From assembly GCA_903838295.1 (NCBI GenBank), contig CAILXX010000004.1, positions 1-64,000 of the forward strand: a stretch of 64,000 nt of DNA. Direction: 5' to 3'. Within the stretch, counting starts at the first letter, position 1. Every line of letters begins with the position of its first letter. Of this stretch, positions 1 to 64,000 are shown one piece after another. The stretch comes from an uncultured Actinomycetes bacterium. Its GTDB lineage: Bacteria > Actinomycetota > Actinomycetes > Nanopelagicales > Nanopelagicaceae. Below the pieces are notes generated by a model that had not been told where the DNA came from, searched no databases, and worked only from the letters and a program-made list of their open reading frames with translations. A program made the position numbers and the translations under genes.

Positions 1-1653
1 GAAAATGTGCGTTGGAAGGCCACCGAGGAGGCCATTCATATAGGTAGATGACTTAGATGTAGCAATCAAGCTTCCATCTTGGTCATATGCAGCATTACCT
101 GACTTGTCAGTAGCTGTAACAGTTACTGTCATAGGGGCATTTGGAACATAGCTTGAAGCATCTGTTGTAACAACTTCCTTAGTGACTGCTCCACCAATGG
201 TGAAGGTCAAAGGAGCTGCAACGATATCCCAAGCAGAAGTGGTTCCATCCCAAAGTTCAACTGTTGCTGTTGCAGAAGCACCTGAAGCGGCACCGACTGT
301 TCCAGTAACTACGCAGTTGATCTCGTTGGTATCTGATGCTGATCCTGAAGATGTCACGGTTGTGCAATATCCAGCTGTCAAAACAGTTGGATCAGAGACA
401 ACAACCTTGATAGCCGTGCTTGCCATACCCATGGTCAAACCAGATAGAGCAACAGGATTGCCGATTGAATCAGTTGTGTGAACTGTGATTGGAGCGTAAG
501 CAACATCTTTAGATGCTGAGGTTGTAGGAGCAAGTACTGTACCGGCACCACTAGTGAGTGCATTTACAGCGTAGTAACTTCCGATATCTCCGCCGTAAAT
601 ATCTCCAGCAACGAGATTGCCATCGCTATAGTCAGCGACTCCACCAGCAGCAAGAACCTTAAGGTTCTGAGTAGCTGTGACCTTTGAAGGAGAGCCTGTG
701 AAGACGATAGTTGTCGTTCCGATAACTACAGTTCCATCAGTCACTGTCAAAGTGGCAGTACCTGGAACTCCATCACCGAACACTGTCGCTTCATATTGAC
801 CAGCTGCACCTGTAAGGGCACGACCGCCACCTAAGTTCAAATCCGTGGCCGCAGCATAATGGACGGTGGCTACACCGGCCGTGACAGTAACAGCAGAACC
901 AAGTGCAAGTATTCCTGGACCGGTAATGGTATATGAAAGCTTCTCAGAAGCTAGCGCTCCATTGAGATTGTTGCGTGGGTGAGCAACAACATAAGCAACT
1001 GGGGTTGCGTATGTATCAGGACCCGAGACTGCTACTGATGGATTAGCCAAAGTACCAGCGTTGTATGCAGCATCAAGTGTTTGGGTAGAAGCAGTTCCGA
1101 TTTGTGAGAACTGAGCTGATGCTGTTGGTGCTGCACCCCATGTGATAGTTGCAGTAACGGCGGTTCCTGGAATTCCATTCGCACCGATCGGTGTGAAGCT
1201 AACTGTCTGAGTACCAGCAGTTGCCGAAGTCAGAGTCAGAGTTATTGCCTCTCCACCTGTTAGAGTAGCAGTTGCTGCTCCTGCAGCCTCAAGGCTGTAT
1301 TGGGTTCCTGGGAATACAGGGTTAACCTGCGATGTGCCAAAACCATAGACACCGATAAGGGTGCCTACTGATGCACCAGAAATTATTCCTTGGCCAGTTG
1401 AGGTAATTGTTCCTAGATTGTCCCCGGCTGTACCTGCAGTGCTGGTCTCAGTGAGAACCAACTGTGCTATTCCGCCAACAGCCTGGGAAACAGCATTGGT
1501 GCCTGTTCCAGATGTTGAGTAGCTGTTACCTAGAAGCGTTGCAGCAGACTCTGTAGCAGCAGCATTAGCCGCGGTGATGGATGTGAATCCACCAACAGCC
1601 AACGCAAGAGCTGCTATAGCGCTTACGCGCTTAAAGCTTGTCTTTGTAGACAT
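1..1653 (-). CDS. Secreted surface (S-layer-like) protein, N-terminal part
   Basis: Open reading frame of 551 codons that runs off the left edge without a stop, so only the N-terminus is seen. The ATG at 1653 is preceded by an AAAGGA ribosome site. The protein starts with a classical signal peptide (MSTKTSFKRVSAIAALALAV, then a likely cut after AANAA). The rest is dominated by Thr, Ala, Gly, Ser and Val with very few charged residues and repeated beta-type stretches such as VTVTAGVATV and ATLTVTDGTVV. This resembles Ig-like or S-layer surface proteins, but I recognise no named domain. It is divergent from the polysaccharide operon at 1782, so a cell-envelope role is a fair inference. Cell-wall anchoring cannot be judged because the C-terminus is missing. 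Confidence 0.8.
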   Translation of the reverse strand, partial: MSTKTSFKRVSAIAALALAVGGFTSITAANAAATESAATLLGNSYSTSGTGTNAVSQAVGGIAQLVLTETSTAGTAGDNLGTITSTGQGIISGASVGTLIGVYGFGTSQVNPVFPGTQYSLEAAGAATATLTGGEAITLTLTSATAGTQTVSFTPIGANGIPGTAVTATITWGAAPTASAQFSQIGTASTQTLDAAYNAGTLANPSVAVSGPDTYATPVAYVVAHPRNNLNGALASEKLSYTITGPGILALGSAVTVTAGVATVHYAAATDLNLGGGRALTGAAGQYEATVFGDGVPGTATLTVTDGTVVIGTTTIVFTGSPSKVTATQNLKVLAAGGVADYSDGNLVAGDIYGGDIGSYYAVNALTSGAGTVLAPTTSASKDVAYAPITVHTTDSIGNPVALSGLTMGMASTAIKVVVSDPTVLTAGYCTTVTSSGSASDTNEINCVVTGTVGAASGASATATVELWDGTTSAWDIVAAPLTFTIGGAVTKEVVTTDASSYVPNAPMTVTVTATDKSGNAAYDQDGSLIATSKSSTYMNGLLGGLPTHIF

Positions 1654-1708
1654 TGTTTTCCTTTCAAGAAAAGTCGAAAAAGAGAATTTCTCCCTCTCGG
1701 CTTGGCCA

Positions 1709-1745
1709 AAAACTGCCCTCTCATAGGTCATGAGAGGGCAGTTTT
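1709..1745. repeat. Perfect 16-bp inverted repeat between divergent genes
   Basis: Arm AAAACTGCCCTCTCAT (1709-1724), 5-nt loop, arm ATGAGAGGGCAGTTTT (1730-1745), with no mismatch. It has T runs on both strands, as in a bidirectional intrinsic terminator, yet it sits between two divergent genes. It could be a leader hairpin of the surface-protein mRNA, a transcription insulator, or a dimer-binding operator upstream of the -10 at 1770. The sequence alone does not decide. Confidence 0.8.
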
Positions 1746-1769
1746 GAGGGAATGGCTGGTCAGGGTCTG

Positions 1770-1775
1770 TAATCT
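1770..1775 (+). promoter_or_regulatory. -10 element, leaderless start of the polysaccharide operon
   Basis: TAATCT ends 6 nt before the ATG at 1782 and there is no Shine-Dalgarno sequence. This fits transcription starting at the A of the start codon. Confidence 0.55.
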
Positions 1776-1781
1776 GCACCT

Positions 1782-3530
1782 ATGGCGAAATCGAAGGTGG
1801 TTCAGAAATCGGCGGGGATATCCGATCGACAAGCGATGAACTGGCTTTTGGTGGGTGGATCGTTAGTGACCCTCTTCTTCTGGGCACCACTCACGGATCC
1901 CTTCAATGCTCCTAAATCTTGGATTCTCTCCATATCGGGATTTTGGCTTTTGGGATGGATTGGCTTCAATTGGAAGAAATTCTCAGGGAATAAGACGATG
2001 TGGATTGCGGGATTGTTATCTGCAATTTATGTAGCGACCCTCTTTGTTGCTTTTGTAGCCACAGATAATAAATTTATTGGAATGTTCGGGGATTATGCCC
2101 GGCGCACCGGATTTCTTTCCTATTTTTCCTTGACGGTTTTCTTCTTGGCTGGGGCCTATTTATTCAGATTAAATCGAATAGAGATATTTGAACGAGTCAC
2201 CATTGTTGTTGGGTTTCTATTGGGTATTTATGGATTCTTGCAGCACTACAACATTGATTTCATAAAATGGAACAATCCTTACAACTCTGTGTTGAGTTCT
2301 TTGGGCAATCCAGATTTTGCAGCTGCGGCTATGTCTATATTCATGGTCCTTAATTTTGGTTTTATTCTTACCTATAAAAAAGCTAAATGGGTCCGGGCGG
2401 TTGCTGGTGTAAACGTATTGGTGCTGCTTATCACGATCATTTTTGCTCAGGTGCGGCAGGGATTGCTTGCGGCAGCGCTTGGAATTGGGATTATTGTTAT
2501 TGTCTGGATTCACCAGAAGCAGAAGGTTGCAGCATATGGATTGACTGCGCTCTCTGCAGTGGGTGGCGTGGCTGCTGTTATGGGTATGCTGAATATGGGT
2601 CCACTTGTTAAATACTTTTATAAAGTGTCTGTGACTTATCGCGGTGACTACTGGCGAGCCGGTTGGCACATGTTTACCTCCCATCCCTTCTTTGGGGTTG
2701 GGCTTGATCGATATGGTGCTTATTTTCGGGTTTATCGAGATGCCACCCAGGTGGCTCGGCGTGGACCTGAGGTAATTTCTAACGCGACACATGATGTGCC
2801 ACTCCAGCTGGCTTCTACAGGTGGAATCTTTGTCTTGCTTGGATTTCTTGCTTTGACGGGCTTTATTGCATGGCGTGGAATCGTGGCGCTACGTAAATCC
2901 AGCGGCTTAGAACAAATAGTCGTGGCTACTATTTTTGGTGCATGGCTTGCCTATGAAGCGCAGTCGATTATCTCGATTGATAATCTGGGGATCGCCATTT
3001 GGGGTTGGATTTTAGGCGGAGCAGTTGTTGGAATATCTGTGATTGAAATTCCAGTAGAAATGAAGAATGCAAAGCCAGGTAGTTCTCTATTGCAGCCAAT
3101 GGTCTCTGGTTTTCTGGGCTTGGTTATGCTGGTGGTATCTGTTCTATTCTTTTCTGCTGAAGGAGCAATGCATTCGATCCAGTCGTACAATATTCCAAAA
3201 TCTGGACCAACTCTTGCTACCTATCAATACCTCGCGCTGAAACCACTAACATATGGATTTAAGGATCCACACTTTGTGGTGCTCTCCGCCACCATGTTGG
3301 CAGAAAGTGGAGCAGTATCAACTGCAGAGAAGAACTTGATAAGTCTGATCAAGTCGGATTCACATGATGTTGAAGCGGTGGATTTATTGGCAACGGTTTA
3401 TGAAAAAACCAATAATGCTGGTGCGGCTATCCCGTATGTTAAAGATTTGATCAAGCTAGATCCTTTTAATACAACAATTAATACCCGTCTGCAAAAAGAT
3501 GAGGCGTCTGCGTCTGTTGTGAAAAAATGA
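1782..3530 (+). CDS. O-antigen ligase-like membrane protein with C-terminal TPR region
   Basis: 582-residue polytopic membrane protein with about a dozen hydrophobic segments. The Wzy_C/O-antigen-ligase signature lies near residues 285-350: an Arg-rich stretch before WRAGWHMFTSHPFFGVGLDRY, and a conserved His in NATHDVPLQ. Such proteins join or polymerise polysaccharide repeat units on the outer face of the membrane. The last ~100 residues are soluble and TPR-like (AEKNLISLI..., AVDLLATVYEKTNN). It is the first gene of a five-step overlapping operon of polysaccharide genes. Whether it is a polymerase or a ligase (for example a wall-teichoic or glycoprotein ligase) cannot be told. Confidence 0.8.
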   Translation: MAKSKVVQKSAGISDRQAMNWLLVGGSLVTLFFWAPLTDPFNAPKSWILSISGFWLLGWIGFNWKKFSGNKTMWIAGLLSAIYVATLFVAFVATDNKFIGMFGDYARRTGFLSYFSLTVFFLAGAYLFRLNRIEIFERVTIVVGFLLGIYGFLQHYNIDFIKWNNPYNSVLSSLGNPDFAAAAMSIFMVLNFGFILTYKKAKWVRAVAGVNVLVLLITIIFAQVRQGLLAAALGIGIIVIVWIHQKQKVAAYGLTALSAVGGVAAVMGMLNMGPLVKYFYKVSVTYRGDYWRAGWHMFTSHPFFGVGLDRYGAYFRVYRDATQVARRGPEVISNATHDVPLQLASTGGIFVLLGFLALTGFIAWRGIVALRKSSGLEQIVVATIFGAWLAYEAQSIISIDNLGIAIWGWILGGAVVGISVIEIPVEMKNAKPGSSLLQPMVSGFLGLVMLVVSVLFFSAEGAMHSIQSYNIPKSGPTLATYQYLALKPLTYGFKDPHFVVLSATMLAESGAVSTAEKNLISLIKSDSHDVEAVDLLATVYEKTNNAGAAIPYVKDLIKLDPFNTTINTRLQKDEASASVVKK

Positions 3531-4696
3531 AGATAGCAGTTGTTGGTCAAGGGTATGTTGGTTTGCCAGTTGCAATTGCTGCAGCAGAAGCAGGCCATGA
3601 CGTGGTGGGTATTGATGTAGATCCGGAGAAAGTTGCACGGCTTAATTCTGGCAAGAGTCCTATCGGCGATCTCACTGATTCTTCGATTGCAGGGGTTGGT
3701 AGTAAATACGAAGCGTCATCGACTTTTGAGGGTATTGATACAGCGAATGTGGTGGTTATCTGCGTCCCAACACCGCTGGATTCTGCCCATAATCCGGACT
3801 TAACGTTTTTGGTCAGTGCATGTGAATCTATTGCCAACCGTATGCGGGCTGGTGTTTTGGTGATCTTGGAATCCACAGTTTCTCCGGGGAGCACGCGTGG
3901 AATTGTAAAGAGCGCTTTAGATAAATCCGGCGTTGAGTATTTACTTGCTTATTCACCAGAACGGATTGATCCGGCGAATAAACAATGGAATGTGAAGAAC
4001 ACGCCAAAGTTAGTTGCCGGGATTTCAGATGTCGCGACCGTCCGTGCACTCGAGTTCTATCGGAGTTTTGTCGCCGATGTGACCACAGGTTCGTCGGTCG
4101 AAGTTATAGAGACTGCAAAGTTGCTGGAGAATAGTTTTAGATTGATCAATATCTCTTTCATCAACGAGATCGCAGAATTCTGTGCACGGATGGGGATTGA
4201 TGTGCGCGAAGTGATCGACGCTGCTGCGACGAAGCCATATGGATTTATGCCGTTTTATCCAGGTGCTGGTGTCGGTGGACATTGCATACCTGTAGATCCT
4301 TCCTATTTGGTTGCAAAGGCGCGAGAAATTGGAGCGCCGACGCGCTTCATTGATTTAGCAAATGAAGTAAACCTGTCGATGCCATCGTATTTTGTTGGTG
4401 TCGCAGCCGGTATCTTGGGCGGACTCACTGGGAAGAAGATTCTGGTGGTTGGTGTCGCATACAAGCCAGATGTATCTGATGTCCGAGAAACCCCTGCGTT
4501 GCAATTAATCAGGTTGTTACGTGAAGCTGGCGCTGTTGTGGCATGGCATGATGATTTGGTGGGCATGTGGAACAACGAACATTCAGTGATTTTGACTAGT
4601 GGATATGACTTAGCGGTGCTGGTCAATCCGCATACTGGCACCGATTTATCTTTGCTGGGATCCACTCCGGTCCTTAATACTCGTGGTGGTTATTGA
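3527..4696 (+). CDS. UDP-glucose/UDP-HexNAc 6-dehydrogenase family protein
   Basis: 389 residues. The N-terminal Rossmann motif GQGYVGLPVA (residues 7-16) binds NAD. The middle carries SPERIDP and the helix with ETAKLLENSFRLINISFINE. The catalytic cysteine is in GGHCIPVDPSYL (around residue 250). The SPERIDP and CIPVDP spellings fit the UDP-N-acetyl-hexosamine branch (WbpA/WecC-like) better than plain UDP-glucose dehydrogenase. It oxidises the sugar C6 to a uronic acid in two NAD steps, supplying an acidic sugar for the polysaccharide. It starts by ATGA overlap with the ligase gene. Confidence 0.88.
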   Translation: MKIAVVGQGYVGLPVAIAAAEAGHDVVGIDVDPEKVARLNSGKSPIGDLTDSSIAGVGSKYEASSTFEGIDTANVVVICVPTPLDSAHNPDLTFLVSACESIANRMRAGVLVILESTVSPGSTRGIVKSALDKSGVEYLLAYSPERIDPANKQWNVKNTPKLVAGISDVATVRALEFYRSFVADVTTGSSVEVIETAKLLENSFRLINISFINEIAEFCARMGIDVREVIDAAATKPYGFMPFYPGAGVGGHCIPVDPSYLVAKAREIGAPTRFIDLANEVNLSMPSYFVGVAAGILGGLTGKKILVVGVAYKPDVSDVRETPALQLIRLLREAGAVVAWHDDLVGMWNNEHSVILTSGYDLAVLVNPHTGTDLSLLGSTPVLNTRGGY

Positions 4697-5652
4697 TGAA
4701 ATATCTAATTACTGGCGGTGCCGGATTTATTGGGTCACATATTGCAGATGCATTGATTGCCCGCGGGGATTATGTTGTGGTTTTAGATAATTTTTCAACG
4801 GGTAATTCACACAATATCGAGCAATTAGTAGGTAACCCACAATTTGAATTTGTACAGGGATCGATCTTGGATCTGCCATTACTTAAGCAGTTGACCGAAT
4901 CTGTGGACCATGTACTGCACTTTGCAGCTGCGGTCGGTGTCTTTACTATCGTGGATAAACCACTTGAATCACTGATCACCAACCTGCGTGGAACCGAAAA
5001 TGTTTTAGAGGCCGCGCACCAGTATGGCAAGCCGGTCCTGATTGCATCGACTTCAGAGATCTATGGCAAGAATGGAAGTGGAGCGCTGAACGAAGAGAGT
5101 GATCGGGTCCTTGGCTCTCCACTTAAGAGTCGCTGGTCATATAGCGAAGCGAAAGCAATTGATGAATCAATGGCTTATTTTTACTTTGCCGAGAAGAAAT
5201 TAGCAGTGCGCATAGTTCGCTTCTTTAATACAGTGGGGCCACGCCAAGTCGGTCACTATGGAATGGTGGTACCACGTTTTGTGAGCGCCGCTTTGAAAAA
5301 TGAACCGATTACGGTTTATGGCACCGGGTCGCAGTCGCGCTGTTTCTGCCATGTTGCTGACGCAGTCACTGCGGTGCTGATGGTGATCGATTCAGATCTC
5401 ACTCTGGGCGAAGTCTTTAATATTGGCAACGATGAAGAGATCACAATCGAAGCCCTTGCCCACGAAGTAATCGATTTAACCAGATCTTCTAGTCAGATCG
5501 AAAAAGTCTTATATGAGAAGGCCTATGCCGTTGGATTCGAAGATTTGCAGCGCAGAATCCCAGATATATCCAAAATCAAGAAGGTATTGGGCTGGACACC
5601 AAAACGCTCTCTCGATGTAATCATCAAAGATATCGCTGACCACCTAAAATGA
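4696..5652 (+). CDS. NAD-dependent sugar epimerase/dehydratase (extended SDR)
   Basis: 318 residues. The N-terminus ITGGAGFIGSHIADAL is the SDR glycine motif. The catalytic triad is visible as Thr/Ser in ASTSEIYG and YSEAK (YxxxK, around residues 150-154). The C-terminal half has the sugar-nucleotide binding region (YGTGSQSRCFCHVADAV). It most resembles UDP-glucuronate decarboxylase and UDP-sugar 4-epimerase types, which would follow naturally on the dehydrogenase upstream. I take the ATG at 4696, which overlaps the previous stop by one base (TGATG); a TTG one codon upstream is also in frame. Exact substrate unknown. Confidence 0.88.
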   Translation: MKYLITGGAGFIGSHIADALIARGDYVVVLDNFSTGNSHNIEQLVGNPQFEFVQGSILDLPLLKQLTESVDHVLHFAAAVGVFTIVDKPLESLITNLRGTENVLEAAHQYGKPVLIASTSEIYGKNGSGALNEESDRVLGSPLKSRWSYSEAKAIDESMAYFYFAEKKLAVRIVRFFNTVGPRQVGHYGMVVPRFVSAALKNEPITVYGTGSQSRCFCHVADAVTAVLMVIDSDLTLGEVFNIGNDEEITIEALAHEVIDLTRSSSQIEKVLYEKAYAVGFEDLQRRIPDISKIKKVLGWTPKRSLDVIIKDIADHLK

Positions 5653-6479
5653 GCGATATGCAGGTCTATGACTCCGATGTAAAGATGATTCCGGTTATCT
5701 CGCAGGTGCGTGCCATCTGGGAAAACCGTGGTTTGCTGGGGCTCTTGGTCCGTCGTGATCTGACGGTTCGATACAAGCGTTCGATCATTGGCATCTGGTG
5801 GTCATTACTCAATCCACTCTTTACTACCGCGGTTATGTACTACGTATTTAATACCGTCTTTAAAGCGCGGCTGCCTTCAGGTGCGCCATTCGCGCCGTAT
5901 TTGCTATCGGGTGTACTGCTTATGGCCTTCTTTAATCAGGGGCTGACCATGGGCGCAGATTCTGTTGCAACAGGTGCTGGCGTCTTGACCAAGGTTTATG
6001 TGCGACCAGAGATCTTTGCGGCATCATCGGCTATTTCTTCTGCTATCAATTTCTTGATCGGTTTTATTCCGCTCACCGTAGTACTGCTAATAGCTAAGGC
6101 TCATCCGGGCGCTAAGTCACCGTTGGTGCTGGTCGTCATTTTATGCATGACCCTTTTTGTTACAGGCTTGGCTTTGTTGCTATCTATTGCATATATAAAT
6201 TTTGATGATTCACGGTCGCTGATCTCGATCTTCTTGATGGCGCTGCAATATATGACGCCGGTCTTCTATCCGATCTCAGTGCTGGGACCACATACCAAGC
6301 GCGTGATTTTGTTGAATCCACTGACGTCTTACCTAGATATCTTTAGATCTGTATATGGTGGCGGCACAACTGCTTCATCCCACGAATGGGTGGTGATGAT
6401 TGCGTCCTCAATTATTGCTTTTATTCTGGGCTTCTGGGTCTTCATTAAGAAGTGGCCCGGTTTGGTGGGCAAATTATGA
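5649..6479 (+). CDS. ABC-2 type polysaccharide export permease (Wzm/TagG-like)
   Basis: 276 residues with six predicted membrane segments and the ABC-2 N-terminal signature (VRRDLTVRYKRSIIGIWWSLLNPL, residues ~35-58) seen in Wzm, RfbA and TagG. This subunit forms the channel that moves lipid-linked polysaccharide or teichoic acid across the membrane. The next gene, which overlaps it by 4 nt (ATGA), encodes the matching ATPase. The context of sugar-nucleotide enzymes and glycosyltransferase supports polysaccharide export rather than drug export. Confidence 0.9.
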   Translation: MSDMQVYDSDVKMIPVISQVRAIWENRGLLGLLVRRDLTVRYKRSIIGIWWSLLNPLFTTAVMYYVFNTVFKARLPSGAPFAPYLLSGVLLMAFFNQGLTMGADSVATGAGVLTKVYVRPEIFAASSAISSAINFLIGFIPLTVVLLIAKAHPGAKSPLVLVVILCMTLFVTGLALLLSIAYINFDDSRSLISIFLMALQYMTPVFYPISVLGPHTKRVILLNPLTSYLDIFRSVYGGGTTASSHEWVVMIASSIIAFILGFWVFIKKWPGLVGKL

Positions 6480-7219
6480 GCCAACAAAAAATTGTAGAAG
6501 TAGCAAATGCTTCAATGGCTTACCGCCGTACTCGTCACCGCGTATCTTCATTGAAGCAGACAGCGATCGATACCATCAGGCGCCGTATGGCTTACGAACA
6601 ATTCTTTGCACTGCGCGATGTATCGTTTGAAATCAATCGTGGCGAAACAGTTTCTGTCATTGGCCGCAATGGTGCTGGTAAATCCACATTGCTGAAAGTG
6701 GTTGCTCGAGTCTTGCCGCCAACATCAGGGCGAGTCATCGTGCACGGCAGTGTGGCCCCCATGATCGAACTTGGCGCTGGCTTTAATCCAGAACTCACTG
6801 GTGCTGAAAACATTATGTTATATGGGACTTTGCTCGGACGTACTCCAAAAGAGATGCAGGGGCGTATCGAAGCGATTGCAGATTGGGCCGGCTTGACTTC
6901 CCATATGGATATTCCGATCCGGGCTTATTCATCAGGCATGACTGCTCGACTTGCCTTTGCAACGGCAACTGATAGGACACCAGATCTCTTGTTGATCGAT
7001 GAAATCTTGTCCGTAGGCGATGAAGACTTTAAAGATAAGTCCAAGGCGCGCACGGTAGAGATGATGAACAGCGGTTGTGCCGTCTTGCTTGTTACTCACG
7101 ATTTAACCGCGGTTACATCTATGTCTTCTCGTGCAATTTATTTGGAAAATGGCACCCCGAAAGCAACTGGAAAACCACAGCAGGTCGTCGACGCATACCT
7201 AAACGACGTCCATCATTAA
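6476..7219 (+). CDS. ABC transporter ATP-binding subunit, polysaccharide export (Wzt/TagH-like)
   Basis: 247 residues from the ATG at 6476, which overlaps the permease stop. Walker A is GRNGAGKST, the Q-loop region follows PMIELGAGFNPELTG, the signature is YSSGMTARLAF (the YSSGM variant typical of polysaccharide exporters), Walker B is LLLIDEIL, and the switch His is in VTHD. The protein ends soon after the ATPase domain, so it lacks the C-terminal carbohydrate-binding domain found in some Wzt proteins. It thus resembles short TagH-like exporters that do not read the glycan end. It powers the permease encoded just upstream. Confidence 0.92.
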   Translation: MSQQKIVEVANASMAYRRTRHRVSSLKQTAIDTIRRRMAYEQFFALRDVSFEINRGETVSVIGRNGAGKSTLLKVVARVLPPTSGRVIVHGSVAPMIELGAGFNPELTGAENIMLYGTLLGRTPKEMQGRIEAIADWAGLTSHMDIPIRAYSSGMTARLAFATATDRTPDLLLIDEILSVGDEDFKDKSKARTVEMMNSGCAVLLVTHDLTAVTSMSSRAIYLENGTPKATGKPQQVVDAYLNDVHH

Positions 7220-7222
7220 ACC

Positions 7223-8269
7223 ATGAAGGTCTTGCATGTCATTGCCCGCATGAACGTCGGGGGCACGGCGCGGTATGTGGCGGAATTAGTAGAAGCCATT
7301 CCAGGATCCGCATTGGCGTGTGGCAAGGTGCAAGGGGCGGAAGTCGAAGATGATTCTGTTGCAGGTTTGCCGATTTATAGGGTCAAATCAATGGGACGCA
7401 AGATTTCTCCGGTAGCAGATTTTAAAGCGTGGCTGGAGTTGCGCGCAATTGTTAAAGAATTTGAGCCAGATATTGTGCATTCCCATACCTTTAAAGCTGG
7501 ACTGATTGCGCGTCTAGTCCCCGGCAGATTCAAACGTGTACATACTTTTCATGGGCATTTGTTTGATGATCAATCCTTTAGTAATTGGCAGAAAGAGTTG
7601 ATCACCATTGCAGAGAAGTTCTTGGCAAATCGCACCAATGTTTTGATCTCTGTTGGTAAAAAAGTTGGGGTGCAATTGCGCGATGCGGGGATAGGAGCCG
7701 ATCAAGATTGGTATTCGATTGCACCAGGAGTAAACCCGCTGCCCGTTATAAAGAAAACGCGCGGTGATACAGTCTTTGGATGGATGGCTCGGGTGACTTC
7801 GGTAAAGAATCCGATGTTGATGGTCCAAGTGGCGCGTGAGTTGCCAAAACTCTCTTTTGTGATGGCCGGTGGCGGGGATTTGCTAGAGGAAGTTCGGGCT
7901 GCTGCGCCGGCAAATCTGAGTGTTATTGGCTGGACCGATGCCACGCAATTCTGGTCGACAGTCGATGTCGCGGTGTCCACTTCAGATAACGAGGGGATGC
8001 CGATCGCCTTAATCGAAGCCCAGTTGGCAGGGATTCCAGTTATTGCGACAGATGTTGGGTCTAATTCGGAAGTGATTGAAGATGGGGTCACTGGTCTGGT
8101 TGTGCCTAAAAATCTTGATTCAGTAGTGCTAGCCATATCAAAACTAGCTTCTGATTCACCTTTGCGTGCTTCAATGGGAGCGGCTGCCGGGGTACGTGCT
8201 CGGGCAGAATTTGGGATGGATCGAATGATCTCTACCCATCAAGTGATTTACTCAGAACTACTTATGTAG
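7223..8269 (+). CDS. GT4-family glycosyltransferase
   Basis: 348 residues with the GT-B fold of family GT4. The N-terminal acceptor domain begins MKVLHVIARMNVGGTARYVA. The C-terminal donor-binding domain has the EX7E-type motif in DNEGMPIALIEAQLAGIPVIATDVGS (around residues 255-280). It transfers a nucleotide-activated sugar during assembly of the surface polysaccharide, most likely at the inner membrane face. It is the last gene of the operon, three bases after the ATPase stop. Donor and acceptor are unknown. Confidence 0.9.
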   Translation: MKVLHVIARMNVGGTARYVAELVEAIPGSALACGKVQGAEVEDDSVAGLPIYRVKSMGRKISPVADFKAWLELRAIVKEFEPDIVHSHTFKAGLIARLVPGRFKRVHTFHGHLFDDQSFSNWQKELITIAEKFLANRTNVLISVGKKVGVQLRDAGIGADQDWYSIAPGVNPLPVIKKTRGDTVFGWMARVTSVKNPMLMVQVARELPKLSFVMAGGGDLLEEVRAAAPANLSVIGWTDATQFWSTVDVAVSTSDNEGMPIALIEAQLAGIPVIATDVGSNSEVIEDGVTGLVVPKNLDSVVLAISKLASDSPLRASMGAAAGVRARAEFGMDRMISTHQVIYSELLM

Positions 8270-8341
8270 CCGTATCTACGAACGACTAGTAGTCCAAACT
8301 CGGGCGACTCTCAGGGATCTCTCAAATAAGATGGGTTACAT

Positions 8342-9706
8342 ATGACCATGGCCAAGCGCAGTAGCAAAAGATTGATGGGGGTTGGGCAGCGGGTAAATGC
8401 TGACTGGGCTTCCATCTTGATGGGCATCGGCTTCGGACTTACTGTTGCGTTACAAGTAGAGACCACCTCTCACTCGGATTGGTCCGGCGTTTACCAGGAC
8501 ATTACCTCTGTATCACGTCTGGCAGCTTTGATCGGTTCCTACTTCTCGTTGGTCGGTTTAGTTTTTGTGGCTCGTATTCCCTGGATCGAAAAATCTGTTG
8601 GCCACGATCGATTGATTAAGTGGCACCGCAAGCTGGGTCCGTGGTCTCTCTATTTAATTTTCTTTCATGTGCTATTAGTCGGCCTTGGCTATGCGGGCGG
8701 CGACCACATATCCACCATCTCAGAACTCTGGCGCATGACCATGAAGTATCCATGGATGATTCCCGCCGATTTTGGTTTTGTCATGATGATTTTGGCTGGG
8801 GTGACCTCGTATAAGAAGGCACGCGCAAAGATGAGTTATGAGACATGGTGGACGATTCACCTGTACACATACTTGGCTGTTGCTCTGGGATTTATGCATC
8901 AAGTGTTAACCGGCCCGATGTTTACCGGCCATCCTTTGAACAAGTACTACTGGGAAGGTTTGTACATCGCGGCAGCAGCAGTAATTCTTCTGTGGCGAAT
9001 CGTGATACCAGTGGCGCGCTCGCTGCGTCACAATCTGCGAGTGGACCAGATCGTGGTTGAGGGGCCCGGGGTGGTTTCGATTGTGATGCGTGGCCGCCAC
9101 TTGGATCGCCTACATGCCCAAGGTGGACAATTCTTTAGCTGGCGTTTTATTACCACTGGCCAATGGTGGATGTCGCACCCTTATTCACTATCAGCCGCGC
9201 CAACTGAACATTTTATGCGAGTCACTGTTAAGAACTTGGGTGATGCTTCCGGTGAGATCAACAATATGAAGATCGGTACTCGAGTATTTTTTGAAGGTCC
9301 ATACGGCACATTTGTCGCATCCAAGTCGGTTCGAGGACATATCGTCCTGGTCGGCGGAGGTGTTGGAATCACGCCATTACGCGCTCTGTTAGAAGAGTTT
9401 GATCCATCTAAAGAAATCGATGTCTTATATCGCGTAGGTAATGAGAAAGATCTTGTTTTCCGGACCGAACTAGATGCTTTAGCTGATTGGCGTGGAGCAA
9501 GAGTTCATTATTTGGTGGGTTCGCGTAAAGAGCATCCTATGACCGCCAAATACATCAGGAAATTTGTACCAGCTTTTAGTGAAGCCGATGTTTATATTTG
9601 TGGTCCAACAGGATTAGTTGAGACAGTTCGTAAGGCGGCAAGAGATGTGGGTATTCCAAAAGATCGATTCCACAACGAAGAATTTGAATTTCATACGGTT
9701 GAATAA
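8342..9706 (+). CDS. Ferric-reductase-like membrane flavoprotein with FAD/NAD(P)H domain
   Basis: 454 residues. The N-terminal half has about six membrane helices with paired histidines (KWHRKLG, IFFHVLL, TIHLYTY, GFMHQ) that would hold two stacked b-haems. The C-terminal half is a ferredoxin-reductase module: FAD motif HPYSLSAAP (around 280), NAD(P) motif GGGVGITPLRALLEE (around 340), CGPTGL near the end. It should pass electrons from cytosolic NAD(P)H through haem to the outer face. The next two genes encode an exported FMN protein and its flavin loader, so the likely acceptor is that FMN rather than free iron. Two close ATGs (8342, 8348) exist; neither has a clear ribosome site, and a TAAGAT lies 9 nt upstream of the first. 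Confidence 0.88.
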   Translation: MTMAKRSSKRLMGVGQRVNADWASILMGIGFGLTVALQVETTSHSDWSGVYQDITSVSRLAALIGSYFSLVGLVFVARIPWIEKSVGHDRLIKWHRKLGPWSLYLIFFHVLLVGLGYAGGDHISTISELWRMTMKYPWMIPADFGFVMMILAGVTSYKKARAKMSYETWWTIHLYTYLAVALGFMHQVLTGPMFTGHPLNKYYWEGLYIAAAAVILLWRIVIPVARSLRHNLRVDQIVVEGPGVVSIVMRGRHLDRLHAQGGQFFSWRFITTGQWWMSHPYSLSAAPTEHFMRVTVKNLGDASGEINNMKIGTRVFFEGPYGTFVASKSVRGHIVLVGGGVGITPLRALLEEFDPSKEIDVLYRVGNEKDLVFRTELDALADWRGARVHYLVGSRKEHPMTAKYIRKFVPAFSEADVYICGPTGLVETVRKAARDVGIPKDRFHNEEFEFHTVE

Positions 9707-9729
9707 ATTACATAAGGGAGCATGACAGA

Positions 9730-10377
9730 ATGATAGGCAAGCGTTTTCTTTTGATCGTCGGCGGCGCCGTCGGTGGTCTTGGTGTCGTAGTTTCTGTTAC
9801 TCCGCCTCAATTTGGTTCTTCTGGTGGATTAGGAGTTGGTGGCGCGACTCTTTCAGGTGGTTCAACTACCACTGCGCCGACTACCGCTCCGGCGGCGGCT
9901 CCTACTAATACACTTGCTACAACAGCCGCAGTTCCTGCTCCGAAGAAGTCTGCGAAGAATAAGGTAAAGAAAAAAAAGAGCACCACATCAAAGTCATCCT
10001 CTTCTACCTCGGCGAATTCAACCGCTTCCACGCCACCTGCAGCTACCGCTGCTCCGGCGCCAGTATCCACTCCAACACCAGTCAAACAAGCTGGAGCCAC
10101 GGGAGTGTTCAATGGATCAGTTGCCCAGACTCAATTCGGTCCAGTCCAGGTTCAAATCACCGTGACAAATGGCAAAATTACAAATGCCACGGCGTTGACA
10201 TATCCAACATCTACCTTTAGGGATCAGCAGATTAATCAACAAGCGATTCCATATTTGATTCAAGAGACATTGCAGGCACAATCTTCACGTATCCAAGGTG
10301 TTGGTGGCGCTTCGTATACATCACAAGGCTGGTATGAATCATTGGTATCGGCCCTTGCAAAGGCTGGCATGAAGTGA
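9730..10377 (+). CDS. Exported FMN-binding domain protein
   Basis: 215 residues. An uncleaved or cleaved N-terminal hydrophobic segment (residues 6-25) is followed by a long low-complexity linker rich in Thr, Ser, Ala, Pro and Lys (about 35-120), then an FMN_bind domain (about 125-213). Near the C-terminus is GGASYTS, the form of the flavinylation motif in which the Thr (T197) receives FMN through a phosphoester bond. ApbE, the enzyme that does this, is encoded by the next gene, overlapping by 4 nt (GTGA). It likely carries electrons outside the membrane from the haem flavoprotein upstream. The ribosome site AAGGGAG at 9713 is strong. Confidence 0.87.
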   Translation: MIGKRFLLIVGGAVGGLGVVVSVTPPQFGSSGGLGVGGATLSGGSTTTAPTTAPAAAPTNTLATTAAVPAPKKSAKNKVKKKKSTTSKSSSSTSANSTASTPPAATAAPAPVSTPTPVKQAGATGVFNGSVAQTQFGPVQVQITVTNGKITNATALTYPTSTFRDQQINQQAIPYLIQETLQAQSSRIQGVGGASYTSQGWYESLVSALAKAGMK

Positions 10378-11144
10378 CGGATCGGGTACATACAACTGCT
10401 GAAATTGATGTGTGGGGTACCATCCTTTTTATCGATATTGCGTCTACAAAGGTTGACCTTGCAGCTTTAGAAATGGGATTGGCTGAAGTCACTACGTATG
10501 TAGAAATGATCGACGAAGTTTTTTCTACCTACAAAAGCGATTCTGAAGTGTCACGCCTGCGTCGCGGTGAATTGAAAATTGAAGATGCATCAGTTGTTAT
10601 GCAAGAAGTCTGGCGGCTCTGCCAGATTGCAAAAGATTTAACTGATGGTTCTTTTGACCCCTGGTGTGTTAAAGGTGGGTATGACCCAAGTGGTTATGTA
10701 AAGGGTTGGGCGGCAGATCGCTGTGTAGAAATTTTGAAGCGTCATGGCGCTGAGAATATTCAGGTCAATGCTTCTGGTGACCTTGCGCTGGCTGGTGGAC
10801 ATCAAGCAGGAGAACCATGGTCAATTGGAATTCGTAGCCCCGAAAATAAATTCGAAGTTCTTAAGGTAGTAAAGATTCAGGATGGTGCGATCGCTACATC
10901 TGGAACATACGAGATTGGTGCACATATCAAAGATCCCCATACGGGCTTGATTGCGATTGGTGCTCGGAGTGCATCTGTTATTGGCCCCGATGGGGGCCTG
11001 TGCGATGCCCTGGCAACTGCATTGGTCGTCACAGGCAGGGATGGCGCAGTTCTCTTTGGTAAGCCTGCGCTAGCGGACTACAAAGTCTGGGTGATCGATC
11101 GAAATGAAGATACAGCCTGGATGATCGGTGATTTTCCCGCCTAA
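10374..11144 (+). CDS. apbE: FAD:protein FMN transferase (ApbE family)
   Basis: 256 residues. It starts at a GTG that overlaps the stop of the FMN-binding gene. ApbE landmarks are present: DPSGYVKGWAADR (around 100-112), NASGDLALAGG (around 137), ATSGTYE (around 181), and GLCDALATALVVTG near the C-terminus. The enzyme cuts FAD and attaches FMN to a Thr of partner proteins outside the cytoplasm. The neighbouring FMN_bind protein is the evident substrate. There is no obvious signal peptide, which is odd for an enzyme usually exported; it could act before export or use a non-classical route. The family's usual length is 300 or more; the short actinobacterial forms match this size. Confidence 0.88.
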   Translation: MTDRVHTTAEIDVWGTILFIDIASTKVDLAALEMGLAEVTTYVEMIDEVFSTYKSDSEVSRLRRGELKIEDASVVMQEVWRLCQIAKDLTDGSFDPWCVKGGYDPSGYVKGWAADRCVEILKRHGAENIQVNASGDLALAGGHQAGEPWSIGIRSPENKFEVLKVVKIQDGAIATSGTYEIGAHIKDPHTGLIAIGARSASVIGPDGGLCDALATALVVTGRDGAVLFGKPALADYKVWVIDRNEDTAWMIGDFPA

Positions 11145-11214
11145 TTACCGGCAACTTTTGCAACCTTTCAGCCTTTTCACAGGTGGAGTTCCCTCCTTAT
11201 ACATCTTGTGACAG

Positions 11215-11220
11215 TAAATT
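11215..11220 (+). promoter_or_regulatory. -10 element, leaderless start of the MacAB-like operon
   Basis: TAAATT ends 6 nt before the ATG at 11227, with no ribosome site between. Confidence 0.5.
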
Positions 11221-11226
11221 CTTACC

Positions 11227-12936
11227 ATGAATAAATCGCGAATCCGCATACTCTCCATAAATTTGATCATCCTGATCGCAGTAATTGGCGTTGGTTTCTG
11301 GGGTTATAGCTCGCTTCACCCAAAGGCGACTGCGGCAGCTTTGCAGACAGTCACCGTGCAACGTGGTGATGTTTCTTCAACGGTATCTGCATCTGGAACT
11401 GTGATTAGCCCAAGTGATATTGGTTTAGCCCCAACAGTGGCAGGTACATTGCAGGCGCTATATGTCAAAGTTGGAGATACGGTCCATGCCGGCGAAACTT
11501 TGGCGCAGATGGATACATCAGCGCTTAAGAGTGCCTTGGCACAAGCTCAGCAATCACTAGTAACCGCCAAAAATTCACTTGCAACATCTTCTCTACAATT
11601 ACAGAATGATCAGCAAGCAGTCAAGACCGCACAAGAGAATCTTGCATATCAAGCAACGTTAATAACAGCATCTCAGGCAACTGATGCGCAGGCGGTAAAC
11701 AGTGCACAAACAACGATCACAAATGATCAAGCGACGGCGGTACAGAATCTTGCTGTTTATCAATCAACAGTAGATTCAGCAAAGAGCGCCTTAGATGGTG
11801 CAAATCTAAATTACAACAACTACGAAGGCTTGTATGGCCCTAATGGAATAACCATCTCTTTCTGTCAAAACATTAATACCATTAACTCAAACTGCACCCA
11901 GCTCGTGAGTTATTACAATGCAGTTGTTAGCGCACAATCTGCATATAACAATGCTCTTATTTCACAGAAGCAAAAGATTTCTGCTGATGCACTGATTCAG
12001 TACAACGATCAGCAGGCACTTCTGAATGCCCAGGCAACGCAAGCTTTGAACGTCAAGAAGAATCAACAGACTATGGCCACTGCGCAGCAAGCTGTGGCTG
12101 CAGCGCAATATACGCTGCAGGTGTACGAAACTCAGAACGGAATGGCCTCTGCCACAGATTCCAACTCGGTTGCTGCTGCCCAAATAGCAGTAGCCCAGGC
12201 CGCTTATGATCAAGCACAGAAGAACCTCGCTGGCGCGACTGTTGTGGCCCCAGTATCCGGAAAAGTAGCGTCGATCTCTAATATTGTCGGTGGAAATGTT
12301 GGGACTGCAACAACCCCTCCCAATGGTGCAACTAACGCAACTGGATTTATTGTCCTTACAGATGTCGGTGCCTTGCAGGTAACCGCGGGTTTCTCTGAGT
12401 CAGATGTTGCAAAACTTTCGACCGGTCAACAAGCGTCAGTCTCATTTGCAGCGCTTCCTAATGTAAGCGCACCGGCGACAGTTTCGAATATTGCGCTTCT
12501 ACCAACCACTGCAAGTGGTGCAACTTCTTATACTGTTACCTTCCAACTGGCGTCAGCAGTACCTGGTTTAAAGCCAGGCATGACAGCAACCGTGACTGTC
12601 ACTGTGGGCAATTCGCTTAATGTAATTTCTGTAACGTCACGTGCAGTAACGACTCGTGGCTCTGGATCTACAGTAAATCTGGTAACAACTGTTGCAGGTA
12701 AGCAAGTAGAAACGCGTACCCGGGTTGTTCTCGGATTGATAGGCGATAGTTCGGATGAAGTTCTCTCTGGTCTAAAGGTTGGCCAAACCGTTGCTCTGCC
12801 TACTATCGGTGGCACGGTCGGTTCCAATGGATTCCCATCCATCACTGGTGTTCCTGGCGCACTTGGCGGCGCTGGACTTGGTGCTGCAGTTGGCGGTGGC
12901 GGTCGTGGCGGCGGAGGCGGTGGATTCGGTGGTTGA
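11227..12936 (+). CDS. HlyD/MacA-like efflux adaptor protein
   Basis: 569 residues. One N-terminal membrane helix (about 6-28) is followed by a lipoyl-type half-motif (TVAGTLQALYVKVGDTVHAGETLAQMD, around 75-100), a long alanine/glutamine-rich coiled-coil hairpin (about 100-330), the second lipoyl half (ATVVAPVSGKVASI, around 340), and beta-barrel domains. The last 30 residues are almost pure glycine ([14 protein letters not shown]). It would bridge the MacB-like transporter encoded downstream to the cell envelope or to its substrate. Only two cysteines are seen, in the coiled coil (FCQN, NCTQ), and could form a disulphide. The glycine tail is unusual for the family. Confidence 0.87.
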   Translation: MNKSRIRILSINLIILIAVIGVGFWGYSSLHPKATAAALQTVTVQRGDVSSTVSASGTVISPSDIGLAPTVAGTLQALYVKVGDTVHAGETLAQMDTSALKSALAQAQQSLVTAKNSLATSSLQLQNDQQAVKTAQENLAYQATLITASQATDAQAVNSAQTTITNDQATAVQNLAVYQSTVDSAKSALDGANLNYNNYEGLYGPNGITISFCQNINTINSNCTQLVSYYNAVVSAQSAYNNALISQKQKISADALIQYNDQQALLNAQATQALNVKKNQQTMATAQQAVAAAQYTLQVYETQNGMASATDSNSVAAAQIAVAQAAYDQAQKNLAGATVVAPVSGKVASISNIVGGNVGTATTPPNGATNATGFIVLTDVGALQVTAGFSESDVAKLSTGQQASVSFAALPNVSAPATVSNIALLPTTASGATSYTVTFQLASAVPGLKPGMTATVTVTVGNSLNVISVTSRAVTTRGSGSTVNLVTTVAGKQVETRTRVVLGLIGDSSDEVLSGLKVGQTVALPTIGGTVGSNGFPSITGVPGALGGAGLGAAVGGGGRGGGGGGFGG

Positions 12937-13636
12937 TACTCAACCCGTAATCGAAGTCCAGCACGCAATCAAGCAGTACGGCGTAGGCGAAGCATCGATC
13001 TTTGCACTTGATGATGTCAGCTTGACGATTGCTGCTGGTGAATATGTGGCGATTATGGGTCCTTCAGGTTCCGGTAAATCCACCCTGATGAACATCTTGG
13101 GCGCACTGGACATTATGACGAGCGGCAAATATTTTCTTGATGGAATTGAAATATCATCAATGGATGAAAATCATCTTTCGATCGTGCGTGGGCGAAAGAT
13201 TGGATTCATTTTTCAATCCTTTAACCTAATCCCACGTACATCTGCGCTTGCTAACGTCGAACTCCCTATGGCTTACCAAGGGGTAAAAGGGGCAGAACGA
13301 CGCGAACGTGCGATGGTGGCGCTGGAAGTAGTTGGTCTTGGCGACCGTGTTCATCACGAACCAACAGAGCTTTCTGGTGGCCAACAGCAACGTGTGGCGG
13401 TAGCCCGCGCACTCGCAACCCGTCCGGCGCTACTTCTGGCAGATGAACCGACAGGTGCGCTGGACACAAAATCAACCAATGATCTCTTAGATCTCTTCGA
13501 TCAAATTAATGCTGCTGGCCGCACCGTCATTGTTATTACTCACGAACATGATGTAGCACAGCGTGCCAAACGAATCATTCGAATGCGTGACGGCAAGATC
13601 GTCAGCGACGAACTCAATAAGGAGCGAGTCGCATGA
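12929..13636 (+). CDS. MacB-type ABC transporter ATP-binding protein
   Basis: 235 residues. Walker [10 protein letters not shown], signature [15 protein letters not shown], Walker [13 protein letters not shown], switch His in ITHEHD: a typical LolD/MacB ATPase. I choose the GTG at 12929, which overlaps the adaptor stop by 8 nt, because GGAGG at 12913-12917 gives a good ribosome site and the homologous N-terminus begins there. That same GGAGG is read as glycine codons of the adaptor's tail. An ATP-driven mechanotransmission type transporter is expected with the next gene. Confidence 0.93.
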
Positions 13637-14856
13637 GTATTTTAGAAATTGTTCGCTTCGCTATCCGTGGTCTCTTCATCAATCGATTGCGGACCGCATT
13701 GACAATGCTTGGCATCATGATCGGTGTAGCTTCGGTGATTATCTTGCTTGCTGTTGGTAATGGTTCTAGTAAAGCTATTCAATCTTCGCTCGACCGATTA
13801 GGCACTAATTCTTTGCAAGTTAATTCTGGTGCTCGCGGTTTCGGTGGGCGCCGTGGTGGCGCATCCGCAACCATCCGTAAGCCACTTACTATTCTCGATG
13901 CCACCGCATTGATGGATCCGATCCAGGCTCCAGATATTAAGCAAGTTGCACCGATTGCTAATGTAAATGCGGCTTGTGTGATTGGCACCAACACAATTAC
14001 GCCATCCACCTTTGTTGGGACTTGGCCGTCGTATTTTGAAGCATCTAATACCCAAGTACTTAAGGGCTCATATTTCACCAACGATGATGTTACCCAAGGA
14101 CGCAACGTTGCGGTCATTGGTAATACCGTTGCAACAACGCTCTTTGGCACTGATAATCCTGTCGGACAGACAATTCGGTGCGGTGGGATCCCATTCACAA
14201 TTATCGGGACAACCGAAGTCAAAGGATCTACTGGATTCTTAGATGGCGACAGTCTGGTTGTCATCCCACTTACTTCTGCCGAAAACAGCATCACTGGCTA
14301 TCAACCACTATCTTCGATCTTGGTAGAAGCGAAGAGTCCGACCGCCACTACGCCGGCACAGACCGAAATAACTAATATTTTGGATGCTCGCCACGGTATT
14401 AAAGGCAATGCAAGTGCAGACTTTTCGATATTTAATCAGGCATCACTTTTGACGACATCAGCCACCAGCTCGCAGACATTCACTACCCTGCTTGGCGCGG
14501 TCGCGGCGATCTCGTTACTTGTTGGCGGAATCGGTATAACCAACATCATGTTGGTCACCGTTGTCGAAAGAACTCGAGAGATCGGTATTCGTAAAGCGAT
14601 CGGCGCACCTAAGGGCGCAATTTTGTCCCAGTTCTTGATCGAAGCAACGATATTGTCGCTTTTCGGTGGGGCCTTTGGGGTGCTCCTTGGAATTTTAGGG
14701 TCGCACTTCACGATTTCTGGTACCAAACCCATATTGGTTCCGGCATCAATATTTATCGCCTTCGGGGTAAGCGCTTTGATTGGCGTTTTCTTCGGCGGAT
14801 ATCCAGCATCCCGCGCAGCATCACTACGACCAATCGAGGCACTCCGACATGAGTAA
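13633..14856 (+). CDS. MacB-like permease (FtsX-type)
   Basis: 407 residues with the FtsX/MacB plan: one membrane helix near the N-terminus (LRTALTMLGIMIGVASVIILLAV, 20-42), a large extracellular MacB_PCD domain (about 45-270), and three helices in the C-terminal FtsX domain (about 285-400) containing TREIGIRKAIGA. The extracellular domain begins with a glycine/arginine-rich stretch (GARGFGGRRGGAS), an echo of the glycine-rich tails in the flanking genes. It works with the ATPase upstream (4-nt overlap). Substrate unknown: a peptide, lipid or antibiotic efflux role are all open. Confidence 0.92.
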   Translation: MSILEIVRFAIRGLFINRLRTALTMLGIMIGVASVIILLAVGNGSSKAIQSSLDRLGTNSLQVNSGARGFGGRRGGASATIRKPLTILDATALMDPIQAPDIKQVAPIANVNAACVIGTNTITPSTFVGTWPSYFEASNTQVLKGSYFTNDDVTQGRNVAVIGNTVATTLFGTDNPVGQTIRCGGIPFTIIGTTEVKGSTGFLDGDSLVVIPLTSAENSITGYQPLSSILVEAKSPTATTPAQTEITNILDARHGIKGNASADFSIFNQASLLTTSATSSQTFTTLLGAVAAISLLVGGIGITNIMLVTVVERTREIGIRKAIGAPKGAILSQFLIEATILSLFGGAFGVLLGILGSHFTISGTKPILVPASIFIAFGVSALIGVFFGGYPASRAASLRPIEALRHE

Positions 14857-15646
14857 TCCAGAAATGAATTCAGAGAAGCCAAAGTTTGATCTCTTTGCAA
14901 CAGAGGTTGAAGATAACTTAAAGGAAGAACTCGCTAAGGGAAATTTCCAGTGGACCAATAAGTACACAAGGTACTTGACGATTCTGCTAGTTGTTACCGG
15001 ACTTTTATCGTCAGGCGTTTGGTACGGTCACTACTACACAACAAAGCAAGTAACGAATTCTGTAACTTCACTTCGCTCGGCTTTTGGTGGCGCTGGCGGA
15101 TTTGGTGGCACCGGTGGCGCAACTGGAATTACTGCAACTGGCGCGGTGACCGCTGGCGGTGGATTTGGTGGTGGCGGTGGATTCGGAGGAACACGAGTCA
15201 CGGGCACTATTAAATCGGTGACAGGTAATTCTGTAACTATAACCTTGGATGATCCGACTCAGGCATCATCACTTAAATCTGGTGATACGGCACGCGTTAC
15301 TGATACAGGTGGCGCCGCTGCCGGAGCAGCACCTGCACCGGTCTCTCCGGTAGCACCTGCCGGGCAGACCCCGCCAAGTGGTGCGCCAACTGCACCCGGA
15401 ACTGCACCCGCAATTGGTGGTGGCGGTGGTGGTGGCGGCGGTGGTCGCGGTGGTGGTGGGCTTTTCTCAAATCCAGCACTGGTGACATGTTTATCAAAGG
15501 CTGGTGTCACAATCACACCAGGGCAACGTCCTAATTTCCAGGATCCAGCGACACAAACCGCTTTAGCTGCTTGCATGTCTCAATTGGGTATTGCAGCACC
15601 AGGTCGGATTGGTGCCGGGGCACCAAATCCAACCGCAACTCCTTGA
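14849..15646 (+). CDS. Glycine-rich single-pass membrane protein of the MacAB-like operon
   Basis: 265 residues from the ATG at 14849, overlapping the permease stop by 8 nt. A charged cytoplasmic N-terminus (1-40) leads to one membrane helix (about 43-63), then an outside region with three glycine-rich blocks. Between them is a small beta-type segment (RVTGTIKSVTGNSVTITLDD... GDTARVTD) that resembles DUF5666-like domains. The C-terminus has two cysteines (VTCLSKAGV, LAACMSQLG) that may pair. I do not recognise a named family for the whole protein. The tight overlap makes it part of the transporter operon; a role in contacting the adaptor through the shared glycine-rich segments is speculation. 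Confidence 0.78.
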   Translation: MSNPEMNSEKPKFDLFATEVEDNLKEELAKGNFQWTNKYTRYLTILLVVTGLLSSGVWYGHYYTTKQVTNSVTSLRSAFGGAGGFGGTGGATGITATGAVTAGGGFGGGGGFGGTRVTGTIKSVTGNSVTITLDDPTQASSLKSGDTARVTDTGGAAAGAAPAPVSPVAPAGQTPPSGAPTAPGTAPAIGGGGGGGGGGRGGGGLFSNPALVTCLSKAGVTITPGQRPNFQDPATQTALAACMSQLGIAAPGRIGAGAPNPTATP

Positions 15647-15659
15647 TTACCTTAAATAA

Positions 15660-16592
15660 TTAAGCAGTAATACTTGAGAGATCGTTGATTTCATCGCTAG
15701 AAAGAGCGGCAAAGTTGATGATCTCTTTTAGTTGTTCTACTGTGCGCGCACTTGCGATTGGCGCAGCGACTCCGGGTTGGGCAGCCAACCAGCCAAGTGC
15801 AACAGCAGAGATAGAACATTCGTGTTTCGTTGCGATCTCTTCTAGCTTTGCCACCGTCTTGTAACCGCGATCGTTCTGGTAATCCTCGACTCCACCTGCA
15901 CGAACAGATTCGATACTGGCTCCTGGGCGATACTTACCGGATAAGAATCCACGAGCCAAACCAAAGTACGGTAGCCCAGAGATTCCCTCGGCAACAACAA
16001 CTGGCGCTGCATCAGATTCGTATTCTTCGCGCACCAATAAGTTGTAGTGATTCTGCAGACCGATATATTGAGCAAATCCTTCAGCTTTAGATATAGCAAT
16101 AGCCTCTTGGAGCCTTGCGCCACTGTAATTTGACGCCGCGATATATCTAACTTTTCCAGACTTTATAAGTTTGTCATAGGCGCCCAAAGTGTCAATCAGT
16201 GGCACTGTTGTGTCATCTTCGTGGGAATAATAAATATCGAGGTAATCAGTTTGTAGCGCACTGAGTGAATCATCGATTGCCGCAGCAATATTTGCTGGCG
16301 ACAGACCCGGACGACCTGAGAACTTTGCGACCTTTGAAGCTAAAACGATCTCTGAGCGGTTCCCGCGTTGCTTCATCCAGTTGCCGAGAATCCTCTCGCT
16401 ATCGTGGCCAGAATTGCCCTCTTTCCACTCCGAATAACCATCTGCGGTATCAATGAAATTACCGTTAAATTCGGTATAGGCATTGAGGACTTTGAAGGAT
16501 TGTTCTTGGTCCGCGCTCCATCCGAATACATTTCCGCCAAGGCAGAGCGGGTGGACTTTTAGGTCGGTCTTATTAAGTGAGATCTGATTCAT
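15660..16592 (-). CDS. Aldo/keto reductase
   Basis: 310 residues with the AKR barrel motifs: catalytic Asp and Tyr in DTADGYSEW (around 49-57), Lys in VLASKVAKF (around 85), His in YYSHEDD (around 119), and the C-terminal NADPH-binding end PGVAAPIASARTVEQLKE. Such enzymes reduce aldehydes and ketones with NADPH; this one resembles the YajO/Tas-like branch. The ATG is fixed by a -10 hexamer that ends 6 nt upstream. Divergent from 16629. Convergent with the MacAB-like operon. Substrate unknown. Confidence 0.9.
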   Translation of the reverse strand: MNQISLNKTDLKVHPLCLGGNVFGWSADQEQSFKVLNAYTEFNGNFIDTADGYSEWKEGNSGHDSERILGNWMKQRGNRSEIVLASKVAKFSGRPGLSPANIAAAIDDSLSALQTDYLDIYYSHEDDTTVPLIDTLGAYDKLIKSGKVRYIAASNYSGARLQEAIAISKAEGFAQYIGLQNHYNLLVREEYESDAAPVVVAEGISGLPYFGLARGFLSGKYRPGASIESVRAGGVEDYQNDRGYKTVAKLEEIATKHECSISAVALGWLAAQPGVAAPIASARTVEQLKEIINFAALSSDEINDLSSITA

Positions 16593-16598
16593 GGCCCA

Positions 16599-16604
16599 AG
16601 TCTA
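16599..16604 (-). promoter_or_regulatory. -10 element, leaderless start of the aldo/keto reductase gene
   Basis: On the minus strand TAGACT ends 6 nt before the ATG at 16592. It faces away from the next promoter, with only 12 bp between the two -10 elements. Confidence 0.5.
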
Positions 16605-16616
16605 CGGGGCTTCTAT

Positions 16617-16622
16617 TAGAGT
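16617..16622 (+). promoter_or_regulatory. -10 element, leaderless start of the UPF0303-pfkB-epimerase operon
   Basis: TAGAGT ends 6 nt before the ATG at 16629; no ribosome site is present. Confidence 0.5.
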
Positions 16623-16628
16623 GGTGAC

Positions 16629-17123
16629 ATGACAACCGGCGGCTTCACAAGTGAACAGTTAGCTTTAGAAGAGCAGATTCTTGTATTACCCCACTTGGAT
16701 ATTAAGGATGCTGTAGAAATTGGTGAAATCGGCGCCACTATAGCCCGGCGTGAAAATCTGCCAATCTCTATCCGGGTACAAATGGGGGAATGGATCGTTT
16801 TTCATATCGCTATGCCCGCTGCAGAAGAATCGCAGACCTCCTGGATCACCCGTAAAGCGCGCGTTGTCTTAGCTACAGGCCATTCGACAATATTCGAGCG
16901 AGTACAGGCAGAAGAGCAAGGCCGGGATTGGTATGCGGATCACAACACCACTGAAGAGATATTTGCGATCCACGGTGGCGGAGTTCCACTCAATGTTTCT
17001 GGTGTTTCTGGTATCGGTTTAAAAGGAATTTTATTAATTAGTGGGTTGCCGCAAGTAGAAGATCATCTACTGTGTGTCAGAATCATTACCGAATTCTTGG
17101 CACGTGTCGGAGAAAATCAGTGA
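16629..17123 (+). CDS. UPF0303 / DUF336-fold family protein
   Basis: 164 residues of the UPF0303 family, related to GlcG/HbpS haem-degrading-like folds. Conserved pieces seen are IRVQMGEWIVFHIAMPA (around 48-65), WITRKARVV, the basic/aromatic DWYADHNTTEEIFAIHGGGVPL (around 98-120) and GVSGIGLKGILLISGLPQVEDH. The molecular function of UPF0303 proteins is not settled. It overlaps the downstream carbohydrate kinase gene by GTGA and is probably cotranscribed with it and the aldose epimerase, so a link to sugar use is likely. Confidence 0.82.
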   Translation: MTTGGFTSEQLALEEQILVLPHLDIKDAVEIGEIGATIARRENLPISIRVQMGEWIVFHIAMPAAEESQTSWITRKARVVLATGHSTIFERVQAEEQGRDWYADHNTTEEIFAIHGGGVPLNVSGVSGIGLKGILLISGLPQVEDHLLCVRIITEFLARVGENQ

Positions 17124-18058
17124 CATCATCCATCTGGATTGCAGGTGAAGTTTTAATTGATCTAGTTCCACAAATTGATCCTGTTTCACAAATTGATCTT
17201 GTTTCACAGGGAGACACTCGTATCGCAATTGTTGGCGGTGGACCCGCCAACACCGCCAAAGCGCTGGCTCGGTTGGGATTTGACGCCCAATTTATCGATG
17301 GAATTTCAACAGATCACTATGGTCAGAAAGCACGCGCAGAACTTCTTGCAGATGGTGTCAACCTGGAACATTCACTTACATCTGATAACCCAACCTGCAC
17401 AGCGACTGTGACACTGGACTCTGCCGGTGGGGCTTCATATGAATTTTTAATTAGTGGTACGGCCACTTTTGAATTTGATGAATCCTGGTTACCAAACCCC
17501 ACCAACCCACCAGCTGTTTTGCACATCGGCACTCTTGCGACAATCGTCGAACCAGGCGCAACACATCTCTTTAATTGGGCAAAAAAGGTAAAAGCGCCGT
17601 TGATATTTGATCCAAATATCCGTAGCTCTGTGGTCAGTGACCGGGCTTTGTATCAAGGAATTGTAGAAAAATGGGCGTCGATCTCCTCTGTAATCAAGCT
17701 GAGCGATGAAGACCTTGCCTGGCTATATCCGGGCCAGGAGGAGCAACAGATTGCGCACCACTTCTTGCATAGCGCTGCCGAATTAGTTGTGGTTACTAAA
17801 GGCGCAGAAGGCATGAGGGCATATACCGAAGGTGCAGAAATCAGTGTCCCTGGTGTCAAAGTTCAGGTAGTAGATACGGTCGGTGCTGGCGACACGGTTG
17901 GCGCAATATTGGTTGAAGCAATCGTGAAGTATGGCTTGGAAAATTTAGTTGGGGATACTTTAAAGAAGGTTCTTAACCGCGCCGCGAAAGCCGCCGCAAT
18001 TACATGTTCTCGTCCTGGTGCAAATCCTCCTAACCAAAAAGAACTCGAAGGTTTTTAA
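17120..18058 (+). CDS. PfkB-family carbohydrate kinase (fructokinase-like)
   Basis: 312 residues from the GTG at 17120 (GTGA overlap with the previous stop; GGAGA just upstream). PfkB signatures: GGGPANTAKALARLG near residue 40 and DTVGAGDTVGA near 255, where the Asp is the catalytic base. It phosphorylates a sugar, probably fructose or a similar ketose, with ATP. The N-terminus contains an 18-nt tandem duplication (17165-17200) that inserts six extra residues (QIDPVS/QIDLVS) just after the first strand, ahead of the usual substrate-binding segment. The next gene, an aldose 1-epimerase, overlaps by one base. Confidence 0.88.
   Translation: MTSSIWIAGEVLIDLVPQIDPVSQIDLVSQGDTRIAIVGGGPANTAKALARLGFDAQFIDGISTDHYGQKARAELLADGVNLEHSLTSDNPTCTATVTLDSAGGASYEFLISGTATFEFDESWLPNPTNPPAVLHIGTLATIVEPGATHLFNWAKKVKAPLIFDPNIRSSVVSDRALYQGIVEKWASISSVIKLSDEDLAWLYPGQEEQQIAHHFLHSAAELVVVTKGAEGMRAYTEGAEISVPGVKVQVVDTVGAGDTVGAILVEAIVKYGLENLVGDTLKKVLNRAAKAAAITCSRPGANPPNQKELEGF
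17165..17209 (+). repeat. 18-nt tandem duplication inside the kinase gene
   Basis: Two copies of an 18-nt unit, GTTCCACAAATTGATCCT (17165-17182) and GTTTCACAAATTGATCTT (17183-17200), followed by half a third copy (GTTTCACAG). The frame is kept. Confidence 0.8.
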
Positions 18059-18825
18059 TGCAAAATATTGATGGCTCAGAGATTTCGATTGCAATTGATT
18101 TAGATCAAGGCGCACGGATTGCATCCCTGCAATGGCGTGACTTGCAATTCGCGCTACCTTTTAGAGGCACACCGTTGTCCTGGGGTTGGTATGGCATGGC
18201 ACCTTGGGCTGGACGCATTAATGATGGACTAATCACCGGTGCAGATGGCACCGAACATTTATTGCCAACGCAATGGATGTTCCCGCATGCAATTCATGGT
18301 TTTGGATTCACATCATCGTGGGAAGACATTGGTAAAGGCCGCGCACGATTAGAGCTGCCGGATCCTTATGGTGGGGCTGTTGTAGAACAAACAATTGAAA
18401 TTTTAGATGATGCTGTTAGATGGATTTTGGAATATGAAGCCAATGGTTGCGATCTACCTGCTTGGCTTGGGTTCCATCCATGGTTTCCGCGCGAACTTTC
18501 ACGTGGCGGGGAAGCAGAAGTCGAATTCAGTGCTGGTCGAATGATGCAACGTGGTGAAAATGGATTACAAAATGGCAAATTTATGACCCCAACCCCAGAG
18601 CCATGGGATGACTGCTTTGTTGATGTTAAAGGCACCCCTTCTGTTGTATGGCCTGGCGCCGCTCGACTAACCGTAGAATCTGACGCTCCGTATTGGGTGG
18701 TTTATACAGAGGATCCCGAAGGTGTCTGTATTGAGCCACAATCAGCTCCACCCAATGCGTCGAATATTGGCATCGTAGGCGAGCACTACATAGAAGCTTT
18801 GTTTACTTTCTCGGAAGAGGTTTAG
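18058..18825 (+). CDS. Aldose 1-epimerase (mutarotase) family protein
   Basis: 255 residues. It has the galactose-mutarotase beta-sandwich landmarks: GRINDG (around 51), the His in HAIHGFGF (around 78-85), HPWF (around 141), and the catalytic Glu in VCIEPQSAPPNASN near the C-terminus. It interconverts the anomers of an aldose or of a sugar phosphate. TAATG overlap with the kinase gene indicates translational coupling. Together with pfkB this looks like a small sugar-catabolic unit. Confidence 0.88.
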   Translation: MQNIDGSEISIAIDLDQGARIASLQWRDLQFALPFRGTPLSWGWYGMAPWAGRINDGLITGADGTEHLLPTQWMFPHAIHGFGFTSSWEDIGKGRARLELPDPYGGAVVEQTIEILDDAVRWILEYEANGCDLPAWLGFHPWFPRELSRGGEAEVEFSAGRMMQRGENGLQNGKFMTPTPEPWDDCFVDVKGTPSVVWPGAARLTVESDAPYWVVYTEDPEGVCIEPQSAPPNASNIGIVGEHYIEALFTFSEEV

Positions 18826-18828
18826 TCT
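18823..18828 (+). promoter_or_regulatory. -10 element, leaderless start of the Fur-family gene
   Basis: TAGTCT ends 6 nt before the ATG at 18835. Its first three bases are the stop codon of the epimerase gene. Confidence 0.5.
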
Positions 18829-18834
18829 TAGCCC

Positions 18835-19251
18835 ATGGCCGAACAACATGAATTGCGTGAAAAGGGTTTGCGGCTTACACCGCAGCGCGAACTAGTTCTA
18901 CAAGCCGTTCGCGACTTGGGCCACGCAACCCCCGAAGAAGTAGCGGCGAAGATTCACCAGACGCACCCCGGAATTAATCTGTCGACCGTCTACCGTAATT
19001 TAGAGACCTTGGAAAATGTTGGTTTGGTGCAGCACACTCACCTTGGTCATGGAGGTGCGACGTATCACGCCGAAGAAGAGATCACTCACTTACACCTAGT
19101 CTGCGGAATCTGTGGATCGGTGGGAGATGCTCCTATTGAATCCGCTGCCAACTTTGTGCAGTCACTTGCCGATGATTTTGGTTTCAAGACTGATGTCACG
19201 CACTTTGCAATTTATGGAACATGCACAACTTGTACCGAACTCACTAAGTAA
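18835..19251 (+). CDS. Fur-family metal-dependent transcriptional regulator
   Basis: 138 residues. The winged-helix domain carries LRLTPQRELVLQAV (12-25) and the recognition helix NLSTVYRNLETLENVGLV (around 48-65). The dimerisation half has metal ligands in THLHLVCGICG (CxxC) and a second CTTC pair near the C-terminus, the structural zinc site of Fur, Zur and PerR proteins. It represses genes in response to a metal or to peroxide; which one cannot be read from the sequence. The following gene (YgfZ, Fe-S assembly) starts only 4 nt downstream, which hints at iron. Confidence 0.9.
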   Translation: MAEQHELREKGLRLTPQRELVLQAVRDLGHATPEEVAAKIHQTHPGINLSTVYRNLETLENVGLVQHTHLGHGGATYHAEEEITHLHLVCGICGSVGDAPIESAANFVQSLADDFGFKTDVTHFAIYGTCTTCTELTK

Positions 19252-19255
19252 TTCC

Positions 19256-20167
19256 ATGAGCGCCGTACTTGTCGAAACCGGTCCTGACCAAGGTGCCATC
19301 TGGCATTTTGGCGAACCTAATCATGAGCAACGTGAATTAGCAGTCGGCAACGCTTGGGCAGATCTTTCGCATCGTGGTGTAATTACCGTGACTGGCGCAG
19401 ACAGAATTAAGTGGCTCAACGATATGACCACGCAAGAATTAGGAACTCTGCCGACGGGTCAGTGGACCACTACCTTGTTATTAGATGCGCAAGGACATAT
19501 AGAGCAGCAGTTATTTTTGGTGGACGATGGCAGTACTACGTGGATGCATACTGAATCGGAAAAAGTAGAAGAATTTATTGGATATTTAAATAAGATGAAA
19601 TTTATGTTAGATGTTGATGTTAAAGATGCGACCCACGATTATGCAGTGGTGCGTGCCCCTGGTGCTGCTGACGCCTTTGGTGGACCATTTGCACTGATTC
19701 CGTATGCCGAATTGCAAGATATAACCGATGCATTTAAAGCCGCGGCACATATGCAAGTAGGCATCTGGGCGCTAGAAGCAGAACGAGTTGCCGCTGGCCG
19801 GGCTCGAATACTTTTTGAAACTGATCACAAATCGATTCCGAACGAGCTGGGGTTTATTAATACCGCGGTACATATGAACAAAGGTTGTTATCGCGGTCAA
19901 GAGACCGTAGCCAAAGTATTTAATTTAGGACACCCACCGCGCCGTCTGGTTTTATTGCATTTAGATGGATCGATGGTTCATATGCCTGATCACGGCGCCA
20001 AGGTCACCCTTGATGGCAAAGAGGTTGGCTACATTGGTAGCGTCGCTCGCCATTACGAATTAGGCCCAATTGCATTGGCAGTTATAAAGCGCACTACGCC
20101 GGTAACGGCTACGTTGGATATAGATGGTGTCGCGGCAACTCAAGAAGTCTTGGTCGCTGCCGAATGA
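19256..20167 (+). CDS. ygfZ: YgfZ/GcvT-like folate-binding protein
   Basis: 303 residues from the ATG at 19256. The YgfZ signature KGCYRGQETVAKV (around residues 208-220) is clear, in a GcvT-like fold. Family members bind tetrahydrofolate and help assemble or repair certain Fe-S clusters, and the signature Cys is essential in E. coli. It follows the Fur-family gene by four bases and overlaps the peptidase gene by ATGA, so the three are probably one operon. Longer in-frame starts inside the fur gene are not needed. Confidence 0.9.
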   Translation: MSAVLVETGPDQGAIWHFGEPNHEQRELAVGNAWADLSHRGVITVTGADRIKWLNDMTTQELGTLPTGQWTTTLLLDAQGHIEQQLFLVDDGSTTWMHTESEKVEEFIGYLNKMKFMLDVDVKDATHDYAVVRAPGAADAFGGPFALIPYAELQDITDAFKAAAHMQVGIWALEAERVAAGRARILFETDHKSIPNELGFINTAVHMNKGCYRGQETVAKVFNLGHPPRRLVLLHLDGSMVHMPDHGAKVTLDGKEVGYIGSVARHYELGPIALAVIKRTTPVTATLDIDGVAATQEVLVAAE

Positions 20168-22209
20168 CTCTCGATACATCGAATCCGTTCTTTGCTCGCA
20201 GCACCTTGGAATACGAATTACCGCCTTTTGCACTGATTAAAGATGAGCATTATCTGCCAGCTTTTTATGGGGGTATGGCGGCCCAGTTGGAAGAAGTATC
20301 AGAAATCTTGGCATCGGGCGTACCTACTTTCCAGAACACAATCGTTGCGTTAGAGAAGAGCGGGCAGATTCTTGCGCGAGTTTCTCTTGTCTTTTTCAAT
20401 AAGTCCTCGAGTGATACATCTGCAGAAATAGATGCAATCGAAGAAGAGATAGCGCCAAAACTTGCAATCCACAGCGATGCCATCCGACTTGACCCGGTGC
20501 TCTTTAAGCGGATCGAAGATTTGTATAAAGAAAAAGAGATACTAAATTTGAATGTCGAAGATGCCTGGTTGCTCGAACGGTATTATCGCGATTTTCACTT
20601 TGCTGGTGCGCACTTGACCGAAGCCCAGCGCGAAATCCTAAAAGGTATCAACGAAGAACTCTCAAAGCTGGAGGCCCAGTTCTCGAGGCAGACTTTGGCA
20701 GACACCAACGATTTAGCAGTCGTCGTGGACAGACGTGATGAGCTGGATGGATTGAGTGAAAACGATATTGCTGCAGCAAAGGTGGCGGCAGAAGCCCGCG
20801 GCTTATCCGATAAATGGCTGATTAATATGGTGAATTTTTCTGGTCACCCTTTGCTGGACTCACTTAAGAACCGTGATCTACGGAAAAAGATTATGACGGC
20901 ATCGTTGCTTAAAGGAAATAGGAACAATGACCACGATAATAAGCAGATAGTTTTACAGATGGTTGCCCTGCGCGCCCGCAAAGCTAAATTATTTGGGGCT
21001 AAGAATCATGCCGAATACATCACGCGCGAACAAACTGCTGGTAGTCCCACCAACGTTCACGCCATGATGCGCAAAATAGCCGCGCCAGCAATCAAAAATG
21101 CCAAAGCAGAAGGCGTGGATCTTCAGGCGGCGATCACAGCAGATGGTCACGATTTTGAACTGCAGAGTTGGGACTGGGGCTATTACTCAGAGAAGGTGCG
21201 TCTTGCTAAGTTCAATGTCGATACCGTGGCGTTGGCCCCGTACTTTGAATTAGAACGAGTACTGCAAGATGGCGTCTTTTATGCCGCTACCAAATTATTT
21301 GGAATTACTTTTAGAGAGCGTCCAGATTTGGTTACGTATCACCCAGAAGCAAGGGCCTTCGAGGTCAATGATGCAGATGGTTCGAAAGTTGGCTTGTTTA
21401 TAGGTGATTTCTACACTCGGGATTCAAAGCGCGGTGGCGCCTGGATGAATAATTTAGTAGATCAGAATTTCTTACTGGGGCAGCTTCCCGTCGTCTGCAA
21501 CAACCTTAACGTCCCTAAGCCACCGGCAGGTGAGCCGACCCTGATCAGCTTCGACTTCTTGCAAACCTTGTTCCATGAATTTGGCCATGCATTGCATGGG
21601 TTGTTTTCGCAAACGAAATATCCTCGAGTATCTGGTACCGCGGTTCAGCGCGATTTCGTGGAGTTCCCATCGCAGGTAAATGAGATGTGGATGCTCTGGC
21701 CAGAGATTGTTGATAATTATGCTTACCATTATAAAACTGGCGAAAAATTGCCACAGACCTGGATCGATAACATCAACAAGGCTGCAGCATTTAACGAGGG
21801 TTTTGAGACAAGTAGTTATTTGCAGGCTGCGATATTAGATCTTGCTTGGCACGAACTTACAGATGCGGACGCTGTTGAAGATGTGGAGATATTTGAAGCA
21901 TCAGCGATTGCTGATTATGGATTGAACTATGCGCCGGTCCCAACCCGGTATCGCACCACCTACTTTTCGCATATTTTCGCTGGTGGCTACTCATCTGGAT
22001 ATTACGGTTACATCTGGTCAGAAGTCTTAGACGCAGATACTGTCGATTGGTTCAAAGAGAATGGCGGCCTGGATCGTAAATTGGGAGATCATTTCCGCAA
22101 AGAGTTGTTAAGCCGTGGTGGTTCGATTGATTCGATGCAGATGTATCGTAATTTTCGCGGCAGAGATGCTGATATCACCCCACTCCTAAAACGCAGAGGG
22201 CTAATTTAA
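20164..22209 (+). CDS. M3-family oligopeptidase (OpdA/Dcp-like)
   Basis: 681 residues, full length for the M3 family. The zinc motif HEFGHALHG is at about residue 467, with the third ligand Glu downstream (NEGFETSSY, around 540). The substrate-gating region HIFAGGYSSGYYGYIWSEVLDAD (around 600) is typical. It is a soluble cytosolic metallopeptidase that degrades short peptides. Dcp and OpdA subtypes are hard to separate by eye; the length and the GGYSSGYYGY segment fit both. Confidence 0.92.
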   Translation: MTLDTSNPFFARSTLEYELPPFALIKDEHYLPAFYGGMAAQLEEVSEILASGVPTFQNTIVALEKSGQILARVSLVFFNKSSSDTSAEIDAIEEEIAPKLAIHSDAIRLDPVLFKRIEDLYKEKEILNLNVEDAWLLERYYRDFHFAGAHLTEAQREILKGINEELSKLEAQFSRQTLADTNDLAVVVDRRDELDGLSENDIAAAKVAAEARGLSDKWLINMVNFSGHPLLDSLKNRDLRKKIMTASLLKGNRNNDHDNKQIVLQMVALRARKAKLFGAKNHAEYITREQTAGSPTNVHAMMRKIAAPAIKNAKAEGVDLQAAITADGHDFELQSWDWGYYSEKVRLAKFNVDTVALAPYFELERVLQDGVFYAATKLFGITFRERPDLVTYHPEARAFEVNDADGSKVGLFIGDFYTRDSKRGGAWMNNLVDQNFLLGQLPVVCNNLNVPKPPAGEPTLISFDFLQTLFHEFGHALHGLFSQTKYPRVSGTAVQRDFVEFPSQVNEMWMLWPEIVDNYAYHYKTGEKLPQTWIDNINKAAAFNEGFETSSYLQAAILDLAWHELTDADAVEDVEIFEASAIADYGLNYAPVPTRYRTTYFSHIFAGGYSSGYYGYIWSEVLDADTVDWFKENGGLDRKLGDHFRKELLSRGGSIDSMQMYRNFRGRDADITPLLKRRGLI

Positions 22210-22213
22210 AAAT

Positions 22214-22573
22214 TTAGTAAACGAGGGCTTGAGTTCCATCTTCCATAATCTCTTCAACAAAGGACGCTGCACCTTTGATTCGGACTCCTGGAATTAAATC
22301 GACTTCGGAAATGCCGCGTCTCTTGGCGCATTGGCTGCACACGGTGAGAGTGCCACCAGCAAGGATCGCATCACGTAATTCGTTGAGCGGGGCAGAATGC
22401 TCAAGTTCAAAAGCTTCGCATTTGCCTGGCAAGCCAAAGAAAGTCGCTTCACCGGTCAGCCATAATGAGACAGTCAGCCCAGAAGCAACCGCGGTTGCCG
22501 CCACAGTGAATGCTTGAGCGGCACGCTCTGGATCATTGCTGCCAGACATCGCTTTGACGACCAACTTCTTCAT
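22214..22573 (-). CDS. DsrE-family small protein
   Basis: 119 residues with the DsrE/DsrF-like alpha/beta fold: KKLVVKAMSGSNDPERAAQAFTVAATA at the N-terminus, then LWLTGEATFF. A CSQC pair (around residue 79-82) lies where sulfur-carrying DsrE proteins have their reactive cysteine. A role in sulfur relay or thiol chemistry is possible but not shown. The gene is convergent with the peptidase gene, with only 4 nt between stops. Confidence 0.83.
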   Translation of the reverse strand: MKKLVVKAMSGSNDPERAAQAFTVAATAVASGLTVSLWLTGEATFFGLPGKCEAFELEHSAPLNELRDAILAGGTLTVCSQCAKRRGISEVDLIPGVRIKGAASFVEEIMEDGTQALVY

Positions 22574-22579
22574 AACGCA

Positions 22580-22585
22580 ATCGTA
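22580..22585 (-). promoter_or_regulatory. -10 element, leaderless start of the DsrE-family gene
   Basis: On the minus strand TACGAT ends 6 nt before the ATG at 22573. It lies back to back with the plus-strand -10 at 22591. Confidence 0.5.
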
Positions 22586-22590
22586 ACCGT

Positions 22591-22596
22591 TAGGCT
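22591..22596 (+). promoter_or_regulatory. -10 element, leaderless start of the small membrane peptide gene
   Basis: TAGGCT ends exactly 6 nt before the GTG at 22603, the same spacing as at the other leaderless starts in this window. Confidence 0.5.
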
Positions 22597-22602
22597 TGGG
22601 CG

Positions 22603-22719
22603 GTGGTGACGTTGACTTCGGTATTACTCATAGCAGGGTCGGCAGCCTTTGGAATTTTTATGATTTTATTCGGAGCGCGCGGTGCGCTAAAAATCTGGCG
22701 TAGAAAAGGAACTCACTAA
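22603..22719 (+). CDS. Small single-pass membrane protein, 38 residues
   Basis: A 38-codon frame from GTG at 22603 to TAA at 22717-22719. It encodes a hydrophobic helix (LTSVLLIAGSAAFGIFMILFG, split here as residues 4-24) followed by a short amphipathic, basic tail ending KIWRRKGTH, the charge pattern of an N-out, C-in membrane peptide. Three features argue that it is real. A TAGGCT -10 sits at the leaderless distance. The stop overlaps the nitrobindin ATG (TAATG), as in genuine operons here. The nitrobindin ribosome site AAAGGA lies inside it. I do not recognise the family. A later ATG at 22660 would give only 19 residues. Confidence 0.6.
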   Translation: MVTLTSVLLIAGSAAFGIFMILFGARGALKIWRRKGTH

Positions 22720-23219
22720 TGGCATTTACTATCCCCGAAGGTTTACACGAAGATCTATATCCATTGGCCTGGCTTGTCGGTACCTGGCGTGGCAAAGGGC
22801 GTGGTGAATATCCAGGCATAGCGCCGTTTGAATTCGCGCATGAAGTAACTTTCAATCATGATGGTCGTGGTTTTCTCAATTACTTTTCTCGGACCTGGTT
22901 AATCAATGCCGATGCAGAAATCCTTGCTCCGTTTGAGTCAGAAGTCGGTTTCTGGCACGCAAAGCCCACAAAGGTTTTGGAAGTTGTTTTGGCGTACAGC
23001 ACTGGCCGTGGTGAAGGATGGGTTGGTTTGCATGATGGTCCTAAGATTCAATTGGCCATGGATACAGGATATGCATCACCATCTGGCACCGTGATCGAAT
23101 CTGGTTCAAGGTTGTATGGATTAGTTGAAGGCCAATTATTCTATGCATACGACGTCGGCATGGGTGGACATGATTTGCAGGCATATATGTGGTCGACACT
23201 TGAACGCCAAGCTGAATAA
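22719..23219 (+). CDS. Nitrobindin-like haem protein (FABP/THAP4-type beta-barrel)
   Basis: 166 residues with the nitrobindin signature GTWRGKGRGEYP (GxWxGxG, around 21-32), the aromatic/His region FEFAHEVTFNHDGRGFLNY, and the C-terminal haem-side region around MGGHDLQAYMWSTLERQ. Homologues such as Mycobacterium Rv2717c bind ferric haem in a ten-strand barrel and isomerise peroxynitrite. It is translationally coupled to the small membrane peptide upstream. AAAGGA at 22706 provides a ribosome site. Confidence 0.88.
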   Translation: MAFTIPEGLHEDLYPLAWLVGTWRGKGRGEYPGIAPFEFAHEVTFNHDGRGFLNYFSRTWLINADAEILAPFESEVGFWHAKPTKVLEVVLAYSTGRGEGWVGLHDGPKIQLAMDTGYASPSGTVIESGSRLYGLVEGQLFYAYDVGMGGHDLQAYMWSTLERQAE

Positions 23220-23257
23220 GCACAGTTCTCGAGTAGTCGTATAAGTTGAGTGCGCTG

Positions 23258-23263
23258 TAGAAT
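23258..23263 (+). promoter_or_regulatory. -10 element, leaderless start of mshA
   Basis: TAGAAT ends 6 nt before the ATG at 23270. It also argues against the ATG at 23264, which meets a stop at once. Confidence 0.55.
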
Positions 23264-23269
23264 TATGAA

Positions 23270-24538
23270 ATGAAAGGCCGTATCGCCACACTGATGGTGC
23301 ACACATCCCCGTTAGAACAAGCGGGTGTTGGTGATGCCGGTGGTATGAATATTTATGTCGTAGAAAATGCAATCAAGATGGCGGAAGCCGGTGTTGATGT
23401 AGATATTTTCACGCGGTCGACCGATCCATCTCTTCCTAAAGTTGTCGAGATTGCACCAGGAGTGAATGTCCGCCATATCGAAGCGGGGCCATTCAAAGGT
23501 TTAAGCAAAGAAGAACTGCCATCACAGATCGGCGCCTTGACACATGGTGCTATGGAAATTTTCGCGCAGTTTCCAAAGGATTATTACAGCGTTATTCATT
23601 CGCATTATTGGATAAGTGGACAGCTGGGTTGGATCTTGTCGGAACAAACTGGGATTCCGTTGGTGCATACCATGCACACTATGGCACGAGTAAAAAATGC
23701 TAATTTGGCAGATGGTGATATTGCAGAACCTACGACCCGTGCGTTGGGGGAAGAGCAAATTGTTAAGAATGCTGCGGCACTGATTGCAAACACGGATGCC
23801 GAAGCCGCCAGTCTGGTATCCCTGTATGGCGCATGTCCTGACAATGTTTTTGTAGTTACACCTGGAGTTGACTTAAAGCGATTTACAATGGGGGCCGGCA
23901 AGTTAGCTGCTCGCGAAAAATTGGATATTGCACCAGATGCGTTAATGTTGACATTTGTCGGTCGAATTCAACCGCATAAAGGTCCAGAGGTATTGGTTCG
24001 TGCTACTGCAGAAATGTTGGCGCATTCACCTCACCTACGTGCAAAATTGGCTCTAGTGATTATTGGCGGAGCTTCCGGAAGTGGATCGTCAGAGCCAGAA
24101 AAATTGAAGGCGCTGGCAAAATTCTTACATGTCGATGATGTTGTCCATTTTATGCCACCAGTAAGCCGAGATGAATTACCGGATTGGTATAGGGCAGCCG
24201 ACTTGGTCTGCGTACCAAGTTACTCAGAAAGTTTTGGACTTGTTGCGCTAGAAGCACAGGCATGCGGAACCCCAGTCGTGGCTACTGCTGTTGGTGGGCT
24301 GCGGACAGCAGTTGCAGATGGAATTTCTGGTTCACTTGTGGACGGTCATGATCCAAAAGCTTGGTCGGCGGTGCTTTCACGCTTGCTCTCTGACCCATCC
24401 CATCGTATAGAACTTTCATTTGGTGCACTGAAACATGCTGCGAATTTTGGATGGGAATCCACTGCTCGTCGCACACTTCACGTATACGACTGGGTAATGT
24501 CAGAAAGAGATAAAGCAACCGTTAAACTAGTTCAATGA
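23270..24538 (+). CDS. mshA: D-inositol-3-phosphate glycosyltransferase, mycothiol synthesis
   Basis: 422 residues of GT4 type. The MshA-specific N-terminus [20 protein letters not shown], the [12 protein letters not shown] region (around 115) and [10 protein letters not shown] are all present, with the donor-site motif [20 protein letters not shown] (around 320). It joins GlcNAc from UDP-GlcNAc to 1L-myo-inositol-1-phosphate, the first step of mycothiol synthesis, and so marks the genome as actinobacterial. It overlaps gpmA by 4 nt. Sucrose-phosphate synthase-like relatives are a less likely alternative. Confidence 0.92.
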
Positions 24539-25281
24539 CCACAAAACTTATCTTGTTGCGCCATGGTGAATCCGAATGGAACGCCAAGAATCTCTTCACC
24601 GGCTGGGTCGATGTCAAGCTTTCAGAGAAGGGCATGGTCGAAGCCAAGCGTGGTGGCCAACTATTAAAAGAGCGTGGTTTGCTCCCCAACGTCTTGCACA
24701 CATCATTGCTACGTCGTGCGATTAATACTTCCCAAATTGCACTGGATGAATGTGATCGTTCGTGGATTCCGGTTCGACGCACTTGGCGGCTCAATGAGCG
24801 TCACTATGGAGCGCTTCAAGGCAAAGATAAGGCGCAGACATTGGCGCAATATGGCGAAGAACAATTTATGTTATGGCGCCGCAGCTTTGACGTACCACCC
24901 CCTCCAATCGAAGATGGCGACGAATATAGCCAAGCCCATGATCTGCGTTATGCAGATTTAGGTTCAGCACTACCAAAGACTGAATGCCTCAAAGATGTTG
25001 TCGTGCGGATGATTCCGTATTGGACTGAATCTATAATTCCTGATCTTAAAAGTCACGGTACCGTGCTTGTTACGGCCCACGGCAATTCGTTACGCGCGCT
25101 AGTGAAGCATTTAGATGGGATCTCTGATTCAGATATTGCCGGGCTAAATATTCCGACCGGAATCCCGCTTTTGTACGAACTTAAAGATGATTTCACGCCA
25201 GTTATAACCGGTGGCGAATATTTAGACCCTGCAGCCGCAGAAGAAGCGATTAAAGCTGTTGCAAATCAAGGCAAAAAATAA
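24535..25281 (+). CDS. gpmA: 2,3-bisphosphoglycerate-dependent phosphoglycerate mutase
   Basis: 248 residues, normal for dPGM. The catalytic His is in [10 protein letters not shown] (around 8-17), and the second His in [16 protein letters not shown] (around 182). [14 protein letters not shown] (around 86-99) holds the substrate-binding Glu, and RRSFDVPPP follows. It interconverts 3- and 2-phosphoglycerate in glycolysis. The order mshA-gpm-(phoU)-senX3-regX3 matches mycobacteria. Confidence 0.95.
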
Positions 25282-25932
25282 TTAAGCCTTAGGAGCAAAT
25301 TCTCCAGTTTCGGTGTAATAAACACGTTGTGCGATTGATACGGCGTGATCAGAAAAGCGTTCGTAATAACGACTTGCAAAAGCCATATCCACTGCTACTT
25401 CTACGCTGTTGTTCCAATCATCACTCAATAGAGTGCCAATTAATTTGCGTTGTAAATCGTCCATCTCATCATCATCTTTATCAACTTCTAGCGCACGACT
25501 GACATCATTGAATTCAACAACTACTGCCATTTTTTCAACTATACGAGTTGCGGCCGATCCCATCTCGGCAATAATTGTTTCTAGCTCTGTCGGGACCGCC
25601 TTGTTTGGGAAGCGCATCCGGGCGAGTTTTGCAATGTGATGAGCAAGGTCACCCATACGTTCTAGGTCAGCGCTGATTCGAAGCGAGCTGACCAAACGGC
25701 GAAGGTCCGATGCCACCGGCTGTTGCCGAGCCATTAAAGAAATTGTGCGCTCATCGAGGGCGTGTTGGATTTCATCGATCTTTAGGTCATCAGCAATGAC
25801 TCTTTCGGCAAGCTGCAAATCGGCGTTGAGAATCGCCTTTGTTGCGGAGTCAATCGCATCACGAATCAGGGTTGCCATCTTGAGGTGGTCAGCCGTGATC
25901 GACTCAAGTTCCTCGTGGAATAAATCGCGCAT
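25282..25932 (-). CDS. phoU: Phosphate signalling regulator PhoU
   Basis: 216 residues built from two PhoU three-helix repeats, each with the metal-binding ExxxD-type pattern (ADDLKIDEIQHALDE, around 45-60; LEVDKDDDEMDDLQRKL, around 145-162), and the conserved RRLVSSLRISADLERMGDLAHHIA. PhoU links the phosphate importer to the sensor kinase and represses the Pho response when phosphate is plentiful. Its stop directly abuts that of gpmA, and it is divergent from senX3. PHO-box-like repeats lie in the shared upstream region. Confidence 0.94.
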   Translation of the reverse strand: MRDLFHEELESITADHLKMATLIRDAIDSATKAILNADLQLAERVIADDLKIDEIQHALDERTISLMARQQPVASDLRRLVSSLRISADLERMGDLAHHIAKLARMRFPNKAVPTELETIIAEMGSAATRIVEKMAVVVEFNDVSRALEVDKDDDEMDDLQRKLIGTLLSDDWNNSVEVAVDMAFASRYYERFSDHAVSIAQRVYYTETGEFAPKA

Positions 25933-25938
25933 TGGGAC

Positions 25939-25944
25939 AGGGTA
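25939..25944 (-). promoter_or_regulatory. -10 element, leaderless start of phoU
   Basis: On the minus strand TACCCT ends 6 nt before the ATG at 25932. Confidence 0.5.
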
Positions 25945-25974
25945 CCTTGCGGAACCCCCGCAGCCCGATCACTA

Positions 25975-25992
25975 TGTGAACAAGTCTTTAAC
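25975..25992 (-). promoter_or_regulatory. PHO-box-like direct repeat between phoU and senX3
   Basis: Read on the minus strand: GTTAAAG, 4 nt, GTTCACA, so two 7-mers 11 nt apart. The second matches 6 of 7 positions of the actinobacterial PHO-box unit GTTCACC; the first matches 4 of 7. RegX3/PhoP proteins bind such repeats, so autoregulation of the phoU/senX3 region is a reasonable guess. Confidence 0.4.
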
Positions 25993-26061
25993 ACTGCGTA
26001 AAGAGTTGGGGTGGGGAGGTTTTTTGGGGCATAAGTAGGGAAGCGGAAGCCCTTAGGCTCC

Positions 26062-26067
26062 TACGAT
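26062..26067 (+). promoter_or_regulatory. -10 element, leaderless start of senX3
   Basis: TACGAT ends 6 nt before the ATG at 26074. An in-frame TAG at 26068 rules out any longer reading frame. Confidence 0.55.
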
Positions 26068-26073
26068 TAGGGC

Positions 26074-27153
26074 ATGAGTTGGATCAAGCGAAAGAGCCTA
26101 GAGGTGGAGATTTTCGAGCCCCTTGAAGTTGGTAGCGCCATGGTCGCACTTTTGGGCAGCATTGATGCCGAGGCACTAGTCGTGGGCCCAATTGAAGAAG
26201 TTGTTTTTGCCTCCGACAGTGTCGAAAATTTTAATCTCGTTAAAGATGGCAGATTACAAAATGAATCTTTGCAGCGCCTGGTCCGTGCAGTGCGACGCAG
26301 CGGTACCCAGCAAGAGGCAACCATGGAATTACCCCGGGGTCCATTAGGTACGGGTACTCATGATTTATTAGTGCGGGTCACGCCTTTAACTGATTCTGGT
26401 TTAATTTGTATTTTGATCTTTGATGACAGCGAGATGCACCGACTTGATTCAATTCGACGTGATTTTGTGGCAAATATTTCGCACGAACTCAAGACACCGA
26501 TTGGTGCACTGTCTATTTTATCCGAAGCAGTTTTAGGGGCCGCAGATGATCCCCAGGCGATTGTTAAATTTGCGTCACGGATGCAACACGAGTCAAAGCG
26601 CTTAAGCGATCTAGTTCAAGAGATTATTAATCTCTCTAGATTGCAAGATGATGATCCACTCAAAAATGCTAGTGTCATTGATTTAAACGAGGTATTATAT
26701 ATTGCAATTTCACAATCCGAACTCAATGCAGCGGCTCGAAATATTGAATTAATTTATGGTGAAAGCAACCCGGTACATGTTAAAGGTGATTCAGCTCAGA
26801 TTCTGATGGCTGTTTCAAATTTGATTGAAAACGCGATCAATTACAGTCCAGAGAATACTCGTGTGGCTGTTGCGCTGCGAACAACTGACGGTGTTGCAGA
26901 AATTTCTGTCACCGATCAAGGAATCGGAATTCCAGAGAAAGATATTGAACGGATATTTGAGCGTTTTTATCGTGTAGATCCGGCTCGATCCCGAGAAACG
27001 GGTGGCACGGGCCTTGGCTTATCTATAGTAAAACATGTCGTAACCAACCATGGCGGCGACGTTTCTGTTTGGAGTATTGAAGGCGCAGGCAGCACCTTCA
27101 CGATTCGTTTACCCATCACCAATCACTTAACAGCCGTGGAGGCAGAGCAATGA
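26074..27153 (+). CDS. senX3: Phosphate-responsive sensor histidine kinase SenX3, apparently soluble
   Basis: 359 residues. A PAS-like N-terminal domain (about 20-125) leads to the HisKA helix with FVANISHELKTPIGALS (phospho-His around residue 138) and the ATP-binding domain with N-box NLIENAINYS, G1 DQGIGIP and G2 GGTGLGLSIVKH. It phosphorylates RegX3, whose gene overlaps by 4 nt. The Mycobacterium homologue begins with two membrane helices. None is present here, and a stop codon just upstream excludes a longer N-terminus. The kinase therefore seems cytosolic and may read phosphate only through PhoU and the importer. Confidence 0.92.
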   Translation: MSWIKRKSLEVEIFEPLEVGSAMVALLGSIDAEALVVGPIEEVVFASDSVENFNLVKDGRLQNESLQRLVRAVRRSGTQQEATMELPRGPLGTGTHDLLVRVTPLTDSGLICILIFDDSEMHRLDSIRRDFVANISHELKTPIGALSILSEAVLGAADDPQAIVKFASRMQHESKRLSDLVQEIINLSRLQDDDPLKNASVIDLNEVLYIAISQSELNAAARNIELIYGESNPVHVKGDSAQILMAVSNLIENAINYSPENTRVAVALRTTDGVAEISVTDQGIGIPEKDIERIFERFYRVDPARSRETGGTGLGLSIVKHVVTNHGGDVSVWSIEGAGSTFTIRLPITNHLTAVEAEQ

Positions 27154-27830
27154 CAAAAATCCTAGTAGTAGAAGACGAAGCATCTTTCTCCGATGCACTC
27201 GCCTATCTCTTGGGACGTGAAGGCTTTGACGTGTCAGTTGCGGATACTGGCCCGGCAGCAATTGAAGAATTTGATCGACATGGGGCAGATTTGATCCTCT
27301 TGGATTTGATGTTACCTGGATTGCCGGGAACCGAAGTCTGTCGGCAGATCCGTTCACGCTCCAATGTTCCAGTAATCATGCTCACCGCAAAAGATTCCGA
27401 AGTCGATAAGGTCGTGGGACTTGAACTTGGCGCCGACGATTATGTGACTAAGCCTTATTCCACTCGCGAACTTGTTGCTCGAATCCGCGCTGTACTGCGT
27501 CGTCAGGGCGATGAAGAGTTGGGTGGGGACACAACCCTGGCCGAAGGTCCAGTCCGTATGGATGTAGAACGCCACATTGTTACGGTTAATGGAAATGTGC
27601 AGTCACTACCACTCAAAGAATTCGAACTTCTTGAATTCCTGATGCGCAACAGCGGACGAGTACTTACACGTACTCAGCTTATTGATCGTGTCTGGGGCAG
27701 CGATTATTTTGGTGATACCAAAACACTTGATGTGCATGTCAAAAGATTGCGTGCAAAGATCGAGGTAGATCCTGGTAACCCAGTCTTTATTCAGACGGTA
27801 CGCGGATTAGGATATAAGTTCGAGGGCTAA
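27150..27830 (+). CDS. regX3: Response regulator RegX3 (OmpR family)
   Basis: 226 residues. The receiver domain (1-118) has the acidic pair EDE at 8-10, phospho-acceptor Asp in LILLDLMLPG (around 52), Thr in MLTAKD and Lys in VTKPYS. The C-terminal winged helix (about 130-225) has the OmpR pattern LPLKEFELLEFLMRNSGRVLTR and DVHVKRLRAKIE. It activates or represses phosphate-starvation genes by binding PHO-box direct repeats. Candidate repeats in this window lie at 25975, 42435 and 44326. Confidence 0.94.
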   Translation: MTKILVVEDEASFSDALAYLLGREGFDVSVADTGPAAIEEFDRHGADLILLDLMLPGLPGTEVCRQIRSRSNVPVIMLTAKDSEVDKVVGLELGADDYVTKPYSTRELVARIRAVLRRQGDEELGGDTTLAEGPVRMDVERHIVTVNGNVQSLPLKEFELLEFLMRNSGRVLTRTQLIDRVWGSDYFGDTKTLDVHVKRLRAKIEVDPGNPVFIQTVRGLGYKFEG

Positions 27831-28343
27831 TTACTTGGTAGCGCTTGGCGAAGGTGAAGCGCTTGGAACGGCTTCGCCACCAACACTTGAAAAGTAATCT
27901 GTTTTAGCACGAACAATTGCACTGAGTTTTACAGATGGTGCATGTGCAAAAGTCACAACAACATCGGCGCGGCTACCAGCAGGGGCATTAAGTGCTGGGA
28001 CAACGCCAGTTGCATTCGCTGAATCACCAGAGAAGATCACTGGGGTATTTTGAAGAAGAGGTAATGAAGCCGGAGTGATTACGACCGGGATTCCCCCGAC
28101 TGTGATACCGGTGAGAGAATCGCCAGCCGTATCTTGATTTATAAATGTCGCAACAAGCGCGGCGCTGCCATCTGGTTGCGAAACAAGCAAAAGATCACGA
28201 ATGTCAATAGAGCCGCTAGTTGCTTCGACGCCGTCACTTACCTGCTTGATATGGCGAGTAGGAGCCTGTGCACCGCTTGCACCACAACCTGTAAGGGCTA
28301 GGACGCTGATAACGACTACTCCGAGGCCGGCGGTCTTGTTCAT
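27831..28343 (-). CDS. Exported lipoprotein of unknown function
   Basis: 170 residues from the ATG at 28343, where a TATTCT -10 ends 6 nt upstream. Signal peptide [21 protein letters not shown] has the lipobox LTGC, so the mature Cys is lipid-anchored. The body (about 45-150) is a beta-rich domain ([27 protein letters not shown]... [13 protein letters not shown]...) like the copper-chaperone-type or DUF4232-like cell-surface folds. I cannot name the family. The C-terminus is a short Ser/Pro tail. It lies between regX3 (convergent) and carD (divergent); similar small lipoproteins are common in actinobacteria. Confidence 0.78.
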
Positions 28344-28349
28344 ACGAGG

Positions 28350-28355
28350 AGAATA
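28350..28355 (-). promoter_or_regulatory. -10 element, leaderless start of the lipoprotein gene
   Basis: On the minus strand TATTCT ends 6 nt before the ATG at 28343, which favours this start over longer in-frame ATGs. Confidence 0.5.
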
Positions 28356-28408
28356 CAGGGGTGGATGAGGGGTTTCAGGTCTCATTTTTTTGTGACCCAA
28401 GTCGCTGG

Positions 28409-28414
28409 TACAAT
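28409..28414 (+). promoter_or_regulatory. -10 element of carD
   Basis: TACAAT lies 27 nt before the carD ATG. AAGGAG (28428-28433) then serves as ribosome site, so this is a short leadered transcript. Confidence 0.45.
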
Positions 28415-28441
28415 TGCTCTCTAATCCAAGGAGCCCAATTA

Positions 28442-28924
28442 ATGTCTTTTAAAGTCGGCGAAACCGTTGTATATCCCCATCACGGAGCGGCTCTCATTGA
28501 AGCAATCGAGACCCGGACTATTAAAGGCGAAGAGAAGATCTACCTGGTTCTAAAAGTTGCCCAGGGTGACCTTACTGTTCGCGTTCCAGCCGAAAATATT
28601 GACCTCGTGGGTGTCCGCGATGTTGTCGACTCAGCAGGGCTTGATCGAGTCTTCAACGTGCTGCGCCAGCCATATACCGAAGAGCCAACAAACTGGTCTC
28701 GTCGTTATAAGGCAAACGTCGAAAAATTGGCTTCAGGAGATGTCATTAAAGTTGCCGAGGTTGTTCGTGATCTTTACCGCCGCGATTTAGATCGTGGCCT
28801 ATCGGCTGGCGAAAAGCGTATGTTGGCAAAGGCAAAGCAGATTCTTATCTCTGAACTTGCGCTCGCCGAACGTACCGACGAAGAGAAGGCCGGCATCATT
28901 CTCGATGAGGTTTTAGCTTCTTAA
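28442..28924 (+). CDS. carD: RNA polymerase-binding transcription factor CarD
   Basis: 160 residues from the ATG at 28442, chosen because AAGGAG lies 8 nt upstream and CarD proteins start [16 protein letters not shown]. The N-terminal RNAP-interaction domain (Tudor-like, 1-55) binds the RNA polymerase beta subunit. The C-terminal helical domain has the conserved Trp in [13 protein letters not shown] (around 85) that contacts DNA upstream of the -10 element. CarD stabilises open complexes at rRNA and many other promoters and is essential in mycobacteria. ispDF follows after 13 nt. Confidence 0.95.
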
Positions 28925-28937
28925 AGCTTCAACTGCC

Positions 28938-30086
28938 GTGAGCGATTTAGTTGCCGTCATTATTCCTGCTGGCGGCAGTGGCGAACGTTTAGGCGCACAA
29001 CTCCCCAAAGCGTTAGTACAACTTGCAGGGCGGACATTGATCGAACACGCGGTCGCAAATATGGCTCCGGTTGCTAGTCAGATTATTGTTGCCGCTCCCA
29101 CCGGATACGAAGATCATTTCAAAAAATTGCTCGGAACCGAGATCACCGTTGTTACGGGTGGATCTACTAGAACTGCCAGCGTCAAGGCTGCTTTAGAACA
29201 TGTAGATAAATCCAATGAGTATGTCTTGGTGCATGATGCCGCCCGTTCGTTGGCAAGTACAGAGTTGGCGGCCCGAATTATTGATTCCTTGCGGGCCGGT
29301 GAAAAAGCAGTGATCCCTGGAATGACAGTCTCAGATACGATTAAAAAAGTTGATGCAAATAATTATGTTACCAAGACGCTGACCCGATCTAAATTACGTG
29401 CGATCCAAACTCCACAAGGTTTCACTCGAAAAGTTTTGATTGCTGCACATAAATCTTCTGATGAAGTTACGGATGATGCCGGACTTGTGGAAAGTAATGG
29501 GATAGAAGTTAAAGTCATTACAGGTGAAGAGCGTGCGCTCAAAATTACAACTCCAGGTGATCTTGCAACCGCCAACCGGCTATTGATTGCAGAGATAAAT
29601 ACGGAGATCAGAGTAGGAATCGGTACGGATGCACATGCTTTTTCTGCTGACCCTAATCGCACGCTGCATCTTGCTGGCTTGCATTGGTTGGGAGAAGTCG
29701 GGGTTGATGGACATTCTGACGGCGATGTAGCAGCCCATGCCATATGCGATGCGCTATTTGCTGCAGCAGGTTTGGGGGATTTGGGATCCAACTTCGGGAC
29801 AGCTGATCCCAAATACGCAGGCGCAACTGGTTCGCAATTATTATCAGAAACTTTTGCTCGGGTTTCTGAAGCAGGTTATGCAATCAATAACGTCAGCGTG
29901 CAAATAGTTGGCAATCGTCCAAAGATTGGTTTGCGCCGATCAGAAGCAATTGCTGCGCTCTCTGCTGCGCTCAATGGCGCCGCCGTGTCAGTATCTGCTA
30001 CAACCACTGATGGGCTTGGATTTACTGGCGAAGGCAAGGGACTCTCTGCAATAGCGACTGCATTACTAGTACGAAGCGCACGGTAG
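28938..30086 (+). CDS. ispDF: Bifunctional IspD-IspF isoprenoid enzyme
   Basis: 382 residues from GTG. Residues 1 to about 225 are IspD (MEP cytidylyltransferase): [17 protein letters not shown] at the N-terminus, [10 protein letters not shown] and DDAGLVE. From about 226 it is IspF (2,4-cyclodiphosphate synthase): DAH metal motif in GIGTDAHAF, then [29 protein letters not shown]. The fusion carries two non-consecutive steps of the MEP pathway to IPP and DMAPP. Mycobacteria have adjacent but separate genes; fused forms occur in several lineages. The carD-ispD-ispF-cysS order is typically actinobacterial. Confidence 0.94.
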
Positions 30087-30089
30087 AAT
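30084..30089 (+). promoter_or_regulatory. -10 element, leaderless start of cysS
   Basis: TAGAAT ends 6 nt before the ATG at 30096 and overlaps the ispDF stop codon. cysS may thus be transcribed separately as well as by read-through. Confidence 0.5.
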
Positions 30090-30095
30090 CACCTA

Positions 30096-31484
30096 ATGTC
30101 AGCGCAACTCAAGTTATATAACACAGCAAGCCGTGCTGTCGAAAACTTTAAGCCAATAACCCCCGGTAAAATTGGAATTTACTTGTGTGGAGCAACCGTG
30201 CAAGCACCACCGCATATTGGACATATTCGAAGCGGGGTAAACTTCGATATTTTGCGCCGCTGGTTAATTGCAACAGGCAATGATGTGACTTTTATCCGCA
30301 ACGTCACCGACATTGATGACAAGATCCTTCATAAAGCAGTGCACGAAGAGATCGAATGGTGGGCTGTTGCCCAAAAATACGAACGCGCTTTCACAGAGGC
30401 TTACCGGGCGCTCAATGTCCTTCCTCCGACATACGAACCACGGGCCACAGGGCACATCACCCAGATGATTACGCTCATGCAGATTCTCATCGATAACGGC
30501 AGCGCATACGCACCGGGCAATGGCGATGTGTACCTAGAAGTTCGCCGCCTGAAGTCATACCTTACGTTGTCGAATCAGAAGCTCGATGATCTGCAATCTG
30601 CCGATGACGCCGACCTTACAAATAAGAAAGATCCGCGCGACTTTGCGTTATGGAAATCTGCCAAGCCCGGCGAACCTTCATGGCCAACTCCGTGGGGAGA
30701 TGGTCGACCTGGTTGGCATCTGGAATGTTCTGCGATGGCGCATGCGTATCTTGGCGAAACTTTTGATATCCACGGTGGCGGACTAGATCTGATTTTTCCA
30801 CACCACGAAAATGAGATCGCCCAATCAGAATCTGCCGGTTGGGGCTTTGCGAAAATCTGGATGCACAACGCATGGGTAACCACATCTGGTGAAAAAATGT
30901 CGAAGTCATTAGGTAATTCGCTGCAAGTTCAAGAAATCTTGAAGAAGGTCAGAGGTATCGAACTTCGGTGGTACTTGGGTGGCGCGCATTATCGGTCGAT
31001 GCTCGAATTTTCATTTGAATCTCTAGAAGAATCAGCCATCAATTTTCGTCGGATCGAAGGATTCCTAAAACGTGCAGAAGGAGTCCTCGGCAGCAATCCT
31101 GATGCTGTGATTTCTGGCGCCTTTGCCGACGCAATGAATGATGATTTGGCCGTACCGACTGGTTTGGCGCTCATCTCAGAATCACTTCGGTTGGGCAATA
31201 TCGCACTCGCTGCAAATGATAAAGAGGGAATTTTGCAGAGCGCAGCAGAGATTCGCGGAGCTTTATCAATTTTAGGATGCGATCCATTCGATCCAATCTT
31301 TGCCGCAGATTCATCTACCAATACAGATATTTTGGATGGTCTGATTTCATTAGCCCTAGAGCAACGGGCTGCCGCTCGTGCTCGTAAAGATTTTGCAGCA
31401 GCAGATGCAATTCGTGATCAAATAGCGGTGCTAGGCGTGGTTCTAGAAGATACGCCCCAGGGCACCAGATGGAGTATCAGCTAA
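30096..31484 (+). CDS. cysS: Cysteinyl-tRNA synthetase
   Basis: 462 residues. Class I motifs: HIGH as HIGH in APPHIGHIRSG (around 39), and KMSKS in GEKMSKSLGN (around 267). Zinc ligands include the Cys in GIYLCGATVQ (around 31), WHLECSAMA, and HHENE. The ERAA/DALR-type C-terminus has AARARKDFAAADAIRDQIAVLGV. It charges tRNA-Cys in the cytosol. It is not the mycothiol ligase MshC, which lacks this C-terminal domain. rlmB starts at the overlapping TAATG. Confidence 0.95.
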   Translation: MSAQLKLYNTASRAVENFKPITPGKIGIYLCGATVQAPPHIGHIRSGVNFDILRRWLIATGNDVTFIRNVTDIDDKILHKAVHEEIEWWAVAQKYERAFTEAYRALNVLPPTYEPRATGHITQMITLMQILIDNGSAYAPGNGDVYLEVRRLKSYLTLSNQKLDDLQSADDADLTNKKDPRDFALWKSAKPGEPSWPTPWGDGRPGWHLECSAMAHAYLGETFDIHGGGLDLIFPHHENEIAQSESAGWGFAKIWMHNAWVTTSGEKMSKSLGNSLQVQEILKKVRGIELRWYLGGAHYRSMLEFSFESLEESAINFRRIEGFLKRAEGVLGSNPDAVISGAFADAMNDDLAVPTGLALISESLRLGNIALAANDKEGILQSAAEIRGALSILGCDPFDPIFAADSSTNTDILDGLISLALEQRAAARARKDFAAADAIRDQIAVLGVVLEDTPQGTRWSIS

Positions 31485-32317
31485 TGCGTCCAGGTAAAAA
31501 ACGTCGCGAAAGCGCAGGCGCACCAGCGCGTGAACAAACTCGTCGCCCAGAATCTCGGCGCGAGACTAAGCCTTCCTCCGATGCTGTTGCAGGACGAAAT
31601 CCAGTGGTGGAAGCGTTGCGCGCGAAAGTTCCCGCAAAAGAATTACTGGTTGCAGAACGCGCCGAGATTGACGAACGCATGCAAGAAGCAATGCGCCTTG
31701 CCAAGAATCAGAACTTGCTAATCAAAGAAGTTTCTCGTGGTGTACTTGATGGCTTGACTGGCACAACCATGCATCAAGGAATTGCCCTTGTGATCAAGCC
31801 GTTTCAGTACGCAAACTTTGAAGAACTGCTTAAGAAGATAGAAAAGCCAGGTTTACTTATTGGGCTCGATGGAGTTACCGATCCACACAACTTAGGTGCC
31901 ATTGTCAGAAGTGCCGCAGCGTTCGGTGCAAACGCAGTTGTTATCCCAGAACGTCGTACAGCTGCAATGACGGGTTCTGCATGGAAAGCATCAGCTGGGG
32001 CCGCGGCTCGACTTCCTATTTCGCAGGTAACAAATCTGGTGCGATCCTTAGAAGATGCCAAGAAAGCTGGATTCTTTGTAGTGGGACTCGACGCCGAAGG
32101 CGATGAATCTTTACCGAAGTTTTCGCTCTCGTTAGAGTCTGTGTACTTAATTGTTGGGAGCGAAGGAAAGGGCCTATCCAGGTTGGTCCGAGAAACCTGC
32201 GACTTAATCCTCTCGATTCCTATGAAATCTGATGTCGAATCCCTCAATGCAAGCGTGGCTACCGCGATCGCAATGCATCAAATTGCTGCCAATCGCGCAG
32301 CGGCCACTCTGTCTTAA
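31484..32317 (+). CDS. rlmB: 23S rRNA (guanosine-2'-O-)-methyltransferase RlmB (SpoU/TrmH family)
   Basis: 277 residues from the ATG at 31484 (TAATG with cysS). A basic, disordered N-terminal extension (1-40) is followed by the SpoU substrate-binding domain (about 45-120) and the knotted SPOUT catalytic domain with motif 1 GLDGVTDPHNLGAIVRSAAAFG (written here in two parts of the same stretch), motif 2 IVGSEGKGLS and motif 3 IPMKSDVESLNASVATAIA. It methylates a guanosine ribose in 23S rRNA. The neighbouring cysS-rlmB order is conserved in actinobacteria. Confidence 0.93.
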   Translation: MRPGKKRRESAGAPAREQTRRPESRRETKPSSDAVAGRNPVVEALRAKVPAKELLVAERAEIDERMQEAMRLAKNQNLLIKEVSRGVLDGLTGTTMHQGIALVIKPFQYANFEELLKKIEKPGLLIGLDGVTDPHNLGAIVRSAAAFGANAVVIPERRTAAMTGSAWKASAGAAARLPISQVTNLVRSLEDAKKAGFFVVGLDAEGDESLPKFSLSLESVYLIVGSEGKGLSRLVRETCDLILSIPMKSDVESLNASVATAIAMHQIAANRAAATLS

Positions 32318-32351
32318 CCCATTGTTCATATTGATATAGGAAACTAAAGAT

Positions 32352-34433
32352 ATGTCACACATGATCTCAGAGAATCCGCGCCAGCGGCTTGTTGATCGAG
32401 AACTCTCTTGGTTGGCCTTCAACGAGCGTGTGCTAGAACTTGCCGAAGATGATGCTGTTCCGTTATTAGAGCGTTGCCGATTTCTCGCAATTTTCTCCTC
32501 AAACCTTGACGATTTTTTCATGATTAGGGTTGCTACTTTAAAGCGCAAATTAGAAAGTGGTGTGACAAAGGTCAATACTGCCGGTTATTCTCCGATTCAA
32601 TTGATGAGCGAAATATCTCAGAAGACTCAAGAATTACTACAACGTCAGTCGAAGGTATTTCATGATGAGATTCTTCCGCGGCTAGCTACACATGGAATCG
32701 CATTAGCTAAGTGGGATTCACTCGATGATGCCGAGCGAACCCATGTGAATCAAATCTTTCAATCAAAAATATTCCCGGTACTGACCCCACTTGCGGTGGA
32801 TCCTTCGCATCCGTTCCCGTATATATCTGGCCTCTCACTCAATCTTGCGGTAGTAGTAAAAAAACCAGAGAGCGATGATGACTTATTTGCTCGTGTGAAA
32901 GTTCCCTCAAATCTTCCGCGCTTTGTCGAGACTGGCAAGAGTGGTACCCGTCGTTTTGTGCCGATGGAAGAAGTGATTATTGCAAATCTGTCAGAGCTAT
33001 TTCAGGGCATGGAAATTAAAGATCATTACACATTCCGCCTGACCCGTAACGCCGACTTAGAACTTGAAGAAGAAGAATCTGAAGACTTGTTGGCGTCGAT
33101 GGAACAAGAACTTTTGCGACGTAAATTTGGTCCACCGGTACGCCTAGAAGTAGATCGCGATATTCAGCCAGAATTACTCGTAACCTTGATGGATGAATTA
33201 AACGTTAAAGAAGAAGATATCAGTCGTTATAAAGAGCCGTTAGATCTTACTGGTCTCAATCAATTGGCCGATATAGATATGCCCGAACTCAAATATCCAC
33301 CATTTAGGAATCAAGTCCCACCTGATTTGCGTGAAGTAGATAAGGATTCGACCGATGAATTCTTTGACGCAATCCGTCGCCGTGAAATCATGCTTCACCA
33401 CCCTTATGAATCCTTTAATTCCAGCGTGCTCCGATTCCTTCAATCGGCAGCCACGGACCCCCATGTTTTGGCGATCAAGCAGACTTTGTACAGAACGTCG
33501 GGAGATTCTCCGATCGTTGAGGCGCTGATCGAAGCGGCAGAGCAGGGTAAGCAAGTCCTAGCAGTTATCGAGATCCGAGCTAGATTCGATGAACTAGCTA
33601 ATGTGCGCTGGGCCCGTAAGTTAGAAGATGCAGGTGTTCACGTTGTATATGGCCTGATTGGTTTAAAAACACATGCGAAGTTGTCCTTGGTTGTCCGTCA
33701 AGAGAGCAACGGAATTAGGCGTTATGTTCATATGGGCACAGGTAATTACAACCCAAAGACAGCACGTCTGTACGAAGATTTTGGGATTCTTTCAGCAGAT
33801 CCGACGCTTGGCGAAGATGTTAATAAATTATTTAACCAGTTATCAGGGTTTGCTCCGCAGACTGCGTTTACCAGAATTTTGGTAGCACCCCGCACAATGC
33901 GTTCTGGACTCCTAGAGCGAATTGATCGAGAGATCGCCCACCAGAAGGCAGGCAAGCCGGCTTTCATCCGGATGAAACTCAATGCAATCTTGGATGAAGA
34001 ATTTATCGAAGCCTTGTACAAAGCTTCAATCGAAGGAGTGAAGATCGAGTTGATTGTCCGCGGGATTTGTTCAGTCCGGGCTGGAATTCCTGGCCTTTCC
34101 GAGAACATAACCGCACGATCTATTTTAGGTCGCTTTTTAGAACATTCTCGGGTCTTTCATTTCGCCAATAATGGCAATGACGATCTCTTTATTGGAAGCG
34201 CTGATTTAATGCACCGCAATCTAGATCGCCGGGTAGAAAGCCTGGTCCAGATTACTCAGACAGATCATAAGCGGTTCTTACTGGGTGCATTGGATAGTTA
34301 TTTATCTAACGAGATTATTCGCTGGGAAATGCAACCCGACGGCACCTGGTCTGAGATTAAATTTGGAGCAGATAGTGCTCGACTACACGATTTTCATGCT
34401 ACAGCCATTGATTGGTACAAGGCACGCGAATGA
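32352..34433 (+). CDS. ppk: Polyphosphate kinase
   Basis: 693 residues, standard PPK1 length. N-terminal domain RELSWLAFNERVLELAED (17-34) and NLDDFFMIRV, then two phospholipase-D-like catalytic domains. The autophosphorylated His is in GLKTHAKLSLVVR (around 435), and the second catalytic His in LMHRNLDRRVE (around 590). It makes inorganic polyphosphate from ATP reversibly. With phoU, senX3-regX3, the NUDIX/SixA gene and ppx it forms a phosphate-storage neighbourhood. It has an AGGAAA ribosome site. Confidence 0.95.
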   Translation: MSHMISENPRQRLVDRELSWLAFNERVLELAEDDAVPLLERCRFLAIFSSNLDDFFMIRVATLKRKLESGVTKVNTAGYSPIQLMSEISQKTQELLQRQSKVFHDEILPRLATHGIALAKWDSLDDAERTHVNQIFQSKIFPVLTPLAVDPSHPFPYISGLSLNLAVVVKKPESDDDLFARVKVPSNLPRFVETGKSGTRRFVPMEEVIIANLSELFQGMEIKDHYTFRLTRNADLELEEEESEDLLASMEQELLRRKFGPPVRLEVDRDIQPELLVTLMDELNVKEEDISRYKEPLDLTGLNQLADIDMPELKYPPFRNQVPPDLREVDKDSTDEFFDAIRRREIMLHHPYESFNSSVLRFLQSAATDPHVLAIKQTLYRTSGDSPIVEALIEAAEQGKQVLAVIEIRARFDELANVRWARKLEDAGVHVVYGLIGLKTHAKLSLVVRQESNGIRRYVHMGTGNYNPKTARLYEDFGILSADPTLGEDVNKLFNQLSGFAPQTAFTRILVAPRTMRSGLLERIDREIAHQKAGKPAFIRMKLNAILDEEFIEALYKASIEGVKIELIVRGICSVRAGIPGLSENITARSILGRFLEHSRVFHFANNGNDDLFIGSADLMHRNLDRRVESLVQITQTDHKRFLLGALDSYLSNEIIRWEMQPDGTWSEIKFGADSARLHDFHATAIDWYKARE

Positions 34434-35320
34434 CACCCACGGTGATTGCTGCAGGTGGAGTTGTTTGGCGTAAAAATTCAGAAGATCAGACAGAAGTATT
34501 ACTCGTCCACCGTCCTCGTTACGATGATTGGTCGCTCCCCAAAGGCAAAGTTGAAGATGGTGAAGCGCTTATCGCTTGTGCTTATCGCGAACTGATGGAG
34601 GAGACAGGACTTAATATTAAGCTGGGTCCGTTTATTGGTTCTGTTGAATATTTTGTAGCCGATGGTCTCAAACATGTTGCTTACTGGAGCGCATCAATAC
34701 TTGGAGAGAATGAGCCTTTCCATCCCAATGAAGAAGTTGATGATGTTCTCTGGCTCACGCTGGATGCAGCGCTAATAAAGGCAACTCGTGAAAGTGATAA
34801 GAATATTCTCAAGCGATTTGTAGATGTTCCTTACGAATCATCCGCTTTAATAATGCTGCGTCATGCAAAGGCATTAGACAGATCTGAATGGTTAAGTGAA
34901 GATGACGATCGCCCATTGCAGAATATCGGCCAACTTCAGGCGAAAAGAATGCTTTCGCTGTATCAAGCATTTGGGTTACAAGAGATTCATACATCTGATG
35001 CTGTTCGGTGTTTAGATACCGTGACCGCTATGGCGCAAGCGTTAGACATTATTCCAATCATCAAGGAAGACCTTAGTGAATACACATTCAAGAAGAACAA
35101 AGATAAGGCAATTGATTACGCTAAAGATTTAATAAAAAAGAATAAACAGGTAGTGCTTTGCAGCCACAACCCCGTGCTTCCAAGGATGATGGAAAAATTG
35201 ACAAAAAAGATCGATTTTGATTATCCAGATAACAAGTTACAGCCAGGTGAAGCATGGATCTTGCACCACAATAAGAAAGAGGTACTCCAGATTGATCGAA
35301 TGGACGCTCCCGCAGTTTAA
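34430..35320 (+). CDS. NUDIX hydrolase fused to SixA-type histidine phosphatase (MutT1-like)
   Basis: 296 residues from the ATG at 34430 (ATGA overlap with ppk). Residues 1-135 are NUDIX with the full box GKVEDGEALIACAYRELMEETGL (given in the span 40-62). Residues 145-296 are a histidine-phosphatase domain with LIMLRHAKA at its start and the second His in VVLCSHNPVLPR. This two-domain plan and its place after ppk match mycobacterial MutT1, which removes 8-oxo-dGTP and acts on dinucleoside polyphosphates. The fusion is established in actinobacteria. Confidence 0.92.
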   Translation: MTPTVIAAGGVVWRKNSEDQTEVLLVHRPRYDDWSLPKGKVEDGEALIACAYRELMEETGLNIKLGPFIGSVEYFVADGLKHVAYWSASILGENEPFHPNEEVDDVLWLTLDAALIKATRESDKNILKRFVDVPYESSALIMLRHAKALDRSEWLSEDDDRPLQNIGQLQAKRMLSLYQAFGLQEIHTSDAVRCLDTVTAMAQALDIIPIIKEDLSEYTFKKNKDKAIDYAKDLIKKNKQVVLCSHNPVLPRMMEKLTKKIDFDYPDNKLQPGEAWILHHNKKEVLQIDRMDAPAV

Positions 35321-35323
35321 GCT

Positions 35324-36247
35324 TTAGAGACTTTTCTCCATCCAGTCCATATATTTCAGAACGATTCCCTCGCGCAACGCCCACGGGCAAATTTCTAGTT
35401 CGCGTAGATCCAAATTACGCATGACACTCTCTGTTACATAAGCACCAGCAACTATCTGCTTTGCGCGATTGGAAGACACTCCAGGTAAGCGAGTCCGCTC
35501 TTCGTGAGTCATATCTGTCAAACGTGTGGCAATTTTTCTGATGACATCAAATTTGATCGTCTTGCCATTTCCATCGAACCAGTCACCGCATAGGCGAGCC
35601 AATGTTCGCAGTGTCTTGCTTGTTGCGATTGCTCGATCGGTATCTTGATGTCTTACAAGTGCTGGCAGTACTGCTTCTAATTGCGACTCAATATGATCGC
35701 GCATCGCACGGATTCCCTTTTCGTCGTAAGGATCACCGCGTAGAAATTTCTGTGTAAGCCGTGAAGCCCCCAGCGGCAACGATGTCGCAACTTCTGGTGA
35801 TTCATCCGTGCCGACTGCAATTTCTAAGGAGCCACCGCCGATATCAATTACGAGTAATCGGCCGCTTGACCAACCAAACCAACGACGCGCCGCCAAAAAT
35901 GTTAGTTTTGCTTCTTCATCCCCAGCTAACACCTGAAGATCAATATCAAACTCTTTATTGATGTTAGCAATGATGACTTCGCCATTGGCTGCCTCACGAA
36001 GAGCTGAAGTTGCAAATGGAAGGAATTCTTTCACTTGCACCATTTTTGCCTGCGTCACTGCGTTACTTATACTTTTGCGAAGTAATTCAATACCTTCCTC
36101 GTTTATCTCATTGTCAGAATTGAGAAATTCTGTGAGTCGAAGCTCTTCTTTATAGTTAAAAGTCGGATTTGGGCGGGCGCCAGGATGGGTATCGACCACC
36201 TGTAGGTGAATTGTGTTCGAACCAACATCCAAGACTCCAAGGCGCAT
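35324..36247 (-). CDS. ppx: Exopolyphosphatase, Ppx/GppA family
   Basis: 307 residues, the short actinobacterial type. ASKHA-fold phosphate loops: DVGSNTIHLQVVD at the N-terminus and VIDIGGGSLEIAVG (around 137). The catalytic Glu region lies in SALREAANGEV (around 107). It releases phosphate from polyphosphate ends, or hydrolyses pppGpp. It is convergent with the ppk-mutT1 operon, with a 3-nt gap, and the leaderless -10 sits at 36254. The longer HD domain of E. coli Ppx is absent. Confidence 0.92.
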   Translation of the reverse strand: MRLGVLDVGSNTIHLQVVDTHPGARPNPTFNYKEELRLTEFLNSDNEINEEGIELLRKSISNAVTQAKMVQVKEFLPFATSALREAANGEVIIANINKEFDIDLQVLAGDEEAKLTFLAARRWFGWSSGRLLVIDIGGGSLEIAVGTDESPEVATSLPLGASRLTQKFLRGDPYDEKGIRAMRDHIESQLEAVLPALVRHQDTDRAIATSKTLRTLARLCGDWFDGNGKTIKFDVIRKIATRLTDMTHEERTRLPGVSSNRAKQIVAGAYVTESVMRNLDLRELEICPWALREGIVLKYMDWMEKSL

Positions 36248-36253
36248 AGGGAG

Positions 36254-36259
36254 AACCTA
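36254..36259 (-). promoter_or_regulatory. -10 element, leaderless start of ppx
   Basis: On the minus strand TAGGTT ends 6 nt before the ATG at 36247. Confidence 0.5.
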
Positions 36260-36299
36260 TCTATATATGCGTGAGTTCGCTTCTGACATTTTTGCGTGT

Positions 36300-36305
36300 C
36301 ATAAT
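36300..36305 (+). promoter_or_regulatory. -10 element of the tRNA-Thr gene
   Basis: CATAAT, preceded by GT, lies 28 nt upstream of the mature tRNA. No convincing -35 at 17 nt; TTCGCT at 36276 is the nearest at 18 nt. Confidence 0.35.
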
Positions 36306-36333
36306 CAGCCATTCGGCTCCGCTTTGGCGGTTT

Positions 36334-36408
36334 GCCTCCCTAGCTCAGTGGTAGAGCATCCGCCTTGTAAGCGGAAGGTCGTCAGTTCAATCCTGACGGG
36401 GGGCTCCA
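36334..36408 (+). tRNA. tRNA-Thr (anticodon UGU)
   Basis: A full cloverleaf can be drawn. Acceptor GCCTCCC pairs with GGGGGGC, with one G-U. The D stem is GCTC/GAGC. The anticodon stem is TCCGC/GCGGA with loop CTTGTAA and anticodon TGT. The T stem is GTCAG/CTGAC with loop TTCAATC. The discriminator base is T, and the 3' CCA is encoded. UGU reads threonine ACA and, by wobble, other ACN codons. It stands alone between ppx (divergent) and the nhaA-like gene (convergent). Confidence 0.96.
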
Positions 36409-36434
36409 TAGATTGCGTTAGCTTATTTTCCGAT

Positions 36435-37232
36435 CTAAGGATTCAGTTTCGAGTTGATGCCCAGCCAAATGGTTCCTATGGCACCTGAAATTATCGCGGC
36501 AAAGAAGAGACCGATTCTCACCTGATCCAATTGGGATGTGCTCGTCAACGTGATTTCTGCAATTACTATTGAGACGGTTAAACCCATGCCAGCAAGCATT
36601 CCAATCCCAACAACTTCTTTGAGATCGAGAGTTAGCGGGAGTCGAAGTTTGGTAAAGCGGGTGAGGGCCCACGCAGCAAAAGAAATGCCAATAACTTTTC
36701 CTAGAACTCGGGCAACTATTAAAGCGATGCTTATCCTCTGAGTAGCCAGTGAGAAGTTTAAGTGCGAAAGTAAATTTATCCAGATATAAATCGGAATAAT
36801 TGCAAATGTAGCAAGGGGTGCGAGATATTTAATTAGTTGTGTGCGAAAGGGCAACGAGAGTCCAACGACGGCAGCTCCTAAGGTATATATAGCATTCGCT
36901 AGGTCAAGTTTGCTTTGGAAAAAAATTCCAATCACAACTAATGAGAAAAAATCGTCTGCTACAGCAAGTGTGAGCAGAAATAGTCTTACCGATGGATTAA
37001 CTCTTTTTCCAAGAAAACTGAGCGCCCCAATCGCTAATGTAACATCTGTTGGCATAGCTACAGCCCAGGCGTTGGCACCGGTATGCAGAGCTATAAAAAT
37101 AATTGCAGGAAAGACCATTCCAGAGAGCGCACAAAGGCCCGGAAGTAATATTTCTTTTGGCCTATTCAGTCCTTCACGAATCTCAAGACCAATTAATATA
37201 AAAAAGGTAAATGTTAATAGGTTGGAGAGCAC
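36435..37232 (-). CDS. Reduced NhaA-like Na+/H+ antiporter
   Basis: 265 residues with about nine membrane segments, against roughly 390 in E. coli NhaA. Homology begins at FFILIGLEIREGL, so the first two helices are missing, and a stretch of about 50-60 residues covering helices VI-VII is also absent. Ion-site residues are kept: Asp in MPTDVTLAIGALSFLG and the Asp pair in LTLAVADDFFSL. The helix with GIGMLAGMGLTVSIVIAE is also conserved. The GTG start is supported by TAACAT 6 nt upstream, and an in-frame TAA closes off any extension. It could be a working minimal antiporter or a decayed one; the frame is intact throughout. Confidence 0.82.
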   Translation of the reverse strand: MLSNLLTFTFFILIGLEIREGLNRPKEILLPGLCALSGMVFPAIIFIALHTGANAWAVAMPTDVTLAIGALSFLGKRVNPSVRLFLLTLAVADDFFSLVVIGIFFQSKLDLANAIYTLGAAVVGLSLPFRTQLIKYLAPLATFAIIPIYIWINLLSHLNFSLATQRISIALIVARVLGKVIGISFAAWALTRFTKLRLPLTLDLKEVVGIGMLAGMGLTVSIVIAEITLTSTSQLDQVRIGLFFAAIISGAIGTIWLGINSKLNP

Positions 37233-37238
37233 GCTGTA

Positions 37239-37244
37239 ATGTTA
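37239..37244 (-). promoter_or_regulatory. -10 element, leaderless start of the nhaA-like gene
   Basis: On the minus strand TAACAT ends 6 nt before the GTG at 37232. It supports this short start as the real one. Confidence 0.45.
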
Positions 37245-37269
37245 CGCCTAAAGTTGATTAATGATCGGA

Positions 37270-38505
37270 TTAAAGATCAAGAAGTGCGCGTGTAAAATCG
37301 TTCTGAAACTTTCCCCCTGGATCTGTTTTCATGACATATTCTCTAAATTCATCAAACTTTGGCAGCACTTTACGCAGGTGATCGCTACCGACGTTAAATA
37401 CTTTGCCCACGTGTGGCCGGAAAGAGAATGGTTGCAATACAGCTTCGATCAGCGAGACCAAATGCGGTACTTCGTCATCAAGCATCCAAGTGCAATGAAA
37501 TGCAACAGATTCGCGGCCATATGCGGGGCTCATCCAATAGTCATCGGCTGCGACCGAGCGTATTTCTGTGACGAGGACTTTGTGGCGAAAATCTTTTGAG
37601 ATTGCATGAAATGCTGCGAAGGCAGCGGCTGCGTTCTTTGAATCAACGAAGAATTCACTCTGCAATTCTTTGCCTGCGCTTGGGGTTTGGCCAATCTTAA
37701 AATGAGGAAGGCGCAAATGCCAAGGTCCAGGTTGCCCAAACTGTTCTGTAGCAGCTGTGGCATCTTCTCCAAAAATTGGGTGTGCTTTTTCAGTTCTTGC
37801 ACTTGCTCCAAAGTAAGTTGCCGGCGGAGTCGTCTTTGATTTATACCAAATTTCGCATACTTGGTCGTCGTCCCAAGTTGAGAAGAAACTCACGCTGTAT
37901 GCACCAGAGAGTATCTCGATGATATTTTCTCCAAAAACCTTTAGTGGTAGCTCCCCATAAATAGTCTGCATTATCTGAAAGGTTGGCTCGATATCTAATT
38001 CAAAAGATACGGCAATTCCGGTGAGTCCAAGTCCAACGATCACTGCATAAAACTCTTCATCAACTCCACGGGTTAGTTTGTGCAGAGTTCCATCTGGTCG
38101 CATCAGTTCGACAGATCTGATCGAAGTATGAAGCGCACCATTTTTAATACCAGATCCATGGGTTCCGGTCGCGGTGGCACCACCAATAGTGATGTGAGGA
38201 AGCGACGCTAGGTTATGAATCGCCCATCCTTGCGCTTCAAGGAGTTCAGATATTTCTGAATAAATTAGGCCGGCGCTGACAGTCGCGGTCTTACTTACTA
38301 CATTGATTGTCAATTGCTTGGGCATGGCATCAAGCACAACCGCTGTGTGATTCGTATCTGCAATGGTGTTGAAGCAGTGGGCCGTCCCGCGAACTCTCAC
38401 GTTGGGGGAGGACGAAACTATCGATGCGAGTTCTTCTATCGATTGCGGATGGAGGGTTTTGGCATCGTGAAAATCAATATTTGTTGCCCAATTGTGATTG
38501 GTCAT
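37270..38505 (-). CDS. FAD-linked alditol/xylitol oxidase (AldO-like)
   Basis: 411 residues of the vanillyl-alcohol-oxidase fold. The N-terminal FAD domain has VRGTAHCFNTIAD, whose His (H43) fits the covalent flavin site of alditol oxidases, and LASLPHITIGGATATGTHGSG (around 97-117). The C-terminal ALO domain has RSVAADDYWMSPAYGRESVAFHCTW and ends HVGKVF. Relatives oxidise xylitol, sorbitol or sugar lactones with O2, giving H2O2. The cupin gene lies just upstream on the same strand and the nhaA-like gene just downstream. TAGAAT directly abuts the ATG, so its start is less certain than others. Confidence 0.87.
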   Translation of the reverse strand: MTNHNWATNIDFHDAKTLHPQSIEELASIVSSSPNVRVRGTAHCFNTIADTNHTAVVLDAMPKQLTINVVSKTATVSAGLIYSEISELLEAQGWAIHNLASLPHITIGGATATGTHGSGIKNGALHTSIRSVELMRPDGTLHKLTRGVDEEFYAVIVGLGLTGIAVSFELDIEPTFQIMQTIYGELPLKVFGENIIEILSGAYSVSFFSTWDDDQVCEIWYKSKTTPPATYFGASARTEKAHPIFGEDATAATEQFGQPGPWHLRLPHFKIGQTPSAGKELQSEFFVDSKNAAAAFAAFHAISKDFRHKVLVTEIRSVAADDYWMSPAYGRESVAFHCTWMLDDEVPHLVSLIEAVLQPFSFRPHVGKVFNVGSDHLRKVLPKFDEFREYVMKTDPGGKFQNDFTRALLDL

Positions 38506-38532
38506 ATTCTAAAAGAATCCATCCTCACTTGA

Positions 38533-38946
38533 TTACTTCTCGGCAGCTGTTTTTTCTAACGGTGACCAAAGACAACTATCGTCAGGATCTTCCCACACTG
38601 TTGATGTTGGAGCTGGAACCCAAAGTTCTATGAACTCTAAGGCAAAATCTGCATCACTGGTAAATGAATGCATTTCTTCTTCTTCTGACATTATCACATC
38701 ACCTGGTGCCAGTTGAAAAACTTTTCCATCGGCATGGAAAGTTCCACTGCCCTTGATGATAAAGAAATAGTGTCGACTCCCGGTGTGATAGTGGGCCGGA
38801 GCATCTCTGCCAGCTTGGTAAGTCACCCAATCCGCCTTGACGTCATCGGTTCCAAAAATATCTTTAGTAACCAGGTCGACGCGCGTACGTCCATCACGAA
38901 GCGATTCGGCGCGAGGTAAATCTTTAGATTTGACTATCTTCGCCAT
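38533..38946 (-). CDS. Single-domain cupin protein
   Basis: 137 residues from the ATG at 38946, chosen for its AAGGGG ribosome site. Cupin motif 1 is in PAHYHTGSRHYFFIIKG (two His, around 63-78) and motif 2 in PGDVIMSEEEEMHSFTS (His around 103). Two or three of these His could hold a metal. Such small cupins serve as dioxygenases, isomerases or sugar-binding proteins; I cannot tell which. It is upstream of the alditol oxidase on the same strand and divergent from the GMC oxidoreductase, so a link to sugar or alcohol oxidation is possible. Confidence 0.85.
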   Translation of the reverse strand: MAKIVKSKDLPRAESLRDGRTRVDLVTKDIFGTDDVKADWVTYQAGRDAPAHYHTGSRHYFFIIKGSGTFHADGKVFQLAPGDVIMSEEEEMHSFTSDADFALEFIELWVPAPTSTVWEDPDDSCLWSPLEKTAAEK

Positions 38947-39009
38947 CAATTTCCCCTTAATTCGTATGGTTAATCTAGACCTGTCGGTAAGGGAAGGCAA
39001 TAATTGGGT

Positions 39010-40698
39010 ATGGCAAATATGAATCGAGAAAGTAATTTCGACGTTGTAATTGTCGGTTCTGGCTTTGGAGGATCTGTCAGCGCGCTTCGATTAACCGAAA
39101 AAGGTTACAAAGTAGCTGTCCTGGAAGCTGGGCGACGGCTTGAAGATAGTGATTTCCCGAAAACTTCATGGCGCTTGAAGAAATTTTTCTTTCTGCCTCG
39201 GTTTGGGCTTCATGGAATTCAACGCATACACAGGTTGCCTGATGTGCTGGTTCTTGCTGGGGCCGGTGTCGGAGGTGGTTCGCTGGTTTACGCAAATACT
39301 CTGTATATCCCACCTGATACTTACTTTGAAGATAAACAATGGCGGCACATCACAAATTGGAAAGAAGAACTTCTGCCTTGGTATGACCAGGCTGCTCGCA
39401 TGCTCGGTGTAACAGAAAATCCATATTTTTCACCATCTGATAAAGCGATGAAAGATGCTGCGATAGAGATGGGAGTGGGCCATACATTCAAGATGGCGCC
39501 ACTGGGGGTTTATTTTGGTAGTGGTCCAGGGGAGAGCGCACCAGACCCATTTTTTGGTGGCAAAGGTATAGAACGCAATGGCTGCAGGCAATGCGGCGGA
39601 TGCATGACCGGTTGTAGATATAACGCTAAAAATACCTTGCCAAAGAATTATCTCGGCCTGGCAGAACGCGCTGGAGCAAAAGTATTCCCAGAACGCACCG
39701 TGACAAAGATCGAAGAGTTGCCTGATAAGTCTTGGCAAATAACCACCAGAAAAAGCTCTGCCTGGTTTGGTAGCAAACGGGTTTTTACGGCAGACCAAGT
39801 GATTGTTGCTGCAGGAACTTTCAACTCCCAAAAGCTTTTGCACACTATGAAATTGAGTGGCACATTACCAAAACTTTCACCCGCGTTAGGAAAGTTATCT
39901 CGCACGAACAGTGAGGCACTTACGGGTGCTTTGATGCCGACGACTGAAATCGATTTTAGTCAAGGGCCCGCAATCACATCGTCATTCTTTCCAGATGAAC
40001 ACACACATGTCGAACCAGTGAGATATTCAGTAGGGAGCAATGCGATGGGTCTACTGCAGACACTTGCCACGGATGGGGGTACGGCTAAGCAACGCCGACG
40101 TCACTGGTTAAAAATCCTATTGAGGCACCCAGGCCAATTGTTAAGAGTGTTGGATGTAAGAAACTGGAGTCAGCGCACCGTGATTGCCCTGATTATGCAG
40201 AACGTTGATTCATCTGTTTCTGTCTCCGGCAAACGTTCAATTTTTGGCTGGCGATTAACATCTAAAAACGATTCGGATAAACCGAATGCAACGTATATCC
40301 CTGCGGCAAACGAAGTAGTCAGGCGTATTGCGGCAAAACATGGCGGAATTGCAGGAGGTCACGTGGGTGACTTGATCGGCGCACCTTTCACCGCCCACTT
40401 TGTGGGTGGCGCGGTTATTAGTGATTCCATACTTACGGGAGTGATCGACCCTTATCATCGCGTCTGGAATTACCCCACCCTGCATGTCGTCGATGGAAGT
40501 AGCGTTACCGCAAATTTAGGCGTTAATCCTTCTCTGACAATTACCGCCCAGGCCGAACGTGCGATGTCCATGTGGCCAAACCTTGGGGAATCAGATCCGC
40601 GTCCAGCACAAGGGGCCACGTATGCACCCGTTCCATTTCAGGAGCCAAAAAATCCAGTCGTACCAAAGGGCGTATTAGGCACGTTAAGAATTACCTGA
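39010..40698 (+). CDS. GMC-family oxidoreductase (cholesterol-oxidase-like)
   Basis: 562 residues. FAD-binding VVIVGSGFGGSVSALRL near the N-terminus, GAGVGGGSLVYANTL (around 80-95), a cysteine-rich insert CRQCGGCMTGCRYNAKNTLP (around 195-215), and the GMC C-terminal motif VVDGSSVTANLGVNPSLTITA. This matches the ChoD-like branch, whose substrates are often unknown alcohols rather than cholesterol. GGGAAGG at 38991 serves either ATG 39010 (12 nt) or the TTG at 39004 (6 nt), so the start is not settled. Divergent from the cupin gene. Confidence 0.88.
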   Translation: MANMNRESNFDVVIVGSGFGGSVSALRLTEKGYKVAVLEAGRRLEDSDFPKTSWRLKKFFFLPRFGLHGIQRIHRLPDVLVLAGAGVGGGSLVYANTLYIPPDTYFEDKQWRHITNWKEELLPWYDQAARMLGVTENPYFSPSDKAMKDAAIEMGVGHTFKMAPLGVYFGSGPGESAPDPFFGGKGIERNGCRQCGGCMTGCRYNAKNTLPKNYLGLAERAGAKVFPERTVTKIEELPDKSWQITTRKSSAWFGSKRVFTADQVIVAAGTFNSQKLLHTMKLSGTLPKLSPALGKLSRTNSEALTGALMPTTEIDFSQGPAITSSFFPDEHTHVEPVRYSVGSNAMGLLQTLATDGGTAKQRRRHWLKILLRHPGQLLRVLDVRNWSQRTVIALIMQNVDSSVSVSGKRSIFGWRLTSKNDSDKPNATYIPAANEVVRRIAAKHGGIAGGHVGDLIGAPFTAHFVGGAVISDSILTGVIDPYHRVWNYPTLHVVDGSSVTANLGVNPSLTITAQAERAMSMWPNLGESDPRPAQGATYAPVPFQEPKNPVVPKGVLGTLRIT

Positions 40699-40712
40699 AT
40701 ATCGATGCATTC

Positions 40713-40741
40713 TTATACGCACTAATTTATACGCACTAATT
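40713..40741 (+). repeat. 14-bp tandem repeat in the promoter of the DUF885 gene
   Basis: TTATACGCACTAATT occurs twice, one copy starting 14 nt after the other (40713 and 40727), directly upstream of two TATAAT hexamers (40744 and 40758). It could bring two copies of a regulator site, or be a neutral duplication. Confidence 0.7.
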
Positions 40742-40757
40742 TCTATAATCTAACTCG

Positions 40758-40763
40758 TATAAT
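40758..40763 (+). promoter_or_regulatory. -10 element, leaderless start of the DUF885 gene
   Basis: A perfect TATAAT ends 6 nt before the ATG at 40770. A second TATAAT at 40744 may be an older or alternative promoter. Confidence 0.6.
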
Positions 40764-40769
40764 CCAACA

Positions 40770-42416
40770 ATGACAACACATAGGTCTCCGATATTCCAGC
40801 TTTCTGATGAATACATAATTGCGTCTGCGGGGTTTAGTCCCATGGGTGCAACAGCGCTTGGAATCCCCGGCAGCGAGCACTTGCTTGACGATTTTTCGAT
40901 AGCACATGCGACAAAAGTTGCTAATTACACCCGTGATGTAATTGCTCGTGCGCAGGCAATGTCCCCAATTGATGATGTCGACCGAATCGCCAAAGGTGTG
41001 TTGGTTGATCGCCTACAGAGTTCGCTGTTGTTATTTGAATCCGAAGAAGCTCTTTTTAGATTTAATCCATTTGGCAACCCAATTACTTCAATTCGTTCGA
41101 TCTTCACCTTAATGAATTCTGCGACCGCTGAAGATATCGCCAACATCACTGCTCGCTTAAATGGAATTGGTGCAGCATTTGAATCCTGGAAATCCACACT
41201 GGATGCCATGTATGCCAAAGGCAAAACAGCGGCGCGTAGACAAGCATTGGTCATTGCAGACCAAGCAGAAGTCCATGGCAAAGGCGGGTACGCCGAGATG
41301 GCCAGAGAATTTGATCCAACAGGTAAGTACCCAGAACTTCATAAAGCTGCTGCGAATGCGCAGAAGGAATCGCTTTCTATCGCCGCCTGGATGCGTGATG
41401 TCCACGCGCCACGATCTGTAGAAGTTGATGGCGTTGGGGTAGAGGCCTATGCACCGTGGGCTAAACATTTCACTGGATCTGATCTTGATCTACGCGCAAC
41501 TTATGAATGGGGTGTGCAGGATCTTCAACAGATTAATGATCGTATGTACAAGGCTGCAGAGAAGCTGGGACTTAAAGGTAAGAGCCTAAAAGAGGTTGCT
41601 GATTATTGTGAAGATGCAGAGCTGCACAGAATTGATGGCGCAGAGAATTTGTTGAAGAAACTCTTGGAATTCACGGAAGCAGCGGTTGCAAAGCTGGACG
41701 GTGTTTATTTTGATATCGATCCACGGATTAAGTTCTGTGATGCAAAGTTGGCACCAGAAGGTTCGGCGGCAGCTCCTTATTACATGCCACCTAGTGAAGA
41801 TCTTTCGCGTCCTGGTACGACGTGGTACCCGACTCTTGGCCATGATCGATTTAACTTTTGGCATATTGCTTCTACGTGGTATCACGAAGCTGTGCCCGGC
41901 CATCACTTGCAATGTGCAACTGCAACTATCGAATCCGATCGCTTAAGTCGATTCCAGCGCACGGAAGCATGGATCAGCGGATATGGCGAAGGTTGGGCTT
42001 TGTATGCCGAGCGATTTATGGACGAACTTGGCGCATTTGATGACCCAGCGATCGAACTCGGATATTTATCCGGCCAAGCACTTCGAGCTGCACGGATCGT
42101 TATAGATATCGGAATGCATTGTGGTTATGAAGACTTTGATGGAAAGGTATGGAATGCAACGAGCGGTTATGAATTGTTAGTGAATCGCGCCTTGTTGGCT
42201 CCTGATTTTGCACAGAGTGAAATCGAGCGATATCTAGGGTGGCCGGGTCAGGCAATCTCTTACAAAGTCGGTGAACGTAAGTGGATGAAGGTTCGCGAAG
42301 ACACCAAGGTCCGCCTTGGCTCATCTTTTGATATTAAAGCGTGGCACAACTATGCGCTCAAGATTGGTCCAATGGGTCTAGATATGTTTGAATTCGAAAT
42401 GGCTGCTTTTCAGTAA
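40770..42416 (+). CDS. DUF885-family probable zinc peptidase
   Basis: 548 residues. The DUF885 zinc motif HEAVPGHHLQ is at about residue 372, followed by EAWISGYGEGWALYAERFMDELG (around 395-418), which contains the further Glu ligand, and YLGWPGQAISYKVGE near the end. Family members look like gluzincin peptidases, and some act on dipeptides, but the substrate is not defined. No signal peptide, so cytosolic. It is a single-gene unit with its own leaderless promoter. Confidence 0.88.
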   Translation: MTTHRSPIFQLSDEYIIASAGFSPMGATALGIPGSEHLLDDFSIAHATKVANYTRDVIARAQAMSPIDDVDRIAKGVLVDRLQSSLLLFESEEALFRFNPFGNPITSIRSIFTLMNSATAEDIANITARLNGIGAAFESWKSTLDAMYAKGKTAARRQALVIADQAEVHGKGGYAEMAREFDPTGKYPELHKAAANAQKESLSIAAWMRDVHAPRSVEVDGVGVEAYAPWAKHFTGSDLDLRATYEWGVQDLQQINDRMYKAAEKLGLKGKSLKEVADYCEDAELHRIDGAENLLKKLLEFTEAAVAKLDGVYFDIDPRIKFCDAKLAPEGSAAAPYYMPPSEDLSRPGTTWYPTLGHDRFNFWHIASTWYHEAVPGHHLQCATATIESDRLSRFQRTEAWISGYGEGWALYAERFMDELGAFDDPAIELGYLSGQALRAARIVIDIGMHCGYEDFDGKVWNATSGYELLVNRALLAPDFAQSEIERYLGWPGQAISYKVGERKWMKVREDTKVRLGSSFDIKAWHNYALKIGPMGLDMFEFEMAAFQ

Positions 42417-42434
42417 TGGCATGCCATTTGATTC

Positions 42435-42452
42435 CCTCACCAAGAATTCACT
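42435..42452 (+). promoter_or_regulatory. PHO-box-like direct repeat upstream of the FAD oxidase
   Basis: CCTCACC, 4 nt, ATTCACT: two 7-mers 11 nt apart, each matching 5 of 7 positions of GTTCACC. Located 56 nt before the ATG of the first phosphonate gene. Weak alone; stronger beside the copies at 44326 and 25975. Confidence 0.35.
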
Positions 42453-42507
42453 TTCAAATCGGACATTATGGATGCTTTAATATGATTGATATGTTGAAAT
42501 TGGTGTT

Positions 42508-43623
42508 ATGAAGGTAGTCATTGTTGGTGGTGGAATTATTGGCACCATGCATGCTCTTTTGGCTGTTGATGCTGGATATACCGTTGTCCATGTCGAGCGG
42601 GACGCAGCTCCGCTTTCAGCTTCTATTAGAAACTTTGGCTTGGTCTGGGTGAGTGGTCGCCAATCTGGTGCAGAACTAGCAATTGCACTCAGGGCCAGAA
42701 CTTTGTGGGAAGAGATTGGCAGTAAGGCAAAGATCGGATTTAGGCCTTGGGGATCTCTGACTGTTGCACAGAACGAAGCGGAATACACCGTCATGAAGGA
42801 AGCCGCCGCTATGGATGATGCAGAGCTTCGTGGTTTTAATCTGTTGGATCACAACCAAGTTCTTTCCAAAGAGCCAGAATTAAAAGGCAAATACCTAGGA
42901 GCTTTGGAATGTACCCAGGACGCGATGGTTGAGCCTTCACTTTTACTCACCGGTTTGAGGAATTACCTGAGGAGCCATCCAAATTATGAGTGGATCCCTA
43001 ACTTTGAGGTAGTTGATTTTTATCATGATGAAACCGGCAATCACGTAACAGATATTTTAGGGAATAAGGTGTCGGGTGATTTGATGGCAATATGCCCAGG
43101 AGCGGCACATTCTGGCTTTCTTACGGAATTTTTAGATGCTGCGCCATTGCGCAAAGTGCACTTACAAATGGGAGCCACTGTTCCGTATGCAGATTCGTTG
43201 AAGCATTCGATAGCAGATGGCGATTCCATGCGGTATTACCCCGCATTTAAAGATCTTTCACTAGATATTTTGCCGCCACAAAGTGAAGTTGCTTCGCAGT
43301 ACAAGATGCAATTGCTATTGGTTCCTCGCATCGATTTCAGCTTAACAATCGGTGATACACATGAATACATAGAACCATTTAGTCACGAGATCTTGGAAGC
43401 GCCGTATGACCATCTTCGTCAAGTCATTGCAAATTTATTCGGCGCACCAGCACCTTTAATTGCGCGTCGTTGGTCTGGGGTTTATTCACAAAGCACCAGC
43501 CAGGATATCTATTTCCGTAAAGAGATTGCCCCTGGCGCCGTCGTGGTTACAGGTGGTGGGGGACGCGGAAACACAATTTCACCCGCGATCGCAGAGGAGA
43601 CCATCACATCATGGCAAAAATAA
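42508..43623 (+). CDS. FAD-dependent oxidoreductase, aminophosphonate-oxidase type
   Basis: 371 residues of the DAO fold. FAD-binding VVIVGGGIIGTMHALLAVDAGYTVVHVE at the N-terminus (shown by its Gly pattern GGGIIG), the conserved FGLVWVSGRQSGAE (around 37-50), and the C-terminal FAD contact VVVTGGGGRGNTIS. It matches the family (TIGR03364, as I recall it) that is habitually encoded beside phosphonatase-like HAD enzymes and is proposed to deaminate an aminophosphonate oxidatively. Here the HAD gene follows with a 13-nt overlap, just as in that synteny. The likely product is a phosphonoaldehyde for the HAD enzyme. The exact substrate (2-aminoethylphosphonate, an N-methyl form or a hydroxylated form) is open. 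Confidence 0.83.
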   Translation: MKVVIVGGGIIGTMHALLAVDAGYTVVHVERDAAPLSASIRNFGLVWVSGRQSGAELAIALRARTLWEEIGSKAKIGFRPWGSLTVAQNEAEYTVMKEAAAMDDAELRGFNLLDHNQVLSKEPELKGKYLGALECTQDAMVEPSLLLTGLRNYLRSHPNYEWIPNFEVVDFYHDETGNHVTDILGNKVSGDLMAICPGAAHSGFLTEFLDAAPLRKVHLQMGATVPYADSLKHSIADGDSMRYYPAFKDLSLDILPPQSEVASQYKMQLLLVPRIDFSLTIGDTHEYIEPFSHEILEAPYDHLRQVIANLFGAPAPLIARRWSGVYSQSTSQDIYFRKEIAPGAVVVTGGGGRGNTISPAIAEETITSWQK

Positions 43624-44294
43624 AACTCGTTGTGTTAGATGTTGCTGGCACGACCGCAGAAGATGATGGACTGGTCATCAAGGCATTTACGAATGCCATG
43701 GAGCCATTTGGTCTGACTAATGACGAGTTAGTTGTCATGACTGAATATGTAAAAGCGACAATGGGGCAACGCAAGATTGATGTCTTCCTGCACTTATGCA
43801 ACGGCGATGCAGATTTGGCAGACGCGGCACATGAGCGCTTTGTTACCTCTTATACCGATTTGGTTGCTATGGGCGAATTGCACGAATTTGCCGGGGTTAG
43901 CGATTTCTTCAGAGAGCTGAAGTCAAATGGTATCGGAGTTGGCATATCGACTGGATTCCCCCGATCTATTCTCGATGTCATTATTAAGGTGCTTAATTGG
44001 CAGGAAATTATTGATGTCTCGGTTGCTGCTTCGGAAGTCGCACAGGGTCGACCAGCTCCCGACATGATTTTTAGGGCCATGGAAATTTATAATGCGCAAA
44101 AAGGTCTAGACCTCCACCCGAGTGATGTAGCAGTTGCGGGAGATACTCAATCTGATATGGCCGCAGGTGCATCCGCAGGGGCCGCAGTGATACTTGGAGT
44201 CACTTCAGGCACTCATTCCGAGGACGAATTATGGGATGCCGGGGCTACCGACGTAGCCACCTCAGTAAAGCAAATGTTGGCGCTGATTAATTAA
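43611..44294 (+). CDS. Phosphonatase-like HAD hydrolase (C-P bond hydrolase, PhnX-like)
   Basis: 227 residues. The first HAD motif is D10-V-A12-G-T, with Ala two places after the nucleophile instead of the usual Asp; this is the hallmark of phosphonoacetaldehyde hydrolases. In the cap domain, MGQRKID places Lys55 where PhnX has the Lys that forms an imine with phosphonoacetaldehyde (PhnX: MGLLKID). The normal HAD Lys before the last motif is Arg147 (QGRPAPD), again as in this family, and GDTQSD (177-182) binds Mg. All the catalytic parts for hydrolysing a C-P bond are thus present. GAGGAG lies upstream and the gene overlaps the FAD oxidase gene. Confidence 0.9.
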   Translation: MAKIKLVVLDVAGTTAEDDGLVIKAFTNAMEPFGLTNDELVVMTEYVKATMGQRKIDVFLHLCNGDADLADAAHERFVTSYTDLVAMGELHEFAGVSDFFRELKSNGIGVGISTGFPRSILDVIIKVLNWQEIIDVSVAASEVAQGRPAPDMIFRAMEIYNAQKGLDLHPSDVAVAGDTQSDMAAGASAGAAVILGVTSGTHSEDELWDAGATDVATSVKQMLALIN

Positions 44295-44325
44295 GGCTAA
44301 ATAGTCCGCCCAGTAAATTCCCATT

Positions 44326-44343
44326 GTTTACCTAAGTGTCACC
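44326..44343 (+). promoter_or_regulatory. PHO-box-like direct repeat upstream of the substrate-binding gene
   Basis: GTTTACC, 4 nt (TAAG), TGTCACC, then TAGA and TACCATC: 7-mers 11 nt apart matching 6 and 5 of 7 positions of GTTCACC. TACCTA/CACCTA repeat across the linkers too. It lies about 75 nt before the ATG. I could not find a convincing -10 between it and the gene. Confidence 0.45.
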
Positions 44344-44419
44344 TAGATACCATCAAAAAATCCCCCAATCGTTAACCGGTATGAGTTGTCTGTACCCACT
44401 TAATCCTTAAGGGGGACTA

Positions 44420-45637
44420 ATGCGTAAGCAATTCGTATTTGGAGTGGTTGCAGCAATCGCTGTTGCAATACTCCCTACAGTTTCTGCACAAACAGCTTCT
44501 GCCGACACCAACTGGGCAACTTGCGGTGATATCACTGCTTGTGGCGGTATGGATGCTCTTGTTGCAGAAGCTCAAAAAGAGGGTGCACTTAACCTCACAA
44601 CAATTCTTCGTAACTGGGCCGACTACGGTGACGCTCTAGATTCATTTAAGGCAGCATTCGGTATCAACATCGCTGATGACAATCCCAACGGTTCTTCAGC
44701 TTATGAAATCAACTTGATCAAGACAGCCCCGGCTGCGACTCAACCAGATGTCGTCGATATCGGTGCTTCACACATCGTTGACACAGCAGATTCAGCTGGC
44801 GTATCAATTTTTGCTCCATACAAGGTCCAGACCTGGAATGACATTCCCGCAACGTGGAAAGATTCAACAGGACTTTGGTTCGGTAACTACTCAGGACAGA
44901 TCGTCATTGGATACAACGCCAAGAACAAGGTCGCTCCTAAGTCATTCAAGGACCTTCTAAACCCTGCATTCAAGCACTCAGTAGGAATCGCTGGAGACCC
45001 AACAGGCGCTCAAGAGTCACTTATGACCGTTTTGGCCGCATCAGTGGCAAACGGTGGATCTCTTGATAACGTCACACCAGGCGTCAACTTCTTCCACAAG
45101 CTTAAGCTTGCTGGCAATCTCTCATCTGCCCCAGCTACAGCTGCTTCAGTTGTATCAGGTCAGACGAAGGCATGGACCGATTGGTCCTTCAACGCTCCAG
45201 GAGTTGCAGCTCAAGCTGCAAAGGCTGGTACAACTTTGAAGTATGTTTTCCCTTCTGATGCTGCTGTAACAGGAACTCCATACATCTTCGGTATCAACAA
45301 GAACGCTCCACATCCAGCTTCTGCTCGTCTCTGGGTTGAGTTCATGATGTCAGAGAAGAAGGGTCTCCTTGCTAAGGATCTAGATGGACAAGATCCTTAC
45401 AACCTACAACAGGGCACCGAAAAGGGAAGCACATTGTTCAATTCACTTATGGGTGGACAGAATATCTTCCGCCTAGGTGGTGCTGCTCCAATCCTTGGTT
45501 CCGTAATGGCATCACACAAGGTTCTAGTTGCTGCTCCTAATGTAATTCTTGGAACTTCAGGAGCTACAGCGGTTCCAACGATTGCTCAGCAACTTGCAGC
45601 CGTTGCAGTCCTAAAGACCACATGGCCTAAGATCTAA
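44420..45637 (+). CDS. ABC transporter substrate-binding protein, 2-aminoethylphosphonate type
   Basis: 405 residues. Signal peptide MRKQFVFGVVAAIAVAILPT with a likely cut after ASA and no lipobox Cys, so the mature protein seems to be free or held by the transporter. The body has the two-lobe type II fold of the iron/spermidine/AEP-binding group (NWADYGDALDSFKAAFGI, QPDVVDIGAS, GQIVIGYNAKN, GTPYIFGINKNAPHPASARLWVEFMMS). Strong AAGGGGG ribosome site and smooth codon use suggest high expression. An intrinsic terminator follows the gene. The neighbours make a phosphonate the likely ligand (PhnS-like); iron or polyamine cannot be excluded from sequence alone. Confidence 0.85.
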   Translation: MRKQFVFGVVAAIAVAILPTVSAQTASADTNWATCGDITACGGMDALVAEAQKEGALNLTTILRNWADYGDALDSFKAAFGINIADDNPNGSSAYEINLIKTAPAATQPDVVDIGASHIVDTADSAGVSIFAPYKVQTWNDIPATWKDSTGLWFGNYSGQIVIGYNAKNKVAPKSFKDLLNPAFKHSVGIAGDPTGAQESLMTVLAASVANGGSLDNVTPGVNFFHKLKLAGNLSSAPATAASVVSGQTKAWTDWSFNAPGVAAQAAKAGTTLKYVFPSDAAVTGTPYIFGINKNAPHPASARLWVEFMMSEKKGLLAKDLDGQDPYNLQQGTEKGSTLFNSLMGGQNIFRLGGAAPILGSVMASHKVLVAAPNVILGTSGATAVPTIAQQLAAVAVLKTTWPKI

Positions 45638-45644
45638 GTAGCTC

Positions 45645-46550
45645 TTGACCACACAAATACAAACCGAAGAGGTTCTGACGGCGAGCAATCGCCGCCAGAA
45701 CCTCTTTTTGGGTTTTAAATTCCCCAAGACTTTTCTGGGATTACTCCCCATACTCACCTTTGCTGGCATTTTCTTGGCATGGCCTCTAAGCGCAATTTTT
45801 CGCGCCTCACTGCATGACAATCACAACCACATCACTTTTGCTGTTTACCGCGAGCTCTTCACCGGAATTTATCGAGAGGCGTTTATCACCTCGTTTAAAC
45901 TCGCATTTCTTTCAGCCCTCATCGCTGGATTCTGTGGTGCGGCCATATCTGCAGCGTTGGTACGAACTTCCGGAACTTTTCGTTCGCTGATTAGTAGCGC
46001 ATCGGGAGTACTCGCAAATACTGGTGGAGTGCCTCTTGCCTTCATGTTCATCGCTGCTTATGGTCAAGATGGCTTGATCACGAAATTCTTATTGTGGTTG
46101 CATTGGGATATCTATGCTGGCTCTTTCGATATCTTCAATTTCTGGGGAATCTTATTTGTCTATGGATTCTTCCAAATTCCTTTGATGGTAATTATCTTCA
46201 CTCCCGCTATGGAGAATATGAAGAAGGAGTGGGCAGAGGCGAATGATTCCCTTGGTGGAAGCCACTTCCAGTACCTGCGGTATGTCGCAATTCCTACCTT
46301 GATCCCAGCGTTTCTTTCCGCCACCTTGTTGCTCTTTGCAAGCTCGTTCTCTGCCTATGCAACTGCTCGTGCGATGACAATCGGTAATCTTCCGCTCGTT
46401 CCATTGGTAATTGGCACGCTAGTTGATGGCAACGTGATTCCGAGTGAAGCCAATTTGGGTGATGCATTGGCGATGGGAATGGTTGCAGTGTCAGTAGTGG
46501 TAATCGCTGCCTACTTGGCCCTTCTTCGATTTTCAAAGAGGCGTTCATGA
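45645..46550 (+). CDS. ABC transporter permease 1 (PhnU-like)
   Basis: 301 residues from a TTG at 45645, with six membrane helices and the EAA-type loop MKKEWAEANDSLGGSHFQYLRYVAIPTL (around 195-222). The first 20 codons are written inside a strong terminator hairpin (45668-45709), so the real start may be the in-frame TTG at 45708, giving MGFKFPKTFLGLLP directly before the first helix. No ATG or GTG is available early in this frame. It pairs with the second permease through an ATGA overlap and forms the membrane pore of the importer. Confidence 0.85.
   Translation: MTTQIQTEEVLTASNRRQNLFLGFKFPKTFLGLLPILTFAGIFLAWPLSAIFRASLHDNHNHITFAVYRELFTGIYREAFITSFKLAFLSALIAGFCGAAISAALVRTSGTFRSLISSASGVLANTGGVPLAFMFIAAYGQDGLITKFLLWLHWDIYAGSFDIFNFWGILFVYGFFQIPLMVIIFTPAMENMKKEWAEANDSLGGSHFQYLRYVAIPTLIPAFLSATLLLFASSFSAYATARAMTIGNLPLVPLVIGTLVDGNVIPSEANLGDALAMGMVAVSVVVIAAYLALLRFSKRRS
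45668..45709 (+). terminator. Intrinsic terminator between binding protein and permease genes
   Basis: Stem AGAGGTTCTG / CAGAACCTCT (10 bp), one A-C mismatch, CGGCGA / TCGCCG (6 bp), GCAA tetraloop, then TTTTT. It is the strongest intrinsic terminator I see in the window. It lies 31 nt after the binding-protein stop and inside the 5' part of the permease frame, so partial read-through would give much binding protein and little permease. Confidence 0.85.
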
Positions 46551-47320
46551 GAAAATTATCAAAGTTCAATATCTTCACACTGATTTTCGCCGCATTCTTT
46601 TTTATCGCCCCGCTTTTGGGAGCATTTGGCTATGCATTAAGAGGCGTGAACGGCGCTGGCCATTCATTAGTCAACTTTCGTTGGATCTTCCAGCAGCAAG
46701 GGTTTTATACCAATCTTGGAGTCTCACTTCGCCTAGCGGCTGTCACAGCACTATTGGTGATGGTTTTGATGGTTCCAACAGTTGTCTTTCTCCACCTTGG
46801 GGGGAAGAGATGGCGCAGACTTATTGAATTTGTCTGTCTAGTGCCCATAGTGGTTCCAGTTGTGTCTCTAGCCATTGGCGCACAGATTTCAATGCCGAAG
46901 TGGTTGCAGTCAACCCCTTATGAACTCTGCTTCTTTTATGTCATCGTGTCGATGCCCTACGTTTATCGCGCTGTAGATATCGGGTTGCAGTCGATTTCGC
47001 TCTCAACGTTAGTTGAGGCTTCTCAATCTCTCGGAGCTAGTGGATTGACGACCTTGCGTTTAGTAATTGTCCCTGCAATTCGTTCCGCCGTTACAGGTGC
47101 CCTTTTTATATCAATCGCTCTCTCTCTTGGTGAATACGCTCTTGCTTCACTCTTACACTTCAATACCTTCCCAACATGGGTCACAAACGTTTCGCAAGAG
47201 AACATATTGGGATCTATCGCTCTTTCCGTATCGACTCTCATTGGAGCATGGGTTGTACTCCTTCTCATTGTCTTCCTTCCAAAAATTCGCAGCCTAAGAA
47301 AGGTATCTGTAAATGTCTAA
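46547..47320 (+). CDS. ABC transporter permease 2 (PhnV-like)
   Basis: 257 residues, six membrane helices, with the coupling loop LSTLVEASQSLGASGLTTLRLVIVPAI (around 150-177, EAxxxG form). It is a CysW-type inner-membrane subunit. ATGA overlap with permease 1 and 8-nt overlap with the ATPase gene show one translational unit. The two unequal permeases plus one ATPase are the PhnSTUV arrangement for 2-aminoethylphosphonate, also shared with iron, thiamine and polyamine importers. Confidence 0.9.
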   Translation: MRKLSKFNIFTLIFAAFFFIAPLLGAFGYALRGVNGAGHSLVNFRWIFQQQGFYTNLGVSLRLAAVTALLVMVLMVPTVVFLHLGGKRWRRLIEFVCLVPIVVPVVSLAIGAQISMPKWLQSTPYELCFFYVIVSMPYVYRAVDIGLQSISLSTLVEASQSLGASGLTTLRLVIVPAIRSAVTGALFISIALSLGEYALASLLHFNTFPTWVTNVSQENILGSIALSVSTLIGAWVVLLLIVFLPKIRSLRKVSVNV

Positions 47321-48371
47321 TAAGTCTCATGGCAGCGTTGTCGAGTTTGAGTCAGTCACGCGAAGTTTCGGCAGCATTACCGCCCTCCGTGACTTTAGTC
47401 TTGTCCTCCATCCTGGAGAGCTAATTTCATTGTTAGGTCCGTCAGGATGCGGCAAAACTACTGCCCTAAGAATTTTGGCTGGTATCGATAAAGATCACAC
47501 CGGTTTGGTAAAGATTGATGGCAAGCCGATGACAAATGTTGGCGCTAATAAGCGCAACATAGGGATGGTTTTTCAGGCATATTCCCTTTTTCCAAATATG
47601 ACCGCCCTAGAAAATGTTGGTTATGGTCTTAGAGTCAGGGGAGTCGACAGCACCGCTCGTGGCAAGAAGGCGAAGGATCTCTTGGAACTAGTTGGACTGG
47701 GTGAGCAATCAAATCGCCGACCAACCGAACTCTCAGGTGGGCAACAGCAGCGCGTGGCACTTGCACGGGCACTTGCGATCGAGCCTCGAGTTCTACTTCT
47801 TGATGAGCCGCTCTCGGCACTCGATGCCCAAGTTCGATCTCAATTGCGTGAAGAGATACGACGAATCCAAACCACTCTCGGCATTACCACTCTGTTCGTC
47901 ACCCATGACCAGGAAGAGGCCATGACGATTTCCGATCGTGTTGGAGTGATGAATAAGGGGAATCTAGAGCAGATCGACGCTCCGAGTAATCTGTATAACA
48001 AGCCATTGACGCCATTTGTAGCAGGATTCGTAGGACTGACCAATTACATCCAAGGTTTTATGGAGTCAAAATCTGAAGTTCAAGTTCTTAATCAACTCCT
48101 TGATATTTCGGATCACTCTCCCTCATTAAAAAAAGGGGAAGAGGTCCGCGTCCTAGTCCGACCAGAATCAATCTCCATTACAAAGGCAAGTTCTGGCGCC
48201 ACGGTACTTACAAAATCCTTCTTAGGGCCGATGACCCGAATCGGCTTGGACGCTGGCCTTAAAGAGTTAATATATGCAGAAGTACCCAGTAAGGAAGCAA
48301 AAAAATTTGATACAGGAGATCATGTGAAGATTTCGATTGGAACAGATTCGGTGATGGTCGAAAGTGTCTGA
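47313..48371 (+). CDS. ABC transporter ATP-binding protein (PhnT-like)
   Basis: 352 residues. Walker A GPSGCGKTTALR, Q-loop VFQAYSLFPNMT, signature [15 protein letters not shown], Walker B VLLLDEPLSALD, switch His in VTHDQEEAM. After about residue 235 comes a TOBE-type domain (RVLVRPESISITKASSGATVL). This is the PotA/FbpC/PhnT class that drives importers. It overlaps the permease gene upstream and the metallophosphoesterase gene downstream, both by 8 nt. Confidence 0.92.
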   Translation: MSNKSHGSVVEFESVTRSFGSITALRDFSLVLHPGELISLLGPSGCGKTTALRILAGIDKDHTGLVKIDGKPMTNVGANKRNIGMVFQAYSLFPNMTALENVGYGLRVRGVDSTARGKKAKDLLELVGLGEQSNRRPTELSGGQQQRVALARALAIEPRVLLLDEPLSALDAQVRSQLREEIRRIQTTLGITTLFVTHDQEEAMTISDRVGVMNKGNLEQIDAPSNLYNKPLTPFVAGFVGLTNYIQGFMESKSEVQVLNQLLDISDHSPSLKKGEEVRVLVRPESISITKASSGATVLTKSFLGPMTRIGLDAGLKELIYAEVPSKEAKKFDTGDHVKISIGTDSVMVESV

Positions 48372-49938
48372 TTATTTGACGACAAACACTCGCCTCCTTC
48401 GGGGAGCGCCAAATGAAAAAGGTTGGGTTGGTCTTAAGCAAGGTCCGGGAGAGCAGCTTCTTGGCGAAGCACCCACTTCTTCTGCCAAGCCCATCTTGAG
48501 TCTTGTTCATATTTCTGATCTACATATCTGTGATGCTCAGTCACCTGCTCGAATTGAATTAATGGATCGCTTTGCTGATCCTCACCACCCAATGTCAGAA
48601 CATGTTCCCTTTGTTGGTGCCTACCGTGCTCAAGAGATTATGACTACACAAACTTTAGAATCATTGGTACGGACCGTAAATAATATTAAGACCGGGACGG
48701 TCAGCAGTCGGCCAATTGATGCAGTTGTAGCAACTGGAGATGTTACTGATAATGCCCAAGCCAACGAACTTGATTGGTATTTTACTTTGATGGATGGCGG
48801 AGAGATACATCCAGATAGTGGTGACCCTGAAGTATGGGAAGGTGTTGCACAACAGGATCCAAAAAAGTATGACCCCTCTTATTGGAATCCCGAAGGAACT
48901 CCTGATGGTTGCCAGGATGATTTCCCGCGTTCGCTCTACGGATTACCAACAATTCCTGGATTGACTTCCGCTGTCCGCAAGCCATTTATGGCAACCGGTC
49001 TGATTCACAAATGGTTCGCGACTCACGGTAATCACGATGCTTTGCTGCAAGGAACAGTCCCTCACGATGCGACACTAGATGCAATCGCGGTGGGAGATAA
49101 GCGTTTGGTTTCACTTGCACCGGATGTAGATTTGCAAGCAACATTTGGTGGTTGGAACATGGTTGGTCCAGCCAGATATGCCGATCCACAAGGTGGCGGC
49201 TATCGCGATCAGACCGCGGATTCTCGTAGACGATTCAACGAAGCTTCAGACTGGGCAAAGATGCATTTAATGTGTGGGCACGATGGTCATGGCCTCACTG
49301 AAGAAAATGCATTGCATGGCACGAAGTTTTGGAGAAAAGATATTGGGGATGTTTGCCTAATATCATTGGACACAGTGAACGCACACGGTGGATGGATGGG
49401 TTCTTTAGATGAATCGCAGTTTGAGTGGTTAAAGAAAGTTCTTGCAGATTCAACTCCTAAGTATTTCATTTTGCTCTCGCATCATCCGCTTGCTGGCATG
49501 TTCAATGATTATGCGCCCGAGGGTGCCGATCGAAGAATCGCAATCGATGAAATGACTGAAGAGCTTCTTAAGCACGATCGGATTATTTTATGGTTGGCCG
49601 GTCACGACCATGACAATCGAATTAAATATATAGGTGAAGAAGGAAAGAATGGATTTTGGCAGGTCCTAACCGCATCACTTATTGACTGGCCTCAACAGGG
49701 GCGCATCGTTGAAGTATTAGAAGACCGCGGCAAGGTGGTTATAGCTACATCTGTCTTCGATCACCAAAGCCCAATCGATCTAGATGAAGCTACTTCCCAA
49801 TTAGAGAATCCTGTAAGCATGGCTGGAATATCTAGACTTTTGTCCGCAAACCATTGGCAAAGGCGTAAATCCAACGAATTTTATGTTGAACTTGCAGCAG
49901 GTGAAGCAGGAGACCGTAACCGATATTTGTGGCTCTAG
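48364..49938 (+). CDS. Calcineurin-like metallophosphoesterase (actinobacterial PPA1498-type family)
   Basis: 524 residues. All five metal motifs are present: HISDLHICD (around 49), VVATGDVTDNA (around 122), ATHGNHDALL (around 218), LLSHHPLAG (around 375), LAGHDHDNR (around 412). There is no signal peptide, so it is cytosolic. It starts at a GTG that overlaps the importer ATPase gene by 8 nt, and the HD oxygenase gene follows at once. That places it firmly in the phosphonate operon. It may split phosphonate esters after uptake, freeing the aminophosphonate; this role is inference. The family's natural substrates are not known to me. Confidence 0.86.
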   Translation: MSDYLTTNTRLLRGAPNEKGWVGLKQGPGEQLLGEAPTSSAKPILSLVHISDLHICDAQSPARIELMDRFADPHHPMSEHVPFVGAYRAQEIMTTQTLESLVRTVNNIKTGTVSSRPIDAVVATGDVTDNAQANELDWYFTLMDGGEIHPDSGDPEVWEGVAQQDPKKYDPSYWNPEGTPDGCQDDFPRSLYGLPTIPGLTSAVRKPFMATGLIHKWFATHGNHDALLQGTVPHDATLDAIAVGDKRLVSLAPDVDLQATFGGWNMVGPARYADPQGGGYRDQTADSRRRFNEASDWAKMHLMCGHDGHGLTEENALHGTKFWRKDIGDVCLISLDTVNAHGGWMGSLDESQFEWLKKVLADSTPKYFILLSHHPLAGMFNDYAPEGADRRIAIDEMTEELLKHDRIILWLAGHDHDNRIKYIGEEGKNGFWQVLTASLIDWPQQGRIVEVLEDRGKVVIATSVFDHQSPIDLDEATSQLENPVSMAGISRLLSANHWQRRKSNEFYVELAAGEAGDRNRYLWL

Positions 49939-49949
49939 AGAGGTCAAAG

Positions 49950-50498
49950 ATGGATGTGTATAGTGAAATCGAAGAGCTCTTTACATCTGGCGTTTCGGAA
50001 GAGTATCTCGGTGAAGATGTAAAACTGGTTGAGCATATGTTGCAATGTGCAGATCATGCTCGGGCATCTGGAGCTCCCTCAGAGCTCGTAATTGCAGCCC
50101 TTTTGCACGATATTGGTCACTTGCTTGTTGATGACGCTGCAGCAGCACATATTGCTGGGGAAGATGCGCATCACGACGAGATTGGCGCGCAATGGATTGA
50201 AGCTCGATTTCCAGAATCGGTCAGTGAGCCAGTCCGGCTGCATGTTGATGCAAAAAGATATTTAGTTTCCACGGATCCGCTCTATATGGCAAAACTTTCA
50301 GAGGCGAGCATTCATACCTTGCGGTTGCAAGGCGGGCTCATGGATCAAGATCAAATAAAAGATTTTTTCACCCTACCCGGTGCCAAAGCTGCAATTCAGG
50401 TGCGCTTATGGGATGACGTCGCCAAGATTCGGGATAAGGCAACATCGACCCTGGATAGTTTCCGGATAGAGATTGAAAACTTGGCAGGGAATCGTTAG
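49950..50498 (+). CDS. PhnZ-like HD-domain di-iron oxygenase
   Basis: 182 residues from the ATG at 49950 (GAGAGG 8 nt upstream). Compared from memory with PhnZ, every iron ligand has an equivalent at a steady offset: H29, H53-D54, H75, H98 and D155, plus Lys102 for the phosphonate. The substrate-gating pair Tyr19/Glu22 in EEYLGEDV matches Tyr24/Glu27. PhnZ uses O2 and a mixed-valence di-iron centre to cut the C-P bond of 1-hydroxy-2-aminoethylphosphonate to glycine and phosphate. Its usual partner PhnY, the hydroxylase, is not in this window. It is the last gene of the operon, so the locus may have two C-P cleaving enzymes. Confidence 0.87.
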   Translation: MDVYSEIEELFTSGVSEEYLGEDVKLVEHMLQCADHARASGAPSELVIAALLHDIGHLLVDDAAAAHIAGEDAHHDEIGAQWIEARFPESVSEPVRLHVDAKRYLVSTDPLYMAKLSEASIHTLRLQGGLMDQDQIKDFFTLPGAKAAIQVRLWDDVAKIRDKATSTLDSFRIEIENLAGNR

Positions 50499-50518
50499 CA
50501 GCAGCAGTGGCTGATTGA

Positions 50519-50524
50519 TACACT
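50519..50524 (+). promoter_or_regulatory. -10 element, near-leaderless start of the receiver-like gene
   Basis: TACACT ends 7 nt before the ATG at 50532, one base more than at the other leaderless starts. Confidence 0.4.
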
Positions 50525-50531
50525 TTTTGAC

Positions 50532-50987
50532 ATGGAACTCAGTGTGCAAGGTGGTGTTGCGGCGGCACCGATTTATGGTGAAGGAACTTCTCAACAATCT
50601 GTTGTTGCTCCAGTGATTGTTGTTTACTCCGATGATCAAAGTGTTCGAGCCGCTATTCAGACCGCGCTGGGAAAGAGAGTTCCCCTAGAAAGTCGTGATC
50701 ACAAGATTGTTGAATTTGCCACTGCAGATGCACTTCGGCTTTACCTTGATGAGAAGCGTAAGGTTGACCTTTTCATTCTCGATGGCGAAGCGGTTCCAGA
50801 AGGTGGCCTGGGCCTGGCACATGCCCTGAAAGATGAGTTAAAGGATTGCCCGCCCATCATGGTAATTATCCAAAGAGTTCAAGATAATTGGCTCGCGCGC
50901 TGGTCTGGGGCAGAGGCTGTTATCTCCCACCCCATAGATCCATTTACTTTGGGATCAAAAGTTTCTGAACTTCTGCAAAAACACTAA
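50532..50987 (+). CDS. Atypical response-regulator receiver-domain protein
   Basis: 151 residues. After a 25-residue leader comes a stand-alone receiver fold: VIVVYSDDQSVRAAI (acidic pair), LFILDGEAVPEGGLGLAHAL (candidate phospho-Asp), then VIIQR and ISHPIDPF. The usual Thr/Ser and Lys of the receiver are replaced (Gln and His), so normal phospho-switching is doubtful. A similar receiver gene (Rv3143) stands just ahead of nuoA in Mycobacterium, so the position is conserved. It has no output domain; it may act on complex I or its expression through protein contact. Confidence 0.78.
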   Translation: MELSVQGGVAAAPIYGEGTSQQSVVAPVIVVYSDDQSVRAAIQTALGKRVPLESRDHKIVEFATADALRLYLDEKRKVDLFILDGEAVPEGGLGLAHALKDELKDCPPIMVIIQRVQDNWLARWSGAEAVISHPIDPFTLGSKVSELLQKH

Positions 50988-51049
50988 TCGGTCACCTGGA
51001 TGTCATGTGATCGTCGCCACAGGTTCTGTTATTAGGTGTCCTTGAGTCG

Positions 51050-51055
51050 TATGCT
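51050..51055 (+). promoter_or_regulatory. -10 element, leaderless start of the nuo operon
   Basis: TATGCT ends 6 nt before the nuoA ATG at 51062; no ribosome site lies between. Confidence 0.55.
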
Positions 51056-51061
51056 AATTAC

Positions 51062-51421
51062 ATGAATCCATATGTACCGATCTTGGCGATCGGGGGGATC
51101 GGCTTCGGTTTTGCTGCCTTTTCTATAGTTGCAGCAGCCCTCACTGGACCAAAGCGATTTAACAGATCCAAAGCTGCTGCATACGAATGCGGCATAGAGC
51201 CATCACCTGTTGCCGCTGGCGGTGGACGTTTTCCGGTCAAATATTTTTTGACTGCAATGCTCTTTATAGTTTTTGATATAGAAATCGTCTTCTTATATCC
51301 ATGGGCGGTTTCATTTAATCAAATGGGGCTCTTCGGACTCGTAGAAATGGTCATCTTTATACTCACCGTCTTTGTTGCTTATGCATATGTGTGGCGCCGC
51401 GGCGGATTGGAATGGGATTAG
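51062..51421 (+). CDS. nuoA: NADH-quinone oxidoreductase subunit A
   Basis: 119 residues, three membrane helices. The conserved loop YECGIEPSPVAAGGGRFPVKYFLTAMLFIVFDIEIVFLYPWA (positions about 37-80) contains the Cys and acidic residues of the quinone-access region. It is the first gene of the complex I operon, nuoA to nuoM, in canonical order. The genes abut or overlap throughout. Confidence 0.96.
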   Translation: MNPYVPILAIGGIGFGFAAFSIVAAALTGPKRFNRSKAAAYECGIEPSPVAAGGGRFPVKYFLTAMLFIVFDIEIVFLYPWAVSFNQMGLFGLVEMVIFILTVFVAYAYVWRRGGLEWD

Positions 51422-51424
51422 GTC

Positions 51425-51979
51425 ATGGGGTTAGAAGAACAACTTCCGTCCGGAATCGCTTTAACCACCGTTGAAAATCTTGCGGGATATATGCGTAAGG
51501 GTTCACTTTGGCCCGCAACTTTTGGATTGGCTTGTTGCGCGATAGAAATGATGGCGGTTGGTGCCGGTCGATATGACTTAGCGCGTTTTGGAATGGAAGT
51601 TTTTAGAGCATCACCCCGGCAGGCAGATTTAATGATTGTTGCAGGTCGAGTTTCAAATAAAATGGCCCCAGTGCTCCGGCAGATTTATGATCAAATGCCT
51701 GGCCCAAAGTGGGTAATTGCAATGGGAGCTTGTGCCTCATCTGGTGGCATGTTCAACAATTACGCAATAGTTCAGGGCGTAGATCACGTTGTACCAGTTG
51801 ATATTTATTTGCCAGGTTGTCCACCGCGTCCAGAGATGTTGATGGATGCGATCCTTAAATTGCATGAGCAAATCAGTAATACAAAGCTTGGCATCAATCG
51901 AGAGAAAGTTATTCGTGAAGTCGAGGCAGCAGCGCTGGCGTCTAAGCCGACCTTCCAGATACAAGGACTTCTTAAGTGA
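51425..51979 (+). CDS. nuoB: NADH-quinone oxidoreductase subunit B
   Basis: 184 residues. It carries the terminal 4Fe-4S cluster N2: the adjacent Cys pair in GLACCAIEM, Cys in MGACASSGG, and Cys in [36 protein letters not shown] is also diagnostic. The cluster passes electrons to quinone at the NuoB/NuoD interface. It begins 3 nt after nuoA. Confidence 0.97.
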
Positions 51980-52614
51980 GTACAGATCGTGGTTCGTTTG
52001 GAACTCCGGGTACAGGAGACACATCAGGTTATGGTGGTCTAGTTCGCAAAACTTCCGCCACCGGATCAACCGAACGTCCGTATGGTGGCTATTTCGATGA
52101 GATGGCAGATGAATTAGAACGTGCTTATCCTGAATTCAATGAAGATATTGAACGAGTAGTTATGGACCGCGGCGAACTGACTCTTCACGTTAAGGCGTCA
52201 CGACTAAAACATGTTGCCCAAGTAATGCGTGACACCCCGTCGCTTCGCTTTGAATTGTGCCTTGGAGTCAGCGGTGCTCACTATCCCCAAGATACTAACC
52301 GCGAACTACATTGTGTTTACCCACTACTTTCCATGACGCATAATCGCAGAGTGAGATTAGAAGTCAGCGTCCCAGATTCACACCCACATGTTCCGTCTTT
52401 GGTAGAAGTGTGGGCCGGTAATAACTGGCAAGAACGCGAAACTTTTGACATGTTTGGAATTATTTTTGACGGTCATCCTGGCCTCACACGCATTTTGATG
52501 CCAGATGATTGGATCGGTCATCCGCAACGCAAGGATTATCCACTTGGCGGAATCCCAGTTGAATATAAAGGTGCGACGGTGCCACCGCCATCAGAACGTA
52601 GGTCGTACAAGTGA
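51976..52614 (+). CDS. nuoC: NADH-quinone oxidoreductase subunit C
   Basis: 212 residues from a GTG overlapping the nuoB stop. The family signature [26 protein letters not shown] and [11 protein letters not shown] lies near residues 155-190. The first 35 residues are a variable Gly/Ser/Thr-rich extension. It is a peripheral-arm subunit, here separate from NuoD rather than fused. Confidence 0.95.
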
Positions 52615-53948
52615 GTATCTACGATCCATACGCAGCATCGCGTGAAACCACCGAAGGTCGTGTTTATTCGGTTACCGGCAATGACTGGGATCAATTGGTT
52701 ACAGAAATTGGCGCAACCAAAGAAGAGCGCGTTGTCGTCAACATGGGGCCACAGCATCCTTCTACGCATGGAGTGCTTCGTTTAATCTTGGAACTCGAAG
52801 GTGAAACGGTGACAGAAGCCAGGGCTGGAATTGGTTATCTTCACACTGGAATCGAAAAAAATGCTGAATATCGCAACTGGACTCAAGGCGTCACCTTTGT
52901 TACCCGCATGGATTATCTAGCTCCGATATTTAATGAGACGGTGTATTGCTTGGGAGTAGAAAAACTACTCGGGATCACCCACGATATTCCAGAACGTGCA
53001 AGTGTGCTGCGCGTGATGATGATGGAATTTAATCGTATCTCTTCACATATGGTTGCACTCGGTACTGGTGCGCTTGAACTCGGCGCTTTATCTCCGATGA
53101 TCTTTGCATTCCGCGAACGGGAGAAAGTATTAGATATTTTTGAAATGGTAAGCGGGCTGCGCATGAACATGGCTTATGTTCGTCCAGGAGGGGTATCCCA
53201 AGATCTGCCCGAAGGCGGTTTAGCCAAGATTCGTGAAACCGTTAAAGAATTGCGCCACAACTTTAAAGACAATGAAAAACTCTTGGTCGGAAATACCATC
53301 TGGATGAAACGTACTCAAGGTGTTGGCTACTTAGATCTTGCTGGGTGTATTACGCTGGGAATCACCGGGCCGATTTTGCGCTCTACTGGTATGCCATGGG
53401 ACCTTCGCAAATCAGAGCCTTATTGTGGCTACGAAAATTATGAGTTTGATGTGATTACGAGCAATGAATGCGATGTATATGGGCGCTTCTTAATCAAGAT
53501 GAGCGAACTCGAACAGTCATTGCGAATTATCGAACAATGCTGTGACAAGTTAGAGAAGCTTTCTGGCGCACCAGTGAAAGTGGAAGATAAGAAATTAGGA
53601 TCACCTGCAGATTTAACCGTCGGACCAGATGGAATGGGTAATTCCAAAGGGCACATTGCCAACATCATGACGCAGTCCATGGAAGGTTTGATTCATCACT
53701 TTAAGCTTGCGACCGAAGGATTCCGAGTACCTGCTGGCCAGGTATATACGACAGTTGAATCACCTCGAGGTGAACTCGGTGCACATTTGATTTCTGATGG
53801 CGGCACTAATCCTTATCGCGTTCATTTTCGCGAGCCATCTTTTAATAACTTGCAGTCACTTGCAGCAATGTGTGAAGGCAGCATGATTGCTGATGTCGTT
53901 GCCGCAGTTGCTTCAATTGATCCAGTGATGGGTGGGGTAGACCGCTAA
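52611..53948 (+). CDS. nuoD: NADH-quinone oxidoreductase subunit D (49-kDa)
   Basis: 445 residues from GTG (GTGA overlap). Conserved quinone-site features: [15 protein letters not shown] (around 44-58) with its His, [24 protein letters not shown], and near the C-terminus EAPRGE-like [27 protein letters not shown]. It forms the quinone pocket with NuoB. Confidence 0.96.
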
Positions 53949-54592
53949 TGTCCGATCATCAGGTATTTACCGCTGAACAACTTGCGACTATGGATACGAT
54001 AATCGCTCGTTATCCAAAATCACGTTCTGCCATCATGCCATTGCTTCACTTTGTACAATCGATCGATGGATATGTCACGCCTCGTGGAATCGAAAGTATC
54101 GCGCTGAAGCTAGATCTTGCAACCGCAGAAGTCACTGCTGTCTCTACTTTTTACACCCAGTACAAGAGTGAACCTGTTGGTGAATACCATGTCGGAGTCT
54201 GCATCAACACCTTGTGTGCGGTGATGGGTGGCGACGCGATCTTTGAAGCAGCCTGTGATCAACTAGGTATAAAGAATCATGAGACCACGAAGAATGGCAA
54301 AGTTTCGTTGGAGCGCATTGAATGCAATGCAGCTTGTGATTTCGCACCCGTAGTCATGGTCAACTGGGAGTTCTTCGATAACCAGACACCACAAAGTGTT
54401 AAAGAGATGGTGGATGATTTACAAAACGGAAAACCACCAGTCCCTACCCGCGGCCCCAATACGCTGCGTACCTGGAAAGAGAATTCGGCTGTTCTGGCTG
54501 GGTTATCGGATGGATTGGCGAATGAAGGCGTGCAAGCAGGCCCAGCAACGTTACGTGGCCTTAACATTGCGCAAGGGCAGGATAAAAAATGA
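53948..54592 (+). CDS. nuoE: NADH-quinone oxidoreductase subunit E (24-kDa)
   Basis: 214 residues. The 2Fe-2S cluster N1a ligands are seen in VGVCINTLCAVMGGD and IECNAACDFAPVVMVN. It is part of the NADH dehydrogenase module with NuoF and NuoG. TAATG overlap with nuoD. The C-terminal 45 residues (PPVPTRGPNTLRTWKENSAVL...) form an extension typical of actinobacteria. Confidence 0.95.
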   Translation: MSDHQVFTAEQLATMDTIIARYPKSRSAIMPLLHFVQSIDGYVTPRGIESIALKLDLATAEVTAVSTFYTQYKSEPVGEYHVGVCINTLCAVMGGDAIFEAACDQLGIKNHETTKNGKVSLERIECNAACDFAPVVMVNWEFFDNQTPQSVKEMVDDLQNGKPPVPTRGPNTLRTWKENSAVLAGLSDGLANEGVQAGPATLRGLNIAQGQDKK

Positions 54593-55890
54593 CCAAATTA
54601 ACCCCAGTACTTTCAAAGAATTGGAACGATGCTGATTCGTTCACGATCGCTAACTATAAAAAACACGGTGGCTACAAGGCACTACCTAAGGCACTTTCAC
54701 AGACGCCAGACGAAGTCATTGCTCTGATTAAGGAATCCGGATTGCGCGGACGTGGTGGCGCTGGTTTCCCAACCGGAAGTAAGTGGGGTTTTATTCCACA
54801 AGGAGATAACAAGGCGCACTACTTAGTTGTCAATGCTGATGAATCCGAACCTGGTACGTGTAAAGATATGCCTCTTTTGTTGGCTAATCCGCATTCTTTG
54901 GTTGAAGGAATTATTATTGGCTCATATGCGATCCGCGCTAATCACGCTTTTATTTATATCCGAGGCGAAGTCGTGCACGTTGTTCGTCGCTTGCAGCAAG
55001 CAATTGATGATGCATATGCAGCTGGATTACTTGGAAAAAATATTCTTAACAGTGGATTTGATCTAGAGGTAACTCTTCATGCTGGTGCTGGCGCTTACAT
55101 CTGCGGCGAAGAGACCGCGCTGCTTGATTCACTCGAAGGTTTTCGGGGTCAACCTCGACTACGTCCGCCTTTCCCAGCCATCGCTGGTCTGTACGCAATG
55201 CCAACTGTTGTGAACAATGTCGAATCGATTGCATCGGTGCCGGCGATTATTGATAATGGAAACGAATGGTTCCAGGCAATGGGCACAGAAAAGAGCAAGG
55301 GATTCACTTTGTACTCTTTGTCGGGCCACGTTTCCAACCCTGGACAGTTCGAAGCACCATTAGGAATTACCTTGCGAGAAATTTTGGAACTTTCTGGTGG
55401 AATGCGCCCAGGGCATCAACTTAAATTCTGGACTCCAGGTGGATCTTCGACTCCTATTTTTACGGCAGAGCATTTAGATGTACCGCTTGATTATGAAGCA
55501 GTTTCTGCTGCTGGCTCGATGCTAGGAACCAAGGCCCTACAAGTATTTGACGAAACAACATGCGTGGTTAGGGCAGCCCTGCGGTGGAGCGAATTTTATA
55601 AGCATGAATCATGCGGAAAATGCACGCCATGTCGCGAAGGCACATGGTGGTTGGTTCAGATGCTAGAAGATCTTGAAGCGGGCCGGGGTACAGAGGCTGA
55701 CTTAGACAAGTTGTTAGATTTATGTGACAACATTGCTGGCCGCTCGTTCTGCGCTCTAGCTGATGGCGCCGTTGCTCCGATTATTTCTACCCTTAAATAT
55801 TTCCGCTCTGAATATATTCTTCATCAGACCAATGGCGGTTGCCCATTTGATCCAATTGCTTCAACATTATTTGAAACGGCAGGTGCGTGA
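54589..55890 (+). CDS. nuoF: NADH-quinone oxidoreductase subunit F (51-kDa, NADH and FMN site)
   Basis: 433 residues. FMN/NADH-binding GRGGAGFPTGSKWGF (around 52-66), NADESEPGTCKDM, the soluble-ligand-binding segment, and the 4Fe-4S N3 site SCGKCTPCREGTWW with the fourth Cys in GRSFCALADG. It takes the hydride from NADH. ATGA overlap with nuoE. Confidence 0.97.
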   Translation: MTKLTPVLSKNWNDADSFTIANYKKHGGYKALPKALSQTPDEVIALIKESGLRGRGGAGFPTGSKWGFIPQGDNKAHYLVVNADESEPGTCKDMPLLLANPHSLVEGIIIGSYAIRANHAFIYIRGEVVHVVRRLQQAIDDAYAAGLLGKNILNSGFDLEVTLHAGAGAYICGEETALLDSLEGFRGQPRLRPPFPAIAGLYAMPTVVNNVESIASVPAIIDNGNEWFQAMGTEKSKGFTLYSLSGHVSNPGQFEAPLGITLREILELSGGMRPGHQLKFWTPGGSSTPIFTAEHLDVPLDYEAVSAAGSMLGTKALQVFDETTCVVRAALRWSEFYKHESCGKCTPCREGTWWLVQMLEDLEAGRGTEADLDKLLDLCDNIAGRSFCALADGAVAPIISTLKYFRSEYILHQTNGGCPFDPIASTLFETAGA

Positions 55891-58211
55891 TGACGCCGGA
55901 ACAAGCAGTTGTTGCAGTTGAGACTGTCACAGCAATTATTGATGGCCTAGAAGTTACGGTTCCTAAAGGGACACTAATAATTCGTGCCGCAGAACAACTT
56001 GGTGTAGAAATTCCACGCTTCTGCGATCACCCACTACTTGCCCCAGCGGGTGCCTGTCGTCAGTGTTTAGTAGATGTAGAAATAAATGGTCGGGCATTCC
56101 CTAAGCCGCAAGCTTCTTGCACCATGCCAGTAGAAAATGGAATGGTTGTAAAAACCCAACTTACATCGGAAGTCGCTGCCAAGGCCCAGGCTGGCATCAT
56201 GGAATTCTTATTGATCAACCATCCACTTGATTGCCCAGTATGTGACAAGGGTGGGGAATGTCCATTACAGAATCAAGCAATGTCTGCTGGGCGAACCGAG
56301 ACGCGTTTTGAAGGTGAAAAACGCACCTTCGAAAAGCCTATTAATATCTCATCGCAGGTCTTGCTAGACCGCGAACGTTGTGTTTTGTGCGCGCGGTGTA
56401 CCCGATTCTCTGAAGAAATTGCAGGGGACCCTTTCATTACTTTGAACGAACGCGGTGCCTTACAACAAGTGGGTATCTATGAAGATCAACCATTCGAGTC
56501 TTATTACTCAGGAAATACGGTCCAGATCTGTCCGGTCGGTGCGCTGACGGGTGCTTCTTACCGATTTAGAGCTCGCCCATTTGATCTGGTTTCTATTAAT
56601 TCTGCTTGCGAACATTGTGCATCTGGTTGTGACCTTCGTACAGATATGCGCCGTGGAAAGACTTTACGTCGACTTGCCGGCGATGACCCAAAGGTAAACC
56701 AAGAGTGGAACTGCGATAAGGGTCGCTGGGCCTTTAAATACTTGACTTCACGCGAACGCGTTTCAACCCCGATGATCCGTGGTGCTGATGGTGAATTACA
56801 TGAAGCATCGTGGCCAGAGGCGATTTCTGCGGCAGCCAAGGGGCTTGTATCAAAGCGCACTGCAGTGCTTGTTGGTGGCCGTGCAACTGTAGAAGATGCA
56901 TATGGTTACTCGAAATTTGCTCGGGTTGCACTTGGAACTAACGACATTGATTTCCGGGCTCGTGCACATTCGGAAGAGGAGAGCGAATTTTTAGCTGCAG
57001 TAGCGATCGACTTAAAGACAACCTATGCAGATATCGATACTGCCGACCAAGTTGTACTTCTTAGCTTTGAGCCAGAAGAAGAATCGCCAATTGTCTTCTT
57101 GCGCATACATCGCCAAGTCCGTCGTCGTGGCATGAGTGTTTCGACAGATGCACCACTTGCTAGTCGTGGATCAAAGAAACTAAAAGCAGAACTGATCACT
57201 TCTTTAACGCAAATCAACGGCCTCACCTCTAACAGTGTGATCTTGGTTGGCGAACGCGCAGCAGAGACGCAAGGTGCGCTATCTGCTGCACTTGAGCTCT
57301 CTGAATCTACTGGCGCAAAGTTGGCATGGATTCCTCGTCGTGCTGGTGAACGTGGGGCCCTACAAGCTGGTGCAATCGGTAATTTACTTCCTGGTGGTCG
57401 CCCAGTTTCTGATTCCGCTGCCCGTGTAGATATTCAAACAGCGTGGGGAATATCCAATCTTCCAACAGTTGACGGGCGTTCTACTTCCGAAATCTTGCAC
57501 GGTCTTGGTGACGGATCTCTTGATGCGGTTGTTATTGGTGCGGTAGATCCATTTGATATCTCTGCCGATGCTCTGAACCAGCTGCTTAATACTTTTGTAG
57601 TTTCGCTAGAAATTTCACACAGCGCTATAACCGCAATTGCAGATGTAGTTCTGCCGGTGGCAGCGGTAGTTGAGAAGAGTGGTTCGTTCCTTGATTGGCA
57701 GGCGAGCGCACGTGCATTTGAAAAGGGCGTCGAAGATGCACAGATGCGCAGCGATGTCAGGATTCTGTCGATGTTGGCGGACGAACTTGCGGCACCAATC
57801 AATCTTCCGAGCGTGGCTGCTACAGCCCGCGAAATTGAGTCGCTAGGAAAATGGGATGGGGCAAAGCCAACCTTCGCAAAGCGCTCTGCTTCTGCTGCGC
57901 TACAGGGGGAGATGACACTGGTTTCCTGGCGTTTGCTACTTGATCTTGGGACCTTGCAGATGGGTGAGGCCAATTTAGCCGGTACCGCCAAGCACGCACG
58001 TGCGCACATATCTGCTGGACGCGCTGCACAACTTGGTGTGACCGAATCTGATTCTGTCCGGATTACAAGCGAACTTGGTTCGATCGAACTCCCGGTTTCG
58101 ATTTACGCGATGGCAGATCATCTGATCTGGGTTCCACGCAATTCAGAAAATAGTCAAGTGATTCCTTCTCTTGGATTTACAAGTGGGGCAGTCAAGGTGG
58201 CAAAGATATGA
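55890..58211 (+). CDS. nuoG: NADH-quinone oxidoreductase subunit G (75-kDa)
   Basis: 773 residues from the ATG at 55890; the GTG one codon earlier is equally in frame. N-terminal ferredoxin-like 2Fe-2S site (FCDHPLLAPAGACRQCLV, then SCTMP), the His-Cys 4Fe-4S site near DCPVCDKGGECPLQ, a 4Fe-4S site DRERCVLCARCTRFS, and CEHCASGCDLRTDMRRGK, the extra 4Fe-4S (N7-type) site found in many bacteria. The molybdopterin-oxidoreductase-like C-terminal part has lost the cofactor. It relays electrons from NuoF toward NuoI. Confidence 0.95.
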   Translation: MTPEQAVVAVETVTAIIDGLEVTVPKGTLIIRAAEQLGVEIPRFCDHPLLAPAGACRQCLVDVEINGRAFPKPQASCTMPVENGMVVKTQLTSEVAAKAQAGIMEFLLINHPLDCPVCDKGGECPLQNQAMSAGRTETRFEGEKRTFEKPINISSQVLLDRERCVLCARCTRFSEEIAGDPFITLNERGALQQVGIYEDQPFESYYSGNTVQICPVGALTGASYRFRARPFDLVSINSACEHCASGCDLRTDMRRGKTLRRLAGDDPKVNQEWNCDKGRWAFKYLTSRERVSTPMIRGADGELHEASWPEAISAAAKGLVSKRTAVLVGGRATVEDAYGYSKFARVALGTNDIDFRARAHSEEESEFLAAVAIDLKTTYADIDTADQVVLLSFEPEEESPIVFLRIHRQVRRRGMSVSTDAPLASRGSKKLKAELITSLTQINGLTSNSVILVGERAAETQGALSAALELSESTGAKLAWIPRRAGERGALQAGAIGNLLPGGRPVSDSAARVDIQTAWGISNLPTVDGRSTSEILHGLGDGSLDAVVIGAVDPFDISADALNQLLNTFVVSLEISHSAITAIADVVLPVAAVVEKSGSFLDWQASARAFEKGVEDAQMRSDVRILSMLADELAAPINLPSVAATAREIESLGKWDGAKPTFAKRSASAALQGEMTLVSWRLLLDLGTLQMGEANLAGTAKHARAHISAGRAAQLGVTESDSVRITSELGSIELPVSIYAMADHLIWVPRNSENSQVIPSLGFTSGAVKVAKI

Positions 58212-59446
58212 GCACGGCAACAATGTTGGGCAATGATCCAGGTTGGATAATCCTGGTCAAGGGGCTATTCATATTTGTATTTTGTGTCCTGTGTACCTTG
58301 ATGGCGGTATGGGGCGAACGCCGCATCGTCGCACGGATGCAGATGCGCCTTGGGCCTAACCGTGTCGGTAAATTTGGTTTATTGCAGGCTCTGGCTGATG
58401 GCGTAAAACTTGCCCTCAAGGAAGATTTAATCCCGGCTGCTGCTGACAAAATTGTTTTTATTGTTGCGCCAATTATTTCTGCGACCACCTGTTTCATGGC
58501 ATTTGCGGTTATACCAATGACTGGCAAAGTCCATTTGTTTGGGCACGTGACCGCCATGCAGTTAACCGATCTGCCGGTCAGCGTTCTTTACATTCTTGCG
58601 ATCGCCTCAATCGGTGTATACGGAATCGTTTTGGCTGGTTGGTCGTCTGGTTCGACATACCCACTTCTGGGTGGCCTTCGTTCAAGCGCACAAGTAATTT
58701 CTTATGAAGTTGCGATGGGGTTGTCTTTAGTCGCGGTATTTATTTATTCAGGAAGTATGTCGACGTCAGAGATTGTTGCCGCTCAACATAAATGGTGGTT
58801 TGCGGTTGTGCTCTTCCCGTCATTTGTTATCTATGTAATTTCGATGGTTGGCGAAACCAACCGTGCTCCTTTTGATCTGGCTGAAGCAGAAGGTGAACTA
58901 GTAGGCGGATTCCATACCGAATATTCGTCCCTCAAATTTGCACTCTTCTTCTTAGCCGAATACGTCAACATCATTGCGGTTTCTTCCCTCGCAACCACGC
59001 TCTTCTTGGGTGGGTATCACGCGCTGCCGGGGCTCACTTTTACCGAGAATTGGCTTGGTGGGTGGTTCACCTTCTTCTGGTTCCTGGGCAAAGTAGTCAT
59101 GTTCTTCTTTGGCTTCGTCTGGTTGCGAGGAACACTTCCACGTCTGCGTTATGACCAATTTATGAAATTTGGTTGGAAGATTTTGATTCCAGGTAGCCTT
59201 TTTTGGATCTTGGTATTAGCGACATTACGGGTGATGTCACAGCGTGCCGCATCACGCACACTTGTTGTTGGATTTAGCATCGGGGTCGTCCTACTCGTAG
59301 TTGCGATCAGCTCCTTGTACGACCGCAGCAAAGAAAAAGCAGAGAAAGCTGGCGCCATACTGCCCTCACTACCCGCTCCCTCGTTCCCCATCCCAGAAAT
59401 TCCCGGCCAGGGCTTTATTAATGGACGGAGTGAGATAAATGGCTGA
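58208..59446 (+). CDS. nuoH: NADH-quinone oxidoreductase subunit H
   Basis: 412 residues, eight or nine membrane helices. Conserved [36 protein letters not shown] (around 37-70) and [29 protein letters not shown] (around 215-243), the charged loop that joins quinone chemistry to proton pumping. The C-terminal tail of about 40 soluble residues is variable. ATGA overlap with nuoG. Confidence 0.96.
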
Positions 59447-59990
59447 ACAATCAAAGAGCTTTACTCAACAACTTTTGGGGTTCTGGGTCACCTTCATCAC
59501 CATGTTTAAGAAGGTCAATACGGTCCAGTACCCAGAAGTGAAGGAACCAACCGCGGAACGTTTTCATGGTCGGCACCAACTTAATCGGTACGAAGATGGT
59601 CTAGAGAAATGTATTGGTTGCGAACTTTGTGCGTGGGCCTGCCCAGCAGATGCAATTTATGTAGAAGGTGAAACGAATACTGATACCGAACGATTTTCTC
59701 CGGGCGAAAGATATGGCAAGGTTTATCAGATCAATTACCTTCGCTGCGTTTTCTGCGGTCTGTGCATCGAGGCCTGCCCAACTCGCGCTTTGACAATGAC
59801 TAATGAATACGAACTTGCTGATGATGATCGTGCGAAATTAATTTATGAGAAGGACGATCTTTTGGCCCCATTGCGGCAAGGCATGATCAGCCCACCTCAC
59901 CCTATGTATCCTGATACCAATCACCTCAATTATTACCGTGACGAAATCAAGGGATCTCATTCGTCACAGGAGCCGCTGGAAAAACCATGA
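59439..59990 (+). CDS. nuoI: NADH-quinone oxidoreductase subunit I (two 4Fe-4S clusters)
   Basis: 183 residues. Two ferredoxin motifs: [16 protein letters not shown] (around 53-68) and [16 protein letters not shown] (around 104-119), ligands of N6a and N6b. It passes electrons to NuoB. It overlaps nuoH by 8 nt and nuoJ by 4 nt. The C-terminus is acidic and basic, without homology to other proteins I know. Confidence 0.97.
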
Positions 59991-60775
59991 CACTTTTTCA
60001 CCTTGCACTCCAGGTAGGTCGAACTGCCACACCAGAGGCGGTTCAATTCTGGCTCCTTGCCCCGATTGCAGTAATTGCAGCCCTTGGTATCTTGGTTGTA
60101 AAGAAGGCGATTCATGCTGCTTTATTGATGGCTTGGGTCATGGTTACGTTGGCAATTTTCTACATCGCAGAAGATGCGCTTTTCTTGGGAATTGTTCAGA
60201 TCGTGGTTTACACCGGCGCCGTCATGATGCTCTTTCTATTTATCTTGATGTTGGTGGGTGTCGATAGCACTGAATCACTTGGTGAAACAATCAAAGGTCA
60301 GCGAATCCCCTCTATTTTGATTGCTGTCGGTCTTCTTGGACTTGTTGTCTCGCTACTTGGCCGTGCAACAATTACCCAGCCTGCGGTTGGGCTAGCGACA
60401 GCTAATGCAGATGGAAATGTTCAGGGAATTGCGAAGCTTCTTTTTACCGAATACGTGTGGGCATTCGAAGTTGTTTCAGCGCTTTTAATTACAGCTGCAT
60501 TAGGAGCGATGGTCTTGGCGCATTCACAACAAACGAAATCTAAATTTGCGCAACGGGACCTTTCGATTGCTAGATTTCGAAAGAGTTCTTTGGGTGGCGC
60601 AGCCGGACTCCCAACATCTGGTGTCTTTGCTCGTCACAACGCTGTGGATGTCCCTGCGCTCCTACCGGATGGCACACCAGCCCCAACGTCAATTTCTCAA
60701 ACCCTAAAGGCCCGCGGAGACATGATCACAAGTGACGGATTTGCCTTGGAATCAATCGAAGAGCAGGAGGACTAA
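59987..60775 (+). CDS. nuoJ: NADH-quinone oxidoreductase subunit J
   Basis: 262 residues, five membrane helices. The first third has [31 protein letters not shown] (around 58-88), including the pi-bulge helix of this subunit. The soluble C-terminal tail of about 80 residues is long, as in other actinobacteria. It is part of the proton-pumping membrane arm. Confidence 0.94.
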
Positions 60776-61075
60776 GTGGATATTTCAAACTACTTATACC
60801 TTTCGGTCATATTATTTACGATTGGTGCATTGGGTGTACTTATTCGCCGTAACGCAATCGTGATCTTTATGTGCATAGAATTAATGCTCAATGCCTCAAA
60901 CCTTGCCTTAGTAACTTTCTCTCGCATTAATGGCAATTTGGATGGACAGGTAGCTTCGTTCTTTACGATGGTCGTCGCCGCCTGCGAAGTTGTCGTCGGC
61001 TTAGCAATTATTGTGACCATTTATCGCTCCCGTCGATCGGCTTCAGTTGATGATGCCAGTTTGTTGAAAAACTAA
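60776..61075 (+). CDS. nuoK: NADH-quinone oxidoreductase subunit K
   Basis: 99 residues from a GTG directly after the nuoJ stop. Three membrane helices with the two conserved Glu residues: one in [16 protein letters not shown] (helix 2) and one in [15 protein letters not shown] (helix 3), both needed for proton transfer. Confidence 0.96.
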
Positions 61076-62964
61076 TGAGAACTAGCAGCCAATTGGTGTA
61101 TCTGATCGCACTTCCACTTCTTAGCTCTGCCATTCTTTTGCTCTTGGGTCGCATCGCTGACAAATGGGGCCACTTACTGGCTACTTTGGTCTCGGCCAGC
61201 GCCTTTGGCTTTGGCGTACAACAGTTCTTGCAGATGCATAAACAGCCTGGTTCTAACCGTGCTGTTACTCAGAAGCTCTTTGACTGGATCTCTGTAGGTA
61301 CATTTAAGGTTGATGCATCCTTACTTTTGGATCAGCTCTCAATCTGTTTTGTACTCTTGATTACTGGTGTTGGCACCCTGATTCATATTTATTCGATCGC
61401 CTACATGTCCCACGACAAAGATCGTCGTCGCTTCTTCGCTTTCCTCAATCTTTTTATCGCGGCAATGCTGCTTCTAGTCTTGGGCGATTCCTACCTCAAT
61501 CTTTATGTAGGTTGGGAAGGAGTAGGCCTAGCTTCTTATTTGTTGATCGGTTTCTGGAACCAAAATCCGGTTTATGCCGTCGCGGCCAAGAAGGCATTCG
61601 TGGCTAACCGAGTTGGCGACTTAGGACTTTCTCTAGCGATCATGATCTCGTTCGCGCAATTTGGAACAGCTTCATTTTCTGGCGTTGCTGCTGGTGCTCC
61701 ACATGCATCAAGTGCTGCACTTACCGCGATCGGCGCCATGTTGCTCTTGGCGGCTGCTGGTAAGTCTGCTCAGTTTCCATTGCAGTCTTGGCTGGGCGAT
61801 GCGATGGCTGGCCCAACCCCGGTATCGGCATTGATTCACGCCGCGACAATGGTCACTGCTGGTGTGTACCTGATTACACGATCTAACTTTATTTTTGATG
61901 CCTCTTCGACCGCTCGCATGATGGTGATCGCTGTCGGTGTCATCACACTACTTTTTGGTGCAATTGTTGGTACTGCTAAGGACGATATAAAGAAGGCGCT
62001 TGCGGCTTCGACGATGTCACAGATTGGTTACATGATTTTAGCCACCGGGCTTGGACCAGTTGGTTATGCCTTTGCGATACTTCATCTGCTAACTCACGGA
62101 TTTTTTAAGGCCGGAATGTTCTTGGGTGCCGGTTCAGTCATGCATGGCATGGATGATGAAGTAAACATGCGCAAGTACGGTGGATTGGCAAAGGTTATGC
62201 CAGTCACTGCGATCACCTTTGGCCTTGGTTATCTTGCGATCTTGGGTGTCCCGCCATTTGCTGGTTTTTATTCCAAGGACAAGATCATTGAAACTGCCTT
62301 TAATTCGGGCGGAAGCAAGGCAATTGTGATTGGTGGGGCTGCACTATTAGGCGCAGGAATCACTGCTTTCTATATGACTCGCGTCGTTGTCCTGACATTT
62401 GCCGGTGCACGGCGCTGGAAGTCAGAAGCGCATCCACACGAAAGTTCATTCTTAATGTGGGCCCCCATGGTTGTGTTGGCAATTGGGTCAGTAGCTTCGG
62501 GATTCTTACTGAGCATGGGTAGCGCCTTGGTGAATTGGTTACAGCCAGTAGTGAATGCTTCTCATGTTGCAAGCGGAAAAGAACTCATGAAACCGATGAC
62601 AGTTTCGGTTTTGGCGCTTGGGGTTGTGGTGCTTGGGGCTGGTTATGCAATTATTAAATACCGTGCGGTGGCCGCAGAAGCTCCAGAAAAAGTCAGTATC
62701 TTTACGCGAGCAGCTCGCATGGATCTTGGCCAAGATATCGTTAACGACAAGGTATTCGTTAAACCGGGCTTTGCATTGACAGCGGGATTGGTTGCCGTTG
62801 ACTACAAAGTTATTGATGGCGCGGTTCGCCTAGTTGGTTGGTTGATCAACGAGATATCTGATGTCTTGCGAAAAATTCAGAATGGATATGTCCGTAGCTA
62901 TGCGCTGATGATGCTCATCGGGGTCTTTATCTGCGTCTTGATTCTGTGGATGGTGACTGCATGA
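61075..62964 (+). CDS. nuoL: NADH-quinone oxidoreductase subunit L
   Basis: 629 residues, about 15-16 membrane helices. Antiporter-like core with [18 protein letters not shown] (the helix 5 Glu, around 144-161), [38 protein letters not shown] (Lys and His of the proton channel, around 225-262) and [17 protein letters not shown] (around 340). The C-terminal lateral helix region is present. TAATG overlap with nuoK. Confidence 0.96.
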
Positions 62965-64000
62965 ATATTTTAACAGCAACGATTCTTCTTCCACTTCTAG
63001 GAACTTTGGTTCTGGCCGTTACCCCTAAGGGAAATTCACAACTCGCAAAGATTATTGCCCTTATTAGTTCAGTTGTTACTACAGCCGTATCTGTTCTTAT
63101 GGCCCTTAGATACCATTCATCACAGAGCGGCTTTCAATTTGTTGAGTCGCATTCATGGTTTAAAGCATTCAATATTAATTATGCGGTAGGAATCGATGGT
63201 TTGGCTCTAGTCCTGATCTTGCTTACAACGGTTCTAGTCCCGGTCGTCATTGTCGGCGGATGGAACGAATCAGAGAATGGTCGTTGGAGCGTTAAGACTT
63301 TCTATATGCTGATTCTGGCACTAGAGACGTCAATGATCGCTGTCTTTGCGGCAACCGATGTATTCCTGTTCTATGTGATATTCGAAGCTATGTTGATCCC
63401 GGTCTACTTCTTAATCGGTGGATTTGGCCGAGGAGAACGTGCTGCAGCAGCGCTCAAATTCTTGCTTTATAGCCTCTTTGGTGGCTTGCTCATGTTAGCC
63501 GCTGTAATTGGCATCTTTATAATCTCTTCGAAGCAGGGAACAGGTACTTTTGACGTGACCGCCTTGTCGCATATGAAGATTAGCCACTCAACCCAAAACT
63601 GGCTCTTCCTCGGTTTTTTCATCGCCTTTGCAATTAAAGCGCCGTTGTTCCCATTTCATACTTGGTTACCAGGCGCGGCCGCATCTGCAACTCCCGGGAC
63701 CTCGATCTTGGTTCTTGGCGTTCTGGATAAAGTCGGTACTTACGGGATGATTCGCTTCTGTTTGGTTCTGTTCCCGCAAGCCACAAAGACTTTTGCACCA
63801 TACATTATTGTCCTCTCGCTGATCTCGATAATTTATGGTGCCTTCTTGGCTATTGGACAGAAAAACCTCAATTCACTGATTGCATTTACCTCAATTTCGC
63901 ACTTCGGATTTATCGTCTTGGGTATTTTCTCACTCACTACGCAAGGAATTTCAGGCGCAACTCTTTATATGGTCAACCATGGTGTCTCTACAGCCGCTCT
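62961..64000 (+). CDS. nuoM: NADH-quinone oxidoreductase subunit M, N-terminal part
   Basis: Starts [20 protein letters not shown] at the ATG overlapping the nuoL stop, and stays open for 346 codons to the window edge. The helix 5 Glu is in [17 protein letters not shown], and the proton-channel Lys in [20 protein letters not shown]. It is the last gene visible; nuoN would be expected next. Confidence 0.95.

Follow-up and report, generated by a model that had tools for sequence, protein, structure and literature searches.

A leaderless small ORF upstream of nitrobindin in the acI/Planktophila lineage is probably a diverged homologue of the complex II subunit SdhF

The known regulatory leaderless short ORFs of mycobacteria act in cis. 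SdhF, found in the type A succinate:menaquinone oxidoreductase (Sdh2) of Mycobacterium smegmatis, is a 3-kDa single helix that lies near SdhC and SdhB and blocks the proximal quinone site, and its homologues were described in 2020 as mainly mycobacterial (PMC7447783). A predicted transmembrane (TM) small ORF, MTB_ORF_67572, is located in the 5'UTR of Rv0813c (PMC11133741). Here we describe a small ORF in a 64,000-nucleotide stretch of contig CAILXX010000004.1, from an uncultured bacterium of the Nanopelagicaceae; this whole stretch was analysed and is called the window. The locus comprises the following features:

22214-22573, minus strand: divergent DsrE-family gene, a marker of the conserved intergenic position at which the small ORF lies
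22591-22596, plus strand: -10 hexamer TAGGCT of a putative leaderless promoter; nearly all orthologues in the family, and most in the class, have a TANNNT 6-7 nt 5' of their start codon
22603-22719, plus strand: small ORF of 38 aa, a single TM helix with a basic tail, marked by conservation, selection and profile similarity to an SdhF-like class profile
22706-22710, plus strand: Shine-Dalgarno sequence AAGGA for nitrobindin, within the small ORF and 8 nt 5' of the ATG; purine-rich at the same place in relatives
22717-22719, plus strand: TAA stop of the small ORF, sharing one base with the nitrobindin ATG (TAATG)
22719-23219, plus strand: nitrobindin-like protein of 166 aa (THAP4_heme-bd, PF08768), with Tyr156 at the position of the haem-ligand His

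The small ORF extends from a GTG at 22603 to the TAA at 22717-22719 and encodes MVTLTSVLLIAGSAAFGIFMILFGARGALKIWRRKGTH (38 codons), a peptide with a maximum 17-residue Kyte-Doolittle mean of 2.54 that has the size and build of SdhF (about 30-40 aa, a single TM helix). The end of TAGGCT is 6 nt from the GTG, a leaderless spacing, and the transcript would begin at the start codon; TACGAT, TACTCT and TAGACT are variants of the hexamer among orthologues. No -35/-10 pair emerged from a scan for the sigma-70 consensus, so the promoter call rests on the conserved spacing of the -10 element. Stop codon and nitrobindin ATG share one A, at 22719, and most family members have the end of the stop codon within -3 to +1 of the nitrobindin start. 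The preliminary description had foreseen much of this: the hydrophobic helix followed by a basic tail, the leaderless start with its own -10, the overlap of TAA and ATG, the nitrobindin ribosome site inside the ORF, and the ease with which so short a frame escapes ordinary gene calling are all as it had them. Of the span that it gave (22591-22719), the end is that of the ORF, but the beginning is that of the -10 hexamer. This anatomy alone is suggestive and proves little, being near what chance provides, because in shuffled sequence a leaderless TM ORF arises 0-2 times (about once) per 64-kb strand; the real window holds no other besides the small ORF, which lies directly against a long ORF. 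Neither the peptide nor the region gave anything above cut-off in scans against Pfam, NCBIfam, PHROGs and Rfam, and the window peptide alone had no match above cut-off in PDB, Pfam or NCBIfam.

In the family of the window genome (f1, the acI/Planktophila lineage to judge by named relatives), nitrobindin was located first and the region upstream was then inspected. Nearly every nitrobindin locus in f1 is preceded by a single-TM ORF of 33-57 aa that ends near the nitrobindin start and is itself leaderless, with a TANNNT 6-7 nt upstream of its start codon. A search with the family profile returned one significant copy per genome, adjoining nitrobindin. In the clade of the window, pN/pS was 0.25 in frame, against 1.2 and 2.4 out of frame, and none of 300 column shuffles gave a value as low as that observed; nitrobindin, for comparison, gave 0.09. 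Two further clades yielded 0.28 and 0.22, with 0 of 200 shuffles as low in each. Constraint in the g16 clade is stronger on the tail than on the helix. Because it is conserved and purifying selection is found in its frame only, the small ORF is almost certainly a real gene. The earlier proposal of a genuine small membrane-protein gene is thus borne out by the relatives, in which the frame is conserved 5' of nitrobindin and non-synonymous change is held back in three clades (pN/pS 0.22-0.28). We also note that the strongly conserved tail of g16, SQARDGRTYKRGRL, more constrained than the helix before it, is found at loci L016-L025 and L068.

Other actinomycete families carry at the same site, laid out as divergent dsrE, small ORF, nitrobindin and often fur and ygfZ, a leaderless peptide of 32-35 aa with the consensus MLExFFTxLLVxxxxxxxWFAxYVVYKLYKGQ. 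The class profile matched one solved protein, SdhF of the M. smegmatis Sdh2 (PDB 6LUM chain E, E 2.2e-11). To control for circularity, the profile was rebuilt minus its one mycobacterial-type sequence; 6LUM chain E was still the top match (E 1.9e-7), and two single sequences from other families matched it alone (E 1.6e-5 and 5.4e-4). Among the literature hits listed, no paper joins SdhF with nitrobindin or with Streptomyces.

Neither the window peptide nor the family profile matched 6LUM chain E directly; only class orthologues do. When the family profile was aligned to the SdhF-like profile with hhalign, the N-terminal 20-24 columns aligned with a probability of 87.6 (87.5 without the mycobacterial-type row). 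A trimmed window-family profile scored 25.1 against the SdhF-like profile, above all 150 shuffles of the TM columns that served as the null (12.0 +/- 2.2, maximum 18.7), and the two share the same dsrE-nitrobindin gap. This profile similarity, weak but significant, together with the identical gene position supports common descent, and the window peptide probably descends from SdhF. As judged from profiles and position, the likeness is confined to the N-terminal 20-24 residues, and the second half of the window-family peptide has diverged.

We then compared the distribution of SdhF with that of Sdh2. As PF01127 is too broad for typing succinate dehydrogenases (SDH), we used TIGR02970 to call type A SDH; a class-profile match of 40 bits or more was counted as SdhF. 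SdhF matches were present in 36 of the 40 SDH2-positive genomes and in 20 of the 70 SDH2-negative ones (Fisher 1.8e-10, a value inflated by kinship). Contrasts within families agree with this association: in f26 the only match came from the one SDH2-positive genome sampled, f33 had matches in 2/2 SDH2-positive and 0/5 SDH2-negative genomes, and in f34 and f18 SdhF scored higher in SDH2-positive genomes. The link is not strict. SDH2-positive G069 and G424 lacked an SdhF match, several SDH2-negative genomes retain recognisable SdhF-like ORFs, and G167 and G262 of f18, both fragmented assemblies, had strong matches and no scored SDH2. In f1, TIGR02970 matched in none of 61 genomes (the window genome and 60 others), and the window genome gave no Sdh_cyt match. 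Its SdhA-like proteins are one in an sdhCAB operon and one resembling L-aspartate oxidase, and its SdhC matches that of the type F Sdh1 (7D6V; E 3.7e-82), so that it encodes only the type F enzyme and no type A sdhCDAB. Given the absence of type A SDH from the f1 genomes searched, the window peptide cannot be an Sdh2 subunit here. Probably it is a diverged homologue of SdhF, orphaned in a genome that lacks the known partner enzyme and still selected at the protein level.

These observations suggest to us that the small ORF is a real leaderless gene whose translated product would be a single-pass membrane protein of SdhF descent, probably oriented N-out/C-in. The ancestral product would have been a small helix packing on SdhC and SdhB of Sdh2, and its gene would have headed the nitrobindin transcription unit. 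In the window family, Sdh2 would have been lost and the protein would have survived, keeping its start and the first half of the helix, with a second half and a basic tail that differ from those of SdhF. As the peptide is under purifying selection, it probably serves another membrane partner. Ribosomes may reach the nitrobindin start by termination-reinitiation, helped by the internal Shine-Dalgarno sequence. The account draws on conservation, selection, synteny, profile similarity, the absence of Sdh2 and natural deletions. We hold it with fair confidence. A broader reading, in which an old leaderless sdhF of Actinomycetes, locked before nitrobindin, outlived its enzyme in the window family and now serves another membrane complex by recruitment, is about as likely as not.

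The natural deletions bear on whether the ORF could instead be a translated leader only, which would bring ribosomes from the leaderless promoter to the nitrobindin start and whose peptide would be unimportant. The stop/start overlap and the internal Shine-Dalgarno sequence are conserved, as such a leader would have them, and at L042, L032 and L035 just 7, 13 and 21 codons of the ORF are left, with no TM segment; these remnants still begin leaderless and stop precisely at the nitrobindin start. At L085, L088 and L092, however, the ORF is lost and a TAGGCT or TACGCT lies 6 nt 5' of the nitrobindin GTG; many class members without the ORF show the same layout, with the -10 directly before nitrobindin. 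After loss of the ORF, the promoter thus appears to pass to nitrobindin, which would then itself be leaderless. The deletions in relatives indicate that the leader is dispensable and that nitrobindin does not need the peptide, and its upkeep under selection elsewhere argues for a function of its own. In-frame selection on the amino acids, the tail included, also speaks against a leader alone, which we consider unlikely. The earlier suggestion that translation of the ORF opens the nitrobindin start may hold as a side effect, but it is not the whole story.

A related enzyme is at hand in f1, where type F SdhC was found in all but one of the genomes searched, and the peptide could now be serving Sdh1, the sole remaining SDH, as a small subunit. 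The SdhF-like profile, however, matched no chain of the M. smegmatis Sdh1 (7D6V). Moreover, the f1 genomes G036, G038 and G012 lack the ORF and retain Sdh1, and G022, a fragmented assembly, has the ORF and no SdhC match. We regard this assignment as quite improbable.

The peptide might also be a membrane partner of nitrobindin, a tether or regulator unrelated to complex II. It occurs in f1 as a single copy beside nitrobindin, and G012, which is 99% complete and has no nitrobindin, lacks the ORF as well. Relatives and families without the ORF nevertheless keep nitrobindin, and across the class the ORF tracks Sdh2 better than it tracks the near-universal nitrobindin. In the SDH2-positive family f11, SdhF-like ORFs lie elsewhere in the genome and not by nitrobindin, suggesting that these ORFs follow Sdh2; a dedicated nitrobindin partner is therefore very unlikely. 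At the f11 loci L206, L211 and L213, the SdhF-like matches were located around 1501-1593. The C-terminal His of Arabidopsis nitrobindin is the proximal haem ligand. The aligned position is a Tyr in the window protein and its close relatives (30 family loci, duplicates included) and a His in 62 others. As Tyr156 stands in place of the His, a haem or NO role of the window copy is uncertain. The link to haem or nitrosative stress entertained earlier finds no support here, since position and profile place the family with SdhF of type A SDH and nitrobindin in the genus of the window has Tyr where the haem-ligand His would be. Tyr at this position also occurs at two class loci, L109 and L113. An M3 peptidase gene (20164-22209) separates ygfZ from dsrE in the window and its close relatives L002-L006; ygfZ directly adjoins dsrE or nitrobindin in most of the other family members. 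Finally, a chance ORF, of the kind that shuffled sequence yields about once per 64-kb strand, is scarcely credible, since dozens of genomes conserve the frame and show purifying selection on it.

These results locate, across the actinobacteria, a gene for a complex II subunit reported as mainly mycobacterial, and they do so in an unexpected place, the head of a nitrobindin transcription unit. Species with SdhF and Sdh2, with SdhF and no Sdh2, and with both lost provide a set for testing the role of SdhF. The window family would illustrate clearly that a small membrane protein can be maintained by selection when the one partner known for it is missing, and the deletions show how a leaderless gene may vanish and leave its promoter to the gene that follows.

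The closest known counterpart is SdhF of the M. smegmatis Sdh2 (6LUM chain E), of about 3 kDa and with one TM helix, which the class orthologues match by sequence and of which a close homologue, L173 in genome G063, likewise starts leaderless 5' of a nitrobindin-like gene. In comparison, the window peptide retains only the N-terminal half of the profile and lacks the WFA..YKL.KGQ half, its tail is longer and basic, and type A SDH is absent from its genome. Whereas SdhF as published is mainly mycobacterial (PMC7447783), we find homologues in many actinomycete families. MTB_ORF_67572, too, is a small TM ORF before a gene of the same nitrobindin-like family, and is probably the M. tuberculosis SdhF; it belongs to the mycobacterial lineage and was reported just as a conserved membrane uORF, with no link to SdhF (PMC11133741). 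The leaderless short ORFs of mycobacteria (PMC4633059) resemble the window ORF as leaderless small ORFs that head a transcription unit. Unlike the known regulatory members of that group, the window-family ORF encodes a peptide whose own sequence is under selection.
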